This document shows, one piece after another, positions 1-64,000 of a stretch of 64,000 nucleotides of DNA (position 1 is its first letter; each line of letters begins with the position of its first letter). The stretch is from positions 1-64,000 of the forward strand of contig JANQRG010000045.1 in assembly GCA_028284665.1 (NCBI GenBank), written 5' to 3'. The DNA comes from Croceivirga sp. Its GTDB lineage: Bacteria > Bacteroidota > Bacteroidia > Flavobacteriales > Flavobacteriaceae. The notes under the pieces are model-generated. The model was not told the origin of the DNA. It saw only the letters and a list, made by a program, of their open reading frames with translations, and searched no databases. A program made the position numbers and the translations under genes.

Positions 1-253
1 TTCGGCAAAAACCGCTTGCAAAACTCCGCGCTTTAAAAAGCTGTCCTTCGGAGCTTTTGCTTCGCTATTCTGCGGAGAAGGAAAGCTTTTATTCAACATC
101 GCCCACCAACGGCCTATTTTCCATTTCGATGTAAATACGAATGTTGTTTTGTCAGCTCATCGAAGATTTTCAAGAAATAATAGTGCTGCCAGCGGAAGTG
201 CGTTTCGCAAAAAAAAAATACCCCTTTAAGCTCCTCCCTTTTGAAAACCTGTG

Positions 254-310
254 CTGAGCCTGTCGAAGTAGGGAGGTGGATTGATCTGCCAAAGGCAGAC
301 CAAGACGGAG
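254..310. repeat. Dispersed intergenic repeat: CTGAGCCTGTCGAAG core followed by a small palindrome (TCTGCC-AAA-GGCAGA, 285-299) between GGAGGTGGAT and GACGGAGGGAT flanks
   Basis: Read directly; flanks and hairpin layout match (reverse complement) the element near 11239-11268. Confidence 0.55.
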
Positions 311-402
311 GGATTGACCCTATCTGGTAGTTCGGAATTCATTCCCCTCTATTTCAACAGTCTCAGCCACCTCGCAATATAACTTCAACATGGTCACCGA
401 GG

Positions 403-429
403 CGGTGGTTGAGGCTCTCGAAACCACCG
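403..429. repeat. Inverted repeat CGGTGGTT / AACCACCG
   Basis: 8-bp perfect arms around GAGGCTCTCGA in non-coding DNA upstream of the MazG gene. Confidence 0.5.
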
Positions 430-642
430 TCCAAACCTTATTCGAAGAAGTGTTGCCTGAGGTGCTATGCTGAGGTGGTCGCAATCCGGGAAGGTAACAT
501 CGTCAAAAAATACCCCTGCACCAAACCCCCAACTTTTTTATAGGAAAGCCCTAAATAACCATCAGCATTTTTTAGTAAGTCCATGAAATGTTATTTTGGT
601 GTAAAGATTAGAACATAGTATACTTAATTCAACAAGACGATT

Positions 643-963
643 ATGGAAGAAATAATTGAGAAATTGTTAGAATTCAGAAATGAAAGGGATTGGGAGCAAT
701 TCCATAATCCGAAAGATCTAGCTATTGCTTTAAATATTGAGAGTAGCGAGTTATTGGAACAATTTCTTTGGAAAAACTATCACGATGCCAAAGTGGAAAA
801 GGTAAAAAAAGAACTGGCAGATGTTTTCGCTTATGCATTTTTACTAGCTAATTATTACAAGTTTGATGTGAAAGAAATTGTTTTTGATAAAATCCAAGAA
901 AATGGGAAAAAATACCCAATAGGGAAGGCAAAAGGAACTGCCAAAAAATACAATGAATTATAA
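643..963 (+). CDS. MazG-like nucleotide pyrophosphohydrolase
   Basis: 106 aa all-alpha protein with ESSE (EXXE) and ELAD (EXXD) metal-binding motifs; ends with GKKYPIGKAKGTAKKY tail typical of short MazG-like proteins. Confidence 0.85.
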   Translation: MEEIIEKLLEFRNERDWEQFHNPKDLAIALNIESSELLEQFLWKNYHDAKVEKVKKELADVFAYAFLLANYYKFDVKEIVFDKIQENGKKYPIGKAKGTAKKYNEL

Positions 964-3147
964 ATGAATTCTATCGACTTAAAAGTCAATCATTACGATT
1001 TTTCGGATGAATTATTTGAAAATCTAAGTTCAAACCATTTTGCAAAAGATTTATGGCCAGTAGTATATATTCTGAGTAATTACAAAACCAAAGTAGCATA
1101 TGTCGGGGAAACCACTGATGTATATTCCCGAATGTCCACACACTTAAAAAATAGAGAAAAAAGTAAGCTCACATCGGTGCATTTATTAGCCGGCGAAAAA
1201 TTCAACAAATCTGCAACTCTTGATATAGAGTCCAATTTAATCAAATACATGTCAGGTGATAATGTCTTCAGATTGTTGAACGTGAATCTTGGATTAGCCA
1301 ACCATAATTACTATCAAAAAAAAGAAGTTTACTGGAATATCTTCAATTCTCTCTGGAATCTTTTGCGGTCTGAAGGTATTGCTAAGCATTCTCTGGAGTA
1401 TATCGCCAATTCGGATTTATTCAAATACTCTCCGTATAAGAGCTTATCAAAAGATCAAACAATAAGCATAGTAGAAATTCTGGGAAGCCTAATTACAGAA
1501 GGATTTAGTAATATAATTGTTGAGGGAGGAGCTGGCACGGGAAAAACGATTTTGGCTATTTTTCTATTCAAACTCCTATCTAGTCATCATGAAGATTTGA
1601 ATTTTGAAGAATTCGGAGAAGATGAGAAATTGGTATACGAGCTAGCAAATCAATTGATAAATGAGCAATCCTTAAATAAAATGGCCTTAGTTGTGCCTAT
1701 GTCCTCGTTTAGAAAAACCCTTAAAAAAGTGTTTAAAAACATTAAAGGATTAAATCAAAGTATGGTAATTGGACCTTCAGAAGTCAGTAAAGAAAAATAT
1801 GATTTATTGGTAGTTGATGAAGCTCATAGATTAAGGCGTAGGGTAAATCTAACCAATTATAAATCGTTCGATGACGGATGTAAAAGGCTTGGATTAAATA
1901 AATATAATTGCTCTGAGCTTGACTGGATTCTTTTACAATCAAAACAATCCATTCTTTTTTATGATGAAGGACAATCAATTAAACCCACTGATACTCCCAA
2001 AGAAAAGTTTGACTCGTTAAAATTAAAAGACAAGACAATTCTCTTAAAGCTAAAATCCCAATTTAGAGTAAAAGGCGGTAACGCCTATGTAGAATTTGTA
2101 GATTCCTTACTTTTTAATACTACTCAACCCCACAAATTTGATTTTAAAAATTATGAATTTCTTCTTTTTGACAAAATTGAAGATATGATAACTCAAATTA
2201 AAAAAAGAAATGCTGAAATAGGCTTGTCTAGACTCATTGCCGGTTTTTCCTGGAAGTGGAAATCAAAAAACGATAAATCCCTGAAAGACATAAAAATCGA
2301 AAATACTGAGCTCATGTGGAATTCAACACCTGATGACTGGATTAATTCCAAAAATTCGATTGATGAAGTTGGTTGTATTCATACTACACAGGGTTATGAC
2401 CTAAACTATGCAGGTGTAATTTTTGGAAATGAGATATCATATGATTTTTTTAGAAATGAAATTGTTATTAAACCTGAAAACTATCATGATAAAAATGGAA
2501 AGAACACGATAGATGATGTAAATATTCTCAAAGAGTATATCGTGAACATTTATAAAACTATAATGCTGCGTGGAATCAAAGGAACCTACATTTACGTGTG
2601 TGATTCAAATCTTAAGAAATACTTTAACTCCCATATTCCAAAATTCGAATCTAAAAGACTTTCCGAAACTCTAGGTTTTAAATATGAAAACATTATTCCT
2701 TTTGAAAATGCACTGCCATTCTATGATTTGAAAGTAGCCGCGGGCGACTTTAGTGACCAACAAAATCCAAACAGTCGAAAATGGATTGGCTTACCTTATG
2801 ATGTTAAGCCAAGTAAAGAGTTATTTATTTGTCAAGTCGTTGGAGAATCAATGAACAAAGTAATTCCCAACGGATCATATTGCCTTTTTAAAAAATACAC
2901 TGGTGGATCAAGAAATGGGCAGATCGTATTAGTAGAATGTAATGAAATACAAGATCCTGATTTTGGTTCCAGTTATACGGTTAAAGAGTATTTCAGTAAA
3001 AAAAGCATAGATGAAAATGGCTGGAAACATCAATCAATTGTACTGAAACCATTGTCAAATGATGAAGGTTATAAAAATATTGTACTTGAAAATGACCAAC
3101 TATCTTCGTTCAGAGTGATAGGTACTTTCGAATCAGTTATCCAATAA
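964..3147 (+). CDS. GIY-YIG nuclease + DUF2075/Schlafen group 3 helicase + C-terminal S24 (LexA/UmuD-like) peptidase fusion protein
   Basis: N-term VYIL..AYVGET..SRMSTH..DIESNLI (GIY-YIG); Walker A GAGTGKT (aa 189-195), Walker B LLVVDEAHRLRR, HTTQGYDLNYAGVIFG and MLRGIKGTYIYV motifs; C-term LPFYDLKVAAGDFSD..VVGESMNKVIPNGS..YTVKEYF (S24). Confidence 0.85.
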   Translation: MNSIDLKVNHYDFSDELFENLSSNHFAKDLWPVVYILSNYKTKVAYVGETTDVYSRMSTHLKNREKSKLTSVHLLAGEKFNKSATLDIESNLIKYMSGDNVFRLLNVNLGLANHNYYQKKEVYWNIFNSLWNLLRSEGIAKHSLEYIANSDLFKYSPYKSLSKDQTISIVEILGSLITEGFSNIIVEGGAGTGKTILAIFLFKLLSSHHEDLNFEEFGEDEKLVYELANQLINEQSLNKMALVVPMSSFRKTLKKVFKNIKGLNQSMVIGPSEVSKEKYDLLVVDEAHRLRRRVNLTNYKSFDDGCKRLGLNKYNCSELDWILLQSKQSILFYDEGQSIKPTDTPKEKFDSLKLKDKTILLKLKSQFRVKGGNAYVEFVDSLLFNTTQPHKFDFKNYEFLLFDKIEDMITQIKKRNAEIGLSRLIAGFSWKWKSKNDKSLKDIKIENTELMWNSTPDDWINSKNSIDEVGCIHTTQGYDLNYAGVIFGNEISYDFFRNEIVIKPENYHDKNGKNTIDDVNILKEYIVNIYKTIMLRGIKGTYIYVCDSNLKKYFNSHIPKFESKRLSETLGFKYENIIPFENALPFYDLKVAAGDFSDQQNPNSRKWIGLPYDVKPSKELFICQVVGESMNKVIPNGSYCLFKKYTGGSRNGQIVLVECNEIQDPDFGSSYTVKEYFSKKSIDENGWKHQSIVLKPLSNDEGYKNIVLENDQLSSFRVIGTFESVIQ

Positions 3148-3157
3148 AAGATGTTTA

Positions 3158-3631
3158 ATGAAGAAATTAATATTATTAATTATCCTTTTGGTCGCCTGCC
3201 AACCCCAACCTTCAGCGAAAGAGAAATCACAAATCCCAAATTCCAAAGATCAAACTACCTTGACCAAAACCTATATCGACCCCGCCCAGGGCTATTCCCA
3301 AGCAGTAGCGGTAGAAGCCAATGGGATAAAAACGATTTATATTTCCGGGCAAGTGGGTAGTGGAGCCAATTTTGAAGCCCAGTTCCGGGATGCCCTAAGC
3401 AAGCTCTTTACAACCCTGGAGAATTCCGGGGCTTCATTTAAGGATGTCACCAAATACAATACCTATATCGTCAATTACCAACCGGAGTACCTGGATACCT
3501 TCCGAAGGATTCGAAAAGAGCTTTTGGGCGATAAAGATATGCCTGCCAGCACTTTGGTGGGGGTGCAGGCGTTAGGATTACCGGAATGGGGTGTGGAGAT
3601 AGAAGCTACGGCGGTTGTGCAGGTGGAATAA
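3158..3631 (+). CDS. RidA (YjgF/UK114) family protein with lipoprotein signal peptide
   Basis: MKKLILLIILLVACQ lipobox; YISGQVGSG..QFRDALSKLFTTLENSGASFKDV..STLVGVQALGLPEWGVEIEATAVV. Confidence 0.85.
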   Translation: MKKLILLIILLVACQPQPSAKEKSQIPNSKDQTTLTKTYIDPAQGYSQAVAVEANGIKTIYISGQVGSGANFEAQFRDALSKLFTTLENSGASFKDVTKYNTYIVNYQPEYLDTFRRIRKELLGDKDMPASTLVGVQALGLPEWGVEIEATAVVQVE

Positions 3632-3679
3632 GTTGCAAGATTTACTATTTAGGTCCCCTAAGATTCCCTAATTTTAAAC

Positions 3680-3988
3680 ATGCCTTTGGGACCCGACTAC
3701 TATAAAACCTATCAGGGATGGCCGGAACGCTTGGCTACCCGCTACCCGGAGCTCCCTTTTGAGCATCATTGCTATTTACGTATCGCTTTGGATACTACCC
3801 TGGGTGCCAAATGGGATACCAAGATCCGGAAACCGGCCTACCAAAATTTATCCGAAGCTGAATTAAAAACAGTGCTTGGTTATTTTAGGGTATATTTTGA
3901 AGATCCCGACCAATTAATGAAGCATCACCAGAGATCACTGAACTATAGAAACCAATGGAAAAGGAAACAACTCAAATTTGCATTGTAG
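3680..3988 (+). CDS. Conserved hypothetical protein
   Basis: 102 aa ORF, co-oriented, overlaps the downstream oxidoreductase start. Confidence 0.5.
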   Translation: MPLGPDYYKTYQGWPERLATRYPELPFEHHCYLRIALDTTLGAKWDTKIRKPAYQNLSEAELKTVLGYFRVYFEDPDQLMKHHQRSLNYRNQWKRKQLKFAL

Positions 3989-5169
3989 GTGCCGGTATTA
4001 GCGGGCTTATCGCTGCGAAAACCTTGGAACAAGCAGGCTATGCTCCGGTTATTGTAGAGCAATCGGAAACCATTGGGGGACGGGTACAAACCGATGTAGA
4101 AGACGGCATCCATTTTGACCGCGGTTTTCAGGTACTGCTCACCGCCTATCCCCAGGCACAAAAGCACCTGGACTATAAAGCGCTACAACTACATCATTTT
4201 ACCCCTGGGGCACTTATTTTTGGCAAGGGAAAACCACAACGTATCGGGGATCCGTTTCGCGATCTTACCGCTTTATGGCCTACGGCCTGGGCCTCCGTGG
4301 GAACATTGGGCGATAAGATCAAGATCTTCAAACTTACGCAACAGTTAAAGCGCAAAAGTATAGCTGCAATATTCCTGGAACCGGAATTAACTACCGCAGA
4401 TTACTTAAAAAACTACGGTTTTTCCGATACCATTATCGCTAACTTTTTTAAACCCTTCTTTACAGGCATTTTCCTGGAGGAAGAATTACGTACCTCCTCC
4501 CGCATGTTTGAATTTGTCTTTAAGATGTTTGCCGAGGGGGCTGCGGCCATTCCGGCAGCGGGTATCGGAGCGATTCCCCAGCAGTTGAGATCCGGGTTAA
4601 GCAACACCAAATTCCTGATGGGAAAGCAGGTGGCCGAAGTCAACGACAAAGAGCTGGTCTTTACCGATGGCGACACCATTACCGCAGCACATATCATTAC
4701 CACTTCCCCCCTGAGCCCCGCTACGATTACATGGAAATCCTGCGACAACCTCTATTTTGAAGTCGAGGAGCAAAAATTCACTACCGGTATCATTGGCCTG
4801 ATTGCAGCAAAAGACGCCCTAACCAATAACCTTCATTACCTTTTTGAACCCCAGGCCGGAGGGAAAAAAGTGGTGTCGGTTACCGTGGTTAAGGAACATG
4901 CCCTGGATCGAGAGGCGTTAGCCCAAAAAGTAAGTGAGGAACTAACCAATTACTGCGGGATTACCACGATCAGATTATTAAAGCATTACCGGATCCAGAA
5001 GGCGCTCCCCGATATCAAAAATCTCAAAATGAACCGATCGGTATCAGAGTATTCTCCTCAAAAAGGGATGTATACTGCAGGCGACTATTTACTGAACAGC
5101 TCTTTGAATGCCGCTATGCGTTCCGGCGAAGCAACCGCAGAAGCGCTTTTTGACGAACTAGAGCATTAG
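3955..5169 (+). CDS. FAD-dependent amine oxidase/phytoene-desaturase-like oxidoreductase
   Basis: N-term Rossmann GAGISGLIAAKTLEQAGYAPVIVEQSETIGGRVQTD; C-term YTAGDYLLNSSLNAAMRSGEATAEAL. Confidence 0.85.
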   Translation: MEKETTQICIVGAGISGLIAAKTLEQAGYAPVIVEQSETIGGRVQTDVEDGIHFDRGFQVLLTAYPQAQKHLDYKALQLHHFTPGALIFGKGKPQRIGDPFRDLTALWPTAWASVGTLGDKIKIFKLTQQLKRKSIAAIFLEPELTTADYLKNYGFSDTIIANFFKPFFTGIFLEEELRTSSRMFEFVFKMFAEGAAAIPAAGIGAIPQQLRSGLSNTKFLMGKQVAEVNDKELVFTDGDTITAAHIITTSPLSPATITWKSCDNLYFEVEEQKFTTGIIGLIAAKDALTNNLHYLFEPQAGGKKVVSVTVVKEHALDREALAQKVSEELTNYCGITTIRLLKHYRIQKALPDIKNLKMNRSVSEYSPQKGMYTAGDYLLNSSLNAAMRSGEATAEALFDELEH

Positions 5170-5276
5170 TGCTTCAGAAATCCTTAAAACCTTTTAAAAC
5201 CAAAGGTTTGCCCCGATTTCGAACGAACTCACAACATAATTTTCTACACCCGCCTCTTCCGAATTACTTTTGATTG

Positions 5277-6275
5277 ATGGGAAAAACCTGGAACAGCGCT
5301 GTTTTACTGATCATGGGGCTACTGCTAACAGGAACAGCTTGCCTGGCGCAAAATGTTGCTCCCGTAGCCGCTGATGATTCATACACAGCGGGCTTAAATT
5401 TTACCTTACAACCCAATGCCGCCAATGGGCTGCTTGCCAATGATAGTGATGCTAACGGTAATGGTACCCTAAGTGTTCGGACAAGCCCGTTAAGCGGCCC
5501 GAGTAATGGTTTGCTTACCTTAAACGCTGATGGCAGTTTTTCCTACACTCCAAATACCGGATTTACGGGTACAGATACCTTCACCTATCAGGTGTGTGAT
5601 GATGGCACCCCCAACACTGTGGTTTCCCGTTTTGACTTTGACACCGCAACCATAACGGCAGCTACGATTGGCCCGGACGCTACCTCCGTAAACGCTAACG
5701 CCGCTCAAACCGGATGTGGCATTCATTTTCCTAGTGGCGCCGGAGGGTCCACTGGTTTTGATATTATTGTTCCCAACGCTACCGGGATCTTTGACTATAC
5801 TAGCTTTGCAATTTCCTTTGAATATCAGGATCAGGAAAGCACCGCAGATATTATCACCTCAGGGAATGTCAGGATCTATCATATTTCCGGTAATACGATG
5901 GGGATCCAGGTAACGGTGATTCGCGGAGATACAGGCGTACAGCAAACCTATACCCAGACGTTGGGGAATTTTATTAGTGGCAATGTGCCCTACACGGTGG
6001 CCTATGACGAAACTACCGGGAATGTGACGTATACCGCTAATGGCACCACCACAGTATTTGCCGTGGCACCTCCTTTTTCTCCCCTGGACAGCAGCATCGC
6101 TACCGATGTTACCATTGGACGATTTATGGATGGTAGTGGTTCCGCCTTGCCTTCCCTTTGTAGTATGGAATTTGTAGATGCCAGTGCACTTTGTGATGAT
6201 GCTTTGGTCACCCTTACCGTCACCGCATCCGTGATCACCAACCGGAGGATCACCTATCGGGTGAATCCCAACTAA
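5277..6275 (+). CDS. Secreted protein: bacterial Ig/cadherin-like domain with LamG-like insertion
   Basis: Signal peptide; PVAADDSYTAGLNFTL..NGLLANDSDANGNGTL..LTLNADGSFSYTPNTGFTGTDTFTYQVCDDG; C-term ITNRRITYRVNPN. Confidence 0.75.
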   Translation: MGKTWNSAVLLIMGLLLTGTACLAQNVAPVAADDSYTAGLNFTLQPNAANGLLANDSDANGNGTLSVRTSPLSGPSNGLLTLNADGSFSYTPNTGFTGTDTFTYQVCDDGTPNTVVSRFDFDTATITAATIGPDATSVNANAAQTGCGIHFPSGAGGSTGFDIIVPNATGIFDYTSFAISFEYQDQESTADIITSGNVRIYHISGNTMGIQVTVIRGDTGVQQTYTQTLGNFISGNVPYTVAYDETTGNVTYTANGTTTVFAVAPPFSPLDSSIATDVTIGRFMDGSGSALPSLCSMEFVDASALCDDALVTLTVTASVITNRRITYRVNPN

Positions 6276-6299
6276 ATATTTTTAGAGCAGGAAACTACG

Positions 6300-6668
6300 C
6301 TAAGTGGTAGGGGTATATTTATGCTCCAGCAGCATTTCAAAAGTGACATACTCCAGTGCCTTTTCATGCGTAGCTTCAAGGATCACCGGAGGGGCCACGT
6401 CTTCCAGATAGGCCTCCTTCCAGCGCGATACACAAAGACACCATTTATCCCCCGCCTTTAATCCGGGAAATTGATAGTACGGAATTGGAGTGATCAGGTT
6501 ATTCCCGCGACTCAAGGTGAATTTTAAAAAGGGATCCGTCATGATCGCGCAAACCACATGGGTGCCAATGTCTTCGGCCCCGGTCTTACAGTATCCATCC
6601 CGGTAGTACCCTGTTTTCGGATCAAAACAGCAGGGCTGTAATGCTGTCCCTAAAACGTTATTTTCCAT
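6300..6668 (-). CDS. DUF2237 family protein
   Basis: NVLGTALQPCCFDPKTGYYRDGYCKTGAEDIGTHVVCAIMTDPFLKF..GDKWCLCVSRWKEA family signature. Confidence 0.85.
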   Translation of the reverse strand: MENNVLGTALQPCCFDPKTGYYRDGYCKTGAEDIGTHVVCAIMTDPFLKFTLSRGNNLITPIPYYQFPGLKAGDKWCLCVSRWKEAYLEDVAPPVILEATHEKALEYVTFEMLLEHKYTPTT

Positions 6669-6732
6669 AGCGTCGCTTTCTTATGCAAAGGTAAGGGGAA
6701 CTGCCTTTGTAAAATCCAGTATCTTTAAACGC

Positions 6733-7869
6733 ATGGTGCTCCTTCAGAATCCGGTTTATGTAGCCGCTGTTTTAGCGCTCCTGGTACTGCTTGCCATGTA
6801 TGCCGAAAAAACGCGATGGGGAAAACCATTGGGCGCTGCCTTGCTGGTCATCGTATTTACGGCTATCCTGGCCAATTTGGGACTCCTCCCTTCCGCCTCC
6901 AACAGTATCCCTTTGTACGACGGGATCTTTTCCTATTTGGCGCCGATTGCGATCTTTTACTTAATGCTTGGTGTCAATCTTCAAGCCCTGAAAAAAGCCG
7001 GAGGTCCTATGATCGGATTGTTTGTGTTAGGGTCTTTGGCCACTGTTTTGGGTATTCTCTTAGGCTGGTATCTGCTTTCACCGGAAACCGTTTTAGGCGA
7101 AGATGGGAAAATCATCGCAGGCATGCTTACCGGTACCTATACTGGGGGAAGTATCAACTTCAACGCCATAGCCCTGGAATACGACTTCCAGAACAGAGGG
7201 GCACTCTATGCCGGTACTATTGCCGTAGACAATGTGATCACTACCGTTTGGATGATCATTACCTTGGCCCTGCCGCGGGTATTGGGCCTCTTCTGGAAGG
7301 ATAAAAAAGCCACATCCATAACTACCGCTACGGTATCGGACGGTTCAACAGCAATAGCGTCACTGCACTCCCTGGGATGGCTGTTTTTTTTAGGCCTGGG
7401 TGCCTTGTTTATTTCTGAGGCAATTTCCCAGTGGTTTCCCGCTGTTCCCAGTATCCTAACCCTCACAACCCTTGGGATTCTTTTGGCCCAGGTGCCCTTT
7501 GTCGTTCGCTTGCGAGGTGCACATACGTTGGGGCTCTACCTGATGTATGTCTTCCTGGCGGTAATTGGTGCGTATTGTGAAATTGAAGCAGTGCTCACCC
7601 TAAAATCCCTTGGAATAACACTTTTAGCGTTTACCGCTTTAGCAGTTTTTATCCATGGTATGCTTATCGTTCTATTCGGGGGGGTAGTATACAGGGATTG
7701 GGGTATGATCGCCATTGCAAGCCAGGCCAATGTTGGGGGAGGTACAAGTGCATTAGCGCTAGCCGAAACCTTTGAACGGAAAGAATTGGTACTCCCCGCT
7801 ATTTTGGTGGGTACTTTGGGCAACGCCCTGGGCACTTATCTTGGATTTTTAGTCATTCAATTGTTGTAA
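6733..7869 (+). CDS. DUF819 family membrane protein
   Basis: Multi-TM; GMLTGTYTGGSINFNAIALEYDF and IASQANVGGGTSALALAETFERKELVLPAILVGTLGNALGTYLG. Confidence 0.85.
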   Translation: MVLLQNPVYVAAVLALLVLLAMYAEKTRWGKPLGAALLVIVFTAILANLGLLPSASNSIPLYDGIFSYLAPIAIFYLMLGVNLQALKKAGGPMIGLFVLGSLATVLGILLGWYLLSPETVLGEDGKIIAGMLTGTYTGGSINFNAIALEYDFQNRGALYAGTIAVDNVITTVWMIITLALPRVLGLFWKDKKATSITTATVSDGSTAIASLHSLGWLFFLGLGALFISEAISQWFPAVPSILTLTTLGILLAQVPFVVRLRGAHTLGLYLMYVFLAVIGAYCEIEAVLTLKSLGITLLAFTALAVFIHGMLIVLFGGVVYRDWGMIAIASQANVGGGTSALALAETFERKELVLPAILVGTLGNALGTYLGFLVIQLL

Positions 7870-7871
7870 GT

Positions 7872-9002
7872 ATGAAAACGCTATATTTTTATTTGCTGGT
7901 TTTGTTACTGTTGTTGTCGTATCCCCTAAGCGCTCAAAACAGATTTCGTGATCTGGGTGTCGAAATAGGGGTTTTACAGCCTGGCCCCCTAAATACCATC
8001 ACCGATGTCCCTGGAGTAAAAGTAGGCCAGGCGACCCTAATTGAAGGGGATAATATCCGAACCGGGGTAACCGCTGTATTGCCTCATGGTGGCAACCTGT
8101 TCCAGGAAAAGGTCCCGGCAGCAATCCATATTGGAAATGGCTTTGGCAAATTGGCGGGCTATACCCAGGTAAAAGAGCTGGGGAATTTGGAAACCCCTAT
8201 TGTGCTGACGAACACCCTAAGCGTTGCCACTGCGGTGAATGCAACAATAGGCTATACCCTGGAACAAAAGGGCAATACACAAGTCCGTTCTGTAAACGCT
8301 GTGGTAGGGGAAACGAATGACGGCTACCTCAACGATATTCGCGGGCGACATGTAAAAGAAGCGCATGTCCTACAAGCGATCAAAAAAGCGACCGGTGGCC
8401 CTGTTCAGGAAGGGAATGTAGGAGCGGGGACCGGTACCGTATGCTTTGGGTTTAAAGGTGGTATTGGCACCTCTTCCCGGGTGTTGCCTGAAAAATCCGG
8501 AGGATATACCCTTGGGGTGCTGGTGCAAAGCAATTTTGGCGGGGTGCTCGAGGTAGCTGGGGTAGCGGTAGGAAAACAGCTGGGCCAGTATTCCAACAGT
8601 TTCAAATACGCGGTGGATGGTTCTTGTATGATGGTGGTGATTACCGACGCCCCGTTGAGTTCCCGTAACCTGGAACGCCTGGCCAAACGGGCGATGCTGG
8701 GCTTGGCCAAAACAGGGGGCATAGCCAGTAATGGCAGTGGCGACTATGTGATTGCTGTATCTACAGCCGAGGAATGTCGTATCCCGTATCTAAGTGATCA
8801 AAAAACCGTTACCGTACCTACATTACGCAATGAAGGGATGACGCCGCTATTCCTGGCAGTTATCGAAGCCACGGAAGAAGCAATTCTGAATTCCTTGTTT
8901 GCCGCAACCGAAATGACCGGTTACCTGAACCGCAGGGTTAACGCCCTTCCCAAAGAGAAGATCCTTGCGCTGTTAAAAAAAGAAGGTAAATTGAAGGAAT
9001 AA
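7872..9002 (+). CDS. P1 family peptidase (DmpA/aminopeptidase-like), secreted
   Basis: RDLGVEIGVLQPGPLNTITDVPGVKVGQ..GVTAVLPHGGN..GNVGAGTGTVCFGFKGGIGTSSRV..GSGDYVIAVST. Confidence 0.9.
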   Translation: MKTLYFYLLVLLLLLSYPLSAQNRFRDLGVEIGVLQPGPLNTITDVPGVKVGQATLIEGDNIRTGVTAVLPHGGNLFQEKVPAAIHIGNGFGKLAGYTQVKELGNLETPIVLTNTLSVATAVNATIGYTLEQKGNTQVRSVNAVVGETNDGYLNDIRGRHVKEAHVLQAIKKATGGPVQEGNVGAGTGTVCFGFKGGIGTSSRVLPEKSGGYTLGVLVQSNFGGVLEVAGVAVGKQLGQYSNSFKYAVDGSCMMVVITDAPLSSRNLERLAKRAMLGLAKTGGIASNGSGDYVIAVSTAEECRIPYLSDQKTVTVPTLRNEGMTPLFLAVIEATEEAILNSLFAATEMTGYLNRRVNALPKEKILALLKKEGKLKE

Positions 9003-9057
9003 TACCTCCCTGACCATTCCGGTGAAGCGACCTAAGGGGAATTAAATTGATGGAACA

Positions 9058-9171
9058 ATGGATATAACACTTCGAAATGAAATAATAGCATGGCTAACGA
9101 CCCTGGGATTACTTTTAGTATTCTTTCTGGTGGTCTTTTTGTATCGAAAATATAAGGCTTCCAAAAAGTAG
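9058..9171 (+). CDS. Small single-TM protein (37 aa), not in supplied ORF track
   Basis: ATG..TAG reading MDITLRNEIIAWLTTLGLLLVFFLVVFLYRKYKASKK; one TM helix plus basic tail. Confidence 0.4.
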   Translation: MDITLRNEIIAWLTTLGLLLVFFLVVFLYRKYKASKK

Positions 9172-9349
9172 GGAATTCCTTTAGAAATCGCCGGTCAGGT
9201 GCTCCGCCTCCCGGATTTTAATAAGACCCATAAGAGTAGTGACAATAGCATACTTTCTTTTCTCCTAAAAATACGATCATTCCCTATATTCTTTTTCCAT
9301 TTTAATGAAACATTAATAGTTTTAAGGATAGTAACACGGTAGATTTCAA

Positions 9350-9910
9350 ATGAAAAAGCAACAAGAGATTCCCAGGTGGTTACAGGAAGCCCGAAATAAA
9401 TGGACCTACACGGGAAAAGTACGCCCCCCCTTTGCAGAAACCCCTAAAAAAGGACAGCGTTCGGTATGGGATTTCCCCCGGCCTCCGGCCCTGGAACGGG
9501 AACCCCGTGAAATCCTGGTGAAGCATAATAATATTCCACTGGCCTCCACCCGAAACGCCCTAGCCATTTTAGAAACGGCTAGCCCGCCAACCTTTTATAT
9601 TCCTCCAACAGATATACAAATGGATCAGCTGCAAGCGGTTTCAAAACGAAGTTCCTTCTGCGAATGGAAAGGCAAGGCGGTGTATTGGGCACTCCGGTCA
9701 AGTCCCGACCAAATTGTGGGCTGGTCGTATCCCAATCCGCTTGAATCTTATACGCTTCTTACCAATCATATCGCTTTTTACCCACAACGTTTAGAATGCT
9801 TTATAGATAATGAATTGGTTCGGCCGCAACCCGGCGCTTTTTATGCCGGATGGATCACCAGCGATCTCTCTGGGCCTTTTAAGGGCGAGCCGGGAACCGG
9901 GCATTGGTAA
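9350..9910 (+). CDS. DUF427 domain-containing protein
   Basis: TRNALAILETASPPTFYIPPTDIQMDQL..FCEWKGKAVYWAL..AFYPQRLECFIDNELVRPQPGAFYAGWITSDLSGPFKGEPGTGHW. Confidence 0.85.
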   Translation: MKKQQEIPRWLQEARNKWTYTGKVRPPFAETPKKGQRSVWDFPRPPALEREPREILVKHNNIPLASTRNALAILETASPPTFYIPPTDIQMDQLQAVSKRSSFCEWKGKAVYWALRSSPDQIVGWSYPNPLESYTLLTNHIAFYPQRLECFIDNELVRPQPGAFYAGWITSDLSGPFKGEPGTGHW

Positions 9911-9957
9911 GGGGCAAGAATCCCTTGTAACGAAACCGATATTTTTTACACTAACCT

Positions 9958-9977
9958 AAAGGGAATAGTACCCTTTT
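9958..9977 (+). terminator. Terminator-like hairpin AAAGGG-N7-CCCTTTTTT
   Basis: 6-bp stem followed by T-run, downstream of the DUF427 gene. Confidence 0.4.
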
Positions 9978-10015
9978 TTCTTAGTTTTAAAATTGGAACA
10001 AAAAACAACACTACC

Positions 10016-11152
10016 ATGGATATTTTTGGAAAAATCAAGGAAAAACTCAGCAATGAATTTATTGATATTGTTGAGTGGTTAGACTATACGGACGATACCA
10101 TTGCGCATCGTTTTGAGCGGTATCAGAACGAAATTAAAAACGGGGCTAAACTGATCGTCCGGGAGGGGCAAACGGCTGTTTTTGTCAATGAAGGCCAATT
10201 GGCGGATGTATTCTCCCCGGGAACCTATGATCTAACGACCCAAAACCTTCCTATCCTTGCCACTTTAAAAGGTTGGAAATACGGTTTTAACTCCCCCTTC
10301 AAAGCGGAGGTGTATTTTGTAAACACGCATTTGTTCACCGATGAAAAATGGGGTACTAAAAATCCTGTTACCTTAAGTGATGCCCGTTTTGGTTTGGTGG
10401 AGATCCGCGCTTTCGGCACCTATGCCTTTCGCATTTCGGATGCCGGAAAGTTCATCATTGATATTGTGGGAACGGACAACAACTTTACCAATTTTGAGAT
10501 CAATGAGCACTTAAAGAGCCTTATCGCTACCCGATTTACGGATACCGTGGGTGAAGCCAACTTACCCATTGAACTGTACGCCGCAAACACCACTGAACTT
10601 TCGGAGACTTGCAAAGAGGTAATGGCACCGGAATTCGAATCGGTGGGCATCGCATTAGAAAAGTTTTTTATCGAGAATGTTTCCATGCCCGAAGATCTGA
10701 AGAAGGAAATCTTCGAGTACAGTCGCCTGGACAAACTGGATATGCAGAAGCTGGCCCAGTTCAAAGCGGCTAAAGCTATGGAAGCTGCCGCCAAAAACGA
10801 AGGCGGTACAGCAGGTGCCGGCATGGGTATGGGAATGGGCTTTGTGCTCGCCCAACAAATGGGTACTATGATGGGTGGCCCTATGGGACAGCAACAAGGC
10901 TTTCCTCAAGCCACCGGAGCTGCTGTACCTCCACCTATGCCCACACAGGTAATGTATTACTATGCCGTGAATGGCACCCAACAAGGGCCCGTTTCCATAG
11001 ACCAGCTAAGAGCCCTGTTTGCGGGAAGGACCATAAATCGGGAAAGCCTCGTTTGGAAGCAGGGCATGGCCAATTGGGCAGCACTACAGGAAGTTGAAGA
11101 GTTAAAGTCGTTCCTGGGAGGGAATACTCCCCCACCGCTTCCCGAAGGATAA
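10016..11152 (+). CDS. SPFH domain protein (virion core protein/YdjI-like) with C-terminal GYF_2/DUF4339 domain
   Basis: REGQTAVFVNEGQLADVFSPGTYDLTTQNLP..; Gly/Met-rich linker; C-term YYYAVNGTQQGPVSIDQLRALFAGRTINRESLVWKQGMANWAAL. Confidence 0.85.
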   Translation: MDIFGKIKEKLSNEFIDIVEWLDYTDDTIAHRFERYQNEIKNGAKLIVREGQTAVFVNEGQLADVFSPGTYDLTTQNLPILATLKGWKYGFNSPFKAEVYFVNTHLFTDEKWGTKNPVTLSDARFGLVEIRAFGTYAFRISDAGKFIIDIVGTDNNFTNFEINEHLKSLIATRFTDTVGEANLPIELYAANTTELSETCKEVMAPEFESVGIALEKFFIENVSMPEDLKKEIFEYSRLDKLDMQKLAQFKAAKAMEAAAKNEGGTAGAGMGMGMGFVLAQQMGTMMGGPMGQQQGFPQATGAAVPPPMPTQVMYYYAVNGTQQGPVSIDQLRALFAGRTINRESLVWKQGMANWAALQEVEELKSFLGGNTPPPLPEG

Positions 11153-11163
11153 CCTGTAAAAGC

Positions 11164-11187
11164 TCCCCTCCTCAGTTGAGGAGGGGA
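11164..11187. repeat. Palindrome TCCCCTCCTC-AGTT-GAGGAGGGGA after SPFH gene
   Basis: 10-bp perfect arms, 12 nt after the stop codon; could also act as terminator. Confidence 0.5.
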
Positions 11188-11238
11188 ATGAATTTCGACC
11201 AAAGTGTCGGAAGAAAGGGGAGGTTGGAAATAAACCAC

Positions 11239-11268
11239 CCCTCCGTCTCCCGCTTTGCGGGAGCCACC
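11239..11268. repeat. Dispersed intergenic palindromic element CCCTCCGT-CTCCCGC-TTT-GCGGGAG-CCACC
   Basis: 7-bp arms, flanks match reverse complement of the 254-310 element. Confidence 0.55.
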
Positions 11269-11316
11269 TTTGCCCAGCTGGAATGGGTAGCAAAACGAGG
11301 AATCCTCAATTGAAAG

Positions 11317-11336
11317 ATTCCCGCCTTTGCGGGAAT
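11317..11336. repeat. Palindrome ATTCCCGC-CTTT-GCGGGAAT
   Basis: 8-bp perfect arms immediately upstream of the zinc-ribbon gene start. Confidence 0.55.
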
Positions 11337-11342
11337 GACAAC

Positions 11343-12434
11343 ATGGAAGAACAACAAATTAAAAACACCGAACTCAAAAAAGCCTGTAGCAATTGCGGGG
11401 CAGAGATGCGATATCTGCCCGGCACAAGGCATATTACCTGTGATTATTGTGGGCATCAGGAAACCATTGAAAAGGACGAAAACGGTTTTAAAGAGTTAGA
11501 ACTCTACCCCTACCTAAACCAAATGGGGGCACTAAGGCACAGCGAAGGGCTAACCCTATTAACCTGTAGAAACTGTGGTGCCGTCCAACATGTGGAAGAA
11601 ACCTACAAATCGCTCCATTGCGTGTATTGTAGTACGCCTTTAATTCTGGAAGATCAATATAAGGAGGATTGGATTTTACCCGGTGCTGTCCTACCCTTTC
11701 AAATTGACAAAAAGAGATCCTACCAAATCTTTCAAAGATGGGTCAAAAGCCTTTGGTTTGCTCCCAACAAGCTGAAAAAAGCGGCACTCGACCCACAATT
11801 TACCAAAGGCCTCTATTTACCCTATTGGACCTTTGACGCCCAGTTACAAGCCCGTTATACCGGTCAGCGAGGAGAATACTACTATGAGACCAAAAAGGTA
11901 CGGAATGCGAAGGGAAAAGTGGTACAACAACGGGTGCGAAAAACGCGCTGGTATCCGGCTTCCGGTCAGATCTCCGGATTTGTGGACGACACCCTGGTAG
12001 AAGCCTCCAAACAGCGAAAGGGAAGGGTACCCGCTAAAATAGCACGTTGGAACTTAAAACTATTGCAGCCCTTTAATTCCAGTTTTTTACGGGGTTTTGT
12101 CACTGAAAAATATACCATCCCCTTAAAACAAGGGCATTTGGTAGCCAAAAAAGAAGCGGAGCAAATCGCCAGGCGTTGGTGCCGCCGGGATATTGGCGGT
12201 GATACCCAACGGATTACGCGGATGGATATGCAATTATCCGATGAAACCTTCAAACATATTTTACTCCCGGTATATATTAGTGCTTACAGATACAACGGCA
12301 AAGAGTATAGCTTTTTTGTCAACGGAGAGAATGGTGCTATCTCCGGCACCCGACCTTACAGCTTTTGGAAGATATTCTTTGCCGTATTGCTCGGTATTTT
12401 GGTGATAGCCACGATCGTCCTTTTTAGCAAATAA
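11343..12434 (+). CDS. TFIIB-type zinc ribbon protein with C-terminal TM helix (YdjG-like)
   Basis: Zinc ribbons CSNCGAEMRYLPGTRHITCDYCG and CRNCGAVQHVEETYKSLHCVYCS; C-term TM FFAVLLGILVIATIVLF; start moved to ATG 11343 because the longer ORF runs through a palindromic repeat. Confidence 0.8.
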   Translation: MEEQQIKNTELKKACSNCGAEMRYLPGTRHITCDYCGHQETIEKDENGFKELELYPYLNQMGALRHSEGLTLLTCRNCGAVQHVEETYKSLHCVYCSTPLILEDQYKEDWILPGAVLPFQIDKKRSYQIFQRWVKSLWFAPNKLKKAALDPQFTKGLYLPYWTFDAQLQARYTGQRGEYYYETKKVRNAKGKVVQQRVRKTRWYPASGQISGFVDDTLVEASKQRKGRVPAKIARWNLKLLQPFNSSFLRGFVTEKYTIPLKQGHLVAKKEAEQIARRWCRRDIGGDTQRITRMDMQLSDETFKHILLPVYISAYRYNGKEYSFFVNGENGAISGTRPYSFWKIFFAVLLGILVIATIVLFSK

Positions 12435-12446
12435 CAAATCACTCAA

Positions 12447-12887
12447 ATGAAAAAAGTAGTTTTCGTAGTATTCTTATTCTCAGTCCTTGCCTTTACCCAG
12501 ACTGCTCCAAATGAGCAAGATAAGAAGGCCATTAAAGAAATGCTGATGGCCCAGCAAAAGGCGTGGAACAATTATGATATTGAAGCCTTTATGAAAGGGT
12601 ATTGGAGATCGGATGAACTTACTTTTTATGGAAGCGGTGGTGTTATCAAAGGATGGCAAGCTACCTTAGAACGCTATAAAAAAAGCTATCCCACCAAGGA
12701 TCATTTTGGGAAATTGGACTTTGTTTTTAATGAGATCGCACCGATTTCCGAAGGGGTTTATTACGTTATGGGCGAATACTATCTAAGCAGAACGGTTGGG
12801 GATACCAACGGCATCTTTATGTTGGTCGTAAAGAAAATTGAGGGAGAATGGAAAGTCATTGCGGATACTTCGGCTAAAGTGAAATAA
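12447..12887 (+). CDS. NTF2-like/DUF4440 family secreted protein
   Basis: Signal peptide; AIKEMLMAQQKAWNNYDIEAFMKGYWRSDELTFYGSGGVIKGWQATLERYKK. Confidence 0.8.
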   Translation: MKKVVFVVFLFSVLAFTQTAPNEQDKKAIKEMLMAQQKAWNNYDIEAFMKGYWRSDELTFYGSGGVIKGWQATLERYKKSYPTKDHFGKLDFVFNEIAPISEGVYYVMGEYYLSRTVGDTNGIFMLVVKKIEGEWKVIADTSAKVK

Positions 12888-12944
12888 GATACTACAACAA
12901 GTATGGTAAAAGAGATGCTTCACTTTGTTAAGCATGACAAAACA

Positions 12945-13105
12945 CTAACGGAAGACGAAACCAACTGCGCCACCACCATCAAACCGAATGGTATATTCTA
13001 AGTTGCCCTGTACGCTGCCCCATTTAGAGACGGTAATAGCAGTATTCCCCTGATTCCTCACCACGAGTTACTTCCGGAAGTGTCCAACGCGAAATTCCCG
13101 GGCCA
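12945..13105 (-). pseudogene. Frameshifted C-terminal remnant of a lactonase (7-bladed beta-propeller) gene
   Basis: Minus-strand reading WPGNFALDTSGS / LVVRNQGNTAITVSKWGSVQGNLEYTIRFDGGGAVGFVFR* aligns across a frameshift with DWPRNFVVDPTGNYVLVANQRSNNITVFKRNIEQGTLEYTSQFEVGSPVCLVFLN* of the intact gene at 17981-19117. Confidence 0.75.
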
Positions 13106-13180
13106 GGGTTGGCTACTTTTAACTTGATTTTTAGGCTTTTTGGAGTCCCCTTTTCTATTTTTAGGGGATAAAAATTCCAC

Positions 13181-13684
13181 TTGAAGAAATTCATTCCTTT
13201 TTGTCTTTTGCTATGGGTAGTTGCCTGTCAACAACCTTCCAACACCGGTTCCTGGCAGGTGGTTTTAAAAACGGACGCAGATGGTAGGGCTATTATAGGT
13301 TCTAAGGAGGCATTGATCAATGCGATTCGAAAGGGCAGCGACCTTAAGATTGGTTGGGGAGTACAACGGGAAGACCTGTCTATAGAACATCTTTCCGAAC
13401 CCATTTGGTTAGCCGTCCTTAGCGAACAAGAGGTAATGGCACACCTCAATCCCCAGGTATTATCCGCTATTGATTGGGACGATCTTAATGCGAACTATGA
13501 AGATCCCGCCTTGTTATCTCAGGAGTGGCGGGTGGTGTTGACCACAAAGGGAGATTTTGATGCCGTTTGGTACGATAGAAAAGCAGACACTATCGTCCGG
13601 AGATGGCCTCAAAAACATATCATGACCTGGTTTGCCAAAGGAAATACCTCTCAGGAGGTGGTCCCGTTATTTGCTCCGGAATAA
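13181..13684 (+). CDS. Hypothetical lipoprotein
   Basis: TTG start; MKKFIPFCLLLWVVACQQ lipobox; 167 aa. Confidence 0.6.
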   Translation: MKKFIPFCLLLWVVACQQPSNTGSWQVVLKTDADGRAIIGSKEALINAIRKGSDLKIGWGVQREDLSIEHLSEPIWLAVLSEQEVMAHLNPQVLSAIDWDDLNANYEDPALLSQEWRVVLTTKGDFDAVWYDRKADTIVRRWPQKHIMTWFAKGNTSQEVVPLFAPE

Positions 13685-13820
13685 TACTGTTTCGATCTCC
13701 CGCCGAAAAGCCCAATGGTTTCGTGGCAAAAAACACCAGGGCTCAAAACACTTATGGTGCATAGCATTGGCGGTACGTTAAAATCAACCCTTTTAGTGGC
13801 ATTTTTTAGTACATTTAAAT

Positions 13821-14576
13821 ATGCTTAAACCACTTTCCTTGATCACTTTTTTTGTTGTCTTAAACATGGGTATAGGACGCATGTTTCAGGAAAGTTTGGG
13901 CATTGTTTGTTTTTCAGAATTATCCATCCTGGCCATCACCAGTTTCTTTTTTTGGAGCCTTTCCGCAAAACAGGTGAAGGAATGGTCTCAAAAATGGGTT
14001 ATTACAACGCACGGAAGGAATTTTTTCATTCAGGGCGGATTAGGAATGTCTGCCACGGCGCTTAATATTGTGATAGGACAAGTACTGGTCATTTTTGTCA
14101 TGACCACTGTATATCAGTGTACTTCTCCCAGTTTTGACTTCCTTAATGCCAGCCTTACCAACAATGTAGCGGTAAACCTGCTCTGTTATTTTGCCTTACT
14201 CTTCTATTTTACGGATACGAAAAGTACAACCCGGAAACAGCCGTCAGCCAAAAGAACCAACCGTTCCATCAAGGTCACCAAAAAAGGGGCTCAGTTTATA
14301 TTGGCTGCTGAAGAGGTCATTTATGTAGAAACCAGTAACAATTGTATAATTTTTCATACCGAGAAAGGCAAGTTTGTAAAATATCAAAGTCTCAAATCCC
14401 TCTCGGAGAGCCTTTGTCCAACCACTTTTAAACGAATTCATCGTTCTTGCCTGCTCAACATTTCTTTTGTTGATTCTTTTCAAAAGAACAAAAACGGGGA
14501 TGGCACCGTTCTTTTGAAAACCGGTGAACAGCTGAAGTTCAGCAGGACCTATTTCCGTAATATTTTGCTGAACTAA
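13821..14576 (+). CDS. Membrane-anchored LytTR family DNA-binding regulator
   Basis: N-terminal TM segments; C-term AAEEVIYVETSNNCIIFHTEKGKFVKYQSLKSLSESL..FKRIHRSCLLNISFVDSFQKNKNGDGTVLLKTGEQLKFSRTYF. Confidence 0.85.
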   Translation: MLKPLSLITFFVVLNMGIGRMFQESLGIVCFSELSILAITSFFFWSLSAKQVKEWSQKWVITTHGRNFFIQGGLGMSATALNIVIGQVLVIFVMTTVYQCTSPSFDFLNASLTNNVAVNLLCYFALLFYFTDTKSTTRKQPSAKRTNRSIKVTKKGAQFILAAEEVIYVETSNNCIIFHTEKGKFVKYQSLKSLSESLCPTTFKRIHRSCLLNISFVDSFQKNKNGDGTVLLKTGEQLKFSRTYFRNILLN

Positions 14577-14618
14577 ACAGCCTTTTACCCTCTTTTTTCC
14601 GCGACTGACACTGCTTTA

Positions 14619-14650
14619 TTGGCATGTGCAATGATCGAAAATTAGTTTTG
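14619..14650 (+). promoter_or_regulatory. Bacteroidota-type promoter TTG-N21-TAGTTTTG
   Basis: Matches the TTG..TAnnTTTG consensus just upstream of the DUF5916 gene start. Confidence 0.4.
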
Positions 14651-14655
14651 GTCAA

Positions 14656-16896
14656 ATGCCAATGATGAGACACTTTTTGCTATTGTCTTTCCTTTTGTTG
14701 TCGATCCCTTATGTATTCGGGCAGGAGTATTTACAAAGTAGTGAAACCATTCAAAAGACCAATCACACCCTTGTCCTTGATGGAAGACTGAACGAAGCCT
14801 TATGGGAATCGGCAAAGCAATTCAACTTTATGGAGTGGCGTCCCAATTGGGGGGCAAAGGACAGCCTGACTACCCTATACATCACTTTTGATGATGCTTA
14901 CCTCTATGTGGGTTTGGATGCCAAGGATCCCCACCCGGAGAAAATCATAAGTAGGAACCTTATCCGGGATGGATGGTATGGCGATGATTATTTTGCCTTT
15001 CAAATCGACCCGAACCGGACCCAAAAAAATGCATTTGTTTTTAGTATCTATCCTACGGGAGCACGCTATGATATGGCCATCGCCAACAACAATATCCCCT
15101 TAGGACGTGCCACGAACAACGTGGCTTATGATATGATTTGGGAAGGAAAAACCCAGCTAACTTCCGAGGGATGGCAGGCGGAATATCGTATCCCCATTTC
15201 AAATCTTCGCTTTGAGATACGGGAAGGTCAGGTGACAGCGGCTATTTCCGTACAGCGGACTATTAATTACGAAAACAAACTATTGGTGTATCCGGAGATC
15301 CCACAAAACATCCCGGGGGCCAACGGCATGCCATCGCTCAAAAAACCCGTAATATTCTCGGGCTTACAACCCAAAAAAGATTTACAGATAACGCCCTACT
15401 TGCTCGGAACAACCAGCAGTGCATATACGCTAAATGACATTCTGGGGTCATATGCCAAACAATCCCTAGAAGAAATAGATGCCGGTCTGGATGTTCGCCT
15501 GGGAATTACACCCAGCCTTACCCTGGATGCTACGCTAAATACCGACTTTTCTCAGGTAGAAATTGACGATCAGCTGGTAAACCTGAGCCGTTCCTCTTTA
15601 TTTTTTCCGGAGCGAAGAAAGTTTTTTCAGGAACAAGCCGGCCTTTTCGACTTTAATCTGGGGATTCTCTCCCAGCTTTTTTACAGCAGGACAATAGGGA
15701 TAAAAGAAGGGGAACTGGTTCCCATAATCGGCGGGGTCCGGCTTACGGGAGAGCTGGGGAACTGGGATATTGGACTGTTATCACTACAAACGGAAGGCAT
15801 TCGTCTGGCCGAAGAAGCACTTCCTTCTGAAAACTTTAGTGTACTTCGATTGCGTAAGAAAATGTTTAACGATCGATCCTTTCTCGGTATAATGGCCACG
15901 CAGGAAATTCGCTCAAATTATATCAATGCCGCCCTGGGTGTGGACGGTATGGTGGATCTTGGAAACGATAACTTTTTTATTGGCTCCTTAACGACTAGTG
16001 TTGAAGGGGAAGACTATACTACCCTCCCATTTGATGTATGGCAGAATTCCCGATTAGCGATAATGATCGATAAACGCAAACAGGATAACTGGTTTTACCG
16101 AGCGGCCTATGAGTTTTCAGGTACGGCATTTAATCCCAGCATGGCTTTTCTGTTACGGGAAAACCATCATAACCTGTATCTGCAACTCAACAGGGGAAAA
16201 TTTAACAACGACCGGGAGGCACATACGTTTCAATACCAACGTTGGATGTTAATCAACTCGGACACCTACTATACCACAAATTTCTCGGATCTGTTGACGT
16301 GGTACAACCGTAGTCAATGGAGCGGACGTTTTTTTAACGGAGATGAGATCGCTGTTTTCGGGCAACTGCAATATGAGTTCCTGGAAGCGCCCTTAGAATT
16401 CTCTCCCGAAGTTACTATTCCTGAAGGGAGTTATTTCTTTCCCTTCTTTGGTGCCAGTTACACTCCCGGTTCACAGCGCCAAATCAAAGTTCCAATCGCT
16501 TTGGAATACGGGAATTTTTTCGATGGGGAAAACCTGGAAATACGATTGTCCCCGGAGTGGAATTTTAACGAACATCTTACCCTGGAAGGCTCCTGGCGTA
16601 TCAACTACCTGAATTTTGCTGAAAGAAACGTTCGGGAATGGATCAATGTTACCCAGCTGCGCTTGAATTGGGCGTACAATTTGCACCTTTCCGGAAGTGT
16701 AACTAGCCAGTACAATTCTATTGTAGATCAGGTGTTTACCGCAATTCGCTTACGCTACAATTTTAGGGATGGACACGATCTGTATTTGGTATACAACCAG
16801 GACTTTAATACCGAGAGAATGCTGCAATTACCACGATTACCGTTCTACAATAATCAATTGTTCTCGGTAAAATACAGCTATACTTTTATCAAATAA
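14656..16896 (+). CDS. DUF5916 / carbohydrate-binding family 9-like outer membrane protein
   Basis: HTLVLDGRLNEALWESAKQFNFMEWRPNWGAKDSLTTLYITFDDAYLYVGLDAKDPHPEKI; TDFSQVEIDDQLVNLSRSSLFFPERRKFFQEQAGLF; C-term beta-barrel. Confidence 0.85.
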   Translation: MPMMRHFLLLSFLLLSIPYVFGQEYLQSSETIQKTNHTLVLDGRLNEALWESAKQFNFMEWRPNWGAKDSLTTLYITFDDAYLYVGLDAKDPHPEKIISRNLIRDGWYGDDYFAFQIDPNRTQKNAFVFSIYPTGARYDMAIANNNIPLGRATNNVAYDMIWEGKTQLTSEGWQAEYRIPISNLRFEIREGQVTAAISVQRTINYENKLLVYPEIPQNIPGANGMPSLKKPVIFSGLQPKKDLQITPYLLGTTSSAYTLNDILGSYAKQSLEEIDAGLDVRLGITPSLTLDATLNTDFSQVEIDDQLVNLSRSSLFFPERRKFFQEQAGLFDFNLGILSQLFYSRTIGIKEGELVPIIGGVRLTGELGNWDIGLLSLQTEGIRLAEEALPSENFSVLRLRKKMFNDRSFLGIMATQEIRSNYINAALGVDGMVDLGNDNFFIGSLTTSVEGEDYTTLPFDVWQNSRLAIMIDKRKQDNWFYRAAYEFSGTAFNPSMAFLLRENHHNLYLQLNRGKFNNDREAHTFQYQRWMLINSDTYYTTNFSDLLTWYNRSQWSGRFFNGDEIAVFGQLQYEFLEAPLEFSPEVTIPEGSYFFPFFGASYTPGSQRQIKVPIALEYGNFFDGENLEIRLSPEWNFNEHLTLEGSWRINYLNFAERNVREWINVTQLRLNWAYNLHLSGSVTSQYNSIVDQVFTAIRLRYNFRDGHDLYLVYNQDFNTERMLQLPRLPFYNNQLFSVKYSYTFIK

Positions 16897-16994
16897 CCGT
16901 TTTTGTGGGGATAGTGCCGGGTGCTAGTTTAACATCCATTAACAGGATGTATTGAAAAAATTAAATACATTTCATCCACCTGATACACCAATAC

Positions 16995-17951
16995 ATGCGG
17001 TATTTCGTTACAATCCTATTACTGCTTTCTATCACTATCCATGGGCAAGACCGCACCTTAACCCAGCTTCCTTTTGAAAAGGACCTTATCCCGGAAGGGA
17101 TAGCGGTTGATATTAAAAACCAAAAGGTTTTTTTTAATAGCCTTCGGAAGAATACCATCCTCCGATGCAATTTAGATGGCTCCGAGCCGGAGGAATTCCT
17201 GGAACCCAACGGCTATGACTACCTATCCGGTTTTGGGATGACGATTCAAGGTGATACCTTGTATGCTTTGGGCAATTCATTACCCAAAAAGAATAACACC
17301 TCTATCTTGCTCTTGCTGCATCGGGAAACCGGAGCGCTATTCGATTCCTACAAGGTAAACGATACCACCACGATTTACCTTAATGATCTTGCAGTGGGGG
17401 AATACGGAGAAGTGTACATCACTGATTCTGAAAGTGATGCTATTTATTCCTTAAATCATAACACAAAGCAGCTTGAGGTCTTTTTTCAACATCCTGAAAT
17501 ACAGTATTCCAATGGGATAGCCCTTTCGGATAAAGGAAACCTACTGTATCTCGCCTCCTATGCTCATGGTATACGTATCCTGAATCTTGCTACCAAAGAA
17601 CTCGTAAATGGGGCAAATCAATACAAGGGGATCGATGGCATGAAATACTACAACAACCACTTAGTGGCTATCGTTAATGGAAACCGGGATGGCAGTAAGA
17701 ACGGGGTATACCGTTACCGTCTTTCAGATGATGGTCAGACCGTTGAAACTGGAGAAAAGATAATGGATCTTGAAGATCCCTCCGATATTCCTACTACGCT
17801 GGATATTGATAAAGACGCCCTTTATTTTGTGGCGGATACACAACTGGATAATTTTGACCAGGAGACCAATGAAATTGTAGATTGGTCCTTGCTGAAGCCG
17901 TATGACTTGGTACGATTAAATGTGAAAACTATGGTAGATCCTAAGCACTAG
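16995..17951 (+). CDS. SMP-30/NHL-like beta-propeller secreted protein
   Basis: Signal peptide; repeats such as LPFEKDLIPEGIAVDIKNQKVFFNSLRKNTILRCNLDGSEPEEF and YSNGIALSDKGNLLYLASY. Confidence 0.7.
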   Translation: MRYFVTILLLLSITIHGQDRTLTQLPFEKDLIPEGIAVDIKNQKVFFNSLRKNTILRCNLDGSEPEEFLEPNGYDYLSGFGMTIQGDTLYALGNSLPKKNNTSILLLLHRETGALFDSYKVNDTTTIYLNDLAVGEYGEVYITDSESDAIYSLNHNTKQLEVFFQHPEIQYSNGIALSDKGNLLYLASYAHGIRILNLATKELVNGANQYKGIDGMKYYNNHLVAIVNGNRDGSKNGVYRYRLSDDGQTVETGEKIMDLEDPSDIPTTLDIDKDALYFVADTQLDNFDQETNEIVDWSLLKPYDLVRLNVKTMVDPKH

Positions 17952-17980
17952 TCGCTTTTCGATCGTTTTCTTAGCCAGGG

Positions 17981-19117
17981 TTAGTTCAAAAACACCAGAC
18001 AAACCGGACTTCCAACTTCAAACTGACTGGTATATTCTAAGGTGCCTTGTTCGATATTCCTCTTAAATACAGTGATGTTATTACTTCTTTGGTTGGCTAC
18101 CAATACGTAATTTCCGGTGGGGTCCACCACAAAATTCCGAGGCCAATCTCCCTTAACGGATGTCCTACCCACTAGTGAAATTTTTCCGTTTTCCTGGTCT
18201 ACCCCAAAAATCACCAGGGTATTTTCTCCACGGTTAGAACCGTACAAAAATTTTCCGTCAGGAGATAAGTGAATATCGGCACAGGACTTTGCCCCGGTCC
18301 AATCTGGGGCCACTGTATTTTCTGTCTGAATGGGGGTAAACTGACCTCCACTACCACGTTCAAAAACGGTGATGGTGGCATTTAATTCGTTGATCACATA
18401 TAAAAAAGACCGATCAGTACTAAAGGTAAAATGCCGCGGCCCGGCTCCCTCCGGTAATTCAAGGAATGCCTGCGATGCCGGAACCCAGCCATGGGGTTGT
18501 TGCGTATAGCGATGGATAGCGTCCAATCCCAAATCAGCAGCAAAAAGCCCATCATTATTAAAATATGCTTTATGTACATGAGCTGCTTTTGTAGTATCCA
18601 GGATCTTATGATCAAGCAGTTGCCGGCCGCCCAGGCTTCCATCGTTTTCCAAATCAAAAATGGCCAGATTTCCTCCGGTATAGTTGGAAACTGCCAATTG
18701 CCCCTTCTCCGAAAGTGTCACGTGGCAGGGATGTGCGCCTCCAGTACCTTTGTGATTAATGGCCTCCAACACCCCTTCTTTTAATGCAAATGCCGAAATG
18801 CCACCACCCAATGAATCAAAATCTGCCGTTTCCTGGACGGCATACAGGAATTTGTTGTCCTGAGAAATTGCCAAAAAAGAAGGATTGGGAAGTGCCGCTT
18901 TGAGCTCAAGCGAATCTAAACTTCCGGTATTTGGGTTGAATCGTAAGGTGTAAATGCCTTCGCTGGTCCCGTCGGTATAGGTGCCTACAAAGAGCGTGGT
19001 GTGTTCTATTGGTTCGGGTTTTTCTGCACAACACATTACGAGAAGGATTGCTATTAAAAAAAGAGATGGTCGCATAGTTCTGATGTAATAAAAATAAATG
19101 TACTCGAAATATGCCAA
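17981..19117 (-). CDS. Lactonase family (7-bladed beta-propeller) lipoprotein
   Basis: LFVGTYTDGTSEGIYTLRFNPNTGSLD..GGAHPCHVTLSEKGQLAVSNYTGGNLAIF..GPRHFTFSTDRSFLYVINELNATITVF; start probably internal at MRPSLFLIAILLVMCC. Confidence 0.85.
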   Translation of the reverse strand: MAYFEYIYFYYIRTMRPSLFLIAILLVMCCAEKPEPIEHTTLFVGTYTDGTSEGIYTLRFNPNTGSLDSLELKAALPNPSFLAISQDNKFLYAVQETADFDSLGGGISAFALKEGVLEAINHKGTGGAHPCHVTLSEKGQLAVSNYTGGNLAIFDLENDGSLGGRQLLDHKILDTTKAAHVHKAYFNNDGLFAADLGLDAIHRYTQQPHGWVPASQAFLELPEGAGPRHFTFSTDRSFLYVINELNATITVFERGSGGQFTPIQTENTVAPDWTGAKSCADIHLSPDGKFLYGSNRGENTLVIFGVDQENGKISLVGRTSVKGDWPRNFVVDPTGNYVLVANQRSNNITVFKRNIEQGTLEYTSQFEVGSPVCLVFLN

Positions 19118-19160
19118 TATATAAATTCACTACCTTCATCACAATCAAAAATCGTCCGTC

Positions 19161-22100
19161 ATGTTGCAAAAGACCCTAGGCAGAATTGCGCTCTGTTTTG
19201 TATTGTATTCCGCAAATGCCCAACAACCCTATTTTTTACTTGATCCCACATTAACACCGGATGGGAAGACCCTGATCTTTGGTTATGACAGTGACCTGTG
19301 GCGTGTACCTTCTGCAGGGGGTACGGCAATGCGATTAACCGCTATGGAGGGGAAGGAAACCCTACCAAGAGTCTCGCCGGACGGAAAATGGTTGGCCTTT
19401 AGTAGTACCGCTGATGGGAATCCTAATGTTTATTTAATGCCTATTAACGGTGGAGAGATCATGCAACTTACGTATCATGATGGTTCCGATGAGATGGATA
19501 GTTGGTCATGGGACTCCAACCAGATCTATTTTACTTCGAGTCGGGAGAACCGTTTTTCCGGATACACCATATCCCGATCCGGGGGCACCCCGAAAAGGCT
19601 CTTTTCCCATTATTTTGACAATACCCACAACATAGCGGCACATCCAAAAACAGACGAAATATTCTTCAATGAGAGCTGGGAAAGTAAGTTTTTTTCCAAT
19701 CGCAAACGCTATAAAGGAGCCTATAACCCTAATATAAAATCCTATGATCCAAAGACAAAGGAGTACAAAGAGTATACGGAATACAATGGAAAGGATATGT
19801 GGCCTTCATTTGATGCAAATGGTACACTGTTCTTTGTTTCTGACGAAGCCAATGGTGAATACAATTTGTACACCTTTAATGATAAGGTCAAAACGCAACT
19901 GACCGCTTTTGAGAGCTCTATAGGCAGGCCACAGGTCAGCGCTAATGGGACTAAAGTAGTCTTTACAAGGGATTATCGGCTCTACCTTTACGATGTGGGC
20001 ACCGGAGAAGCCCAAAAAGTTGAAATAACCCTGGCCAATGTAAATTCACTTAAAAAGCTTCAGGATTTTAATGTGGCCGGAACTATTACCAATTTCTCCG
20101 TTTCCCCTGATAATAAAAAGTTCGCCTTTGTTTCACGGGGAGAATTGTTTGTTTCTGACGTTAAAGGGAAATTCGTCAAACAAATCCGGACCAAAACCGC
20201 CGAAAGGGTCAAAGAAGTGCATTGGCTTAAGGATAACAAAACCCTGCTGTACACCCGAACCGACAACGGCTACTCGAATATTTTTACCATAGCTGCCGAC
20301 GGTACACAAGCAGAGCAACAACATACGAGTGATGCCCGAAACAACCTCAACCTTGCTCTGGACAGCGCCTTAAAGCAAGCCATTTACATTAGCGGCAGGG
20401 ATGAACTTCGACTGCTGGATCTAAAAACCTTTAACAGTGAGGTGCTCGTAAAAGATGAGTTTTGGGCCCTTTATGCGCCACAACCGTATTTTTCTCCTGA
20501 CGATAGCCATGTGCTTTACAATGCCTACCGCGATTTTGAACACGACATTTTTACAGTCCGTCTTGCAGACAAAAAAATTACCAATTTGACCAATACGGGC
20601 GTGAACGAAACTAACGCGGTTTGGTCTCCTGATGCCAAATACATCTATTTTTCATCCAACCTTACCAAACCCTCCTATCCGTATGGCATGCGGGAAGGAC
20701 AAATCTATCAAATGTCCCTCAACAAATACGAAGACCCTTTTGCCATAGCGGAATATGCCAAACTATTTGAGAAAGAGGAGACCGATGAAAACGAAGAGAA
20801 GGATGCCAAGAAAAAGAAGAAGGATAAGGATAAAGAAGATAAGACCGAAAAACCCAAAGTGTCCATTACTGAAGGAGGGCTAATGGAACGCATAAAAAAG
20901 ATCAGTCCTTCTTTTGGGCTTCAAATTGGCCTAAAGGTGTTGGTGAAGGACAAGGCAACCCATGTCATGTATTTAAGCAACCATGATGAAGGTAAGTTTA
21001 CCTTATGGAAAACAACCCTAAAGCCTTTTGAAAAGGACAAAACCGAGAAAGTGCTGGATGACGAAATTCGAAACTATACTATTGTTTCCGCAGATGGGTC
21101 GGACTACATTCTTTTCAAAGGCAATATCCATACATTGAATATTGAAAAAAACAGTGTTGAAAAGATAGATTTGGACTATACGTTCAGGCGAAATCTGTCT
21201 GATGAATTCCATCAAATGTTTTATGAAGCCTGGGCTGGTTTTGGCGAAAATTTCTACGATGAAAACTTTCACGGGGAAGATTGGTCCGCACTTAAAGAAA
21301 AATACGAAAAGTACTTACCTCAGATCACAAAACGTTCACAATTACGACTGCTGTTCAATGATATGTTGGGCGAATTAAATACCTCGCATTTTGGTTTTAG
21401 ATCAAGTGGTAAAGAAGAAACTACCTTTTATAAGTCGGCCACATTGGCAACAGGCATCCAGTTCTCCCGGGAAGACCCGTATACGGTGGCCCGTATTATC
21501 AAAGACGGTCCGGCCGACGTATCGGGAAAAAATATACAAGTCGGGGATCGGCTAATTGCCGTTAATGGCATAAAAGTGGATCCTGAGCAAAACCGCGAAA
21601 GCTATTTTGTACAGCCTTCCTTAGATGAAGAGATGCGCTTAACCCTGGAAAGAGGCGGTACTTCTCATGAAATCAAGATCCACCCGATACGTTCGAACCA
21701 ACAACGCGGGCTTTTGTATGATGAGTGGATGGACGACAATCAAAAGTATGTGGATGACAAAAGTGATAAAAAAGTAGCCTACATACACATGAAGAATATG
21801 GGAGGGAATGAATTGGAACGTTTTAAACGCGAAATGGTCTCGGAGGCGGCGAAAAGAGATGCCCTAATTTTGGATTTGCGTTATAATACCGGGGGCAATG
21901 TGCATGATGAGGTCTTGCGGTTTTTATCTCAAAGGCCCTATTTGCAGTGGAAATACCGGGAAGGAAAACTCGCCGCTCAGCCTAATTTTGCCCCGGCGGC
22001 GAAACCTATTGTTGTATTGATCAACGAACAGTCGCTTAGCGACGCGGAAATGACTTCTGCCGGTTTCAAGGAGTTAGGGCTGGGGACCCTTATCGGGACT

Positions 22101-22328
22101 GAAACCTACCGATGGATCGTATTTACCTCCGGCAGCCGGTTGGTAGATGGTTCTTTTTATCGCCTGCCTTCCTGGGGATGTTATACCTTGGACGGAAAGA
22201 ATCTTGAGAAGGAGGGGGTACAACCCGACATTTTTGTCAGAGAAACGTTTAAAGATCGTATTGAGGGGAACCAACCCCAATTGGATAGGGCATTACAGGA
22301 AATTGAAAGTCAACTAAGCAAAGAATAA
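19161..22328 (+). CDS. S41 family peptidase, tricorn-protease-like (WD40/PD40 propeller + PDZ + S41)
   Basis: DPTLTPDGKTLIFGYDSDLWRVPSAGGTAMRLT; PDZ DGPADVSGKNIQVGDRLIAVNGIKV; ALILDLRYNTGGNVHDEVLRFL..VVLINEQSLSDAEMTSAGFKELGLGTLIG. Confidence 0.9.
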   Translation: MLQKTLGRIALCFVLYSANAQQPYFLLDPTLTPDGKTLIFGYDSDLWRVPSAGGTAMRLTAMEGKETLPRVSPDGKWLAFSSTADGNPNVYLMPINGGEIMQLTYHDGSDEMDSWSWDSNQIYFTSSRENRFSGYTISRSGGTPKRLFSHYFDNTHNIAAHPKTDEIFFNESWESKFFSNRKRYKGAYNPNIKSYDPKTKEYKEYTEYNGKDMWPSFDANGTLFFVSDEANGEYNLYTFNDKVKTQLTAFESSIGRPQVSANGTKVVFTRDYRLYLYDVGTGEAQKVEITLANVNSLKKLQDFNVAGTITNFSVSPDNKKFAFVSRGELFVSDVKGKFVKQIRTKTAERVKEVHWLKDNKTLLYTRTDNGYSNIFTIAADGTQAEQQHTSDARNNLNLALDSALKQAIYISGRDELRLLDLKTFNSEVLVKDEFWALYAPQPYFSPDDSHVLYNAYRDFEHDIFTVRLADKKITNLTNTGVNETNAVWSPDAKYIYFSSNLTKPSYPYGMREGQIYQMSLNKYEDPFAIAEYAKLFEKEETDENEEKDAKKKKKDKDKEDKTEKPKVSITEGGLMERIKKISPSFGLQIGLKVLVKDKATHVMYLSNHDEGKFTLWKTTLKPFEKDKTEKVLDDEIRNYTIVSADGSDYILFKGNIHTLNIEKNSVEKIDLDYTFRRNLSDEFHQMFYEAWAGFGENFYDENFHGEDWSALKEKYEKYLPQITKRSQLRLLFNDMLGELNTSHFGFRSSGKEETTFYKSATLATGIQFSREDPYTVARIIKDGPADVSGKNIQVGDRLIAVNGIKVDPEQNRESYFVQPSLDEEMRLTLERGGTSHEIKIHPIRSNQQRGLLYDEWMDDNQKYVDDKSDKKVAYIHMKNMGGNELERFKREMVSEAAKRDALILDLRYNTGGNVHDEVLRFLSQRPYLQWKYREGKLAAQPNFAPAAKPIVVLINEQSLSDAEMTSAGFKELGLGTLIGTETYRWIVFTSGSRLVDGSFYRLPSWGCYTLDGKNLEKEGVQPDIFVRETFKDRIEGNQPQLDRALQEIESQLSKE

Positions 22329-22346
22329 TTCGGATAGGTTTGAATA

Positions 22347-23354
22347 ATGCAGGGCTCACCCATCATATTGGTCTTAAGTTGTTTGGGAATTGCACAGGCC
22401 CTGTTTTTATGTAGTTATCTTTTTACACTAAAAAAAGGGAATAAAAGCGCTTCGTTATTCCTCGGATTGTTGATCCTGGGATTGACCCTACGTATCGGTA
22501 AATCCATTTTGAACGAATACCTCCAACTGGACCCCTGGCAACGCAACCTGGGACTGGCCGGTATATTGTTGGTTGGTCCTGGCTTATGGTTGTACGGCAA
22601 CACCCTGTTTTATCGTAGTGCTAAACCGCTGAAAAGGGAATTCTTCCATTTTATACCGTATGTTCTTTTTAGCGTATTTTGCTTTGCAATCCCCAACCGA
22701 TTCGATCCCCTTTCTTTAGGGATCTACTATGCGGTATTCCTGCATTTATTGGTGTACATCCTCATGGCTGCACGATTAGGCTTTCAGGCAAGAAAACGAG
22801 CACAGAAAACCGTTGTAGCATGGTATCGCAATTTGGTGATCGGAGTATCCATTATCTGGGTATTCTATATTGGAAACGTTTCCGGATTTATCCCTTTTTA
22901 CATTGGAGGGGCCATCTGCTACACCTTTCTCGTTTACGTTTTTTCCTTCTTGCTACTAAAAAAACACAGCTTTCATTTGGAAAAATATCAGGGCCGACCA
23001 TTAGACCAACAGACATCACAAAGCCTGATGCATGCCTTGACAACCCTTTTTCAGGAAGATAGGATATACCTCAACCCGCAGATTACACTATCCCAAGTTG
23101 CCCAATCCGTAGGAACCCCACCAAAAATGGTATCCCGGGTAATCAACGAGACCACGGGAAAGAATTTTTCTGAATTTGTGAATTCGTATCGCATCGAACG
23201 TGCAAAACACCTGTTGTCTTCGGAAGCTTCACAGCATGAAAAAATCGCAGCCATAGCCTACGATTCCGGTTTCAACAATGTTACTTCATTCAATCTTGCC
23301 TTCAAAGCCATAACCAAGCTCACCCCTTCCGAGTTTCGAAAGCAAGCCTTGTAA
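22347..23354 (+). CDS. Membrane-anchored AraC family transcriptional regulator
   Basis: Multiple TM segments then ITLSQVAQSVGTPPKMVSRVINETTGKNFSEFVNSYRIERAKHLL..IAYDSGFNNVTSFNLAFKAITKLTPSEFRK. Confidence 0.88.
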   Translation: MQGSPIILVLSCLGIAQALFLCSYLFTLKKGNKSASLFLGLLILGLTLRIGKSILNEYLQLDPWQRNLGLAGILLVGPGLWLYGNTLFYRSAKPLKREFFHFIPYVLFSVFCFAIPNRFDPLSLGIYYAVFLHLLVYILMAARLGFQARKRAQKTVVAWYRNLVIGVSIIWVFYIGNVSGFIPFYIGGAICYTFLVYVFSFLLLKKHSFHLEKYQGRPLDQQTSQSLMHALTTLFQEDRIYLNPQITLSQVAQSVGTPPKMVSRVINETTGKNFSEFVNSYRIERAKHLLSSEASQHEKIAAIAYDSGFNNVTSFNLAFKAITKLTPSEFRKQAL

Positions 23355-23437
23355 AAAATGATTAAATCGTTTTAAAGATCGCGATTCTTAAAGACGAGTC
23401 CCTTGTTTTTTTGCTCCTTTACACCAAAATCTGAGCA

Positions 23438-24604
23438 ATGCGATACGGTAGTTTTCTAGTAATATTTCTATTTCTTTGTTGCAATACGATTCCGGAAAAA
23501 GGAACACTACATCAAAATGTTGTCCCCGTCAAAGAAGTAGTGTTCGAGGGTTTGAACAGGCCCTGGAGTATTGCCTTTCTTTCCGAGGAGGAGGCGCTAG
23601 TAACCGAAAAAAACGGACAGCTCCTTAAAATAAACTTCAACACCAAAACAAGAAAAGTCATCAAGGGGTTTCCATCAGACTTGACGGATAGCATAGGGGC
23701 CATCCATATTGGAGATAACTCCGGGATTTTTGAAGTAGTAACACATCCCGATTTCAGTGAGAATCAAATCATCTACTTTTCCTATGCTGCTAAAAAACCA
23801 GGGGTGGGCAAGACCACAAAATTTGTTCGCGCGAAACTGGAAAACGATTCACTAGTAGATATAACCACCCTTTTGGTCGCCGATCCTTATAGCCAAATCA
23901 ATTACCATTATGGCGGGGGAATGGTGATAGGTCCGGATACTACGCTCTATCTCACCGTTGGGGAGCGTCTTTTCTGGGAACATGATGAACCGGAAATCCC
24001 CATTGCCCAGGATATTACGGACAAGCGAGGTAAGATCCATCGTTTTAACCTGGACGGGAGTATCCCAGCTGATAACCCGGATTTTGGACCGGATGCCCCG
24101 CCAAGTCTTTTTGCATTAGGGATTCGGAACGCCCAGGGAATTGCTGTACAGCCCAAAACCGGTGTCCTTTGGTTTACCGAACATGGTACGATTCAAGGGG
24201 ATGAGCTAAATATTCTGGCGCCCAAAGCCAATTATGGCTGGCCCAACCGAACAACAGGCCGACTACGAAGTAAAGACTATAAACCGCCAGAAATAGAAGG
24301 GACGCAGTTTACCGATCCTATCTGGTTTTGGCAGCACACAGTTGCTCCCACTGGCCTGTGTTTCTATACCGGCGATGAATTTCCTATGTGGAAAAACAAT
24401 TTATTGGTTCCGGGTCTGTCCAGGGGAAGCCTTTGGCGGTTTCGCATTGAAGGGGATACTATAAAAAGTGCAGAGGAACTCTTTCTGGATAGTAGAGTTC
24501 GTTCCCGGAAAGTGGCCCAAAGCCCAAAAGGCAAACTCTATCTGTTGACCGATGCCGAAGAAGGACAGATCATTCGAATCAAAGCAAAACCTGTTTTAGA
24601 ATAA
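23438..24604 (+). CDS. PQQ-dependent sugar dehydrogenase family (soluble GDH-like), secreted
   Basis: GLNRPWSIAFLSEEEALVTEKNGQL..GIRNAQGIAVQPKTGVLWFTEHGTIQGDELNILAPKANYGWP. Confidence 0.88.
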   Translation: MRYGSFLVIFLFLCCNTIPEKGTLHQNVVPVKEVVFEGLNRPWSIAFLSEEEALVTEKNGQLLKINFNTKTRKVIKGFPSDLTDSIGAIHIGDNSGIFEVVTHPDFSENQIIYFSYAAKKPGVGKTTKFVRAKLENDSLVDITTLLVADPYSQINYHYGGGMVIGPDTTLYLTVGERLFWEHDEPEIPIAQDITDKRGKIHRFNLDGSIPADNPDFGPDAPPSLFALGIRNAQGIAVQPKTGVLWFTEHGTIQGDELNILAPKANYGWPNRTTGRLRSKDYKPPEIEGTQFTDPIWFWQHTVAPTGLCFYTGDEFPMWKNNLLVPGLSRGSLWRFRIEGDTIKSAEELFLDSRVRSRKVAQSPKGKLYLLTDAEEGQIIRIKAKPVLE

Positions 24605-24613
24605 TTACATATT

Positions 24614-25033
24614 ATGAAAACACTACTTACCTCAGTACTACTTTTGTTTTCGCTTATTGGTTTTTCCCAATCCGAAGAGCAAGCCATTCGGGAGACCCTT
24701 CAAAATTATATCAAAGGTTCCTCTTACAACGATATGGAGATGATCCAAGATGCCTTTTATGTGGATGCCGATCTCTTTTTATCCAAGGAAGGGCAGGAAA
24801 TTTGGGTGTTGTCGCCAAAGGAATATGCCAACCTTTTCCAAAATCGCGAACAAGGGGTTTTCAACGGGCGTGAAGGCAAAATACTGGCTATAGATTATGC
24901 GAATGACATTGCCACCGCAAAAGCAGAGATTCGGATCCCCTCCAGAAAGCAACATTTTGTGGATCTGTTTCTCCTGAAAAAACTATCGGGTGAGTGGAAA
25001 ATTATTAGTAAAGCGGCTACTGTACTACCGTAG
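24614..25033 (+). CDS. NTF2-like/putative lumazine-binding family secreted protein
   Basis: SEEQAIRETLQNYIKGSSYNDMEMIQDAFYVDADLFL..DLFLLKKLSGEWKIISKAA. Confidence 0.8.
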   Translation: MKTLLTSVLLLFSLIGFSQSEEQAIRETLQNYIKGSSYNDMEMIQDAFYVDADLFLSKEGQEIWVLSPKEYANLFQNREQGVFNGREGKILAIDYANDIATAKAEIRIPSRKQHFVDLFLLKKLSGEWKIISKAATVLP

Positions 25034-25080
25034 TATGACATACCACAACACATGGTACTAATAGCTAAAATTGCAGCATC

Positions 25081-26538
25081 TTGATAAGGTCTTTTAACTC
25101 GAACGGTCATTTAGTTTTTTTGGTCTGGTACCTTCTTGTTACATTGAGCGGAGCCACCAGCCTTTTTTCCCAATCAAAATTGTTGCCGAGTGAACAAATT
25201 GATACTTTGTTTTCAACATACTACTCGGAAACCCCAGGCGTTGCGGTGGGTATACTAAGCAAAGGTAATCTCATTTTTTCCAGGGGATATGGTTCAGCTA
25301 ATCTTGAATATACTATTCCCATTACTCCCAAAACAATATTTCATGTGGCTTCTGTTTCGAAGCAATTTACGGCCTTCGCCATCTACCTTTTAAAAGATCA
25401 AGGCCGGATAAACCTTGGTGATGACATTCGCAAATACATTCCTGAATTCCCCGATTATGGTGCTACTATAAGAATACACCATCTTTTAGCCCATACCAGT
25501 GGTCTAAGAGATCAATGGGCGCTATTGACCTTAGCAGGTTGGCAGCTAGAAGATATTATTACAACGGAACAAATCGTAAACCTTGCGATTCAACAAAAGG
25601 CCTTGAATTTTAAACCGGGTACGGCATTTGGTTATTGTAACACCAGCTACACCCTTCTCGCAGAAATCGTGGAGCGGGTAACCGGTAAAAGTTTTAGTGC
25701 GTTTACCTACGAAAATATCTTTATGCCTTTGGATATGGTAAACACACAGTTTTATGACGATTTCCATAAGGTTGTAAAGAACCGTGCCTATTCCTATGAA
25801 TTCAAAGACAAGTCCTACGTTAAAAAGAAGCTTAATTATTCCAACGTTGGCCCTACCAGCCTTTTTACCAATGTTGAAGATTTGGTCAAATGGAGCAACA
25901 ATTTCGAAAAACCGATAGTAGGCAACGAGAAGCTTATTGCAGAATTTAATGAGGTCTCTACGCTGGATAATGGCAATCCGGTAATCTTCCGGATCATCAA
26001 TGAAGATACCTTATACCATGCCAAAGGACAGCTTTTAAGAAATTACAGAGGTATTTCAATGCTTAAACATGGTGGTCATGATGCAGGATTTAGGTCGTTT
26101 CTGGCGCGCTTCCCAAAAGAACGAGTCACCGTCATTACCTTAAGCAATGATGAGCACTACGAGATTTTCGCCAGGGGACTGGAGATTTCAGAATTTTACC
26201 TCAAGGATGAGATGACCGGTAGTACACCGGTACCAACCAGGTTTTTTGATAACGAAAAAGAAGAAAAACAATATGAAGCTGCTTTGAAAACATTTGTTGG
26301 TCAATATTCAAGTGAGGAATTATCTACTACCTACACTATACTTGTAGAGGACAATGAACTGGTAATCCATCACAAAAGACTTCCAAATATGACCTTGAAA
26401 AGGAGAGGCGAAACAGAATTCTCAGGCAACAATTATTTCGATTTCAAGATAGATTTCTTAGTAGACGATACGCAAAAGGTTAACGGGTTTACCATATCAA
26501 ACTTTGGGGTAAAGAATTTAGTCTTCAATAAGATATAG
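25081..26538 (+). CDS. Serine hydrolase (beta-lactamase/class C family)
   Basis: TPGVAVGILSKGNLIFSRGYGSANLEYTIPITPKTIFHVASVSKQFTAFAIYLL (SxxK) and YCNTSYTLLAEIVERVTG. Confidence 0.88.
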   Translation: MIRSFNSNGHLVFLVWYLLVTLSGATSLFSQSKLLPSEQIDTLFSTYYSETPGVAVGILSKGNLIFSRGYGSANLEYTIPITPKTIFHVASVSKQFTAFAIYLLKDQGRINLGDDIRKYIPEFPDYGATIRIHHLLAHTSGLRDQWALLTLAGWQLEDIITTEQIVNLAIQQKALNFKPGTAFGYCNTSYTLLAEIVERVTGKSFSAFTYENIFMPLDMVNTQFYDDFHKVVKNRAYSYEFKDKSYVKKKLNYSNVGPTSLFTNVEDLVKWSNNFEKPIVGNEKLIAEFNEVSTLDNGNPVIFRIINEDTLYHAKGQLLRNYRGISMLKHGGHDAGFRSFLARFPKERVTVITLSNDEHYEIFARGLEISEFYLKDEMTGSTPVPTRFFDNEKEEKQYEAALKTFVGQYSSEELSTTYTILVEDNELVIHHKRLPNMTLKRRGETEFSGNNYFDFKIDFLVDDTQKVNGFTISNFGVKNLVFNKI

Positions 26539-26557
26539 TAAAGGAAAAATGTAAGTA

Positions 26558-27943
26558 TTATGGGGTAGTTGTTAGATTTTTTGCAATGTCCTTTCTCAAA
26601 TACAACCCGGTAACTAGGGTAGCCAGTACATCTGCTATAGGAAAAGAAAGCCAAACCCCTAATTCTCCCAAAAAATAGGGCAATATCAAGACGAGTGGAA
26701 TGAAGAAAAAGCCTTGCCGCGTTAAGGTGAGCAGCAAGGCGGGAATTGCTTTTCCCACCGCTTGAAAATAGGCCGCCCCTATCAATTGCAGGGCAATGAT
26801 CGGGGTAGCTGCAAACACCAGGCGCATCGCTAATGGGGCATGTTCTAGTACAAAGGCATTGGTTTGTAATTCTTCCAGGGGCAAATCCAACCGATCACTC
26901 AGAAAAAGATCTGCTATTTCTGTAGGAAAGAGCATCAAAATGGCAAACACTACCGAAGCCACGATCGCTGCATATTTGATCGCCGTATAGATGGATTCCT
27001 TTACACGATCATATTGGATAGCGCCGTAGTTGTATCCGGCAATCGGCAAAAACCCTTGAGTAACCCCAAACACGGGAAACAAAGCAAACATCAACATTCG
27101 TCCGATAATGGCATAAACCGCTACCAAAGGTGCCCCGCCAAGATTAAATAGTATGTTGTTTAGTAACAAGTAGATAACGCTGGTAACCGCCTGCCTTGCC
27201 AGCGTTACAAAGCCTAAAGCGCTAATTTCTTTTAATATGGGGCGATCTAATCCAAAATGCGACGGTTTAATTTTCAGCTCGGAATGCCTGGAGAGAAAGA
27301 AGTACAAAATATACGAAAGACACAATAAATATCCTGCAGTGGTAGCCCAGGCTGCACCATGCATTCCCCAATCGAATATATAAATGAAAATGTAATCCAA
27401 AAGCAGGTTCCCTACGGATGGAATGATCATGGCGATCATGGCAAATTTGGGTTTTCCTTCCGCCCGAATTACGGTATTCCCCATCATGCAAAGCGCTAGG
27501 AAGGGCACCCCGTACAAGACGATGATGTAATAGATCTTTGCCGGTTCAAAAATGGCGCCTTTACCCCCAAAAGCAGGAATAAGACTATCTGCAAACTGTA
27601 AGCCCAACGCAACCATACTAACAGTGACCAGAAGGGTAAGCGTAATCTGGTTGCCAAAGGTCTTTAAGGCTTTTTCTTTATTGCCCGCCCCAAGAGCGCG
27701 TGAGATAATACTGGACCCGCCGATCCCTATGGCCATCCCAAGGGCAGCGATAAAGAAGGAAACCGGTAATACAACATTGATAGCCGCTATCGCAATAGCA
27801 CCTATCCAGTTCCCGACAAAAATAGAGTCAACCAATACATTGATCGACATGACCAAAATACCTATAGAGGCCGGGACCGCTTGTTTTACCAGCAGCTTTC
27901 CGATGGGTTCACTGCCCAATTCTTCTGAAGCTGCTCTGGCCAT
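26558..27943 (-). CDS. MATE family efflux transporter
   Basis: PIGKLLVKQAVPASIGILVMSINVLVDSIFVGNWIGAIAIAAINVVLPVSF; start set at ATG overlapping hemH stop (TAATG). Confidence 0.9.
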   Translation of the reverse strand: MARAASEELGSEPIGKLLVKQAVPASIGILVMSINVLVDSIFVGNWIGAIAIAAINVVLPVSFFIAALGMAIGIGGSSIISRALGAGNKEKALKTFGNQITLTLLVTVSMVALGLQFADSLIPAFGGKGAIFEPAKIYYIIVLYGVPFLALCMMGNTVIRAEGKPKFAMIAMIIPSVGNLLLDYIFIYIFDWGMHGAAWATTAGYLLCLSYILYFFLSRHSELKIKPSHFGLDRPILKEISALGFVTLARQAVTSVIYLLLNNILFNLGGAPLVAVYAIIGRMLMFALFPVFGVTQGFLPIAGYNYGAIQYDRVKESIYTAIKYAAIVASVVFAILMLFPTEIADLFLSDRLDLPLEELQTNAFVLEHAPLAMRLVFAATPIIALQLIGAAYFQAVGKAIPALLLTLTRQGFFFIPLVLILPYFLGELGVWLSFPIADVLATLVTGLYLRKDIAKNLTTTP

Positions 27944-28977
27944 TAAACGGGTAAGATTTCTTTTTCTTCCCAGTCTTTGATCCACGATGCCATAAGTGAC
28001 ACCCAATCGTCCCGATCGTTAAGACAAGGAATATGTTTATAGCTTTTTCCTCCGGCTTCCAGGAATTCTTCTTCTCCTTCCATGGCAATTTCCTCCAAGG
28101 TTTCCAGGCAATCGGAAACAAAAGCAGGGGTAATCACCGCCAACCTGGACTTCCCCTCCTTGGCCAGGCGTTCAAACTCATAATCGGTATACGGTTTTAA
28201 CCAGGGGTCTCCTGCCAGGCGGGATTGAAAAGAAGAACTTACCTTGTCATCCGGCAAGCCCAAAGCTTTTTTCACCAATTCCGTAGTAGCATAACACTGG
28301 TGGCGATAACAGGTGTTATGTGCTACCGAGTTAACGGTACAGCATTGACCGTCAATTTTGCAATGGAATTTGGTAGGGTCCGACTTGCGAATATGGCGTT
28401 CCGGTATCCCGTGATAGGAAAAAAGAATATGATCATAGTCAAAGCCTTCGAGGCCTTCAGCTATACTTTGAGAAAGCACCTTTATATATTCAGGGCTCTT
28501 GTAAAAAGCAGGAAGGGTAGTAATGCGCATTTTAGGATAATGCTTTTGCTGCTCTTCCAAAGCCTTTACTACCACGGTTTCATAGGAAGACATGGCATAA
28601 TGCGGGTACAAGGGTACAAGTAATACCTCATCCACCCCTTTTTCATGAAGTTCCTCCAGCCCTTCTTTGATACTTCCACTGCCATATCGCATGCCTAAGG
28701 CAACAGGTAATGCGGTGTGTTGCTGTACCTTTTCCTGGAATCGTTTGGAAATAATGATCAACGGGGAACCCTCATCCCACCAGATCTTTGCATACGCTTT
28801 TGCCGATTTTTTGGGTCGGGTATTCAGGATAATACCGCGTACGATGATATTCCGCAAGATCGGATTTACATCAATCACGCGCTCGTCCATTAAGAATTCA
28901 TCCAGGTACGGTTTCAGGTCTTTTTTAGAGGGACTGTCCGGCGATCCTAAATTGACCAGAAGTACGCCTTTTTTCAT
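27943..28977 (-). CDS. hemH: Ferrochelatase
   Basis: KKGVLLVNLGSPDSPSKKDLKPYLDEFLMDERVIDV..ILFSYHGIPERHI..CYRHQCYATTELVKKALG..VITPAFVSDCLETLEEIAMEG. Confidence 0.93.
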   Translation of the reverse strand: MKKGVLLVNLGSPDSPSKKDLKPYLDEFLMDERVIDVNPILRNIIVRGIILNTRPKKSAKAYAKIWWDEGSPLIIISKRFQEKVQQHTALPVALGMRYGSGSIKEGLEELHEKGVDEVLLVPLYPHYAMSSYETVVVKALEEQQKHYPKMRITTLPAFYKSPEYIKVLSQSIAEGLEGFDYDHILFSYHGIPERHIRKSDPTKFHCKIDGQCCTVNSVAHNTCYRHQCYATTELVKKALGLPDDKVSSSFQSRLAGDPWLKPYTDYEFERLAKEGKSRLAVITPAFVSDCLETLEEIAMEGEEEFLEAGGKSYKHIPCLNDRDDWVSLMASWIKDWEEKEILPV

Positions 28978-29244
28978 CTGTTTAAAATTTTGTAATACAC
29001 TGAAATTAAAGCTATTCCAAAATTTATTACGGATGGAACTGCTTCGCTTTCGCATAAACTTGTTTTAATCATCTTCAGTAGGGTATGCTTAAAAAAGTTT
29101 ATGCTCATTTCATAGCTTAATTTTGAGCTGCAAAAATACGCTTTGTCTTGATATTCTACCTTTATACACGCTATTACTTGTTTATGAGGGATAGAGATTT
29201 TCGATTAGAGCGAAGATTAGTTATTTTACAGCAAACTGTGAACT

Positions 29245-30327
29245 ATGGCCTCACTGTTACTACAAAATCCAACCGATATCGTTTCCAACAAAGCGTTAGT
29301 GTATTTGAGCATCGCGCTCGTTGCCATTGCACTTTTATATGGATTGATCTCCCGGGTACTACGAAACTTTGGAAAGAACCCAAAATACCTGCTTCCTGAA
29401 CGGTCGTTTCGAAAAATTGCGGTCCCGCTATTGTTGCTTTTCTTGTCATTTTTGATCAGAATGAAGGCGCTACGTGAGCTCATTGGCCTGGCGGAGGCAG
29501 AATTCTGGTTTAAAAAGGTGAGTGTGATACTCTTCATAGTTGCCATGACCTGGATCGTCATCTCGGTATTGAAAATCAGTAAACAAATCATCATTCAAGG
29601 CTATGATGTGAACCAGGCCGATAATCTGAAGGCGCGCAAGATCTACACGCAATTCAATGTGCTGGAGCGAATCGCTATTTTCATCATTGTCATTATGGCA
29701 TTGGGTTTTGTGCTGATGAGTTTTGAGGGAATTCGTGAAATTGGAATAAGCGTTTTTGCTTCAGCCGGGGTTGCCGGAATAATCATTGGATTCTCCGCAC
29801 AAAAATTTATCGGTACCATTTTGGCCGGCATTCAGATTGCCATTGCGCAACCCATAAAACTAGACGATGTGGTGATCGTGGAAGGAGAATGGGGTCGTAT
29901 TGAGGAAATTACGCTAACCTATGTGGTTGTCAAAATTTGGGATAAACGCCGCCTGATTGTACCCACCCCCTATTTCATAGAAACCCCTTTTCAGAACTGG
30001 ACCAAAACCTCTGCGGACATTCTGGGTACTGTTTTTCTATATACCGATTACAACGTACCTTTCGAAAAGTTGAGAGAGGAATTGACCCGTATTCTCCATA
30101 CTACTCCCCTCTGGGACGGTGAGGTCAACGTGCTTCAGGTGACAGATTCCAGGGCCGAATACGTAGAGATCCGTGCTTTGATGAGCGCGAAAGACTCTCC
30201 AACAGCATGGGACCTAAGGGTATATGTGCGGGAACAACTAATCACCTATTTACAGCAACATTATCCACAGAGTATCGCGAGAACCCGGATACTAATGCAA
30301 CAACCCCTTGAAGCGCAAAAGACTTGA
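29245..30327 (+). CDS. Mechanosensitive ion channel MscS family protein
   Basis: SVFASAGVAGIIIGFSAQKFIGTILAGIQIAIAQPIKLDDVVIVEGEWGRIEEITLTYVVVKIWDKRRLIVPTPYFIETPFQNWT. Confidence 0.92.
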   Translation: MASLLLQNPTDIVSNKALVYLSIALVAIALLYGLISRVLRNFGKNPKYLLPERSFRKIAVPLLLLFLSFLIRMKALRELIGLAEAEFWFKKVSVILFIVAMTWIVISVLKISKQIIIQGYDVNQADNLKARKIYTQFNVLERIAIFIIVIMALGFVLMSFEGIREIGISVFASAGVAGIIIGFSAQKFIGTILAGIQIAIAQPIKLDDVVIVEGEWGRIEEITLTYVVVKIWDKRRLIVPTPYFIETPFQNWTKTSADILGTVFLYTDYNVPFEKLREELTRILHTTPLWDGEVNVLQVTDSRAEYVEIRALMSAKDSPTAWDLRVYVREQLITYLQQHYPQSIARTRILMQQPLEAQKT

Positions 30328-30408
30328 GGATATCGATGCCCCATTTCGAAAAATTGAATACAACGGCTTTTCAGACGTTACGATTTATAAGTATATTCTA
30401 AACCAATT

Positions 30409-31794
30409 ATGAAAAAACAATACCGACATCTTCTCCCGTTACTTTTCACAGCGTTTTTTGTCTTGATTTCATGTTCTGAGGATAGTAGTCCCGAGGAAGA
30501 GGGGATGGAAACGGAGGAACAAACCGAAACAGAAGATCAAAACGAAACGGAAGAAGGAAATGAGGAAGTGTCCGATAACGCAGAAGTATACTTCACCCTA
30601 TCTGTAGATACCGACTATTTTTCAGGTCAATCAACCGGCTGGATCGTGGTCCATGACCTCAATGGAATGGTATTAGATTATACTGCAATTGAAAATGGTT
30701 CAAGCGTAAGCTTCGAAAAGCCCGCCGATGAAATTGAGGACGTTTTGAGCATTACTTTTGTGACGATTTCGACATCCAATGGTAATACCTACAATACCAT
30801 TTCAACCCTTACAGATATTGCTACGGGAAGTAACTGGAAATTGCAAAAAAGCCAAAGTGATCCGACAAATTCCCGGGGAGATGTAATTGGTAACTATACT
30901 TTAAACGTAAACGGGCTAATTTCGCCAGCCGCGATAAACTTATCTAACCCGGGCGGCAGTGTTTTAAGTGGAGGGGCGAGCGGTAGAACCGTAAATGGAC
31001 TAACAAATTATACTTTCCATGATTTAACCATATTTGACAAAAACCGGTATCTACTTTCCGTATACGATGCCTTTGGCAACGGGAGTTATCGGTTTTTGAA
31101 CGATATCACCGCTGGTTCCAATGTTACAGTAGACAGAACGCAATTGCTTCCTTTTGATAGTACACTAAGCGTTAATATACCTCCGGATGGGGAGTATTTT
31201 GCATATGTTTCGGGATTTGAAAATGACGAAGTTTTTAACCCAAATACTGCTTACATTCTTTGTATGATCTTTCCTTTTGACAATGACAAACTAAATTCAA
31301 GTGTACTTAACCTGGGGTATCTGGATACATTCACCTCGCATTTCACACGATTCAGTTATGAAAACGAAGATTTCTATTACTCTTATGAGCAGTTTGGAGA
31401 AAAGCCGGCAGCTATTACCATCCCTCAGGGTAGTTTCGAGGTCGCTGTGGAAGTTGCAAATGCGTCACTTTCAAATTTTCAGTTCACCAGTACGCTTGAT
31501 AATCGCTATTTAAGAAAATCTTCAAATTGGATTACTACCTCTGGCACTTTTAATACCGACTTCGTGCAAACCTTGTGGAGCATAGGTGCGGGAACAGCTT
31601 CTTATCCTACTATTGGAGCACTCCCGGAAGAGATCTTGCAAGCGCATCCAGGTATTGATATTGAGAATCTAAACTATGAAAGCACCGTCTTTCAATTAGG
31701 GAATACAAGCTACCAGGATTATATTGATGGTAGATTTATTAACCCTAATTCCGAAATGCTTAGAAATATAGAATATATTAGAGTTTATAACTGA
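30409..31794 (+). CDS. Hypothetical lipoprotein, probably surface-exposed (acidic post-Cys stretch)
   Basis: VLISCSEDSSPEEEGMETEEQTETEDQNETEEGNEE after signal peptide. Confidence 0.65.
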   Translation: MKKQYRHLLPLLFTAFFVLISCSEDSSPEEEGMETEEQTETEDQNETEEGNEEVSDNAEVYFTLSVDTDYFSGQSTGWIVVHDLNGMVLDYTAIENGSSVSFEKPADEIEDVLSITFVTISTSNGNTYNTISTLTDIATGSNWKLQKSQSDPTNSRGDVIGNYTLNVNGLISPAAINLSNPGGSVLSGGASGRTVNGLTNYTFHDLTIFDKNRYLLSVYDAFGNGSYRFLNDITAGSNVTVDRTQLLPFDSTLSVNIPPDGEYFAYVSGFENDEVFNPNTAYILCMIFPFDNDKLNSSVLNLGYLDTFTSHFTRFSYENEDFYYSYEQFGEKPAAITIPQGSFEVAVEVANASLSNFQFTSTLDNRYLRKSSNWITTSGTFNTDFVQTLWSIGAGTASYPTIGALPEEILQAHPGIDIENLNYESTVFQLGNTSYQDYIDGRFINPNSEMLRNIEYIRVYN

Positions 31795-31808
31795 TTACAA
31801 CTGCCTTC

Positions 31809-32657
31809 ATGCTACAACGTGCTATACATTTCTTTCTAGTACTACTTTTTGTACTCTGCGGCATATCAGGTTTTGGTCAGGTTAGCGCCAGTGCCGAAGA
31901 CCAGCAATTATTCAATGCTAAGATCAATGCGCTACATTCTACAGAATTAAAGTCATCAGGAGATACCATTGTTTTTATTGGAAAATCATTCCTTGGTACG
32001 CCGTATAAGGAAAAGACGTTGGAAATTGGAGCAAAAGAATCGCTGGTCATCAATTTAAGAGGATTAGACTGCACTACTTTTGTGGAAAATGTCCTTGCTT
32101 TTTCATTGCTACTACAAAAAAATAGAACCTCTTTCGAAGATTTTACTACAGCCTTGAAAACCATTCGGTATCGTAATGGTTTATTGGATGGCTATTCCTC
32201 ACGTTTACATTATTTTACAGACTGGATTCGAAACAATAACGAGAAGGGTTTTGTAAAGGACATTACCTCAGATTTAGGAGGAGAAATCGTGGAAAAACCC
32301 ATCAATTTTATGGGTACCCATCGAGATTTGTATCCTTTCCTGACAGATGAGGCAAACTACCAAAAAATGCTTCAGGTAGAAGCTGAACTAGCGGAAGAAG
32401 AATTATGTGTTTTACCCCAGGCGGCAATTGTCTCCGTAGAAGAAAAACTGGAGAACGGGGATATTATTGCCTTGGCCACTTCTATAGCAGGGCTGGATGT
32501 AACGCATACCGGTTTTGCTATCAGAATGCCTAACGGTCGCATCCATTTGTTGCATGCCTCCATTTCTGGTGAAGTGACTATTACGGAAGTGCCGCTTATC
32601 GATTATCTAAAAAGAATAAAAAACAATATTGGGATCATTGTGGCAAGGCCACTTTAA
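31809..32657 (+). CDS. DUF1460 (N-acetylmuramoyl-L-alanine amidase-like) secreted protein
   Basis: IGKSFLGTPYKEKTLE..VINLRGLDCTTFVENVLAFSLLLQ..IRYRNGLLDGYSSRLHYFTDWIRNNNEKGFVKDIT..THTGFAIRMPNGRIHLLHAS. Confidence 0.88.
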   Translation: MLQRAIHFFLVLLFVLCGISGFGQVSASAEDQQLFNAKINALHSTELKSSGDTIVFIGKSFLGTPYKEKTLEIGAKESLVINLRGLDCTTFVENVLAFSLLLQKNRTSFEDFTTALKTIRYRNGLLDGYSSRLHYFTDWIRNNNEKGFVKDITSDLGGEIVEKPINFMGTHRDLYPFLTDEANYQKMLQVEAELAEEELCVLPQAAIVSVEEKLENGDIIALATSIAGLDVTHTGFAIRMPNGRIHLLHASISGEVTITEVPLIDYLKRIKNNIGIIVARPL

Positions 32658-32660
32658 CCC

Positions 32661-33446
32661 GTGGAACAATGCATGGATCCCTTTGTAGAAGCCTTCCAAC
32701 TCTCCCATCCTACCTTACTCATTGCACTTTTTGGCCTTGGGGTTTTAGCCTTCGCCATTTCCACACTTTCAGGAGGAGGTGGCGCTTTGATAATGGTTCC
32801 CGTTCTCAATACCCTAATAGGCGTAGGTAATACAGCCCCCGTATTAAACCTGGGTACTTTCATAGGACGACCTTCGAGACTGCTCTTGTTTTGGCGTGAT
32901 ATCAATTGGAAAGTATGCCGTTTCTATGCTCCTTCTGCTATTTTTGGTGCTTTTCTTGGCTCCTGGTTATTTTCGCAATTCCAACTGGAATGGTTGCAGT
33001 TGGCAGTAGGTTTATTCTTAATTAGTACAGTAGTACAGTACCGGTTTGGAAAAAAGGCACGTTCCTTTGCCATGAAGCTATGGTATTTTATTCCGCTTGG
33101 CGTTTTAATTGCAATACTTGGCACTATTATCGGGGCATTAGGACCCATATTAAATCCGTTTTATTTGAATTACGGATTGGAAAAAGAGAAACTGATCGGT
33201 ACAAAAACTGCCAATTCCTTTATTATGGGACTTTCCCAAATAGGCAGCTACACCTTCTTTGGGCTATTGCACCAACAATATTGGATCTACGGACTTGCCC
33301 TTGGCCTAGGGGCTACATTCGGTAATATAATTGGCAAGAGGTACTTGAAGACTATGAAAAGCAGCACTTTCAGGCAGTGGCTCATCACATTGATGGTGGT
33401 AAGTGGACTACTCTTAATCTATGGACAGTTGAAATCCTGGGTGTAG
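32661..33446 (+). CDS. TauE/SafE family sulfite exporter/permease
   Basis: GTG start; LSGGGGALIMVPVLNTLIGVGNTAPVLNLGTFIGRPSRLLLFWRDI; GALGPILNPFYLNYGLEKEKLIGTKTANSF. Confidence 0.88.
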   Translation: MEQCMDPFVEAFQLSHPTLLIALFGLGVLAFAISTLSGGGGALIMVPVLNTLIGVGNTAPVLNLGTFIGRPSRLLLFWRDINWKVCRFYAPSAIFGAFLGSWLFSQFQLEWLQLAVGLFLISTVVQYRFGKKARSFAMKLWYFIPLGVLIAILGTIIGALGPILNPFYLNYGLEKEKLIGTKTANSFIMGLSQIGSYTFFGLLHQQYWIYGLALGLGATFGNIIGKRYLKTMKSSTFRQWLITLMVVSGLLLIYGQLKSWV

Positions 33447-33490
33447 CCACTAGAAAAACGTACCATGCCTTTGATGAACTCATTGCTTTT

Positions 33491-34255
33491 TCAGTCATCC
33501 TTCCGATCAAAACACCACAGTATCCCGCCTAACAAATGCTTCCGGAAATCGGGTTCATCAAAAGCGGCCTCCGTATGTCCTCCTCCGGTATAAAAGGCTC
33601 TCCCTCCATCAAATTCGTGATACCAGGCAATAGGGTGGTTTTCCCCATTAGTGCCCCCTTCATAGCTGGTTTCATCCAAATTCATAAGGACCTTGATCTC
33701 GGGATTTAGATCTTTAAAATTGTACCATTCGTCATTTCTAATCCACTCTTCCGCTAAATGTGCTGTGGCCGGATGATCCTTGACCAAGACATCTATTTTA
33801 GCCTGTCTTACATTGGGATCGTTTGGGTGGCCGTCAAAATAGGCGCCGACCAGGCGTCCATACCACCCCCATTCGTACTCCGTATCTGTAGCGGCATGGA
33901 TCCCCATAAAGCTGCCCCCTTTTTTTATATAGTCTTCAAACGCTTGTTGTTGTCCTGCATTCAAAACATCCTCGGTAGTGTTTAAAAAAACGACCAGTTT
34001 GTAGTTCTTTAGATTTTCGGGATTAAAATCCTCAGAAGATTCTGTTTGCAATACAATAAATCCGTTTTCCCGACCCAATTCCCGAAGGGTTTGAACGCCT
34101 TTCTCAATACTCTGGTGGCGAAATCCCTCGGTTTTGGTAAAGGCCAGGACCAATTCCGGGATGGGAGCCCCATCCAGGGGTTGTTGCTCTGAATCCTGGG
34201 AACTTGCTTGAACGAAAAAAAGGGTAATGAAGAGTAGGCAAAGATGGTGTCGCAT
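33491..34255 (-). CDS. ThuA domain-containing protein
   Basis: VLAFTKTEGFRHQSIEKGVQTLRELG..FMGIHAATDTEYEWGWYGRLVGAYFDGHP..NGENHPIAWYHEFDGGRAFYTGGGHTEAAFDEPDFRKHLLGGI. Confidence 0.92.
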   Translation of the reverse strand: MRHHLCLLFITLFFVQASSQDSEQQPLDGAPIPELVLAFTKTEGFRHQSIEKGVQTLRELGRENGFIVLQTESSEDFNPENLKNYKLVVFLNTTEDVLNAGQQQAFEDYIKKGGSFMGIHAATDTEYEWGWYGRLVGAYFDGHPNDPNVRQAKIDVLVKDHPATAHLAEEWIRNDEWYNFKDLNPEIKVLMNLDETSYEGGTNGENHPIAWYHEFDGGRAFYTGGGHTEAAFDEPDFRKHLLGGILWCFDRKDD

Positions 34256-34265
34256 TGTGAAGTAT

Positions 34266-35147
34266 TTAGGCTATGGAAGTTACATATTTTTTAGGTGTTG
34301 TTCCGTACTTTTTCTTGAAGGAGGAAATAAAGTGGCTGGCAGTACTGTATCCCACTTTAAGTCCAACTTCGTTCACATTGTATTTACCGGATTCCAGTAA
34401 TTTTCGGGCCATTTCCATTTTATGATCTAACAAAAACCCGTACACGGTGTCACCATAAATCTGTTTGAAGCCTTCCTTAAGCTTTTTAAGCGGCAACCCT
34501 ATTTCCTTGGATAAAGCGGCCAGGGAAGGAGGCTCCGACATTTGCTCAATGATAATTTCCTTAGCGCGCTTGATCCTTCTAACATTTTCTTCATCGGCCA
34601 AAAACGGACACTGTTCCAGATCAGCATCTTCGGTCCTATTAAAATACAAGGCAATGAGCTCCAAAACCTTTCCCTTAAAGTACAGTCGGCGAACAGATGG
34701 ATGTAAATTGTAGCTCAGCACTTGACTGAGCACTACCGCCATACCTGGCGTAAGTACTTCCTGAGCATAATACTTTTTTTCACCAAAGCTGTCACTTAGA
34801 AAAGGGATGTGTCCGGCATCTTCCGAGAACAGTCCATGGAATTTTTGAATGGTCATAATTACAGACAAGATCCACGTTCGCGGAGCCACCATCAAATGCA
34901 AGGGAAGATCTTTCTGAGTATTGTAGAGGAGTAAGGAGTTTTCATCGGAAACCGGTAATTGATATGCTCCCTTGTTGAAAATAAAATTGGCCTGTCCTTT
35001 AAGCGAAAAGTGAAACTGGATGTAGTTTCGGTCAACATGGTGGAACACTTCCTCTTCTTCCTGGTTATCATTCTGAATTTTAAGAACATACAATCCGTGC
35101 TCTAACACTATTCGGTCATACGAACCTTTGGCGATATTTTTTGTCAT
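34266..35147 (-). CDS. AraC family transcriptional regulator, divergent from the hem cluster
   Basis: C-term IKRAKEIIIEQMSEPPSLAALSKEIGLPLKKLKEGFKQIYGDTVYGFLLDHKMEMARKLL..VNEVGLKVGYSTASHFISSFKKKYGTTPKKY. Confidence 0.9.
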   Translation of the reverse strand: MTKNIAKGSYDRIVLEHGLYVLKIQNDNQEEEEVFHHVDRNYIQFHFSLKGQANFIFNKGAYQLPVSDENSLLLYNTQKDLPLHLMVAPRTWILSVIMTIQKFHGLFSEDAGHIPFLSDSFGEKKYYAQEVLTPGMAVVLSQVLSYNLHPSVRRLYFKGKVLELIALYFNRTEDADLEQCPFLADEENVRRIKRAKEIIIEQMSEPPSLAALSKEIGLPLKKLKEGFKQIYGDTVYGFLLDHKMEMARKLLESGKYNVNEVGLKVGYSTASHFISSFKKKYGTTPKKYVTSIA

Positions 35148-35165
35148 AATAGGCGATCAGGATTA

Positions 35166-35173
35166 CAAATTTA
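35166..35173 (-). promoter_or_regulatory. Candidate -7 box TAAATTTG for the AraC regulator gene
   Basis: TAnnTTTG match on minus strand, about 20 nt upstream of the start codon; no clear -33 TTG. Confidence 0.3.
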
Positions 35174-35326
35174 CCTTATTTAAAATAACTCTAAATAAGC
35201 TAGTATGGCTATCTATTTACCTCATAAACAAAGAGATTTTTAAAAATACAGAAAAAATAGGTCCATTTTTAATACGATATGATACAAATAGAACCGCTAG
35301 CGTTATTTTTCAAGTTTGCAGACCCC

Positions 35327-35334
35327 TAATTTTG
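35327..35334 (+). promoter_or_regulatory. Candidate -7 box TAATTTTG for hemA operon
   Basis: TAnnTTTG match 17 nt upstream of ATG 35352; -33 element weak. Confidence 0.35.
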
Positions 35335-35351
35335 CCTCCGGGTTTGAGCAT

Positions 35352-36608
35352 ATGAAGCAATATCATATTTCTAGACATTCTTCTTTTTACGGAATAGGCC
35401 TTAGTTATAAAAAGGCGGATGCCACTTTGCGGGGAAAATTTAGCCTGGATCTTTCCAATACCGAAGCATTGATCCTTGCTGCCAAAGCGGAGGGAATAGA
35501 AGGGGTATTGGCCATTACCACCTGCAACCGAACCGAACTTTACGGGTTTGCCCAGCACCCTTTTCAGCTGATTAAATTACTTTGCGCGTATACGGAAGGT
35601 TCTATAGAGGAGTTTCAGGATGTGGCGTACATCTATAAAAATCACGATGCTATTTCCCATTTATTCCGTGTAGGCACAGGATTGGATAGTCAGATCTTAG
35701 GAGATTTTGAAATTATTAGCCAAATAAAGCAAAGTTTTCATCGTTCCAAAAAGCATCAAATGACAAATCCCTTTCTGGAGCGTTTATGCAATTCGGTTTT
35801 ACAGGCCAGCAAGCGAATAAAGAATGAGACGGAATTATCCAGCGGGGCCACTTCAGTGGCATTCGCTTCGGTAAAGTATATTTTAGACACCATCCCGGAG
35901 ATCGAAGAGAAAGATATCCTATTATTCGGGACGGGGAAAATTGGAAGAAATACCTGCGAGAACCTGATTAAACATACAGGAAACCATCATATTACCTTAA
36001 TTAACAGGACTAAGGAAAAGGCGGAAAAATTTGGTGGTAAACTGCAACTGGCGGTTAAAGACTTCGGAGACTTACAGTCCGAGATCCGTAGATGTGATGT
36101 TTTGGTGGTCGCCACGGGAGCCCAATTCCCCACAATTACCAAATCCATGATCCATAACAAGAAACCCCTATGGATCCTGGACCTTTCCATACCCAAGAAT
36201 GTGGATGACGATGTGAAAGAATTAGAAAATGTTGTACTGGTACATTTGGATGAGCTTTCTCAGCTTACTACTGAAGCCATTGCAAAAAGGCGGCGCCACA
36301 TCCCAAAAGCAGAACAGATTATTGAAACGGTTAAGGCTGATTTCTCCGGTTGGTTGGAGACCCGAAAGTTTGCTCCGGTCATAAAGGCGCTGAAAAAGAA
36401 ATTAAAGACAATGAAAGAGGAGGAAATAGATTTTCACTCCAGGAAGCTCCAGGACTTCAATTCCCAACAAGCTGAAATGGTATCGGAAAGGATCATTCAA
36501 AAAATTACCAAACAGTTTGCCAATCATTTAAAACAATCCGAAGTAGACGCCGAAGAAAGCCTTCTGCTTATCCAAAAGGTTTTCCAACTTGAACCGGAAG
36601 CAGAATGA
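35352..36608 (+). CDS. hemA: Glutamyl-tRNA reductase
   Basis: ITTCNRTELYGF..HLFRVGTGLDSQILGDFEIISQIKQSF..ILLFGTGKIGRNTCENL..LDLSIPKNVDDDV; ATG start used instead of upstream TTG. Confidence 0.93.
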   Translation: MKQYHISRHSSFYGIGLSYKKADATLRGKFSLDLSNTEALILAAKAEGIEGVLAITTCNRTELYGFAQHPFQLIKLLCAYTEGSIEEFQDVAYIYKNHDAISHLFRVGTGLDSQILGDFEIISQIKQSFHRSKKHQMTNPFLERLCNSVLQASKRIKNETELSSGATSVAFASVKYILDTIPEIEEKDILLFGTGKIGRNTCENLIKHTGNHHITLINRTKEKAEKFGGKLQLAVKDFGDLQSEIRRCDVLVVATGAQFPTITKSMIHNKKPLWILDLSIPKNVDDDVKELENVVLVHLDELSQLTTEAIAKRRRHIPKAEQIIETVKADFSGWLETRKFAPVIKALKKKLKTMKEEEIDFHSRKLQDFNSQQAEMVSERIIQKITKQFANHLKQSEVDAEESLLLIQKVFQLEPEAE

Positions 36609-37531
36609 AATCTCCAATACGAATAGGTACACGCGACAGTGAACTAGCACTTTGGCAAGCTCAAAATGTACAGCAACAACTGGAAGCGCTTGGTTTGGCT
36701 ACCGTTTTGGTCCCTGTTAAATCAGCGGGGGATCTTGACCTGGAGACGCCGCTCTATGAACTGGGCATTACCGGAATATTCACCAAGGCCCTGGACATTG
36801 CTCTACTCAAAGAAGAGATTGATATTGCGGTTCATTCCATGAAGGATGTCCCTACGGCATTGCCAAAAGGAATTGTTGCTACTGCAGTGATGCAACGTGC
36901 CAGTACTTCAGATGTTCTGCTTCATAAAGGATTAGACTTTTTGGATAGTAGCGCCGGTGGTATTGTGGCAACTGGAAGTTTGCGCAGAAAAGCCCAGTGG
37001 TTACATCGCTACCCAGATCATGAGGTAGTGCCGTTACGAGGTAACGTGAATACCCGGCTTTTGAAATTAATTGAAAATAATTGGAATGGCGCTGTTTTTG
37101 CCGAAGCCGGGCTAAAACGTATTAAGCTCTTACCCGAAGAAGCCCTATCCCTTGAATGGATGGTCCCGGCCCCAGCTCAAGGAGCAATGTTGATAGTAAC
37201 TCTCGAAAAAAATGAAGCCACGGTAGCGGCTACCAGCTCCTTAAACCATTCGGAAAGCGCCATCGGTGTTCAAATAGAGCGGGACTTTCTCAAAACACTG
37301 GAAGGCGGTTGTACCGCGCCTATTGGGGCCTTGGCTACCATAAAAGACCAAACGGTTCATTTTAAAGGTTGTTTGCACAGCCTGGACGGGAAACAAGTAG
37401 TCGAGGTTACAAAAACATGCGCCTTGGATAGCATTGAAGGCTTTGGAGCGGCATGTGCGCTTGAGGCATTGGAAAGTGGCGGCCGCGCCATAATGGAAGC
37501 AATTAGAAATGATATCAATTCTGTCCACTAA
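36605..37531 (+). CDS. hemC: Hydroxymethylbilane synthase (porphobilinogen deaminase)
   Basis: IRIGTRDSELALWQAQNVQQQLE..GITGIFTKALDIALL..DIAVHSMKDVPTALP..LRGNVNTRLLKL..APAQGAMLI; overlaps hemA stop. Confidence 0.94.
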   Translation: MKSPIRIGTRDSELALWQAQNVQQQLEALGLATVLVPVKSAGDLDLETPLYELGITGIFTKALDIALLKEEIDIAVHSMKDVPTALPKGIVATAVMQRASTSDVLLHKGLDFLDSSAGGIVATGSLRRKAQWLHRYPDHEVVPLRGNVNTRLLKLIENNWNGAVFAEAGLKRIKLLPEEALSLEWMVPAPAQGAMLIVTLEKNEATVAATSSLNHSESAIGVQIERDFLKTLEGGCTAPIGALATIKDQTVHFKGCLHSLDGKQVVEVTKTCALDSIEGFGAACALEALESGGRAIMEAIRNDINSVH

Positions 37532-38192
37532 ATTGCTAACCCCCGCTCAAAAATCCTTACTCGTCCATGCAGGTTTGGCATTTGTGGAGTATCCCGCTAT
37601 TACTATTGAATATCTGGATTTTCAAATCCCCACTGAAACGTATGACTACTTTGTCTTTACCAGTCAACAGGGCGTAAAAGCGTACTTACGACAATTTGAT
37701 CGTATGCCAAACCACGGGCAAACATCCCCAAAAGTTAAGGCCTTTTGTGTGGGCTCAAAGACCCAAGCCGTGCTTCAAGAAAATGGTATTGCTACTGAGG
37801 CCATAGCCGAAAACGCACTTGCGCTCGGACAAATTATTAGTGACAGCTATAACCACTGTACTTTTTTGCTGTTCTCAGGGAACTTAAGAAGGGCTGAGCT
37901 GCCCAACGTTTTGAAAGAAAATACCATAAAGTATCAGGAAATTATTGTCTATCATACGCATCCTAATCCAAAAAAAATTACTTCTCAATTCAACGGGATC
38001 CTATTTTTTAGTCCCAGTGGAGTTGAAAGTTTTCACTTAGAAAATTCATTTGCAGATGCGATGACATTCGCCATTGGCCAAACCACGGCTGAGGTTCTTG
38101 AAAAATATACCAATAAGATTATTATTGCAAAAAAGCCTACTGTGGAAAATGTTATTGTAAAAGCTGTTAACTATTTTGCTTCCCATGATTAA
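37509..38192 (+). CDS. hemD: Uroporphyrinogen-III synthase
   Basis: [72 protein letters not shown]; position after hemC. Confidence 0.88.
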
Positions 38193-39213
38193 AAACGATT
38201 TGTTCCTAAGGGCATTAAAGGGAGAAACTGTGGATCGCCCTCCCGTTTGGATGATGCGACAAGCCGGTCGGTATTTGCCGGAATTCAGAGCGCTTCGCGA
38301 AAAGTATGACTTTTTTACCCGTTGTCAGACCCCGGAATTGGCTTCCGAAATCACCGTGCAGCCTATTCGGCGATTTGGAATGGATGCCGCCATTCTGTTT
38401 AGCGATATTCTCGTTATCCCTCAAGCGATGAACATTGAAGTGCAGATGAAACCTGATTTTGGCCCGTACTTACCTAGCCCTATTCGCGATCAAAAGGATC
38501 TGGATGCTGTAGTTGTTCCGGATGTATCAGAGGCGCTAGGCTATGTGATGGATGCTATCCGAATGACCAAGGAAAAACTGGAGGATACTATTCCTTTGAT
38601 CGGTTTTGCGGGTTCCCCTTGGACCATTCTTTGTTACTGTGTTCAGGGCCAGGGGAGCAAAAGTTTTGATCTTGCCAGAGGGTTTTGCTTTACCCAGCCG
38701 AAAGCAGCCCATGAACTACTCCAAAAAATTACGGATACGACCATCGCCTATCTCAAAGAGAAGGTGAAAGCCGGTTGTAATGCCATTCAGGTATTCGATT
38801 CCTGGGGCGGCATGCTTTCTCCCACAGATTATCAGGAATTTTCATTACAATATATGCAGCAGATCACGGAAGCCCTTAAGGAAGAAGTTCCTGTGATCTT
38901 ATTTGGAAAAGGATGTTGGTTTGCTTTGGGGGAAATGGCAAAAACGGGAGCCAGTGCGCTTGGTGTAGATTGGACCTGTTCCCCAAAAAATGCCAGATAC
39001 CTTTCCGGAGGGCAAATCACCCTTCAGGGGAATTTTGACCCGGCCAGGTTACTATCCCCCCCCGCTGAGATCAAAAAAAGGGTTCATCAAATGATTGATG
39101 GTTTTGGCAAAGACCGCTACATTGTCAATCTTGGCCATGGTATTTTGCCTAATATTCCCGTACCAAATGCTGCGGCCTTTATCGAAGCCGTGAAAGAATA
39201 TAAAGCAAGCTAA
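38185..39213 (+). CDS. hemE: Uroporphyrinogen decarboxylase
   Basis: [82 protein letters not shown]. Confidence 0.95.
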
Positions 39214-39768
39214 ATGGAGATTGCATTTGATAACTACAGTATTGCCCCCATTCAATTAAAAGATGCATGGCGTTTGTGCAATTTTGTCGTTGCCAATGAA
39301 GCATATCTTAAGGATGATTTTCCAGAAACCCTCAAAGAGAATTTAACCCCCACCCTTGCTGATCTTTTTGTCGCAAAAAAAGAGAAGCAATTTTTACGGC
39401 GCGAGGAATATCTTTTTACCATAAAGGAAAACACCCATCGGGCAATAATTGGTTTGATTTATGTTAAGGAGCTCAACAAAAGACCAGGTCAGGCGGAGCT
39501 GGCCTATTGCATCAGTTATCAATATGCTGGCAAAGGCCACATGACCCAGGCTGTTAAGAACATTATTGATTGGTCTTTTACAACGGGAGGGTTGGAGAAA
39601 TTACAGATCATTGTTCATGAAAGCAATGCAGCAAGTATTCGAATTGCCGAAAAATGTGGATTTGACTATGTCACTATACTACAAAAAGAGCATCGAAGAT
39701 CTAATGGGGAAGTAGTGGATATGTTGTTATACGAATTGAAAAAAGCAGAATTCAACTCATCCAAATGA
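39214..39768 (+). CDS. GNAT family N-acetyltransferase (RimJ/RimL-like)
   Basis: IGLIYVKELNKRPGQAELAYCISYQYAGKGHMTQAVKNIIDWSFTTGGLEKLQIIVHESNAASIRIAEKCGFDYV. Confidence 0.9.
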   Translation: MEIAFDNYSIAPIQLKDAWRLCNFVVANEAYLKDDFPETLKENLTPTLADLFVAKKEKQFLRREEYLFTIKENTHRAIIGLIYVKELNKRPGQAELAYCISYQYAGKGHMTQAVKNIIDWSFTTGGLEKLQIIVHESNAASIRIAEKCGFDYVTILQKEHRRSNGEVVDMLLYELKKAEFNSSK

Positions 39769-40259
39769 ATCTTTTTAAGGTCTTCTTGAGAATAAAGCCG
39801 CTAGGATTCTGGCGTCTTCTAAAATTGGCCGTTCCAAATGTTGGGTTTTTATGGCCTACCTATAACGCAACCAAAGCCTGTATGCAACTGTCCACGGCAC
39901 ATTTTGGTAGAAAGCACTATCAAAATGGTCAAGCTAACGCTTTCAGGCATGCGTTATGGAATGTGTTAATTGCGAAGTATTGTGCTAAATCGGCCAATGT
40001 AGTTGACCGCGCCCTGAATTGGACCAAAAAAATTACCGATTGGCACGAAGAGACTTTTTTCAGCAAGGAATTGCCAATGAAAATGGATTACCATAACAAT
40101 GCGGTGGGCCGGGATCTATTTAAGAAGTATCCTCAATGGCCACAGGTAGCATTTGTACAGAAGCTAGTATCACTAAGTGATAGGGCCGTAAAAATCAAGT
40201 CGGAAACGGACCTAAATCAACATAAAAACCAATTGGTATTCGTTACAAATGACTATTAA
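39765..40259 (+). CDS. DUF6973-like conserved hypothetical protein
   Basis: NGQANAFRHALWNVLIAKYC..NWTKKITDWHEETFF..KMDYHNNAVGRDLFKK conserved His/Asn-rich pattern. Confidence 0.65.
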   Translation: MNLFKVFLRIKPLGFWRLLKLAVPNVGFLWPTYNATKACMQLSTAHFGRKHYQNGQANAFRHALWNVLIAKYCAKSANVVDRALNWTKKITDWHEETFFSKELPMKMDYHNNAVGRDLFKKYPQWPQVAFVQKLVSLSDRAVKIKSETDLNQHKNQLVFVTNDY

Positions 40260-41160
40260 AGACCTATTTTACAAGTATATACAGGAACTTCAAGGCAGCA
40301 TTACTTCAAAATTGGAAGAAGTTGATGGTCATGCTAAATTTCAAGAAGATATCTGGGAACGTCCAGAAGGCGGAGGTGGTCGGACCCGTGTTATCCAAAA
40401 CGGGGAGGTCTTTGAAAAAGGAGGCGTGAACATCTCAGCGGTACACGGGGCACTACCGGAGAGCATGCAAACCTATTTTGGCGTTACCGATGCTGATTTC
40501 TTCGCCTGTGGTTTAAGCCTTGTGATTCACCCAAAAAATCCATTTGTTCCTACCGTTCATGCGAACTGGCGGTATTTTGAAATGTATAACAAAAAGGGTG
40601 AAATCGTTGACCAGTGGTTCGGCGGCGGGCAGGATTTAACCCCATACTATCTCTTTGAAGCGGATGCAACGCATTTCCACAGCATTTGTAAGCGGGCCTG
40701 CGATGCGCATGATACAACATTCTATGCCCGATACAAAGAAAGATGTGACTCCTATTTCTGGAACACACATCGTAACGAAGCCAGGGGTGTAGGCGGTTTG
40801 TTCTTTGACTATTTAAAGGCCGATACCACACGGAGCATGCAAGACTGGTATAACTTTGTGACCGAGGTAGGTAATAGTTTTTTGGAGGCCTATGTCCCCA
40901 TTGTTCAACAACGGAAGGCCATGGCCTTTACCAAAGCACATCGGAATTGGCAGGAGATCCGCAGAGGACGTTACGTAGAGTTTAATTTGGTGCATGATAA
41001 GGGAACCTTATTCGGATTGCGGACCAATGGAAGGATCGAAAGCATCTTGATGAGCCTTCCCCCTCACGTACAATGGCAATACGACCATCATCCGGAAAAA
41101 GGAAGCGAAGAAGCAAAATTGGTTGAGGTCTTAAAAAACCCCAAAACGTGGGTTGAATAG
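40249..41160 (+). CDS. hemF: Oxygen-dependent coproporphyrinogen III oxidase
   Basis: WERPEGGGGRTRVIQNGEVFEKGGVNISAVHG..LSLVIHPKNPFVPTVHANWRYFE..WFGGGQDLTPYYLF..RRGRYVEFNLVHDKGTLFGLRTNGRIESILMSLPP. Confidence 0.95.
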   Translation: MTIKDLFYKYIQELQGSITSKLEEVDGHAKFQEDIWERPEGGGGRTRVIQNGEVFEKGGVNISAVHGALPESMQTYFGVTDADFFACGLSLVIHPKNPFVPTVHANWRYFEMYNKKGEIVDQWFGGGQDLTPYYLFEADATHFHSICKRACDAHDTTFYARYKERCDSYFWNTHRNEARGVGGLFFDYLKADTTRSMQDWYNFVTEVGNSFLEAYVPIVQQRKAMAFTKAHRNWQEIRRGRYVEFNLVHDKGTLFGLRTNGRIESILMSLPPHVQWQYDHHPEKGSEEAKLVEVLKNPKTWVE

Positions 41161-41220
41161 CCTCAAAATCAGCAGTCGTTGCTGGCAGATTTAGTTGTAT
41201 TTTTGATTGGAACAGAAGCC

Positions 41221-42009
41221 ATGAAACAACAGATTTATCAAATTGATGCGTTTACGGATAAAGTGTTTGGCGGAAATCCGGCAGCGGTCTGCATTTTAGA
41301 TAAGTGGCTGGCAACTGAATTGATGCAGAACATTGCTCAGGAAAACAATCTTGCGGAAACTGCTTTTGTCGTACAAAAAAATAGCAATTTCGAAATCCGA
41401 TGGTTTACTCCGGAAACGGAAGTTGATCTATGCGGCCATGCAACTTTGGCTTCCGCATATGTGCTGTTTAACTATCATGGTTATCCTGAAAAAACCATTC
41501 GGTTGTATTCTTCCAGAAGCGGTAAATTGTCAGTGGATCTAGAAGAAAATGGGCTGATGACCCTGGACTTTCCATCGGATGAATTGGTTGCAATACAAGG
41601 GATTACCGAGCTTAACAAAGCTATTGGTTTAACTCCTGCACGAACACTTAAGGGCAAAACCGATTATTTATTGATCTACAACTCCCAGGAAGAGATTGAA
41701 ACCATTCGTCCCAATTTTCATTTGTTGAGCCAAATGGGCGGTAGGGGCGTTATTGTTTCTGCTCAGGGAAAATATGCGGACTTTGTATCCCGCTTTTTTG
41801 CACCACAAAGTGGTATTCCGGAAGACCCCGTAACCGGTTCCGCGCATACTGCATTGACACCGTATTGGTCAAAAGTGTTGGGAAAGACGAAAATGACCGC
41901 ACAGCAATTGTCCAAACGCGGCGGGACCTTGATCTGTGAATATTTGGGAGAGCGTGTAAAGATCTCCGGCAAAGCGGTTCCCTATCTAATCGGTGAAATT
42001 CAAATTTGA
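41221..42009 (+). CDS. PhzF family isomerase/epimerase
   Basis: QIDAFTDKVFGGNPAAVCIL..NLAETAFVV..IRWFTPETEVDLCGHATLASAYVLF..FFAPQSGIPEDPVTGSAHTALTPYW. Confidence 0.92.
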   Translation: MKQQIYQIDAFTDKVFGGNPAAVCILDKWLATELMQNIAQENNLAETAFVVQKNSNFEIRWFTPETEVDLCGHATLASAYVLFNYHGYPEKTIRLYSSRSGKLSVDLEENGLMTLDFPSDELVAIQGITELNKAIGLTPARTLKGKTDYLLIYNSQEEIETIRPNFHLLSQMGGRGVIVSAQGKYADFVSRFFAPQSGIPEDPVTGSAHTALTPYWSKVLGKTKMTAQQLSKRGGTLICEYLGERVKISGKAVPYLIGEIQI

Positions 42010-42010
42010 T

Positions 42011-43000
42011 ATGTACCCACTACTACGCAACAGAAGACTTCGGGCATCAGAATCCATTCGAAAACTGGTGCGGGAGACCGAACTTAACCCTAATGACTTT
42101 TTAGTGCCCCTTTTTGTAGTAGAAGGCAAAGGAATAAAAGAAGAAATTCCATCTATGCCCAATTACTTCCGCCTAAGCCTGGATTGCCTGGAAAAAGAGA
42201 TTCAAGAACTCTGGCAGTTGGGGCTTTGTGCTGTACTCCTTTTTGTTAAGGTACCCGATAATTTAAAGGACAATGCCGGAAAAGAAGCTTTAAATCTCGA
42301 GGGGTTAATGCAACGGGCCATTAAAACCGTAAAAAACAGCTGTCCTGAAATGTTGGTAATGACGGATGTTGCCCTTGATCCATATTCCTCGTTTGGCCAT
42401 GATGGTATTGTGGCCAATGGTAAGATACTAAACGATGAAACCACAGAGGCCCTAGCCGAAATGAGTGTTTCGCATGCCCAGGCAGGGGCAGATTTTGTTG
42501 CACCTAGTGATATGATGGACGGTAGGATACTGACTATTCGGGAAGCGTTGGAAGAAGAAGGCTTCACGGACACCGGCATCATGAGTTATTCCGCCAAATA
42601 CGCGAGTGCCTTTTACGGTCCTTTTCGCGATGCCCTGGATTCCGCTCCTGTGGATAGTAAAGATGTCCCCAAGGACAAAAAGACCTATCAAATGGACCCC
42701 GCTAATCGGGTGGAGGCTATCAAAGAGACCCAAATGGATGTCGATGAAGGAGCAGACATTGTTATGGTCAAACCCGGATTGGCGTATCTGGATATTGTCA
42801 GGGAAATTCGGAACGAAGTGGAGGTCCCTGTGGCCGTATACCAGGTTTCGGGAGAGTATGCCATGTTAAAAGCAGCAGCCGAAAAAGGATGGCTGGACCA
42901 TGACGCGGTAATGTTGGAACAACTACTTGCCATCAAAAGAGCAGGGGCCAGTATTATTGCATCATATTTTGCCAAGGATGTGGCAAAACTGTTATCTTAA
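42011..43000 (+). CDS. hemB: Delta-aminolevulinic acid dehydratase (porphobilinogen synthase)
   Basis: NDFLVPLFVVEG..MTDVALDPYSSFGHDGIV..GADFVAPSDMMDGRI..IMSYSAKYASAFYGPFRDA..YQMDPANR..GADIVMVKPGLAYLDIV..YQVSGEYAM. Confidence 0.95.
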   Translation: MYPLLRNRRLRASESIRKLVRETELNPNDFLVPLFVVEGKGIKEEIPSMPNYFRLSLDCLEKEIQELWQLGLCAVLLFVKVPDNLKDNAGKEALNLEGLMQRAIKTVKNSCPEMLVMTDVALDPYSSFGHDGIVANGKILNDETTEALAEMSVSHAQAGADFVAPSDMMDGRILTIREALEEEGFTDTGIMSYSAKYASAFYGPFRDALDSAPVDSKDVPKDKKTYQMDPANRVEAIKETQMDVDEGADIVMVKPGLAYLDIVREIRNEVEVPVAVYQVSGEYAMLKAAAEKGWLDHDAVMLEQLLAIKRAGASIIASYFAKDVAKLLS

Positions 43001-43027
43001 GCATTGGCCATCGAATCATTTCATTTG

Positions 43028-43064
43028 TCACCCTGAGCATACCGAAGTGCTGTCGAAGGGTTGC
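43028..43064. repeat. Dispersed CACCCTGAGC..TGTCGAAGGG intergenic element
   Basis: gtcaccctgagcataccgaagtgctgtcgaagggttgcg downstream of hemB; shares CTGAGC..TGTCGAAG with 254-268. Confidence 0.5.
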
Positions 43065-43315
43065 GAAAGATGCTGTTAGCCTACTGAATTCCTACTACTA
43101 CCCTGCTGCAATTTCAAACATAACCTATCCGGGCGCTTCTCATAAGGTTCAACCCTGATCATTTTCCTTTTTTGATGGGTAGCGGTTTTCTAATGGTAGA
43201 CTATGGGAAAACGAGAACATTCTTTTTCTAATAGTAAACCTTTCCTTCCAATTGAGAGGCTGGGCGGTCCTTGGCCAAATCCAGTTATTCATGATGATGC
43301 TATTTTTGTCTAAGT

Positions 43316-43546
43316 TTAACGGAGCTCGTCACATAGAAAGCCTAGATTTTGAAACAGGGTAGCAATTGCCCAAACATCCGGGCATTCCGTTTCAACCCTG
43401 AAGATGTTATCACAATCTTCCAGGTCAAAGTTCCACCGCCCGTTTTTGTTGATTAACCGATTTAGCGGTTGAGAAAGTTGCCGTACCTCTTTTTCAGTTG
43501 CCACGGATGTCTTAAAAACCAAAACCGTCTTCATCTTATCGCTCAT
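43316..43546 (-). CDS. Small HMA-like fold hypothetical protein
   Basis: 76 aa, MKTVLVFKTSVATEKEVRQLSQPLNRLI..WNFDLEDCDNIFRVE pattern of HMA-fold proteins without CxxC; overlaps DinB gene end. Confidence 0.55.
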   Translation of the reverse strand: MSDKMKTVLVFKTSVATEKEVRQLSQPLNRLINKNGRWNFDLEDCDNIFRVETECPDVWAIATLFQNLGFLCDELR

Positions 43547-44024
43547 AAAATAATGGAGGTGCTATCCCCAGGGCACGCAGGTACACATACCCCTGACCAC
43601 GATGATGAATTTCATTTTCTATAAAATAGAACAGTGCGGATTGTACGGTTCCGGGGAACTGTCCAAAAGATGTGAATTCCTTCTGGAAATCAACTGCTTC
43701 CATTTTCTCCCACAACGCATTGATTCTTTCTGTGGCTTCATCCCAAAACTGCAGAAATCTCGCCTTAGTGTTCCCAAAATCCCGATGCTCGTCAAAGACT
43801 TCTGTTTTGCCGGTCACGATTTCACGTAGGCCTGGTTCGGCAATCGCTAGCAACTCTTTCACCATCTCTGCAAAAGGTCGCATCCCTCCAATACGAAACT
43901 CAAAGAACGCATCTTCCGGGAATGCTTCTATAACCCTTCTTGTAAGGCTGCGGTGCCCTTGCCAACTTTCCAAAAGCTGCTTTGGGGAAAGTACCTGGTG
44001 CCTGTATTCAACCGTTTTTTTCAT
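43536..44024 (-). CDS. DinB family protein
   Basis: SLTRRVIEAFPEDAFFEFRIGGMRPFAEMVKELLAIAEPGLREI..ALFYFIENEIHHRGQGYVYLRALGIAPPLFYE. Confidence 0.88.
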   Translation of the reverse strand: MKKTVEYRHQVLSPKQLLESWQGHRSLTRRVIEAFPEDAFFEFRIGGMRPFAEMVKELLAIAEPGLREIVTGKTEVFDEHRDFGNTKARFLQFWDEATERINALWEKMEAVDFQKEFTSFGQFPGTVQSALFYFIENEIHHRGQGYVYLRALGIAPPLFYER

Positions 44025-44177
44025 GATTTGTTTTTAAAACTTGTTGTTATTGAAACCAAAGATACATGGGGGTAGTGACAGCCCTTTGTCAGTAGTAAAA
44101 ATGAACTTGTAAAAAAAATCAGTTGACATAGGGTTGTCACCCAGGTAGTTTAATTTGCCAGACATTGCTATGCCAAA

Positions 44178-45203
44178 ATGATAAACAAGTGGCCTTTAGA
44201 CCTTGGTTTGAAATCCTATCTTTGGAATATAGGCCGATTACTAATGGGTATGGATACCGTAAAACGTTTTGATAGGATTGTCGCGATCTTGATCCAGCTA
44301 CAATCTAAACGCATCGTGAAGGCACAAGAGCTTTCAGACCGTTTTGAAGTGAGCCTTAGAACCATTTATAGAGATATCAGAACGCTGGAAGCTGCAGGGG
44401 TACCTATTGCCAGTGAGGCGGGTATCGGTTATTCCATAATGGAGGGCTATCGATTACCTCCGATAATGTTTACAAGAGAGGAAGCAGGTAGCTTTGTTGC
44501 AGCCGAGAAATTGATGCAGAAGTTTACCGATAAGTCTTTGGGCGCTTATCATGAATCGGCCATGATCAAACTGAAATCGGTCTTGCGCGGTGCTGAAAAA
44601 GATTGGGTAGAAGCATTAGAATCACAAGTGAGTATATTTCCATCCCAAAAAATGTTTAACGATAAAGTGCCCAATGCGCTTGAGGTGTTGTTTGAGAGTA
44701 TCGCAGAAAAAACCCAGGTATTTCTAAGCTATGAATCCATTCAAGCCGATGAACCAATAGACCGAAAAATTGAACCCGTTGGTATTTTTAATGAAAACAA
44801 TTTTTGGTATGTGCTCGGCTACTGTCATCTAAGGCAGGACTACCGTCAATTTAGAACGGATAGGATCCACAAGATCCATAGAACCTCGGAAGCTTTTCTT
44901 CTTGAGCATGCCCCTGTGGAAGAACTTCGAAATGTGGAATCATCACAGAAAACCAAGGTCAGGATTTTGGTGGATAAGAAAGTTGCAAAATTTATCAAAG
45001 CAAGCAAGCAGCGTTTTGGTTTCATTAAGGAAATAACGAAGCACCATGAAGTGGAAATGACTTTTATGGTTGACGATATCGAGGACCATTTCGCCCGGTG
45101 GTATTTAACATTTGGGGACTACGCCAAAATAGTAGAGCCGGAACAATTGAGAACCAGGATAGCCGAACTCCTGCAAAAAAACCAGGAAATGCTTCTTCCC
45201 TAG
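44178..45203 (+). CDS. YafY family transcriptional regulator (HTH + WYL); start probably 44244/44250
   Basis: VKRFDRIVAILIQLQSKRIVKAQELSDRFEVSLRTIYRDIRTLEAAGVPIASEAGIGYSIMEGYRLPPIMFT; WYVLGYCHLRQDYRQFRTDRI. Confidence 0.9.
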   Translation: MINKWPLDLGLKSYLWNIGRLLMGMDTVKRFDRIVAILIQLQSKRIVKAQELSDRFEVSLRTIYRDIRTLEAAGVPIASEAGIGYSIMEGYRLPPIMFTREEAGSFVAAEKLMQKFTDKSLGAYHESAMIKLKSVLRGAEKDWVEALESQVSIFPSQKMFNDKVPNALEVLFESIAEKTQVFLSYESIQADEPIDRKIEPVGIFNENNFWYVLGYCHLRQDYRQFRTDRIHKIHRTSEAFLLEHAPVEELRNVESSQKTKVRILVDKKVAKFIKASKQRFGFIKEITKHHEVEMTFMVDDIEDHFARWYLTFGDYAKIVEPEQLRTRIAELLQKNQEMLLP

Positions 45204-45339
45204 CTTTTTGATCCGCCATCCCAGGCAGGGCATTCTTAAATAAATTAAGCGTGGCACCTACCTTTATTATAACTTGTGCTTATCAAAATTAGGTGACGAT
45301 TTGTAACCGCGATCATGTTTCAACAAAAACCATCCATCC

Positions 45340-46914
45340 ATGAGAAAGATTGAGTTTTCCCTGCTACTGTTGTTTATCATTCTGATCAATGCCTGTAAGA
45401 CAGAAACCAAGAAGCCCGAAGATTCGGCATCCACAGAAAAAATCAAAAGGTATAGTGAAAACTACTTGCCCCCAGCATTTGAAAACGATCAAAGGACAGC
45501 CAAAATCCTTGGGGCTGCGGGTCAAATACAGCGAATTTTTGAAGAAAATGCTCAAAAAAAACACATCCCCGGAGTCAGCTATGGCATTGTGGTCGATGAT
45601 TCATTAGTACTATCGGGAAGTTATGGAAGAATTGATCTCGATACCGATTTGATAGCCTCAACCAAGAGTTGTTTTAGGATTGCCAGTATGACCAAAAGTT
45701 TTACGGCCATGGCCATTCTTCAACTTAGGGATAAGGGAAAATTGGATCTGGATGATCCCGTCTCCAAGTATTTCCCCCAATTGGATAGCCTGGAGTACCT
45801 TACCAGCGATTCCCCCGACATCCGTATTAAAAATCTATTGACAATGACAGCTGGCTTTCCCGAGGACAATCCCTGGGGCGATCGTCACCTTGGTGATTCC
45901 ATAGCCATGTTGGAAAATATGTTAGCGATGGGCCTCTCGCTCTCAAAAGTGCCTTCCTACCAATACGAATACAGCAATACAGGCTATGGCATGCTGGGGC
46001 AGATAGTGGCTAAGGTTTCGGGCGAGTCCTATGAGGAGTATATCTCCAAATCCATTTTGCGCCCTTTGGGTATGGCGCATACCTATTGGGAATACGAAAA
46101 TGTACCCGAGGAACTTTTGGTACATGGCTACCGTTATGAGGACGATACATGGAAACCCGAACCCATTTTGCACCATGGCGTCTTTGGAGCTATGGGCGGA
46201 TTGATTACGACCATAGAGGACTTTTCAAAATACGTAAGCTATCATTTATCGGCCTGGCCCCCACGTAGCACCGACGATACCGGCCCTGTCAAACGGGGTA
46301 CCCTAAGGGAAATGCACACCCCCCACTACCCTTATCTGGCCACATGGAACCGGGATTGGAACAACGAACCCTGCCCAAAAGTAACTGGATATGGCTACGG
46401 TTTGGGTATTTCAAACGATTGCAAGGGCATTATTCGGGTTTCGCATGGTGGTGCGCTACCGGGATATGGCAGTAACTATTCGTTCTTTCCGGAATACGGC
46501 ATAGGCATCATGGCCTTTGGCAACCTTACCTATACCGGGCCATTACCTCTTAATGAAATCGCTAAATTGCTTTTTGAAGATTTAGAAATACAGCCCCGCA
46601 AAAAAGTGCCTTCGCAAATCTTACGAACCAAAAAAGACCAATTGGTCACCGCTATAGTATCATGGGAGGACGGCTTTGACCAGAGTCTTTTTGCTGACAA
46701 TTTCTTTCTGGACCAATCCTTGGAAAAGCGTACCCAAAAAATAACGGAACTCAAAAAGTCCATAGGAAGCATTGATTCGGTTGGAGGAATTCGACCCCGG
46801 AACCAATTGCGGGGTGACTTTACCATCTATGGAAAAAACGGCAGCTTTAGTGTTTTTTTCACTTTGAATCCTGAAATAGACCCCAAAATTCAACACCTGG
46901 ATGTATATCAGTAA
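45340..46914 (+). CDS. Serine hydrolase (beta-lactamase/class C family) lipoprotein
   Basis: IPGVSYGIVVDDSLVLSGSYG..SCFRIASMTKSFTAMAILQL (SMTK) and YEYSNTGYGMLGQIVAKVSGE. Confidence 0.88.
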   Translation: MRKIEFSLLLLFIILINACKTETKKPEDSASTEKIKRYSENYLPPAFENDQRTAKILGAAGQIQRIFEENAQKKHIPGVSYGIVVDDSLVLSGSYGRIDLDTDLIASTKSCFRIASMTKSFTAMAILQLRDKGKLDLDDPVSKYFPQLDSLEYLTSDSPDIRIKNLLTMTAGFPEDNPWGDRHLGDSIAMLENMLAMGLSLSKVPSYQYEYSNTGYGMLGQIVAKVSGESYEEYISKSILRPLGMAHTYWEYENVPEELLVHGYRYEDDTWKPEPILHHGVFGAMGGLITTIEDFSKYVSYHLSAWPPRSTDDTGPVKRGTLREMHTPHYPYLATWNRDWNNEPCPKVTGYGYGLGISNDCKGIIRVSHGGALPGYGSNYSFFPEYGIGIMAFGNLTYTGPLPLNEIAKLLFEDLEIQPRKKVPSQILRTKKDQLVTAIVSWEDGFDQSLFADNFFLDQSLEKRTQKITELKKSIGSIDSVGGIRPRNQLRGDFTIYGKNGSFSVFFTLNPEIDPKIQHLDVYQ

Positions 46915-46927
46915 TTACGCTACTTTA

Positions 46928-48196
46928 ATGCTGAACAGACCTATATTCTTCCTGGCCCTTCTTTTTTCAATGGTCCTGAGTGCCCAAAGCACTACGGATT
47001 TCCCTATCAAAAACACAGAGGAAAAAGTTGATTCCATTGTAACGATTGCTATACAAAATCAAGCGTTCCCGGGAGCAAATATCCTGGTAGCGTACAAAGG
47101 CCAGGTCATCTTTCACAAAACATACGGATTCCATACCTATGACAGTTTAAGACCTGTTCAACCTGATGATCTATACGATTTGGCTTCTGTTACCAAAATT
47201 TTAGGGCCGTTGCCTGCCCTTATGAAGTTGGTGGGAGATGAAAAACTCGATGTAGACCGACCTTTTTCAAGTTATTGGAAACCATGGAGAAAATATAAGG
47301 ACAAAAAAGACCTTACGCTCAGGGAAATACTGGCGCACCAGGCGGGCCTTACACCGTATATTGTTTTTTTGAACAAAGTCCTTAGGAAAAATGGTGAACT
47401 CAAACAGCGATTCATAAGGGTACAACCTTCTCGTAGATTTCAAAAACAGGTGTATGAGGGGCTTTATGTCAAAAATCGCTTTGAAAAAAAAGTATTTCGC
47501 CACATCAACCGCTCTAAGGTATCCCCCGATAAAAAATACAACTATTCGGGACTGACATTCTTGGTTTTCCCAAAGTTGATTGAACAACTAACCGGAAAGG
47601 ACTACCAAGCCTATCTGACAGAGGAGTTGTACCGACCCATTGGAGCAGTCTCTTTAGGCTTCAACCCTTTAAAGAACGGTATAACCAACCCTGTTGTTCC
47701 TACCGAAAATGATACGTTGTTTCGGCATGCGTTGACCAAAGGTTGGGTACACGATGAAAATGCGGCACTATTAGGTGGGGTATCCGGCAACGCAGGACTC
47801 TTTGGAACGGCAACCGATGTGTTAAAAATGATGCTACTCTATCAAAACTTCGGGGAATTTGATGGGAAACGGCTTTTGAAGAAAGAAGTCCTAAAAGAAT
47901 TTATTAAGATCCAATATCCGGAAAATGACAATCGGAGGGGCCTTGGTTTTGACAAACCTTTAATAGGTAACGATACGTTGATCCTTTCGGAAGCCTATCC
48001 GGCTCCGAGGGCAAGCCCTCAAAGTTTTGGCCATGCCGGATTCACCGGAACCTTTGTCTGGGGCGACCCCGAGCATGAACTTATCTTTATATTTTTATCC
48101 AATCGGGTACACCCTACCAGGGAAAACCGTGGATTGTATTCGCTGAACATCCGCCCCAAGCTCCACCAATTGTTCTACAGTGCCCTAATCGATTGA
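46928..48196 (+). CDS. Serine hydrolase (beta-lactamase/class C family)
   Basis: FPGANILVAYKGQVIFHKTYGFHTYDSLRPVQPDDLYDLASVTKILGPLPALMKL (SVTK) and YNYSGLTFLVFPKLIEQLTG; follows previous hydrolase without gap. Confidence 0.88.
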   Translation: MLNRPIFFLALLFSMVLSAQSTTDFPIKNTEEKVDSIVTIAIQNQAFPGANILVAYKGQVIFHKTYGFHTYDSLRPVQPDDLYDLASVTKILGPLPALMKLVGDEKLDVDRPFSSYWKPWRKYKDKKDLTLREILAHQAGLTPYIVFLNKVLRKNGELKQRFIRVQPSRRFQKQVYEGLYVKNRFEKKVFRHINRSKVSPDKKYNYSGLTFLVFPKLIEQLTGKDYQAYLTEELYRPIGAVSLGFNPLKNGITNPVVPTENDTLFRHALTKGWVHDENAALLGGVSGNAGLFGTATDVLKMMLLYQNFGEFDGKRLLKKEVLKEFIKIQYPENDNRRGLGFDKPLIGNDTLILSEAYPAPRASPQSFGHAGFTGTFVWGDPEHELIFIFLSNRVHPTRENRGLYSLNIRPKLHQLFYSALID

Positions 48197-48247
48197 ACAT
48201 CCCATCAACAAACTTATTTTGCTATTTTTATCATAAGCAAATAACCT

Positions 48248-49330
48248 ATGGGTCTCCTTATTTTTTACGCTGTTATTTCCATCTTCTTTTCATTTTTATG
48301 TTCTATCCTGGAAGCAGTACTCCTAAGTGTGACCCCTACCTTTATCAACATCAAAAAACAAGAGGGAAGGGCATATGCCATTACTTTGGAAAATCAAAAA
48401 AAGGATATTGACAAACCGTTAATTGCTATACTTACCCTGAATACTATAGCCCATACGGTTGGCGCTATATTGGTTGGTGGGCAGGCAGAGGTACTCTATG
48501 GCGATGGAGAAAACTACGGGGTATTTATCATATCTGCCGTAATGACCATTTTAATTCTGGTCGCTTCGGAGATCATCCCAAAAACCATAGGGGCCACGTA
48601 TTGGAAACAACTGGCCAATTTTACTGCGAAATCACTTAAAGTGATGGTTTTTATCATGAAATGGACCGGGCTCCTCTGGATCTTACAATTGTTTACCCGA
48701 CTTATTGGCTCCAAGGGTGAGCATGGTAGTGTATTGAGCAGGGAGGATTTTACCGTCATGACGGATATTGCCGAAGAAGAAGGTGTTTTTGAAGCATCGG
48801 AGTCCAAGGTAATTCGCAACTTGTTGACATTTGATGAGATTGAAGCCAAAGACATCATGACGCCCAGAACCGTAATGAAAATCGCATCTGAGGAAACGAC
48901 GATCCAGGAGTTCTTTGAAGCTAACCGACCGTTGCGGTTTTCCCGAATCCCAATCTTTAAAGACAGAGCAGATAATATCACCGGGTTCATCCTAAAGGAT
49001 GAAATGTTGGAGGCCATTATCAATCAAGAGGGGAAAAATCCACTTTCCTCCATTCGCCGGGAAATCCTGGTGACCAGCCGTAATAAACCGATTCCTGAGC
49101 TTTTTGAAAAATTTGTAGAGCAAAAAGAGCACATATCCTTAGTGGTAGACGAATATGGCTCTGTAAGCGGATTGGTAACCATGGAAGATGTTATCGAAAC
49201 CCTTTTGGGTTTAGAAATAATGGACGAAAGCGATAATGTGGAAGACCTTCAGGTCCTGGCCCGAAAGAATTGGGAGATACGAGCTAAACGTCTGGGAATT
49301 ATCCCGGAACAAATTCCGGACGAGGAGTAA
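48248..49330 (+). CDS. CNNM/CorC (HlyC) family transporter-associated protein
   Basis: DUF21 N-term, CBS pair: DIMTPRTVMKIASEETTIQEFFE..LVVDEYGSVSGLVTMEDVIETLLGLEIMDESD. Confidence 0.92.
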   Translation: MGLLIFYAVISIFFSFLCSILEAVLLSVTPTFINIKKQEGRAYAITLENQKKDIDKPLIAILTLNTIAHTVGAILVGGQAEVLYGDGENYGVFIISAVMTILILVASEIIPKTIGATYWKQLANFTAKSLKVMVFIMKWTGLLWILQLFTRLIGSKGEHGSVLSREDFTVMTDIAEEEGVFEASESKVIRNLLTFDEIEAKDIMTPRTVMKIASEETTIQEFFEANRPLRFSRIPIFKDRADNITGFILKDEMLEAIINQEGKNPLSSIRREILVTSRNKPIPELFEKFVEQKEHISLVVDEYGSVSGLVTMEDVIETLLGLEIMDESDNVEDLQVLARKNWEIRAKRLGIIPEQIPDEE

Positions 49331-49800
49331 TGGAGACGGCCTATTTAAAAACTCCTATCGGATATGCCGAATTTCGTGGAGATGCGGATGGCCTGGCAGC
49401 AATTACGGTTTATGATGCGGAAAAACCCATTGGTATAATTCCTGATGTCCTACAGGAAGCTGTGTATCAATTCACCGAGTATTTTGAAGGAAAGCGAAAA
49501 GTATTTGACCTCACCCTAAATCCTCAGGGCACGGCATTTCAAAAAAGGGTTTGGGAAGAATTGGGCAATATCCCATATGGTAAAACACTATCCTATTTAG
49601 AACTTGCTAAACGCCTGGGAGATGTGAAAGCGATTCGGGCTGTAGCGGCCGCAAATGGGCGAAATCCGCTGTGGATCGTTGTTCCTTGCCATCGGGTTAT
49701 TGGCAGCAACGGGGATCTTGTCGGATATGCCGGTGGACTTCACAGGAAAAAATGGCTGCTCGAACATGAAAGTCCGGTGAAACAGCAAAAGCTTTTCTAA
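49330..49800 (+). CDS. Methylated-DNA--[protein]-cysteine S-methyltransferase
   Basis: GTAFQKRVWEELGNIPYGKTLSYLELAKRLGDVKAIRAVAAANGRNPLWIVVPCHRVIGSNGDLVGYAGGLHRKKWLLEHE; start overlaps upstream stop. Confidence 0.95.
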   Translation: METAYLKTPIGYAEFRGDADGLAAITVYDAEKPIGIIPDVLQEAVYQFTEYFEGKRKVFDLTLNPQGTAFQKRVWEELGNIPYGKTLSYLELAKRLGDVKAIRAVAAANGRNPLWIVVPCHRVIGSNGDLVGYAGGLHRKKWLLEHESPVKQQKLF

Positions 49801-50909
49801 TTTCTAAGAATATAGGACGGAAAAAAAGCCAAGGGCACGTTAGCAAGTAAATCCCCGTCCACAGAAATTTGAAGGATACCCCCGCGCGGTAGATCGTTTC
49901 CCACAATAGTATAACCAATTAGGAATGTATTTTGGGTTTCGTCAAAAACCTGGGTGGTTATACTAATTGAAGCACCTATTTCCATTTCTACTTCATCTGC
50001 AATTGTAAAAAAATCGATAATCCTGTTTTCCTGGGTAGTCAAGTCAAAAATGGCAGGTCCTGAGCCAAAGCGAGCCGGTTGAACGTAGGATACCGAATAG
50101 AATAGTTTGTTGTCTTTTAATACCGCGCCCTCTAAAGGGCCGGAGGAAAATCCGGTATTAAAATCCATCAGCTGTTCATCCTGCAGCGCTAATGTGTTTG
50201 GGTCGTATAATTCCAAAACAGGGCGAGAGCCGTTTTTGATCACCGCAAGATTCCCGGAGTCATCAAATAGGATACTAATCGGAACACTATTAAAGTTGAC
50301 TATCGGGCCAATAGTATTGCTTCCAATATCATAAAAGGTTAGCTTATGATCCCCTTGATTGTCTCGATAGGTAATATACAGCTTGTTTTCAAACAGCAAG
50401 GGTTGAAATGTTGATGCTACGTCCACATCTATCTGGTAGTCCTGTACGTCTGCTCCCGAAAGTTCCACATCCTGGATAGCCAAATTTCGTGTTCCGAAGG
50501 GGCCAAAAAACCCGAAGAACACCTTAGATATCGTATTTATACCCCATGCAATGGATTGGTCAGGATTATCGACAAAAACAGCGGGATAGACCGCATTTGC
50601 CCTTGTAGACACATCAATAAAGGTTAAGGAAATTGCCCCATCGGCAAACGAGTAGAATGACAGCAAGTCATCCTCTTGCCGCAGGGTAAGATAATTTGGC
50701 AAAACACCGATTTCGCCGGTAAGATCTGTTAGCTGCCCCGTTTCCGAATCTCCGTTAAAGGAATACTGATACACATTTTCAAGGTCCCTTCCAATAACCA
50801 AAAAATCCGCAATTTCAGGATCCGGTGGTGGTGCAATGGAACTATCGTCGTTGGAGCAACCAAAACCTGCCAGCATTACAGCCAGTAGTAGTACTCTTTT
50901 CAAGGTCAA
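49797..50909 (-). CDS. Hypothetical lipoprotein, beta-propeller-like
   Basis: LLLAVMLAGFGCSNDDSS lipobox with acidic LES-like tail; repeated short beta-rich segments. Confidence 0.6.
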   Translation of the reverse strand: MTLKRVLLLAVMLAGFGCSNDDSSIAPPPDPEIADFLVIGRDLENVYQYSFNGDSETGQLTDLTGEIGVLPNYLTLRQEDDLLSFYSFADGAISLTFIDVSTRANAVYPAVFVDNPDQSIAWGINTISKVFFGFFGPFGTRNLAIQDVELSGADVQDYQIDVDVASTFQPLLFENKLYITYRDNQGDHKLTFYDIGSNTIGPIVNFNSVPISILFDDSGNLAVIKNGSRPVLELYDPNTLALQDEQLMDFNTGFSSGPLEGAVLKDNKLFYSVSYVQPARFGSGPAIFDLTTQENRIIDFFTIADEVEMEIGASISITTQVFDETQNTFLIGYTIVGNDLPRGGILQISVDGDLLANVPLAFFPSYILRN

Positions 50910-50984
50910 TTTTTTTATCTTGATAAGATAGTATTTAATTGGGATAATTCCCTGAATTTTATTTGGTTTTAGTATTTTGATCCT

Positions 50985-51698
50985 ATGCTCAGCAAATTGG
51001 CCCTTGATACTATTCTTTTTTTAGATATTGAAACTGTTCCGGAGCTTCCGGATTTTAATGCTCTGGACGAAGAAAAAAAACAACTATGGGAACAAAAATC
51101 CAGGTACCAACGTAAAGATGAGATCACGGCAGAAGATTTCTACGATAGCGCTGGTATCTGGGCAGAATTTGGCAAGATCATTGTTATTTCTGTGGGATAT
51201 TTTGTGCGTAGAGGAGATACTAAGAATTTTAGGGTTACTTCCTTTCATGGAGATGAAGCAACGCTTCTCGTGGAATTCAAGAACCTTCTTGAGCAACATT
51301 TCAGCACCCCTCAACATGTACTTTGTGCGCATAATGGAAAAGAGTTTGACTTTCCCTATATCGCCAGACGAATGTTGATTAACAGCATACGGCTTCCTTA
51401 TAAACTGGACTTATTTGGCAAAAAACCCTGGGAAGTGCCCCATCTGGATACCATGGAATTGTGGAAGTTCGGGGACTATAAGCATTACACCTCCTTGCGC
51501 CTTATGGCGAATATTTTGGGAATACCCTCTCCAAAGGAAGATTTGGACGGCAGTATGGTCCGCGATGTTTACTATGAAGATCAGGATATTGATCGCATCA
51601 TTACCTATTGCGAATTGGACGTGGTCACTACGGCTCAGGTAGTATTGCGACTCAAAGGGGATGCGCTATTGGAGGAAAACGAGATCAAAAGGGTGTGA
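50985..51698 (+). CDS. PolB-type 3'-5' exonuclease-like protein
   Basis: ILFLDIETVPELPDFNALDE..VLCAHNGKEFDFPYIARRMLINSIRLP..DGSMVRDVYYEDQDIDRIITYCELDVVTTAQVVLRL (DEDD motifs). Confidence 0.88.
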   Translation: MLSKLALDTILFLDIETVPELPDFNALDEEKKQLWEQKSRYQRKDEITAEDFYDSAGIWAEFGKIIVISVGYFVRRGDTKNFRVTSFHGDEATLLVEFKNLLEQHFSTPQHVLCAHNGKEFDFPYIARRMLINSIRLPYKLDLFGKKPWEVPHLDTMELWKFGDYKHYTSLRLMANILGIPSPKEDLDGSMVRDVYYEDQDIDRIITYCELDVVTTAQVVLRLKGDALLEENEIKRV

Positions 51699-51745
51699 GC
51701 CGGTTTTTATTTTGTCAACCTCCCTTTTCCGGAACCTATTCCCTC

Positions 51746-53947
51746 TTAGTTTTTAAAAAACTTAGCGCTTCGTATGCCTTCGTAATCCTGTACCATAAGA
51801 ATGTAAAGCCCAGACGCTAATTCCGATACATCGATCTTTGCATTCGCGTTCCCGCTTTTGATCGTAGTTCCGGAAGTGGTTATTATGGCATATTGCGCTG
51901 CATCCGTCATCTGGGCATCTATTTGAAGTTCATTGGCTACGGGGTTAGGTGAAATTCGGACAGAAATCGTGTCTTCATTGATACTCATAGTAGTTTGTTC
52001 TTGCACGACGGTTTCAATTCCATTGAAGGTGAACCACAACTCCTCTGAAAAATCGGAGACCAGGTAGGTAGAACACACTGAACGCACGCGAATCGCATAG
52101 GTTGTGCCCAATTCCAATGCATTTAGCCAAAAAGAACTTTCCCAGGAGGTTGCCGTAGACCAGGTAGTTTCGTTTTCACCTTTGTACTGGAGTTCATAAA
52201 GGGTTTCGTCTGAAATAGCGGTCCAGGATACCATTGTTTGGTGTTCTTCAGCGATTTGCAATGCTAACCCTTCTGGAACTTCCAAACGACAATTCGTTAG
52301 CGCTGCTCCTGTGATGATCAATGAAAAGTTCTGTGAACCGTGATAAAGCTCTCCTTTATGAGAAACGGTTATCGTATATTCTCCCTGAGCATTGGGAAGA
52401 TCGATACGTTCAAACGGGTCTACTTGATTATCGCCTGTTATCGCCTGAGCTTCAGCTTCACGGGGATTCAATTTCCACGGATAGTATACCTGCCCGTTTT
52501 TAGATACCCTGATATCCAAATCATTAACAAGGACTGGTTGCGGAGCATTTAGTTCCCCCCGGTTAACCGTGTTCCCTTCAGGGTCGGTCCAGGAAATAGA
52601 TGCCGCAAAAGGTCCTTCTCCATTGGCTTTAACAGTATAGGTGTAGGTTTCTCCTGGCACTAATGTTCTTTCTTCAATAACAGTAGAAAAATCCCGGTTA
52701 CGAATCGTTTCTGCAGCTTTTTTTGTGTTGATTACCCCCCAACCCATTTTATAATCCGGACCTTTTTCCAGGACATCATCCGCAGTATGTAGTGCTAATC
52801 CCTTTAAAGTTGCCGACCGCATAAAAGAACCGTGCAGTTCCTGATAGTATTCCTGCAACAACAATAAGGCCCCGGTCACACCTGGGGCTGCCATGGATGT
52901 TCCTAACGAGGATTTGTAACTGCTATTACTTGAAGAACTTGTGGAATATATGGTGGTACCATCCCCGGCGATATCCGGTTTGATCCTGCCGTCATCCGTA
53001 GGGCCAAAGCTGCTGTAGCCCGAAACTTTGGCTGTTGTGAGTATACCATTACCGTTAACTTTAGCATCGGCTCCCGCTACGACCATCCCGTTTTTAGAAG
53101 TGGTAAACCCTACTAACAGGTCGAAGCCATCTTGGGTTTTCCCATATACAGGGAGGTCATTGTCAAATGAATTCTGAGCATTCCCTGCTGCGGTAACCAT
53201 CAAATAGTATGGGGCATTGTACATGATTTTGTCCCAATCCTGAGAGACTTTAATATAGGCACCAAAATACCAATCAGGGACCCGGTCTGTCTTTATGCCA
53301 TAAGAATGGTTGGACACCAACAACCCGGAGGCAGCTGCTTCTGCAACTTCAATTTTGTCCCGGGACCAGTCATGCGTAGCAGCTTCTGCGGCAAACGCCA
53401 CTCCCTTTGCTTTTTCCCTAATCCCGGAAGAGACAATTGTTCCGGTGACCAAAGTGGTATGATTATCTATTTCCTGACTTCCATCCGCGTTCCGGACGCG
53501 AGTATCGTATTCCTGATGGGTCGTCAATGCTATTCCAGCATCCCAAACCCCAACTTTCAAGCCCTTTCCGGACAACCCTAAATCTAAAGCTCCTCCTGTA
53601 TACAAGGTGTTGGCCCTGGATATTTTACTGGTAGGGCCCATATGCGTTGTATAATAGAGTAGGGTGCCATCTTCTCCGATATCATTCAACGCTATTGCGC
53701 TTCCGTCCGGTTGCTTTTGGGCAGATCCCCATCGTCTGGTTTTAGCAATTACTTGCAATTTGTTGGTCTTTAGTCCATGTTCCTTTTTAAAAGTTTGGAT
53801 CAGGTCATATAGTTCTTCTTGTTGGTTAGATGCTGTAATCTCTTCTAATTGATCAGCGGTCTGCGCAATGGAGCAAATACAAACAAAAAAAATGATGATA
53901 GTGAGTGGATATGTGCCTATTCCCCGGTTAGGTCTATTGTAATCCAT
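51746..53947 (-). CDS. S8 (subtilisin) family peptidase with T9SS type A sorting domain
   Basis: VGVWDAGIAL..DNHTTLVTGTI..VVAGADAKVN..SSLGTSMAAPGVTGALLLLQ; C-term VRISPNPVANELQID..SGLYILMVQDYEGIRSAKFFKN. Confidence 0.9.
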   Translation of the reverse strand: MDYNRPNRGIGTYPLTIIIFFVCICSIAQTADQLEEITASNQQEELYDLIQTFKKEHGLKTNKLQVIAKTRRWGSAQKQPDGSAIALNDIGEDGTLLYYTTHMGPTSKISRANTLYTGGALDLGLSGKGLKVGVWDAGIALTTHQEYDTRVRNADGSQEIDNHTTLVTGTIVSSGIREKAKGVAFAAEAATHDWSRDKIEVAEAAASGLLVSNHSYGIKTDRVPDWYFGAYIKVSQDWDKIMYNAPYYLMVTAAGNAQNSFDNDLPVYGKTQDGFDLLVGFTTSKNGMVVAGADAKVNGNGILTTAKVSGYSSFGPTDDGRIKPDIAGDGTTIYSTSSSSNSSYKSSLGTSMAAPGVTGALLLLQEYYQELHGSFMRSATLKGLALHTADDVLEKGPDYKMGWGVINTKKAAETIRNRDFSTVIEERTLVPGETYTYTVKANGEGPFAASISWTDPEGNTVNRGELNAPQPVLVNDLDIRVSKNGQVYYPWKLNPREAEAQAITGDNQVDPFERIDLPNAQGEYTITVSHKGELYHGSQNFSLIITGAALTNCRLEVPEGLALQIAEEHQTMVSWTAISDETLYELQYKGENETTWSTATSWESSFWLNALELGTTYAIRVRSVCSTYLVSDFSEELWFTFNGIETVVQEQTTMSINEDTISVRISPNPVANELQIDAQMTDAAQYAIITTSGTTIKSGNANAKIDVSELASGLYILMVQDYEGIRSAKFFKN

Positions 53948-54088
53948 GATGATTTAAGTAAGATTTGGACTACAAATGTATTTCTATACCAAGAAACTGT
54001 CGTTAAACGGCGCGCTTCTTTCGACGAATAGCTTAAAAGTTATACGGCTATTGTGGTGAAAGGCAAGATTCCTGTGGTTTGTAGGATT

Positions 54089-55090
54089 TTACTTTCTATT
54101 ATCCTCGTTGAAATGCATCACTACGTAAACAGGAAAATGGTCACTATAGCCTCCCAGGTATTTTCTTCCTGCATAGGTCCGGAAGGGATTGCCTTTATAT
54201 CTTCCTTTCCACTCCTTAAGAAACTTTGGTGCGAAAATGGCAGCTTTATGAAACGTATGGGTCTCAGGTTCGTGGTTTAAAAAGGTATGTGACAATACTA
54301 TTTGATCAAAGAGGTTCCATTTTCCCTTGTAGCTGGCACTACCGGAATAGGGCGACAATAGTTTTTCCATGGGATTAAAGAACAGCCCGGAATTCATTAG
54401 TTGTTGAATACTTTCCGATTTCGGATCATCATTAAAGTCTCCCATCACTATAGTGTGTACTTCTCCCGAACTGGTTTGCGTTATGGCATCTAATTTCCTT
54501 AGCAGTGTATTCGCCGCTTTTATTCGATTTGGTCGGGTTTCTTCCAAACCTTCTCTTCGGGAGGGCCAGTGATTCACGAACAGATGGATGTGTTCCCCAT
54601 TCAGCAGGCCTTCAACATAAAGAATATCCCGGGTCCAATCCCTATCCCCTGTGGTATCTTCTAAGAGTAACGGCAAAGGTTCCGCATGGATCACTTTAAA
54701 GTGTTTCCTGTTATAAATGAGGCTGGTATCAATACCTCTTTCATCCGGAGAATCAAAATGAACATAGTCGTAAGGGACATCCCGTAAATGTTTGGAATGC
54801 AACAACAGTTCTACAACCTTGCTGTTCTCCACTTCAGCAACACCCAATAAAACAGGAGGGTTAAGAGCTTCATCCTCTCCAATTCTGGATATGGCCTTTC
54901 CGAGCTTCTTGATCTTAGATCCTAATTTTCGTTCTTTCCACCGTTTGAAGCCTGAAGGCGTAAAATCATCATCCAACGTATTTGGATCATCAACGGTGTC
55001 AAAAAGATTTTCCAGGTTATAGAAAGCAATTGAGCATTTCTTTTTGAGCATATCCATTTCACGTTCTCTTGATTTCATACGTAAGGACAA
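54089..55090 (-). CDS. Endonuclease/exonuclease/phosphatase family protein
   Basis: IAFYNLENLFDTVDDPNTLDDDFTP..LLGVAEVENSKVVELLL..LFVNHWPSRREG..IVMGDFNDDP..GGYSDHFPVYVVM. Confidence 0.92.
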   Translation of the reverse strand: MSLRMKSREREMDMLKKKCSIAFYNLENLFDTVDDPNTLDDDFTPSGFKRWKERKLGSKIKKLGKAISRIGEDEALNPPVLLGVAEVENSKVVELLLHSKHLRDVPYDYVHFDSPDERGIDTSLIYNRKHFKVIHAEPLPLLLEDTTGDRDWTRDILYVEGLLNGEHIHLFVNHWPSRREGLEETRPNRIKAANTLLRKLDAITQTSSGEVHTIVMGDFNDDPKSESIQQLMNSGLFFNPMEKLLSPYSGSASYKGKWNLFDQIVLSHTFLNHEPETHTFHKAAIFAPKFLKEWKGRYKGNPFRTYAGRKYLGGYSDHFPVYVVMHFNEDNRK

Positions 55091-55634
55091 ATTACAAAAA
55101 CTGAAGTTTTACTTCTACGTTTTTATGGCCTTGTAGTCATGTAACTAAATAACATCAACACTATGTAAAAACCCATTTCCCTTAACACTCATCATTCGCA
55201 AAACAAAATCTAAAGCTAATCTCAAGCAATAAAGTTTATGATGCCATGTGAGTTGCGTTGATTTTGAAAGCGAGCTCCTAACCCAGTCTTAAGACTTTCT
55301 CCTTCAAGTTGATTAAGCGGCGTCAATTTGCTATTTTTAAGTACGCAAGGCGGAAAACTACTCGAACTGCCATTTTCATTCAAAATGAACGATCGAACGG
55401 TGAAGTGAAGTGATGCGCCATACACCGTAAAAAGGGTTTTTCTCGAAATAACTGCAACTAGGTTGAGGTTGGTGAATTACATGTATTGGCTTTGGAATCA
55501 ATTGGTTCAAAAAAATCTAAAATGAAAAAAATGGTCTTGTACCAGGGTCTTTAGAACGATTGCTGCAACGTAATCTATAGCGTCGGATAGGACAAACAAA
55601 CAATAATTAAACACAAAAAAACAATAGGTAAACC

Positions 55635-56978
55635 ATGAAAACTTCCACACCAAAATCAATAAAAAACAGGAAAAGTACGCGTAGGTCTTTTGTAAAGAAC
55701 ACCACATTATTTACCGGGGGAACTGTTTTATTACCCAGTTTGCAAATGAATAGCATGGTGAACGTTTTTAATGAGAAAAAATTAAAACTAGCCTTAGTAG
55801 GGTGTGGGGGTCGCGGTACAGGAGCTGCCGTCCAGGCACTGAATGCCGATGAGAACATTGAGTTGGTCGCGTTGGCAGATGCTTTTGAAGATAGAACCAG
55901 GGAATCCCTTGCCAATATTAAGGGAGCCATGGGGACAACCGAAAAAATAAAGGTGAAAGAGGAGCACCTTTTTTCAGGTTTTGAGGCAGCAAAAAAGGCC
56001 ATGGATATGGCAGATGTGGTCATTCTGGCCACGCCCCCTGGATTTAGACCTGAGCACTTTGAATACGCCATCAATAACGGAAAACACGTGTTCATGGAAA
56101 AACCCGTAGCCACAGATGTTCCGGGGGTAAGAAAGGTTTTAGCGGCCGCTAAGAAAGCTAAGGAAAACAAGTTAAATGTAGTTGTTGGGTTGCAAAGGAG
56201 ATATCAAAGCAATTACCTGGCTGCGGTTAACCAGCTAAAAAACGGCGCCGTTGGAAAGATCGTGTCCGGTCAAGTATATTGGAACAGCGGTGGGGTTTGG
56301 GTCAAAGAAAGACAACCCGGACAAACGGAATTGGAATATCAGATGCGGAATTGGTACTATTTTAACTGGCTATGTGGAGATCACATTCTGGAACAACACA
56401 TACATAATATTGATGTGGCCAATTGGTTTATTGGGGAGTATCCCGTTTCCGCCCAGGGAATGGGAGGCAGACAAGTACGCACCGGCAAGGAATATGGGGA
56501 GATTTACGACCATCATTTTGTTGAATTCACGTATCCTGGCGGAGCGGTAGTAGCCAGTCAATGTAGACACCAGCTGGACACCATGTCCAGGGTTTCCGAG
56601 TTCTTCCAGGGAACCAAGGGAACCATTTCCACCGAAGGGAATACCACCGAAATCAAGGATTGGGAAGGGAATACCGTTTTCCAAAATGGAGACAGGAATG
56701 ATCCCAACCCCTATGAAGAAGAGCATGTGAAACTGTTTGAAGCTATTCGAAACGGCTCGGTGATTGCGGATGGGGAGCATGGGGCAAAAAGTACTATGAC
56801 TGCTATAATGGGTAGAATGGCTACGTACTCAGGAAAAATCATCGAATGGGACCAAGCCATGGCCTCCAACCTGGAATTGGTTCCCAAAAATCTGAGTTGG
56901 GATTCCCCAGCTCCGGTTCAACCCAATGCTGATGGGACCTACAATATCCCTACGCCTGGAAAAGCAAGCGTACTGTAG
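55635..56978 (+). CDS. Gfo/Idh/MocA family oxidoreductase with Tat-like signal
   Basis: STRRSFVKNTTLFTGGTVLLPS; LALVGCGGRGTGAAVQALNADENIELVALADAFEDR..HVFMEKPVATDVPGVRKVL. Confidence 0.93.
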   Translation: MKTSTPKSIKNRKSTRRSFVKNTTLFTGGTVLLPSLQMNSMVNVFNEKKLKLALVGCGGRGTGAAVQALNADENIELVALADAFEDRTRESLANIKGAMGTTEKIKVKEEHLFSGFEAAKKAMDMADVVILATPPGFRPEHFEYAINNGKHVFMEKPVATDVPGVRKVLAAAKKAKENKLNVVVGLQRRYQSNYLAAVNQLKNGAVGKIVSGQVYWNSGGVWVKERQPGQTELEYQMRNWYYFNWLCGDHILEQHIHNIDVANWFIGEYPVSAQGMGGRQVRTGKEYGEIYDHHFVEFTYPGGAVVASQCRHQLDTMSRVSEFFQGTKGTISTEGNTTEIKDWEGNTVFQNGDRNDPNPYEEEHVKLFEAIRNGSVIADGEHGAKSTMTAIMGRMATYSGKIIEWDQAMASNLELVPKNLSWDSPAPVQPNADGTYNIPTPGKASVL

Positions 56979-56999
56979 TCAAAACCATTGAACGTAAAG

Positions 57000-58049
57000 A
57001 TGAAGCTAAACAGTAAATGGGGTGTATTACTCGGTATTTTTCTTTTGGGGGCCCTATTGATAAAATGTAAATCAAAGCAATCCGTACCCTCGGGAGCATC
57101 CGTAGCAGTCGGAACAACAACAATCAATTTAACGGAAACCGGGACAGCAACCGATACTTTGAAGGGATATACCGAAAAGATCCCTATGACAGCAATCACC
57201 TTCGATATGGCGGAGATCCCTTCGGGTTCATTTATGATGGGAAGTCCCGAAAACGAGATAAGCAGGGCTGTTAACGAAGGTCCACAACATAGGGTGACCT
57301 TAGATGCCTATTACATGGGCAAGTACGAGGTGACCTGGGAGCTTTTTGAGCTTTTTTATAAAAAAAATCAAGAACTGTTTGTTAAGCTTAATGATGAAAC
57401 GCTTGTTAAGATAGATGCCATTTCAGGCCCCAGCCCTGCCTATGAAGACCCCAGTTATGGCATGGGAAAGGATGGATATCCTGCTGTAAGTATGTCTACA
57501 TATTCCGCTCTGGTTTTCTGCAAATGGCTCAGTACGCTAACCGGAAGGTTTTACCGGCTGCCCACAGAGGCAGAATGGGAGTATGCGGCTCGTGCCGGAT
57601 CTCAGAGCGTATATTCTTTTGGCGATTCGGAAAGCGATCTTGACAAATACGCTGTCTATTCTGACAATGCCTACGCCAAGGTGGGCTCAAAACTTCCCAA
57701 TCCCTGGGGATTATTTGATATGCACGGCAATGTGGCCGAATGGACCATGGACCAATACCAATCGGATGCTTACGCCAACCATACGGAAAGGAATCCATGG
57801 GTAATTCCAAAGGTTATCCACCCCCGGGTGTTCCGAGGGGGTTCCTGGGCTGATGATCCTGTCAAATTAAGGTCCGCCGCACGCGGTGAATCAAGCATGA
57901 ACCTACAGCGACGGGACCCCCAAATTCCAAAAAGTTTTTGGTGGTTTTCTGATAATGATTTTATCGGTTTCAGATTGGTCAGCCCAAAAAATCAACCTTC
58001 CGAAGAAGAACAGGAAAAATTTTGGCAAATGGTTTTGGATGAGGGATAG
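57000..58049 (+). CDS. SUMF1/FGE-fold domain lipoprotein
   Basis: EIPSGSFMMGSPENEISRAVNEGPQHRVTLDAYYMGKYEVTWELFELF..YRLPTEAEWEYAARAG..NPWGLFDMHGNVAEWT..VFRGGSWADD..FIGFRLV. Confidence 0.92.
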   Translation: MKLNSKWGVLLGIFLLGALLIKCKSKQSVPSGASVAVGTTTINLTETGTATDTLKGYTEKIPMTAITFDMAEIPSGSFMMGSPENEISRAVNEGPQHRVTLDAYYMGKYEVTWELFELFYKKNQELFVKLNDETLVKIDAISGPSPAYEDPSYGMGKDGYPAVSMSTYSALVFCKWLSTLTGRFYRLPTEAEWEYAARAGSQSVYSFGDSESDLDKYAVYSDNAYAKVGSKLPNPWGLFDMHGNVAEWTMDQYQSDAYANHTERNPWVIPKVIHPRVFRGGSWADDPVKLRSAARGESSMNLQRRDPQIPKSFWWFSDNDFIGFRLVSPKNQPSEEEQEKFWQMVLDEG

Positions 58050-58100
58050 TGGGTTCAAAATAGAATTGATATCTATTCCGTATTACGTTTAAACCTTTCA

Positions 58101-58646
58101 TTGGTAAATAACACTACTATGAAACATTACATCACTTTACTACTACTTTTCAGTTGCTTAACGGGGCTATCCCAAAAAGAATATTCCCTATCCGGGGAGA
58201 GCGCCTTGGAGATTGAGGGGACGTCAACCATAAATGATTGGACTGTTGTGGCTCATACCCTGGAAGGCTCCTTAGAAACTAATGATGGCAGTCCAACGGC
58301 TGTTAACTTAAAAGTTGAAGTTGCCGACATAAAGAGTACACACGGTGCGGTAATGGATAAAAAGACACATAATGCCCTAAAAATAGACACCGACCCAACC
58401 GTAACCTTTAGTATGGAAAAAGTAAATGAGGCTGCTGTCATGAAAGGTGTCTTACGTATGGCTGGGAAAACAAAAACCATTGAAGTAGCTACCAAGATCA
58501 TTGACACTGGAACGACTATAAAAATATCGGGACAATATCCTATTACATTACAAGATTGGGATATAGAACCTCCTTCTGCTATGTTTGGACAAATAGTAGT
58601 TGGGGATGAGGTTACCGTAAAGTTTGATTTAGTTTTTTCCAATTGA
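58101..58646 (+). CDS. YceI family protein
   Basis: LEIEGTSTINDWTVVAHTLEGSLE..KKTHNALKIDTDPTVTFSMEKV..GKTKTIEV..MFGQIVVGDEVTVKFDLVFS. Confidence 0.88.
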   Translation: MVNNTTMKHYITLLLLFSCLTGLSQKEYSLSGESALEIEGTSTINDWTVVAHTLEGSLETNDGSPTAVNLKVEVADIKSTHGAVMDKKTHNALKIDTDPTVTFSMEKVNEAAVMKGVLRMAGKTKTIEVATKIIDTGTTIKISGQYPITLQDWDIEPPSAMFGQIVVGDEVTVKFDLVFSN

Positions 58647-58696
58647 AATCCGTCAAAATCATTTAAACCCGTTCATATCTGATATCCTAAAGCACT

Positions 58697-59617
58697 ATGA
58701 AAAGAAGACGTTTTGTTCAAAAAACAGCATTGGGTATGAGTGCCCTTTCCTTTCCCGGTCCAATAGCCTACGGTAAAGGTGTACCTGTTGCCCCACTTTA
58801 TGAATTCAACCTCAACTATGCGCCACATCTGGGGATGTTCAAAGATTTGGCAGGCGTAGATCCAATAGACGAAATCAACTTTATGGCGGACCAGGGCTTT
58901 ACGGCTTTTGAAGACAATGGAATGCGAATGCGTGATGTTGCACTTCAAAAACGGATGGCAAAAACTATGGCCGATAGAAATATGCAAATGGGGGTTTTCG
59001 TTGCACACGAGATCTACTGGAAAGAACCGAATTTAGCTAGTGGCAATGAAGCGTTGCGAGAAAAATTTTTAAAAGAAATCCGGGCATCGGTTGAGGTTGC
59101 CAAACGGGTCAATGCCAAATGGATGACTGTAGTGCCTGGGCACTCAGACCTTAGGTTGAATAGGGCATATCAAACCGCTAATGTTATTGAAACCCTAAAA
59201 AGAGCCTGTGAGGTATTGGAGCCGCACGGCCTTGTAATGGTCCTGGAACCTCTAAATTTTAGAGATCATCCAGGCCTGTTCCTCCAAGAAAGTCCGCAAG
59301 CCTATGAAATTTGTAAGGCGGTGGATAGTCCATCCTGCAAAATCCTTTTTGATATTTATCACCAACAAATACAGGAAGGCAACCTCATCCCCAATGTTGA
59401 TGACTGCTGGGATGAGATCGGTTATTTTCAAATAGGAGATAATCCTGGTAGAAATGAGCCTACCACAGGGGAGATCAACTATAAAAATGTATTCAAACAT
59501 ATTCATTCCAAGGGATATACGGGTATTTTGGGGATGGAACATGGCAACAGCATCAATGGTAAAGAAGGTGAATTGGCGGTCATTGAAGCCTATAAAAAAG
59601 TGGACGCTTTCCATTGA
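58697..59617 (+). CDS. Hydroxypyruvate isomerase-like TIM barrel protein with Tat signal
   Basis: MKRRRFVQKTALGMSALSFPGPIAYG; FNLNYAPHLGMFKDLAGVDPIDEINFMADQGFTAFEDNGM..LVMVLEPLNFRDHPGLFLQESPQAYEICKAVDSPSCKILFDIYHQQIQEGNLI. Confidence 0.9.
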   Translation: MKRRRFVQKTALGMSALSFPGPIAYGKGVPVAPLYEFNLNYAPHLGMFKDLAGVDPIDEINFMADQGFTAFEDNGMRMRDVALQKRMAKTMADRNMQMGVFVAHEIYWKEPNLASGNEALREKFLKEIRASVEVAKRVNAKWMTVVPGHSDLRLNRAYQTANVIETLKRACEVLEPHGLVMVLEPLNFRDHPGLFLQESPQAYEICKAVDSPSCKILFDIYHQQIQEGNLIPNVDDCWDEIGYFQIGDNPGRNEPTTGEINYKNVFKHIHSKGYTGILGMEHGNSINGKEGELAVIEAYKKVDAFH

Positions 59618-59853
59618 ATCACTGCTCCATCGCACTTCCCTACTAAAAATAGTAACCTGAACACTTCTATTGAGTAAATAGTATCTCTAGTTTTTAAATC
59701 CTCATTCAACTGTTGGCTACACAGGGCTGTACCGTAAACGATGGTTTTGGCGTGGAAAACGATTCAAAAAGCAACTGCCTGTCTTGAATTCAATCGCAAA
59801 TTATTGTTCCTATAAAGAACCCGATCATTGTCCAAATACATGACTTTGTATCT

Positions 59854-59861
59854 TATCTTTG
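59854..59861 (+). promoter_or_regulatory. Candidate -7 box TATCTTTG upstream of hflX
   Basis: TAnnTTTG match, 22 nt upstream of ATG 59884; nearest TTG (59828) is 23 nt away. Confidence 0.35.
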
Positions 59862-59883
59862 GCCTATGCTGGAGAAGAAAACT

Positions 59884-61083
59884 ATGGAACATGAAAAGGC
59901 CGTGCTTGTTGGCGTGATCAACAAGAATCAAGGCCTTGAGAAGGTGACCGAATATCTGGACGAGTTGGAATTCTTAACCTTTACTGCTGGAGGTGAGGTT
60001 ACAAAGCGATTTGTACAGCGCGTAGAAACGCCCAATCCTAAAACCATGATCGGTAGTGGGAAAATGGAGGAGCTACAGGGATATGTTAAGGCAAACGACA
60101 TCGGCTCAGTCATTTTTGATGAGGAGCTTTCTCCTGCCCAACAAAATAACATCGAAAAGCTGTTGCGTTGCAAAATTTTAGATCGTACCAGTTTGATCCT
60201 CGATATTTTTGCGCAACGCGCCCAAACCAGCTATGCGCGAACCCAGGTGGAGTTAGCCCAGTACGAATACCTTCTTCCCCGCCTTACGGGTTTATGGACC
60301 CACCTGGAACGCCAACGCGGGGGAATTGGGATGCGAGGTCCCGGAGAAACAGAAATTGAAACTGACCGGCGGATCGTTCGGGACAGGATTGCCTTGCTAA
60401 AAAAGAAGTTAGAAAAGATTGATCGTCAAATGGAGACACAGCGGGGGAACCGGGGGGCTCTCGTGCGCGTTGCTCTAGTGGGCTATACCAATGTAGGCAA
60501 ATCCACCTTGATGAACGTGATCAGCAAAAGTGAAGTGTTTGCGGAAAACAAGCTCTTTGCCACCCTGGATACCACTGTACGCAAAGTGGTTGTAGGAAAT
60601 CTGCCTTTTCTGTTAAGCGATACCGTAGGGTTTATTCGAAAACTCCCCACGCAATTGGTCGAAAGTTTTAAAAGTACGTTGGATGAAGTTCGGGAAGCAG
60701 ATCTCTTGCTGCATGTTGTGGACATTTCGCATCCCAACTTTGAGGAACATATTGCTTCGGTAAACCAGATTCTTGATGAGATTGATAGCGCCAACAAGCC
60801 TACCATAATGGTTTTCAACAAAATAGATCAATATCGTCCTGAAGTACTTGACGAGGATGATTTGGAAACGGAACGGACGAAATTACATTTTACGTTGGAC
60901 GAATGGAAAAAAACATGGCTTGCCAAAATTGGGGACAACGCCCTGTTCATTTCGGCACTGAATAAGGAAAACCTGGAAGATTTTCGAAAACGGGTCTATC
61001 AAGAAGTACGAGATATTCATGTGACCCGCTTTCCTTACAATAATTTTTTATATCCCGAAAATCTGGATCATTTTCAAAAATGA
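59884..61083 (+). CDS. hflX: GTPase HflX (ORF opens at 59866; ATG 59884 preferred)
   Basis: DEELSPAQQNNIEKLLRCKILDRTSLILDIFAQRAQTSYARTQVELAQYEYLLPRLTGLWTHLERQRGGIGMRGPGETEIETDRR; GYTNVGKSTLMN; DTVGFIRKLP. Confidence 0.95.
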   Translation: MEHEKAVLVGVINKNQGLEKVTEYLDELEFLTFTAGGEVTKRFVQRVETPNPKTMIGSGKMEELQGYVKANDIGSVIFDEELSPAQQNNIEKLLRCKILDRTSLILDIFAQRAQTSYARTQVELAQYEYLLPRLTGLWTHLERQRGGIGMRGPGETEIETDRRIVRDRIALLKKKLEKIDRQMETQRGNRGALVRVALVGYTNVGKSTLMNVISKSEVFAENKLFATLDTTVRKVVVGNLPFLLSDTVGFIRKLPTQLVESFKSTLDEVREADLLLHVVDISHPNFEEHIASVNQILDEIDSANKPTIMVFNKIDQYRPEVLDEDDLETERTKLHFTLDEWKKTWLAKIGDNALFISALNKENLEDFRKRVYQEVRDIHVTRFPYNNFLYPENLDHFQK

Positions 61084-61085
61084 TC

Positions 61086-62480
61086 TTAATTTGGGGACCA
61101 AATGCTCATATTCTCTGCTATAGCCCCGCCTGCTTGTGTAAAGTCTCCTCCGACATAGATTTGGTTCCCAAACTCCTCAATAGATAGGACCCTGCCTAAA
61201 ACCCCACTCTCTAAAATACCCCATTGGGTTCCATCCCATTGCATAATATTCCCGGCCTCACTCCCAACAACATTTCTAAACTCTCCACCAATGTATAGGA
61301 CACCGTTAATTGTGGTAAGCTCGCTAATACGATTATCCTGATTTAAGCTAAACGCTCTCCCAAAATCCTTAAATTCTATCCCATCCCAGGTGATCAGTTC
61401 GGAATAGACGTTACCATTTTCATTGAAGAATCCCGAAATATAGAGCACCCCGTCCATTACAGCCATTTCATTGATATTTCCGGTACCTCTCAGTTCCAAA
61501 ACCTCTGTATTGCCCAAAGCACTCCAACCTGTACCATCATAAAAAGCGATTTTTTCGGCATTAACACCATCTACGGCGGTGAAGAATCCTCCTGCATACA
61601 AATCTGACCCATAAACGGCAAACTCAAGAATTGTGCTATCAAAGGTCCCTACAGCAGACCACTCTGTTCCGTTCCACTTTGCCGCATTAATAGCACTTAC
61701 ATTTCCGGCCATCTCAAAGATGCCTCCTACATACAATTCACTGTTGTATACTTCTAAGGTATATCCAGCGGGGTCATCATTTCCGGTTAATCCACCATCA
61801 ACTTCATGCCAATTTTGACCATCCCATCTCGCTATATTATTTGCGGGAACACACCCTATCTCGATAAATTCACCGGTTACATAGAGCTCTCCTTGATAGG
61901 CAATCATGTCGTGAATGATCCCCTCTTCAAGTCCGCACCCTAATGCAGCCCATACGTTACCATCATAACAAGCAATTTTTTCGGCTTGGATGTTACCGAT
62001 TTCATCAAAATCGCAAGTGGCATATAACCGATCAGCAACTATAGCAAATCTGGCAATACCCACGTTGGATCCCGGAACTAAATTGGTAAATGTGCCATTA
62101 ATTTCCACTACGTCAAATGCAGAGACCGTTATCTGGTCCGTATCGTTGTTGTTCCCGGAGACTGTCAATTCGAGCTTGTATTTTCCTGGCACATCGGCCA
62201 AAAAACCAGGTGTTGTGGTATCGCTATTCAACAGTTCAGTAGAGCTCCCATCCGGTTTTGAAATAAATTGCCAGGCGTATGCGGTCTCATCGTCCGAACC
62301 TGTTGCAGACCCGTTCAAAGAAACTTGACTCTCAACCAAAACATTGAGGTCATCCCCGGCAAACGCCGTAAGTTGCGAGGGCATGGGCTCGGTATCTACT
62401 GCATCGGTCTCGGGGCTTGAATCCTCCGAGCTACATGCTAGTATCACTAATAGATTGAACAAAAAAAATACCTTCTTCAT
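61086..62480 (-). CDS. Lipoprotein with PKD-like domain and kelch/propeller-like repeats
   Basis: LACSSEDSSPETD lipobox + acidic tail; LTAFAGDDLNVLVESQVSLNGSATGSDDETAYAWQFISKPDGS; repeats of NIARWDGQNWHEVDGGL / LYVGGIFEMAGNVSAINAAKWNGTEWSAVG. Confidence 0.8.
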   Translation of the reverse strand: MKKVFFLFNLLVILACSSEDSSPETDAVDTEPMPSQLTAFAGDDLNVLVESQVSLNGSATGSDDETAYAWQFISKPDGSSTELLNSDTTTPGFLADVPGKYKLELTVSGNNNDTDQITVSAFDVVEINGTFTNLVPGSNVGIARFAIVADRLYATCDFDEIGNIQAEKIACYDGNVWAALGCGLEEGIIHDMIAYQGELYVTGEFIEIGCVPANNIARWDGQNWHEVDGGLTGNDDPAGYTLEVYNSELYVGGIFEMAGNVSAINAAKWNGTEWSAVGTFDSTILEFAVYGSDLYAGGFFTAVDGVNAEKIAFYDGTGWSALGNTEVLELRGTGNINEMAVMDGVLYISGFFNENGNVYSELITWDGIEFKDFGRAFSLNQDNRISELTTINGVLYIGGEFRNVVGSEAGNIMQWDGTQWGILESGVLGRVLSIEEFGNQIYVGGDFTQAGGAIAENMSIWSPN

Positions 62481-62498
62481 AATCCCGTGAGATACGCA

Positions 62499-63068
62499 TT
62501 AAAAGAAATAACCTATCGAAAGTTGAAATACCCTATTGCTAATCTTATCGGAATCTTCATCAATATCATTTACATCGGAGCCTAAATAATACCGTAGTCC
62601 AAAATTGAGCCCGCTCTCCAATTTATAGCCTAAGCCCAGGGCAAGGCCAATATCCGTAGATTTTGTATTATCCTTTAAATCAATCGTGTCCCCATCATCC
62701 TCAACTTCTGCTTTCAGCAAGAACCCCAGTTGCGGGCCTGCTTCCAGACTTAGATTATCTACTAAATAGTATTTTGCCAAAATGGGAAGGGTGATATAAT
62801 CCAGTTTGACGACCTCATCATCATCGGATTCATCAGTGGCTCCTTGCGCAGAATAGAGCAATTCCGGTTGAATGGAAAAATTCTCCAAAATTGAAATTTC
62901 GGCTACTCCCCCAAGGTGAAATGTGGTTCTCGAAGCGGCATCGTCTAGATCCGGTCCGATTGTCGCCAGGTTTAATCCCGCTTTTGCGCCAAATTGAATA
63001 TCCTGCCCTTGAGCCATAAAACAGGAAAAGGCGAACATCATTGTAAATAGTACTAATTTTTTCATCAC
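62499..63068 (-). CDS. Outer membrane beta-barrel (porin family) protein
   Basis: FGAKAGLNLATIGPDLDDAASRTTFHLGGVAEISILENFSIQPELLYSAQGA..ITLPILAKYYLVDNLSLEAGPQLGFLL; C-term aromatic. Confidence 0.9.
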   Translation of the reverse strand: MMKKLVLFTMMFAFSCFMAQGQDIQFGAKAGLNLATIGPDLDDAASRTTFHLGGVAEISILENFSIQPELLYSAQGATDESDDDEVVKLDYITLPILAKYYLVDNLSLEAGPQLGFLLKAEVEDDGDTIDLKDNTKSTDIGLALGLGYKLESGLNFGLRYYLGSDVNDIDEDSDKISNRVFQLSIGYFF

Positions 63069-63190
63069 TATAGTTTTAGATTATACACAAGGGGAAACTT
63101 TGAGATCTCTCCAAAACTACAGGTCCGGGGCACCCTATACTGATAGGATAGTTTCACATTATACCATCAGAGTCTCAAATACTGTAAAAA

Positions 63191-64000
63191 TCAGTACGAA
63201 GAAGGGGATACGCCATACAGCTCTTTAAAGCATTTGGCGAAATAGGAGAGATTGTTAAATCCAACTTGATATGCAATTTGGGTAACAGAATCCGCCTTTT
63301 TGGATAATAAGTGAGCAGCTCTTTTCAAACGAAAATTTCGAAGTAGCTCTCCCGGAGATTCGTTAGTAAGTGCCTTAACCTTTCTGTGCAGCTGTGCCTT
63401 ACTAAGGGCCATAACATCTTGCATTTGCGGAACTCCGAAACCCGCATTGGAATGTTCCTTTTCCAACAAATCAAGAAGCTGCTCCAAGAATCGTCTGTCC
63501 AGGGATGTGGCCTCTATCTTTGACGGATCAAACATGAGTTGATGCTTACGAATATATTCTTTAAGACGTTGTTGTCGTTGAATAAGATTCTTTACCCTTA
63601 CAAATAGTTCTTTGGCGTCAAACGGTTTGGTTAGATAATCATCGGCCCCGATTTCCAGACCTTCTATTTTATTCTCTGCACCTGCGCGAGCGGTAAGCAG
63701 GATTACAGGAATATGACTGGTCTCTAAATTGGTTTTTAATTCTTTACAAAGCTCAATACCGTCCATTTTAGGCATCATCAAATCGGATAGTATTAAATCG
63801 GGAGCATCTGCCAAGGCTCTTTTTAATCCCTCTTCACCATTATTGGCCGCTATTACCCTATAATCTGTGACCAATTGTGATGTAATGAAATGCCTCATAT
63901 CTTCATTGTCTTCTACCAGCAATATTTTAGGGATTTTGCGAACATCTGATTTTTGCAACTCAAAGGTAATGGGGGTGGTTCTTTGTTTTTCATATTTCCA
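63191..64000 (-). CDS. C-terminal part of a hybrid two-component system protein (receiver + AraC HTH), truncated by window end
   Basis: ILLVEDNEDMRHFITSQL..DLILSDLMMPKMDGIELC..VILLTARAGAENKIEGLEIGADDYLTKPFDAKEL; HTH QLHRKVKALTNESPGELLRNFRLKRAAHLL..GFNNLSYFAKCFKELYGVSPSSY; frame stays open (WKYEKQRTTPITFEL) to the window edge. Confidence 0.88.
   Translation of the reverse strand, partial: WKYEKQRTTPITFELQKSDVRKIPKILLVEDNEDMRHFITSQLVTDYRVIAANNGEEGLKRALADAPDLILSDLMMPKMDGIELCKELKTNLETSHIPVILLTARAGAENKIEGLEIGADDYLTKPFDAKELFVRVKNLIQRQQRLKEYIRKHQLMFDPSKIEATSLDRRFLEQLLDLLEKEHSNAGFGVPQMQDVMALSKAQLHRKVKALTNESPGELLRNFRLKRAAHLLSKKADSVTQIAYQVGFNNLSYFAKCFKELYGVSPSSY

What the first reader, a model, noticed from the sequence alone, without database searches (positions are those of the whole stretch)
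643..3147. Candidate defence cassette: MazG-like pyrophosphohydrolase + GIY-YIG/Schlafen-g3 helicase/S24 fusion
Seen: two genes with zero spacing (TAA at 961-963, ATG at 964) pair a nucleotide-pool hydrolase (EXXE/EXXD intact) with one 727-aa protein carrying a GIY-YIG nuclease domain, a DUF2075/Schlafen group 3 P-loop helicase and a C-terminal S24 peptidase module. Known: DUF2075 (PF09848) is the prokaryotic relative of Schlafen helicase domains, GIY-YIG is a nuclease fold, MazG proteins hydrolyse NTPs, and S24 modules act as damage-triggered switches in LexA, UmuD and phage repressors. Inference: this is a self-contained stress- or phage-responsive system in which nucleotide depletion and nucleic-acid cleavage combine.
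Basis: partly seen in the sequence, partly recalled or inferred. Interest (0 to 1): 0.85.

Follow-up and report, generated by a model that had tools for sequence, protein, structure and literature searches.

The report
Restriction-like nuclease with self-cutting switch
A foreign two-gene cassette sits where sister species keep restriction enzymes: it pairs a DNA-cutting motor protein carrying a self-cleaving, LexA-like tail with a small enzyme that destroys DNA building blocks, and the same pairing recurs across bacteria and archaea, so it is very probably an undescribed anti-phage (restriction-type) system.

Summary
A 106-aa MazG-like enzyme (643-963) abuts a 727-aa GIY-YIG / Schlafen-group-3 (SF1) helicase / S24 fusion (964-3147), all catalytic residues intact. 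The cassette is foreign (32% GC versus 43.5%) and absent from 10 congeners; at the same site two congeners carry type I restriction systems instead. MazG is adjacent in 56/57 database relatives and 28/28 loci of two genome samples, and accompanies PD-(D/E)XK-helicase relatives in other phyla and an archaeon. Known defence genes are enriched around it. PADLOC has no model for it. 'Nucleotide depletion' is not supported: the MazG is dCTP-pyrophosphatase-1-like, and a parallel pair exists, Nudix hydrolase plus SauUSI-like (type IV) nuclease-helicase (22/22 loci), sometimes side by side with the MazG pair. The S24 tail, with conserved AA|G site, Ser and Lys at LexA/UmuD spacing, also caps SauUSI-like and HsdR-like enzymes. 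Best reading: a restriction-type system with a pool-cleaning partner and a damage-triggered self-cleavage switch. Defence class well supported; target, the pyrophosphatase's role and the switch's direction are inferred. Generic 5mC targeting is disfavoured: the host has a cytosine methylase. New variant of a known kind.

The parts
643..963 (+). MazG-like (dCTP pyrophosphatase 1-like) nucleotide pyrophosphohydrolase, 106 aa; metal/phosphate residues E33, E36, E57, D60; W17, H21, W43 conserved
   Evidence: Pfam PF12643 6.7e-17; best solved relatives 4qgp and RS21-C6/dCTPP1 4e-15 with aligned residues; residues kept in 83-85 of 85 homologues
964..3147 (+). GIY-YIG nuclease / Schlafen group 3 SF1 helicase / S24 peptidase fusion, 727 aa
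   Evidence: AlphaFold2 model mean pLDDT 80, helicase core matches SF1 helicases including SLFN11, Upf1, RecD2 and Dda
1060..1293 (+). GIY-YIG nuclease domain (aa ~33-110; Y35, Y46, G48, R56, E89)
   Evidence: Pfam PF01541; invariant residues
1513..2604 (+). SLFN-g3 helicase domain (aa 184-547), Walker A GGAGTGKT aa 188-195, Walker B D285-E286
   Evidence: Pfam PF09848 7.9e-66; conservation
2737..2745 (+). Predicted autocleavage site A592-A593|G594 in a low-confidence loop (aa 591-601); cleavage would leave a ...VAA C-terminus
   Evidence: A592 47/50, A593 48/50, G594 48/50; loop pLDDT 37; V/A-A-A pattern
2716..3123 (+). S24 peptidase (LexA/UmuD-like) module, catalytic S629 (2848-2850) and K674 (2983-2985)
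   Evidence: Pfam PF00717 2.3e-8; S629 and K674 50/50; spacing G->S 34-37, S->K 45 across fusions
595..626 (+). Bacteroidota-type promoter-like site by eye: TTTG (595-598), N20, TATACTTA (619-626)
   Evidence: Read from sequence; consensus recalled; weak, 4 of 6 specified positions in the -7 element
1..574 (.). Conserved left flank of the slot (contig end at base 1); 1-402 is 86.6% identical to the region just downstream of an oxidoreductase gene in congener G001; pieces of it match congener G008
3263..6664 (+). Conserved right flank of the slot (RidA-like, 102-aa ORF, FAD oxidoreductase), 86% identical in G001 and 78% in G008; synteny breaks at 3263

Best explanation
A horizontally exchanged, restriction-type anti-phage module. 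SHOWN (sequence and context): an intact nuclease-helicase translationally coupled to a dCTPP1-type pyrophosphohydrolase; the pairing is near-obligate and spans phyla; the cassette occupies a chromosomal slot that holds type I R-M in sister species; its S24 tail keeps every residue needed for LexA/UmuD-type self-cleavage. INFERRED: (1) the SF1 helicase loads on and translocates along invading DNA and the GIY-YIG domain cuts it, probably recognising an unusual feature such as modified bases, by analogy with SauUSI and the McrB-N neighbours. (2) The MazG partner removes modified (mostly 5-substituted cytosine) dNTPs, so that the host's own DNA never acquires the mark the nuclease attacks and/or a phage is robbed of its modified precursors. 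(3) RecA-type DNA-damage signals trigger cleavage at A593|G594, cutting off the S24 tail. The new ...VAA end resembles the ClpXP degron left on cleaved LexA, so the likelier outcome is removal of the enzyme when host DNA is damaged (built-in restriction alleviation). The opposite outcome, activation, remains open because tail-less relatives exist and look functional.
For: Linkage: MazG adjacent in 56/57 relatives, 11/11 GIY-YIG-SLFN loci of a 395-genome phylum sample plus two relatives' loci and 17/17 of a class sample (samples partly overlap). About 47 of 84 MazG-helicase pairs overlap by 4 bases and most others lie within -7..+17. Six of seven PD-(D/E)XK-type SLFN-g3 loci in the phylum sample also carry MazG. 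12 of 30 plasmids with this MazG also carry SLFN-g3, expected about 0.03, including an archaeon. Defence: same-site type I R-M in G001 and G008; 0/10 congeners carry it; GC 32.1% versus 43.5 +/- 2.4; 85 PADLOC models hit among 97 neighbours (RdrB, Drt2, AbiEi/ii, type II MTase) versus 4 generic ones among 99 controls. Modification-dependent analogy: Nudix + SauUSI-like type IV enzymes 22/22, next to MazG-SLFN in L002, L024, L049, L061, L201, L206, L211; McrB-N/HNH neighbours in Priestia and Paenibacillus. MazG nearest to dCTPP1, which acts on dCTP and modified dCTPs (PMC7162842). Switch: conserved AAG/Ser/Lys in GIY-SLFN, SauUSI-like and HsdR-like fusions.
Against: No modified-base-binding domain was found in the window protein. 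Cytosine-C5 methylases are present in the host itself and in 8/14 carriers (6/6 in its own family) versus 27/33 non-carriers, with one directly beside the cassette in Cellulophaga, so generic 5mC cannot be the target. Nudix substrate class is ambiguous (MutT-like as much as NudG-like). Tail-less relatives (L132, L053, SauUSI itself) show S24 is dispensable for the enzyme class, and removing the tail might activate rather than destroy it. The ClpXP step rests on recalled LexA biology (paper not held). No experimental data.
Confidence: 0.5

Rival explanations
1. Abortive-infection system by nucleotide depletion: MazG destroys dCTP or other dNTPs on infection while the nuclease cuts nucleic acids.
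For: MazG is catalytically intact and dCTPP1-like; dCTP-removing defence (dCTP deaminase) is known; strict operon coupling.
Against: No sign of a regulated or toxic hydrolase; dCTPP1-type enzymes are constitutive house-cleaners; the parallel partner of SauUSI is a MutT/NudG-like sanitising Nudix enzyme, not a depletion enzyme.
Confidence: 0.17
2. Gabija-like control: the nuclease-helicase is held inactive by (d)NTPs and the MazG enzyme lowers the local concentration to license cutting.
For: Nuclease-helicase plus NTP hydrolase operon; Gabija nuclease is NTP-inhibited (recalled).
Against: No sequence relation to GajA/GajB; no PADLOC hit; the helicase itself needs ATP, and dCTPP1-type enzymes act on pyrimidine dNTPs.
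Confidence: 0.1
3. The MazG partner is offensive: it degrades a phage's hypermodified dNTP precursors, so that the phage either replicates with plain DNA or starves, and the nuclease removes genomes that still carry modification.
For: dCTPP1 family accepts 5-modified dCTP (PMC7162842); neighbours include SauUSI-like and McrB-N proteins.
Against: Cannot be told from pool sanitation by sequence; no evidence on which phages are met.
Confidence: 0.15
4. An SOS-type DNA repair or tolerance cassette: pool cleaner, UmuD-like tail and helicase-nuclease acting on damaged host DNA.
For: S24 tail, RecD2/Upf1-like helicase fold, house-cleaning MazG.
Against: Sporadic, low-GC, exchanged with type I R-M at the same site, next to defence genes, on plasmids; restriction enzymes (SauUSI-like, HsdR-like) bear the same tail.
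Confidence: 0.06

Closest known systems
[quoted passage not shown]
   Same: Single-chain N-terminal nuclease plus helicase; small nucleotide pyrophosphohydrolase gene directly upstream; in many Bacteroidota the same S24 tail; sometimes side by side with the MazG pair
   Different: Different nuclease (GIY-YIG), different helicase superfamily (SF1, SLFN-g3), no DUF3427/SRA recognition domain, MazG instead of Nudix; target unknown
DUF2075 / SLFN-g3 helicase proteins (PF09848)
   Same: Same helicase domain; PF09848 already appears in a published list of Abi/defence Pfams (PMC10121019)
   Different: No published account found of the MazG pairing, the nuclease swap or the S24 tail
Bacterial Schlafens (Schlafen RNase-core defence proteins)
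   Same: Related name and helicase clade (SLFN11 among fold matches)
   Different: The window protein has no Schlafen RNase (AlbA-like) core; nuclease is GIY-YIG
LexA / UmuD / phage repressors (S24 autoproteases)
   Same: A|G site, Ser and Lys at canonical spacing
   Different: Fused to a restriction-type nuclease-helicase instead of a DNA-binding or polymerase-accessory domain
dCTP pyrophosphatase 1 (DCTPP1 / RS21-C6)
   Same: MazG-like all-alpha fold, metal residues and both tryptophans aligned
   Different: Operon partner of a nuclease-helicase; substrate untested; RS21-C6 H38 is Leu here
MazG-containing predicted defence systems of DefensePredictor
   Same: MazG domain predicted as defensive (PMC13092281)
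   Different: The paper's text does not describe this pairing (DUF2075, GIY-YIG and S24 absent from its text)

Membership tests
Type IV modification-dependent restriction systems | Cleaves DNA only when it carries a modification | not testable with these tools
   Needs biochemistry
Type IV modification-dependent restriction systems | Recognisable modified-base reader (SRA, DUF3427, McrB-N, EVE) in the protein | tested here: not met
   No such Pfam domain in the 727-aa protein; McrB-N occurs only in a neighbouring gene of two distant relatives
Type IV modification-dependent restriction systems | Host lacks the targeted modification (5mC if SauUSI-like) | tested here: not met
   C5-methylase in host and 8/14 carriers
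SauUSI family (PADLOC mREase_IV) | PLD nuclease + SF2 helicase + DUF3427 | tested here: not met
   GIY-YIG + SF1/SLFN-g3 + S24; no mREase_IV hit
Any system in PADLOC-DB 2.0.0 | Full-length match to a system model | tested here: not met
   MazG: none; fusion: only weak partial hits, 1e-4
GIY-YIG nucleases | GIY/YIG tyrosines, Gly, Arg and Glu | tested here: met
   Pfam above cut-off; Y35, Y46, G48, R56, E89 invariant; GIY is degenerate (VVY)
SLFN-g3 helicases (PF09848) | Domain match with Walker A/B | tested here: met
   7.9e-66; K194, D285, E286 50/50; SF1 fold
S24 autoproteases (LexA/UmuD) | Ser/Lys dyad and A-G (or C-G) site 34-37 residues before Ser | tested here: met
   S629, K674, A593|G594 at 35 residues
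S24 autoproteases (LexA/UmuD) | RecA-stimulated self-cleavage | not testable with these tools
   Needs purified protein
dCTPP1 subgroup of MazG/all-alpha NTP-PPases | EXXE/EXXD plus tryptophans W47 and W73 of RS21-C6 | tested here: met
   E33/E36/E57/D60, W17, W43 aligned and conserved
[quoted passage not shown]
   Substrate assay needed
Schlafen RNase defence proteins | Schlafen RNase core domain | tested here: not met
   Absent from Pfam scan
Gabija | GajA (ATPase-TOPRIM) and GajB (UvrD-like) homologues | tested here: not met
   No Gabija hit in PADLOC scan
Phage or prophage gene | Occurrence in viral contigs or phage genomes | tested here: not met
   No relative in 2.9 million viral contigs with the profile-pattern scan; 5 weak/partial phage records, 3 of them unannotated faecal contigs

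The most novel reading that the evidence does not exclude
Restriction nuclease-helicases of at least three unrelated families share a LexA/UmuD-type self-cleaving tail that couples restriction to the host's DNA-damage state, and two of these families carry a dedicated nucleotide-pool sanitiser as a self-immunity partner in place of a methylase: a general design, restriction + pool sanitiser + proteolytic damage switch, that has not been described.
Probability: 0.33. Interest if true: 0.9.

Novelty: new variant of a known kind. Interest (0 to 1): 0.7.

Why it matters
Restriction without a methylase has to avoid self-attack; a dNTP pyrophosphohydrolase that keeps the target mark out of host DNA would be a new way to do it, and would explain why MutT-like genes sit beside SauUSI homologues (noted without explanation in PMC7641849). 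A LexA-type tail on several restriction families would give a direct, testable protein link between DNA damage and restriction alleviation, so far known through ClpXP on type I enzymes. The pair occurs in about 5% of sampled Bacteroidia genomes and, in its PD-(D/E)XK form, in archaea, yet PADLOC lacks it.

Tried and rejected
Generic 5mC target: tested through C5-methylase co-occurrence; no avoidance. Phage origin: viral contigs and phage records give no real relatives. A dispersed repeat at the left flank: single copy in the own genome. Sequence search of the whole fusion, the S24 module and the GIY-YIG module in the PDB: no hits. Foldseek on the PD-(D/E)XK relative: model too poor (pLDDT 64), only helicase matches, so the nuclease call there rests on the invariant E69 / D80 / E98-x-K100 signature. 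Literature searches for the MazG-DUF2075, GIY-YIG-DUF2075 and S24 combinations found nothing; subscription papers and preprints were not searchable, so prior description cannot be excluded. A regex for S24 sites failed and was replaced; apparent misses L191-L195 proved intact on inspection.

Full report
OBSERVATION. The two ORFs lie as described: 643-963 (106 aa) and 964-3147 (727 aa), with no base between stop and start. Pfam places MazG-like in the first, and GIY-YIG, SLFN-g3 helicase (DUF2075) and Peptidase_S24 in the second, all above curated cut-offs. An AlphaFold2 model (37 sequences, mean pLDDT 80) gives a confident helicase core whose closest solved folds are SF1 helicases including Upf1, SLFN11, RecD2 and Dda. 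The GIY-YIG tyrosines, arginine and glutamate, Walker A K194, Walker B D285/E286, and the S24 Ser629 and Lys674 are invariant among full-length homologues.

SURROUNDINGS. The cassette has 32.1% GC in a window averaging 43.5% (sd 2.4 over 2.5-kb windows). It is missing from ten other species of the genus. The flanks are conserved: base 3263 onwards is 86% identical to G001 and 78% to G008, and bases 1-402 match G001 just downstream of an oxidoreductase gene. Between these same flanks G001 carries HsdR-HsdS-(AAA_13, PrrC-like)-HsdM, and G008 carries an Mrr-type gene plus HsdM-HsdS-HsdR (Pfam); in G003 no defence gene was recognised there by eye. The locus is therefore a slot where restriction systems are exchanged. 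Among 97 genes next to 13 related cassettes, 85 PADLOC models are hit at E <= 1e-15 (RdrB, Drt2, AbiEi/AbiEii, a type II methylase); 99 genes from other places in the same genomes hit 4, all generic. Many of the 85 models overlap on one methylase gene, so the number of distinct neighbouring defence genes is about five or six against none clear-cut in the control.

THE MazG LINK. All but one of 57 database relatives have the MazG ORF directly upstream; the exception, L058, is a 66-residue fragment. Two samples of whole genomes, picked without regard to MazG, give 11/11 and 17/17; the samples and the database set share some genomes. About 47 of 84 pairs overlap by ATGA. SLFN-g3 proteins with a different N-terminal nuclease, a PD-(D/E)XK signature with invariant E69, D80 and E98-x-K100, keep the MazG partner in six of seven cases. 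On plasmids, 12 of the 30 records with this MazG also have SLFN-g3, adjacent in Marivirga, Priestia, Halomonas, Lactiplantibacillus, Ligilactobacillus, Nocardiopsis and the archaeon Halalkalicoccus (expected 0.02-0.03). So the core unit is MazG plus an SLFN-g3 helicase with an exchangeable nuclease.

WHAT THE MazG IS. Its best solved relatives are a pyrophosphatase (4qgp) and dCTP pyrophosphatase 1 / RS21-C6 (2a3q, 6sqw; 4e-15). W17, H21, E33, E36, W43, E57, D60 and Y64 align with W47, H51, E63, E66, W73, E95, D98 and Y102, and all but Y64 are kept in 83-85 of 85 partners. DCTPP1 has high affinity for dCTP and modified dCTPs (PMC7162842). RS21-C6 residue H38 is a leucine here, so substrate preference must be measured.

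A PARALLEL SYSTEM. The S24 tail led to a second pair in G012, a genome of the same family: a Nudix hydrolase (PADLOC candidate PDC-S07; nearest solved 3gwy, a putative CTP pyrophosphohydrolase) overlapping a PLD nuclease - SF2 helicase - DUF3427 - S24 protein that matches PADLOC's type IV mREase at 2e-230. PLD-helicase-DUF3427 is the architecture of SauUSI, which needs ATP and cuts m5C/hm5C DNA (PMC3874153). Nudix is adjacent in 22/22 such loci, with or without the S24 tail (L087, L135-L139, L196-L211). The MutT neighbour of SauUSI homologues was seen in Bell et al. 2020 (PMC7641849) without explanation. The MazG pair and the Nudix pair sit next to each other in L002, L024, L049, L061 (lactobacillus plasmid), L201, L206 and L211. 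In Priestia and Paenibacillus an McrB-N/HNH protein precedes the SLFN-g3 operon or gene. NCBIfam cannot separate MutT from NudG for the Nudix partner.

THE S24 TAIL. In GIY-YIG-SLFN, SauUSI-like and HsdR-like (L140, L141; HSDR_N + T1R_D3 + S24) proteins the tail has an A-G site 34-37 residues before Ser and a Lys 45 after it. The residues before the cut are V/A-A-A in nearly all. From established LexA biology (recalled; paper not held), cleavage leaves a VAA end that ClpXP recognises; ClpXP-mediated restriction alleviation after damage is known for type I enzymes (PMC12707154). Tail-less relatives exist (L132, L053, six SauUSI-like loci), so the tail is regulatory. In a distant relative from a Nomurabacteria MAG (L046) the tail is of another S24 lineage with a Cys-Gly pair near the corresponding place, which suggests repeated acquisition. 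The window genome has only one other S24 protein, an XRE-type repressor-like protein.

MECHANISM AND LIMITS. The best-supported statement is that this is a mobile restriction-type defence module (about 0.85 for defence in the broad sense, judgement). That it reads modified DNA, that MazG sanitises the pool for self-immunity, and that S24 alleviates restriction on damage are inferences (about 0.4, 0.4 and 0.5 each). The clearest counter-evidence is that cytosine-C5 methylases are common in carriers, including the host, so simple 5mC is not the target. The direction of the switch is open: cleavage yields a protein resembling natural tail-less forms, which argues for activation, while the VAA end and the presence of the tail on HsdR argue for alleviation.

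NOVELTY. DUF2075 (PF09848) was already on a list of defence Pfams (PMC10121019) and MazG domains are predicted defensive by DefensePredictor (PMC13092281). The fixed MazG-SLFN-g3 pair, its nuclease swaps, the parallel Nudix-SauUSI pair and the common self-cleaving tail were not found described in the searchable literature, nor in PADLOC 2.0.0. Preprints and subscription journals were out of reach.

Noticed in passing
L087 7732-11452 (minus strand); L135-L139, L196-L211: Nudix hydrolase fixed next to SauUSI-like type IV nuclease-helicases, many with an S24 tail: a parallel to the MazG pair.
   Followed up: yes
L140 9036-12581 (minus), L141 6025-9567 (plus): HsdR-like restriction subunits with the same C-terminal S24 autoprotease module and AAG site.
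   Followed up: partly
L143-L148, L060: SLFN-g3 helicases with an N-terminal PD-(D/E)XK-signature domain not covered by Pfam, also paired with MazG; in Halomonas (L060) an S24 module follows in another frame and MazG lies downstream.
   Followed up: partly
L088, L089 (slot between an oxidoreductase gene and RidA): The same chromosomal slot holds different type I R-M systems in two congeners; in G001 a PrrC-like AAA_13 protein lies between HsdS and HsdM.
   Followed up: yes
L124 5887-8088; L042 10556-12757: A 734-aa ORF with two cytosine-C5 methylase domain matches sits directly beside the cassette in Cellulophaga.
   Followed up: partly
L046 8001-10151: A Candidatus Nomurabacteria MAG protein has the GIY-YIG-helicase part at 60% identity but a different S24 lineage with a Cys-Gly pair where the others have Ala-Gly.
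   Followed up: no
L165 3960-7866: Priestia plasmid island: MutT, McrB-N/HNH, MazG, PD-(D/E)XK-SLFN-g3, then HsdM, HsdS and an R-M-associated AAA ATPase.
   Followed up: partly
L133 7804-10511: In G260 the SLFN and S24 parts are separate tblastn matches within one 801-aa frame, so the linker is longer than usual.
   Followed up: no
L212 1183-1971 (minus); G000 whole genome: Only two S24 proteins were found in the window's assembly (this one and an XRE-type repressor-like protein, C30:161436-161774); no canonical LexA or UmuD was found.
   Followed up: partly
window 1: The window starts at a contig end, 642 bases before the cassette, so genes further left in this genome are unseen.
   Followed up: no
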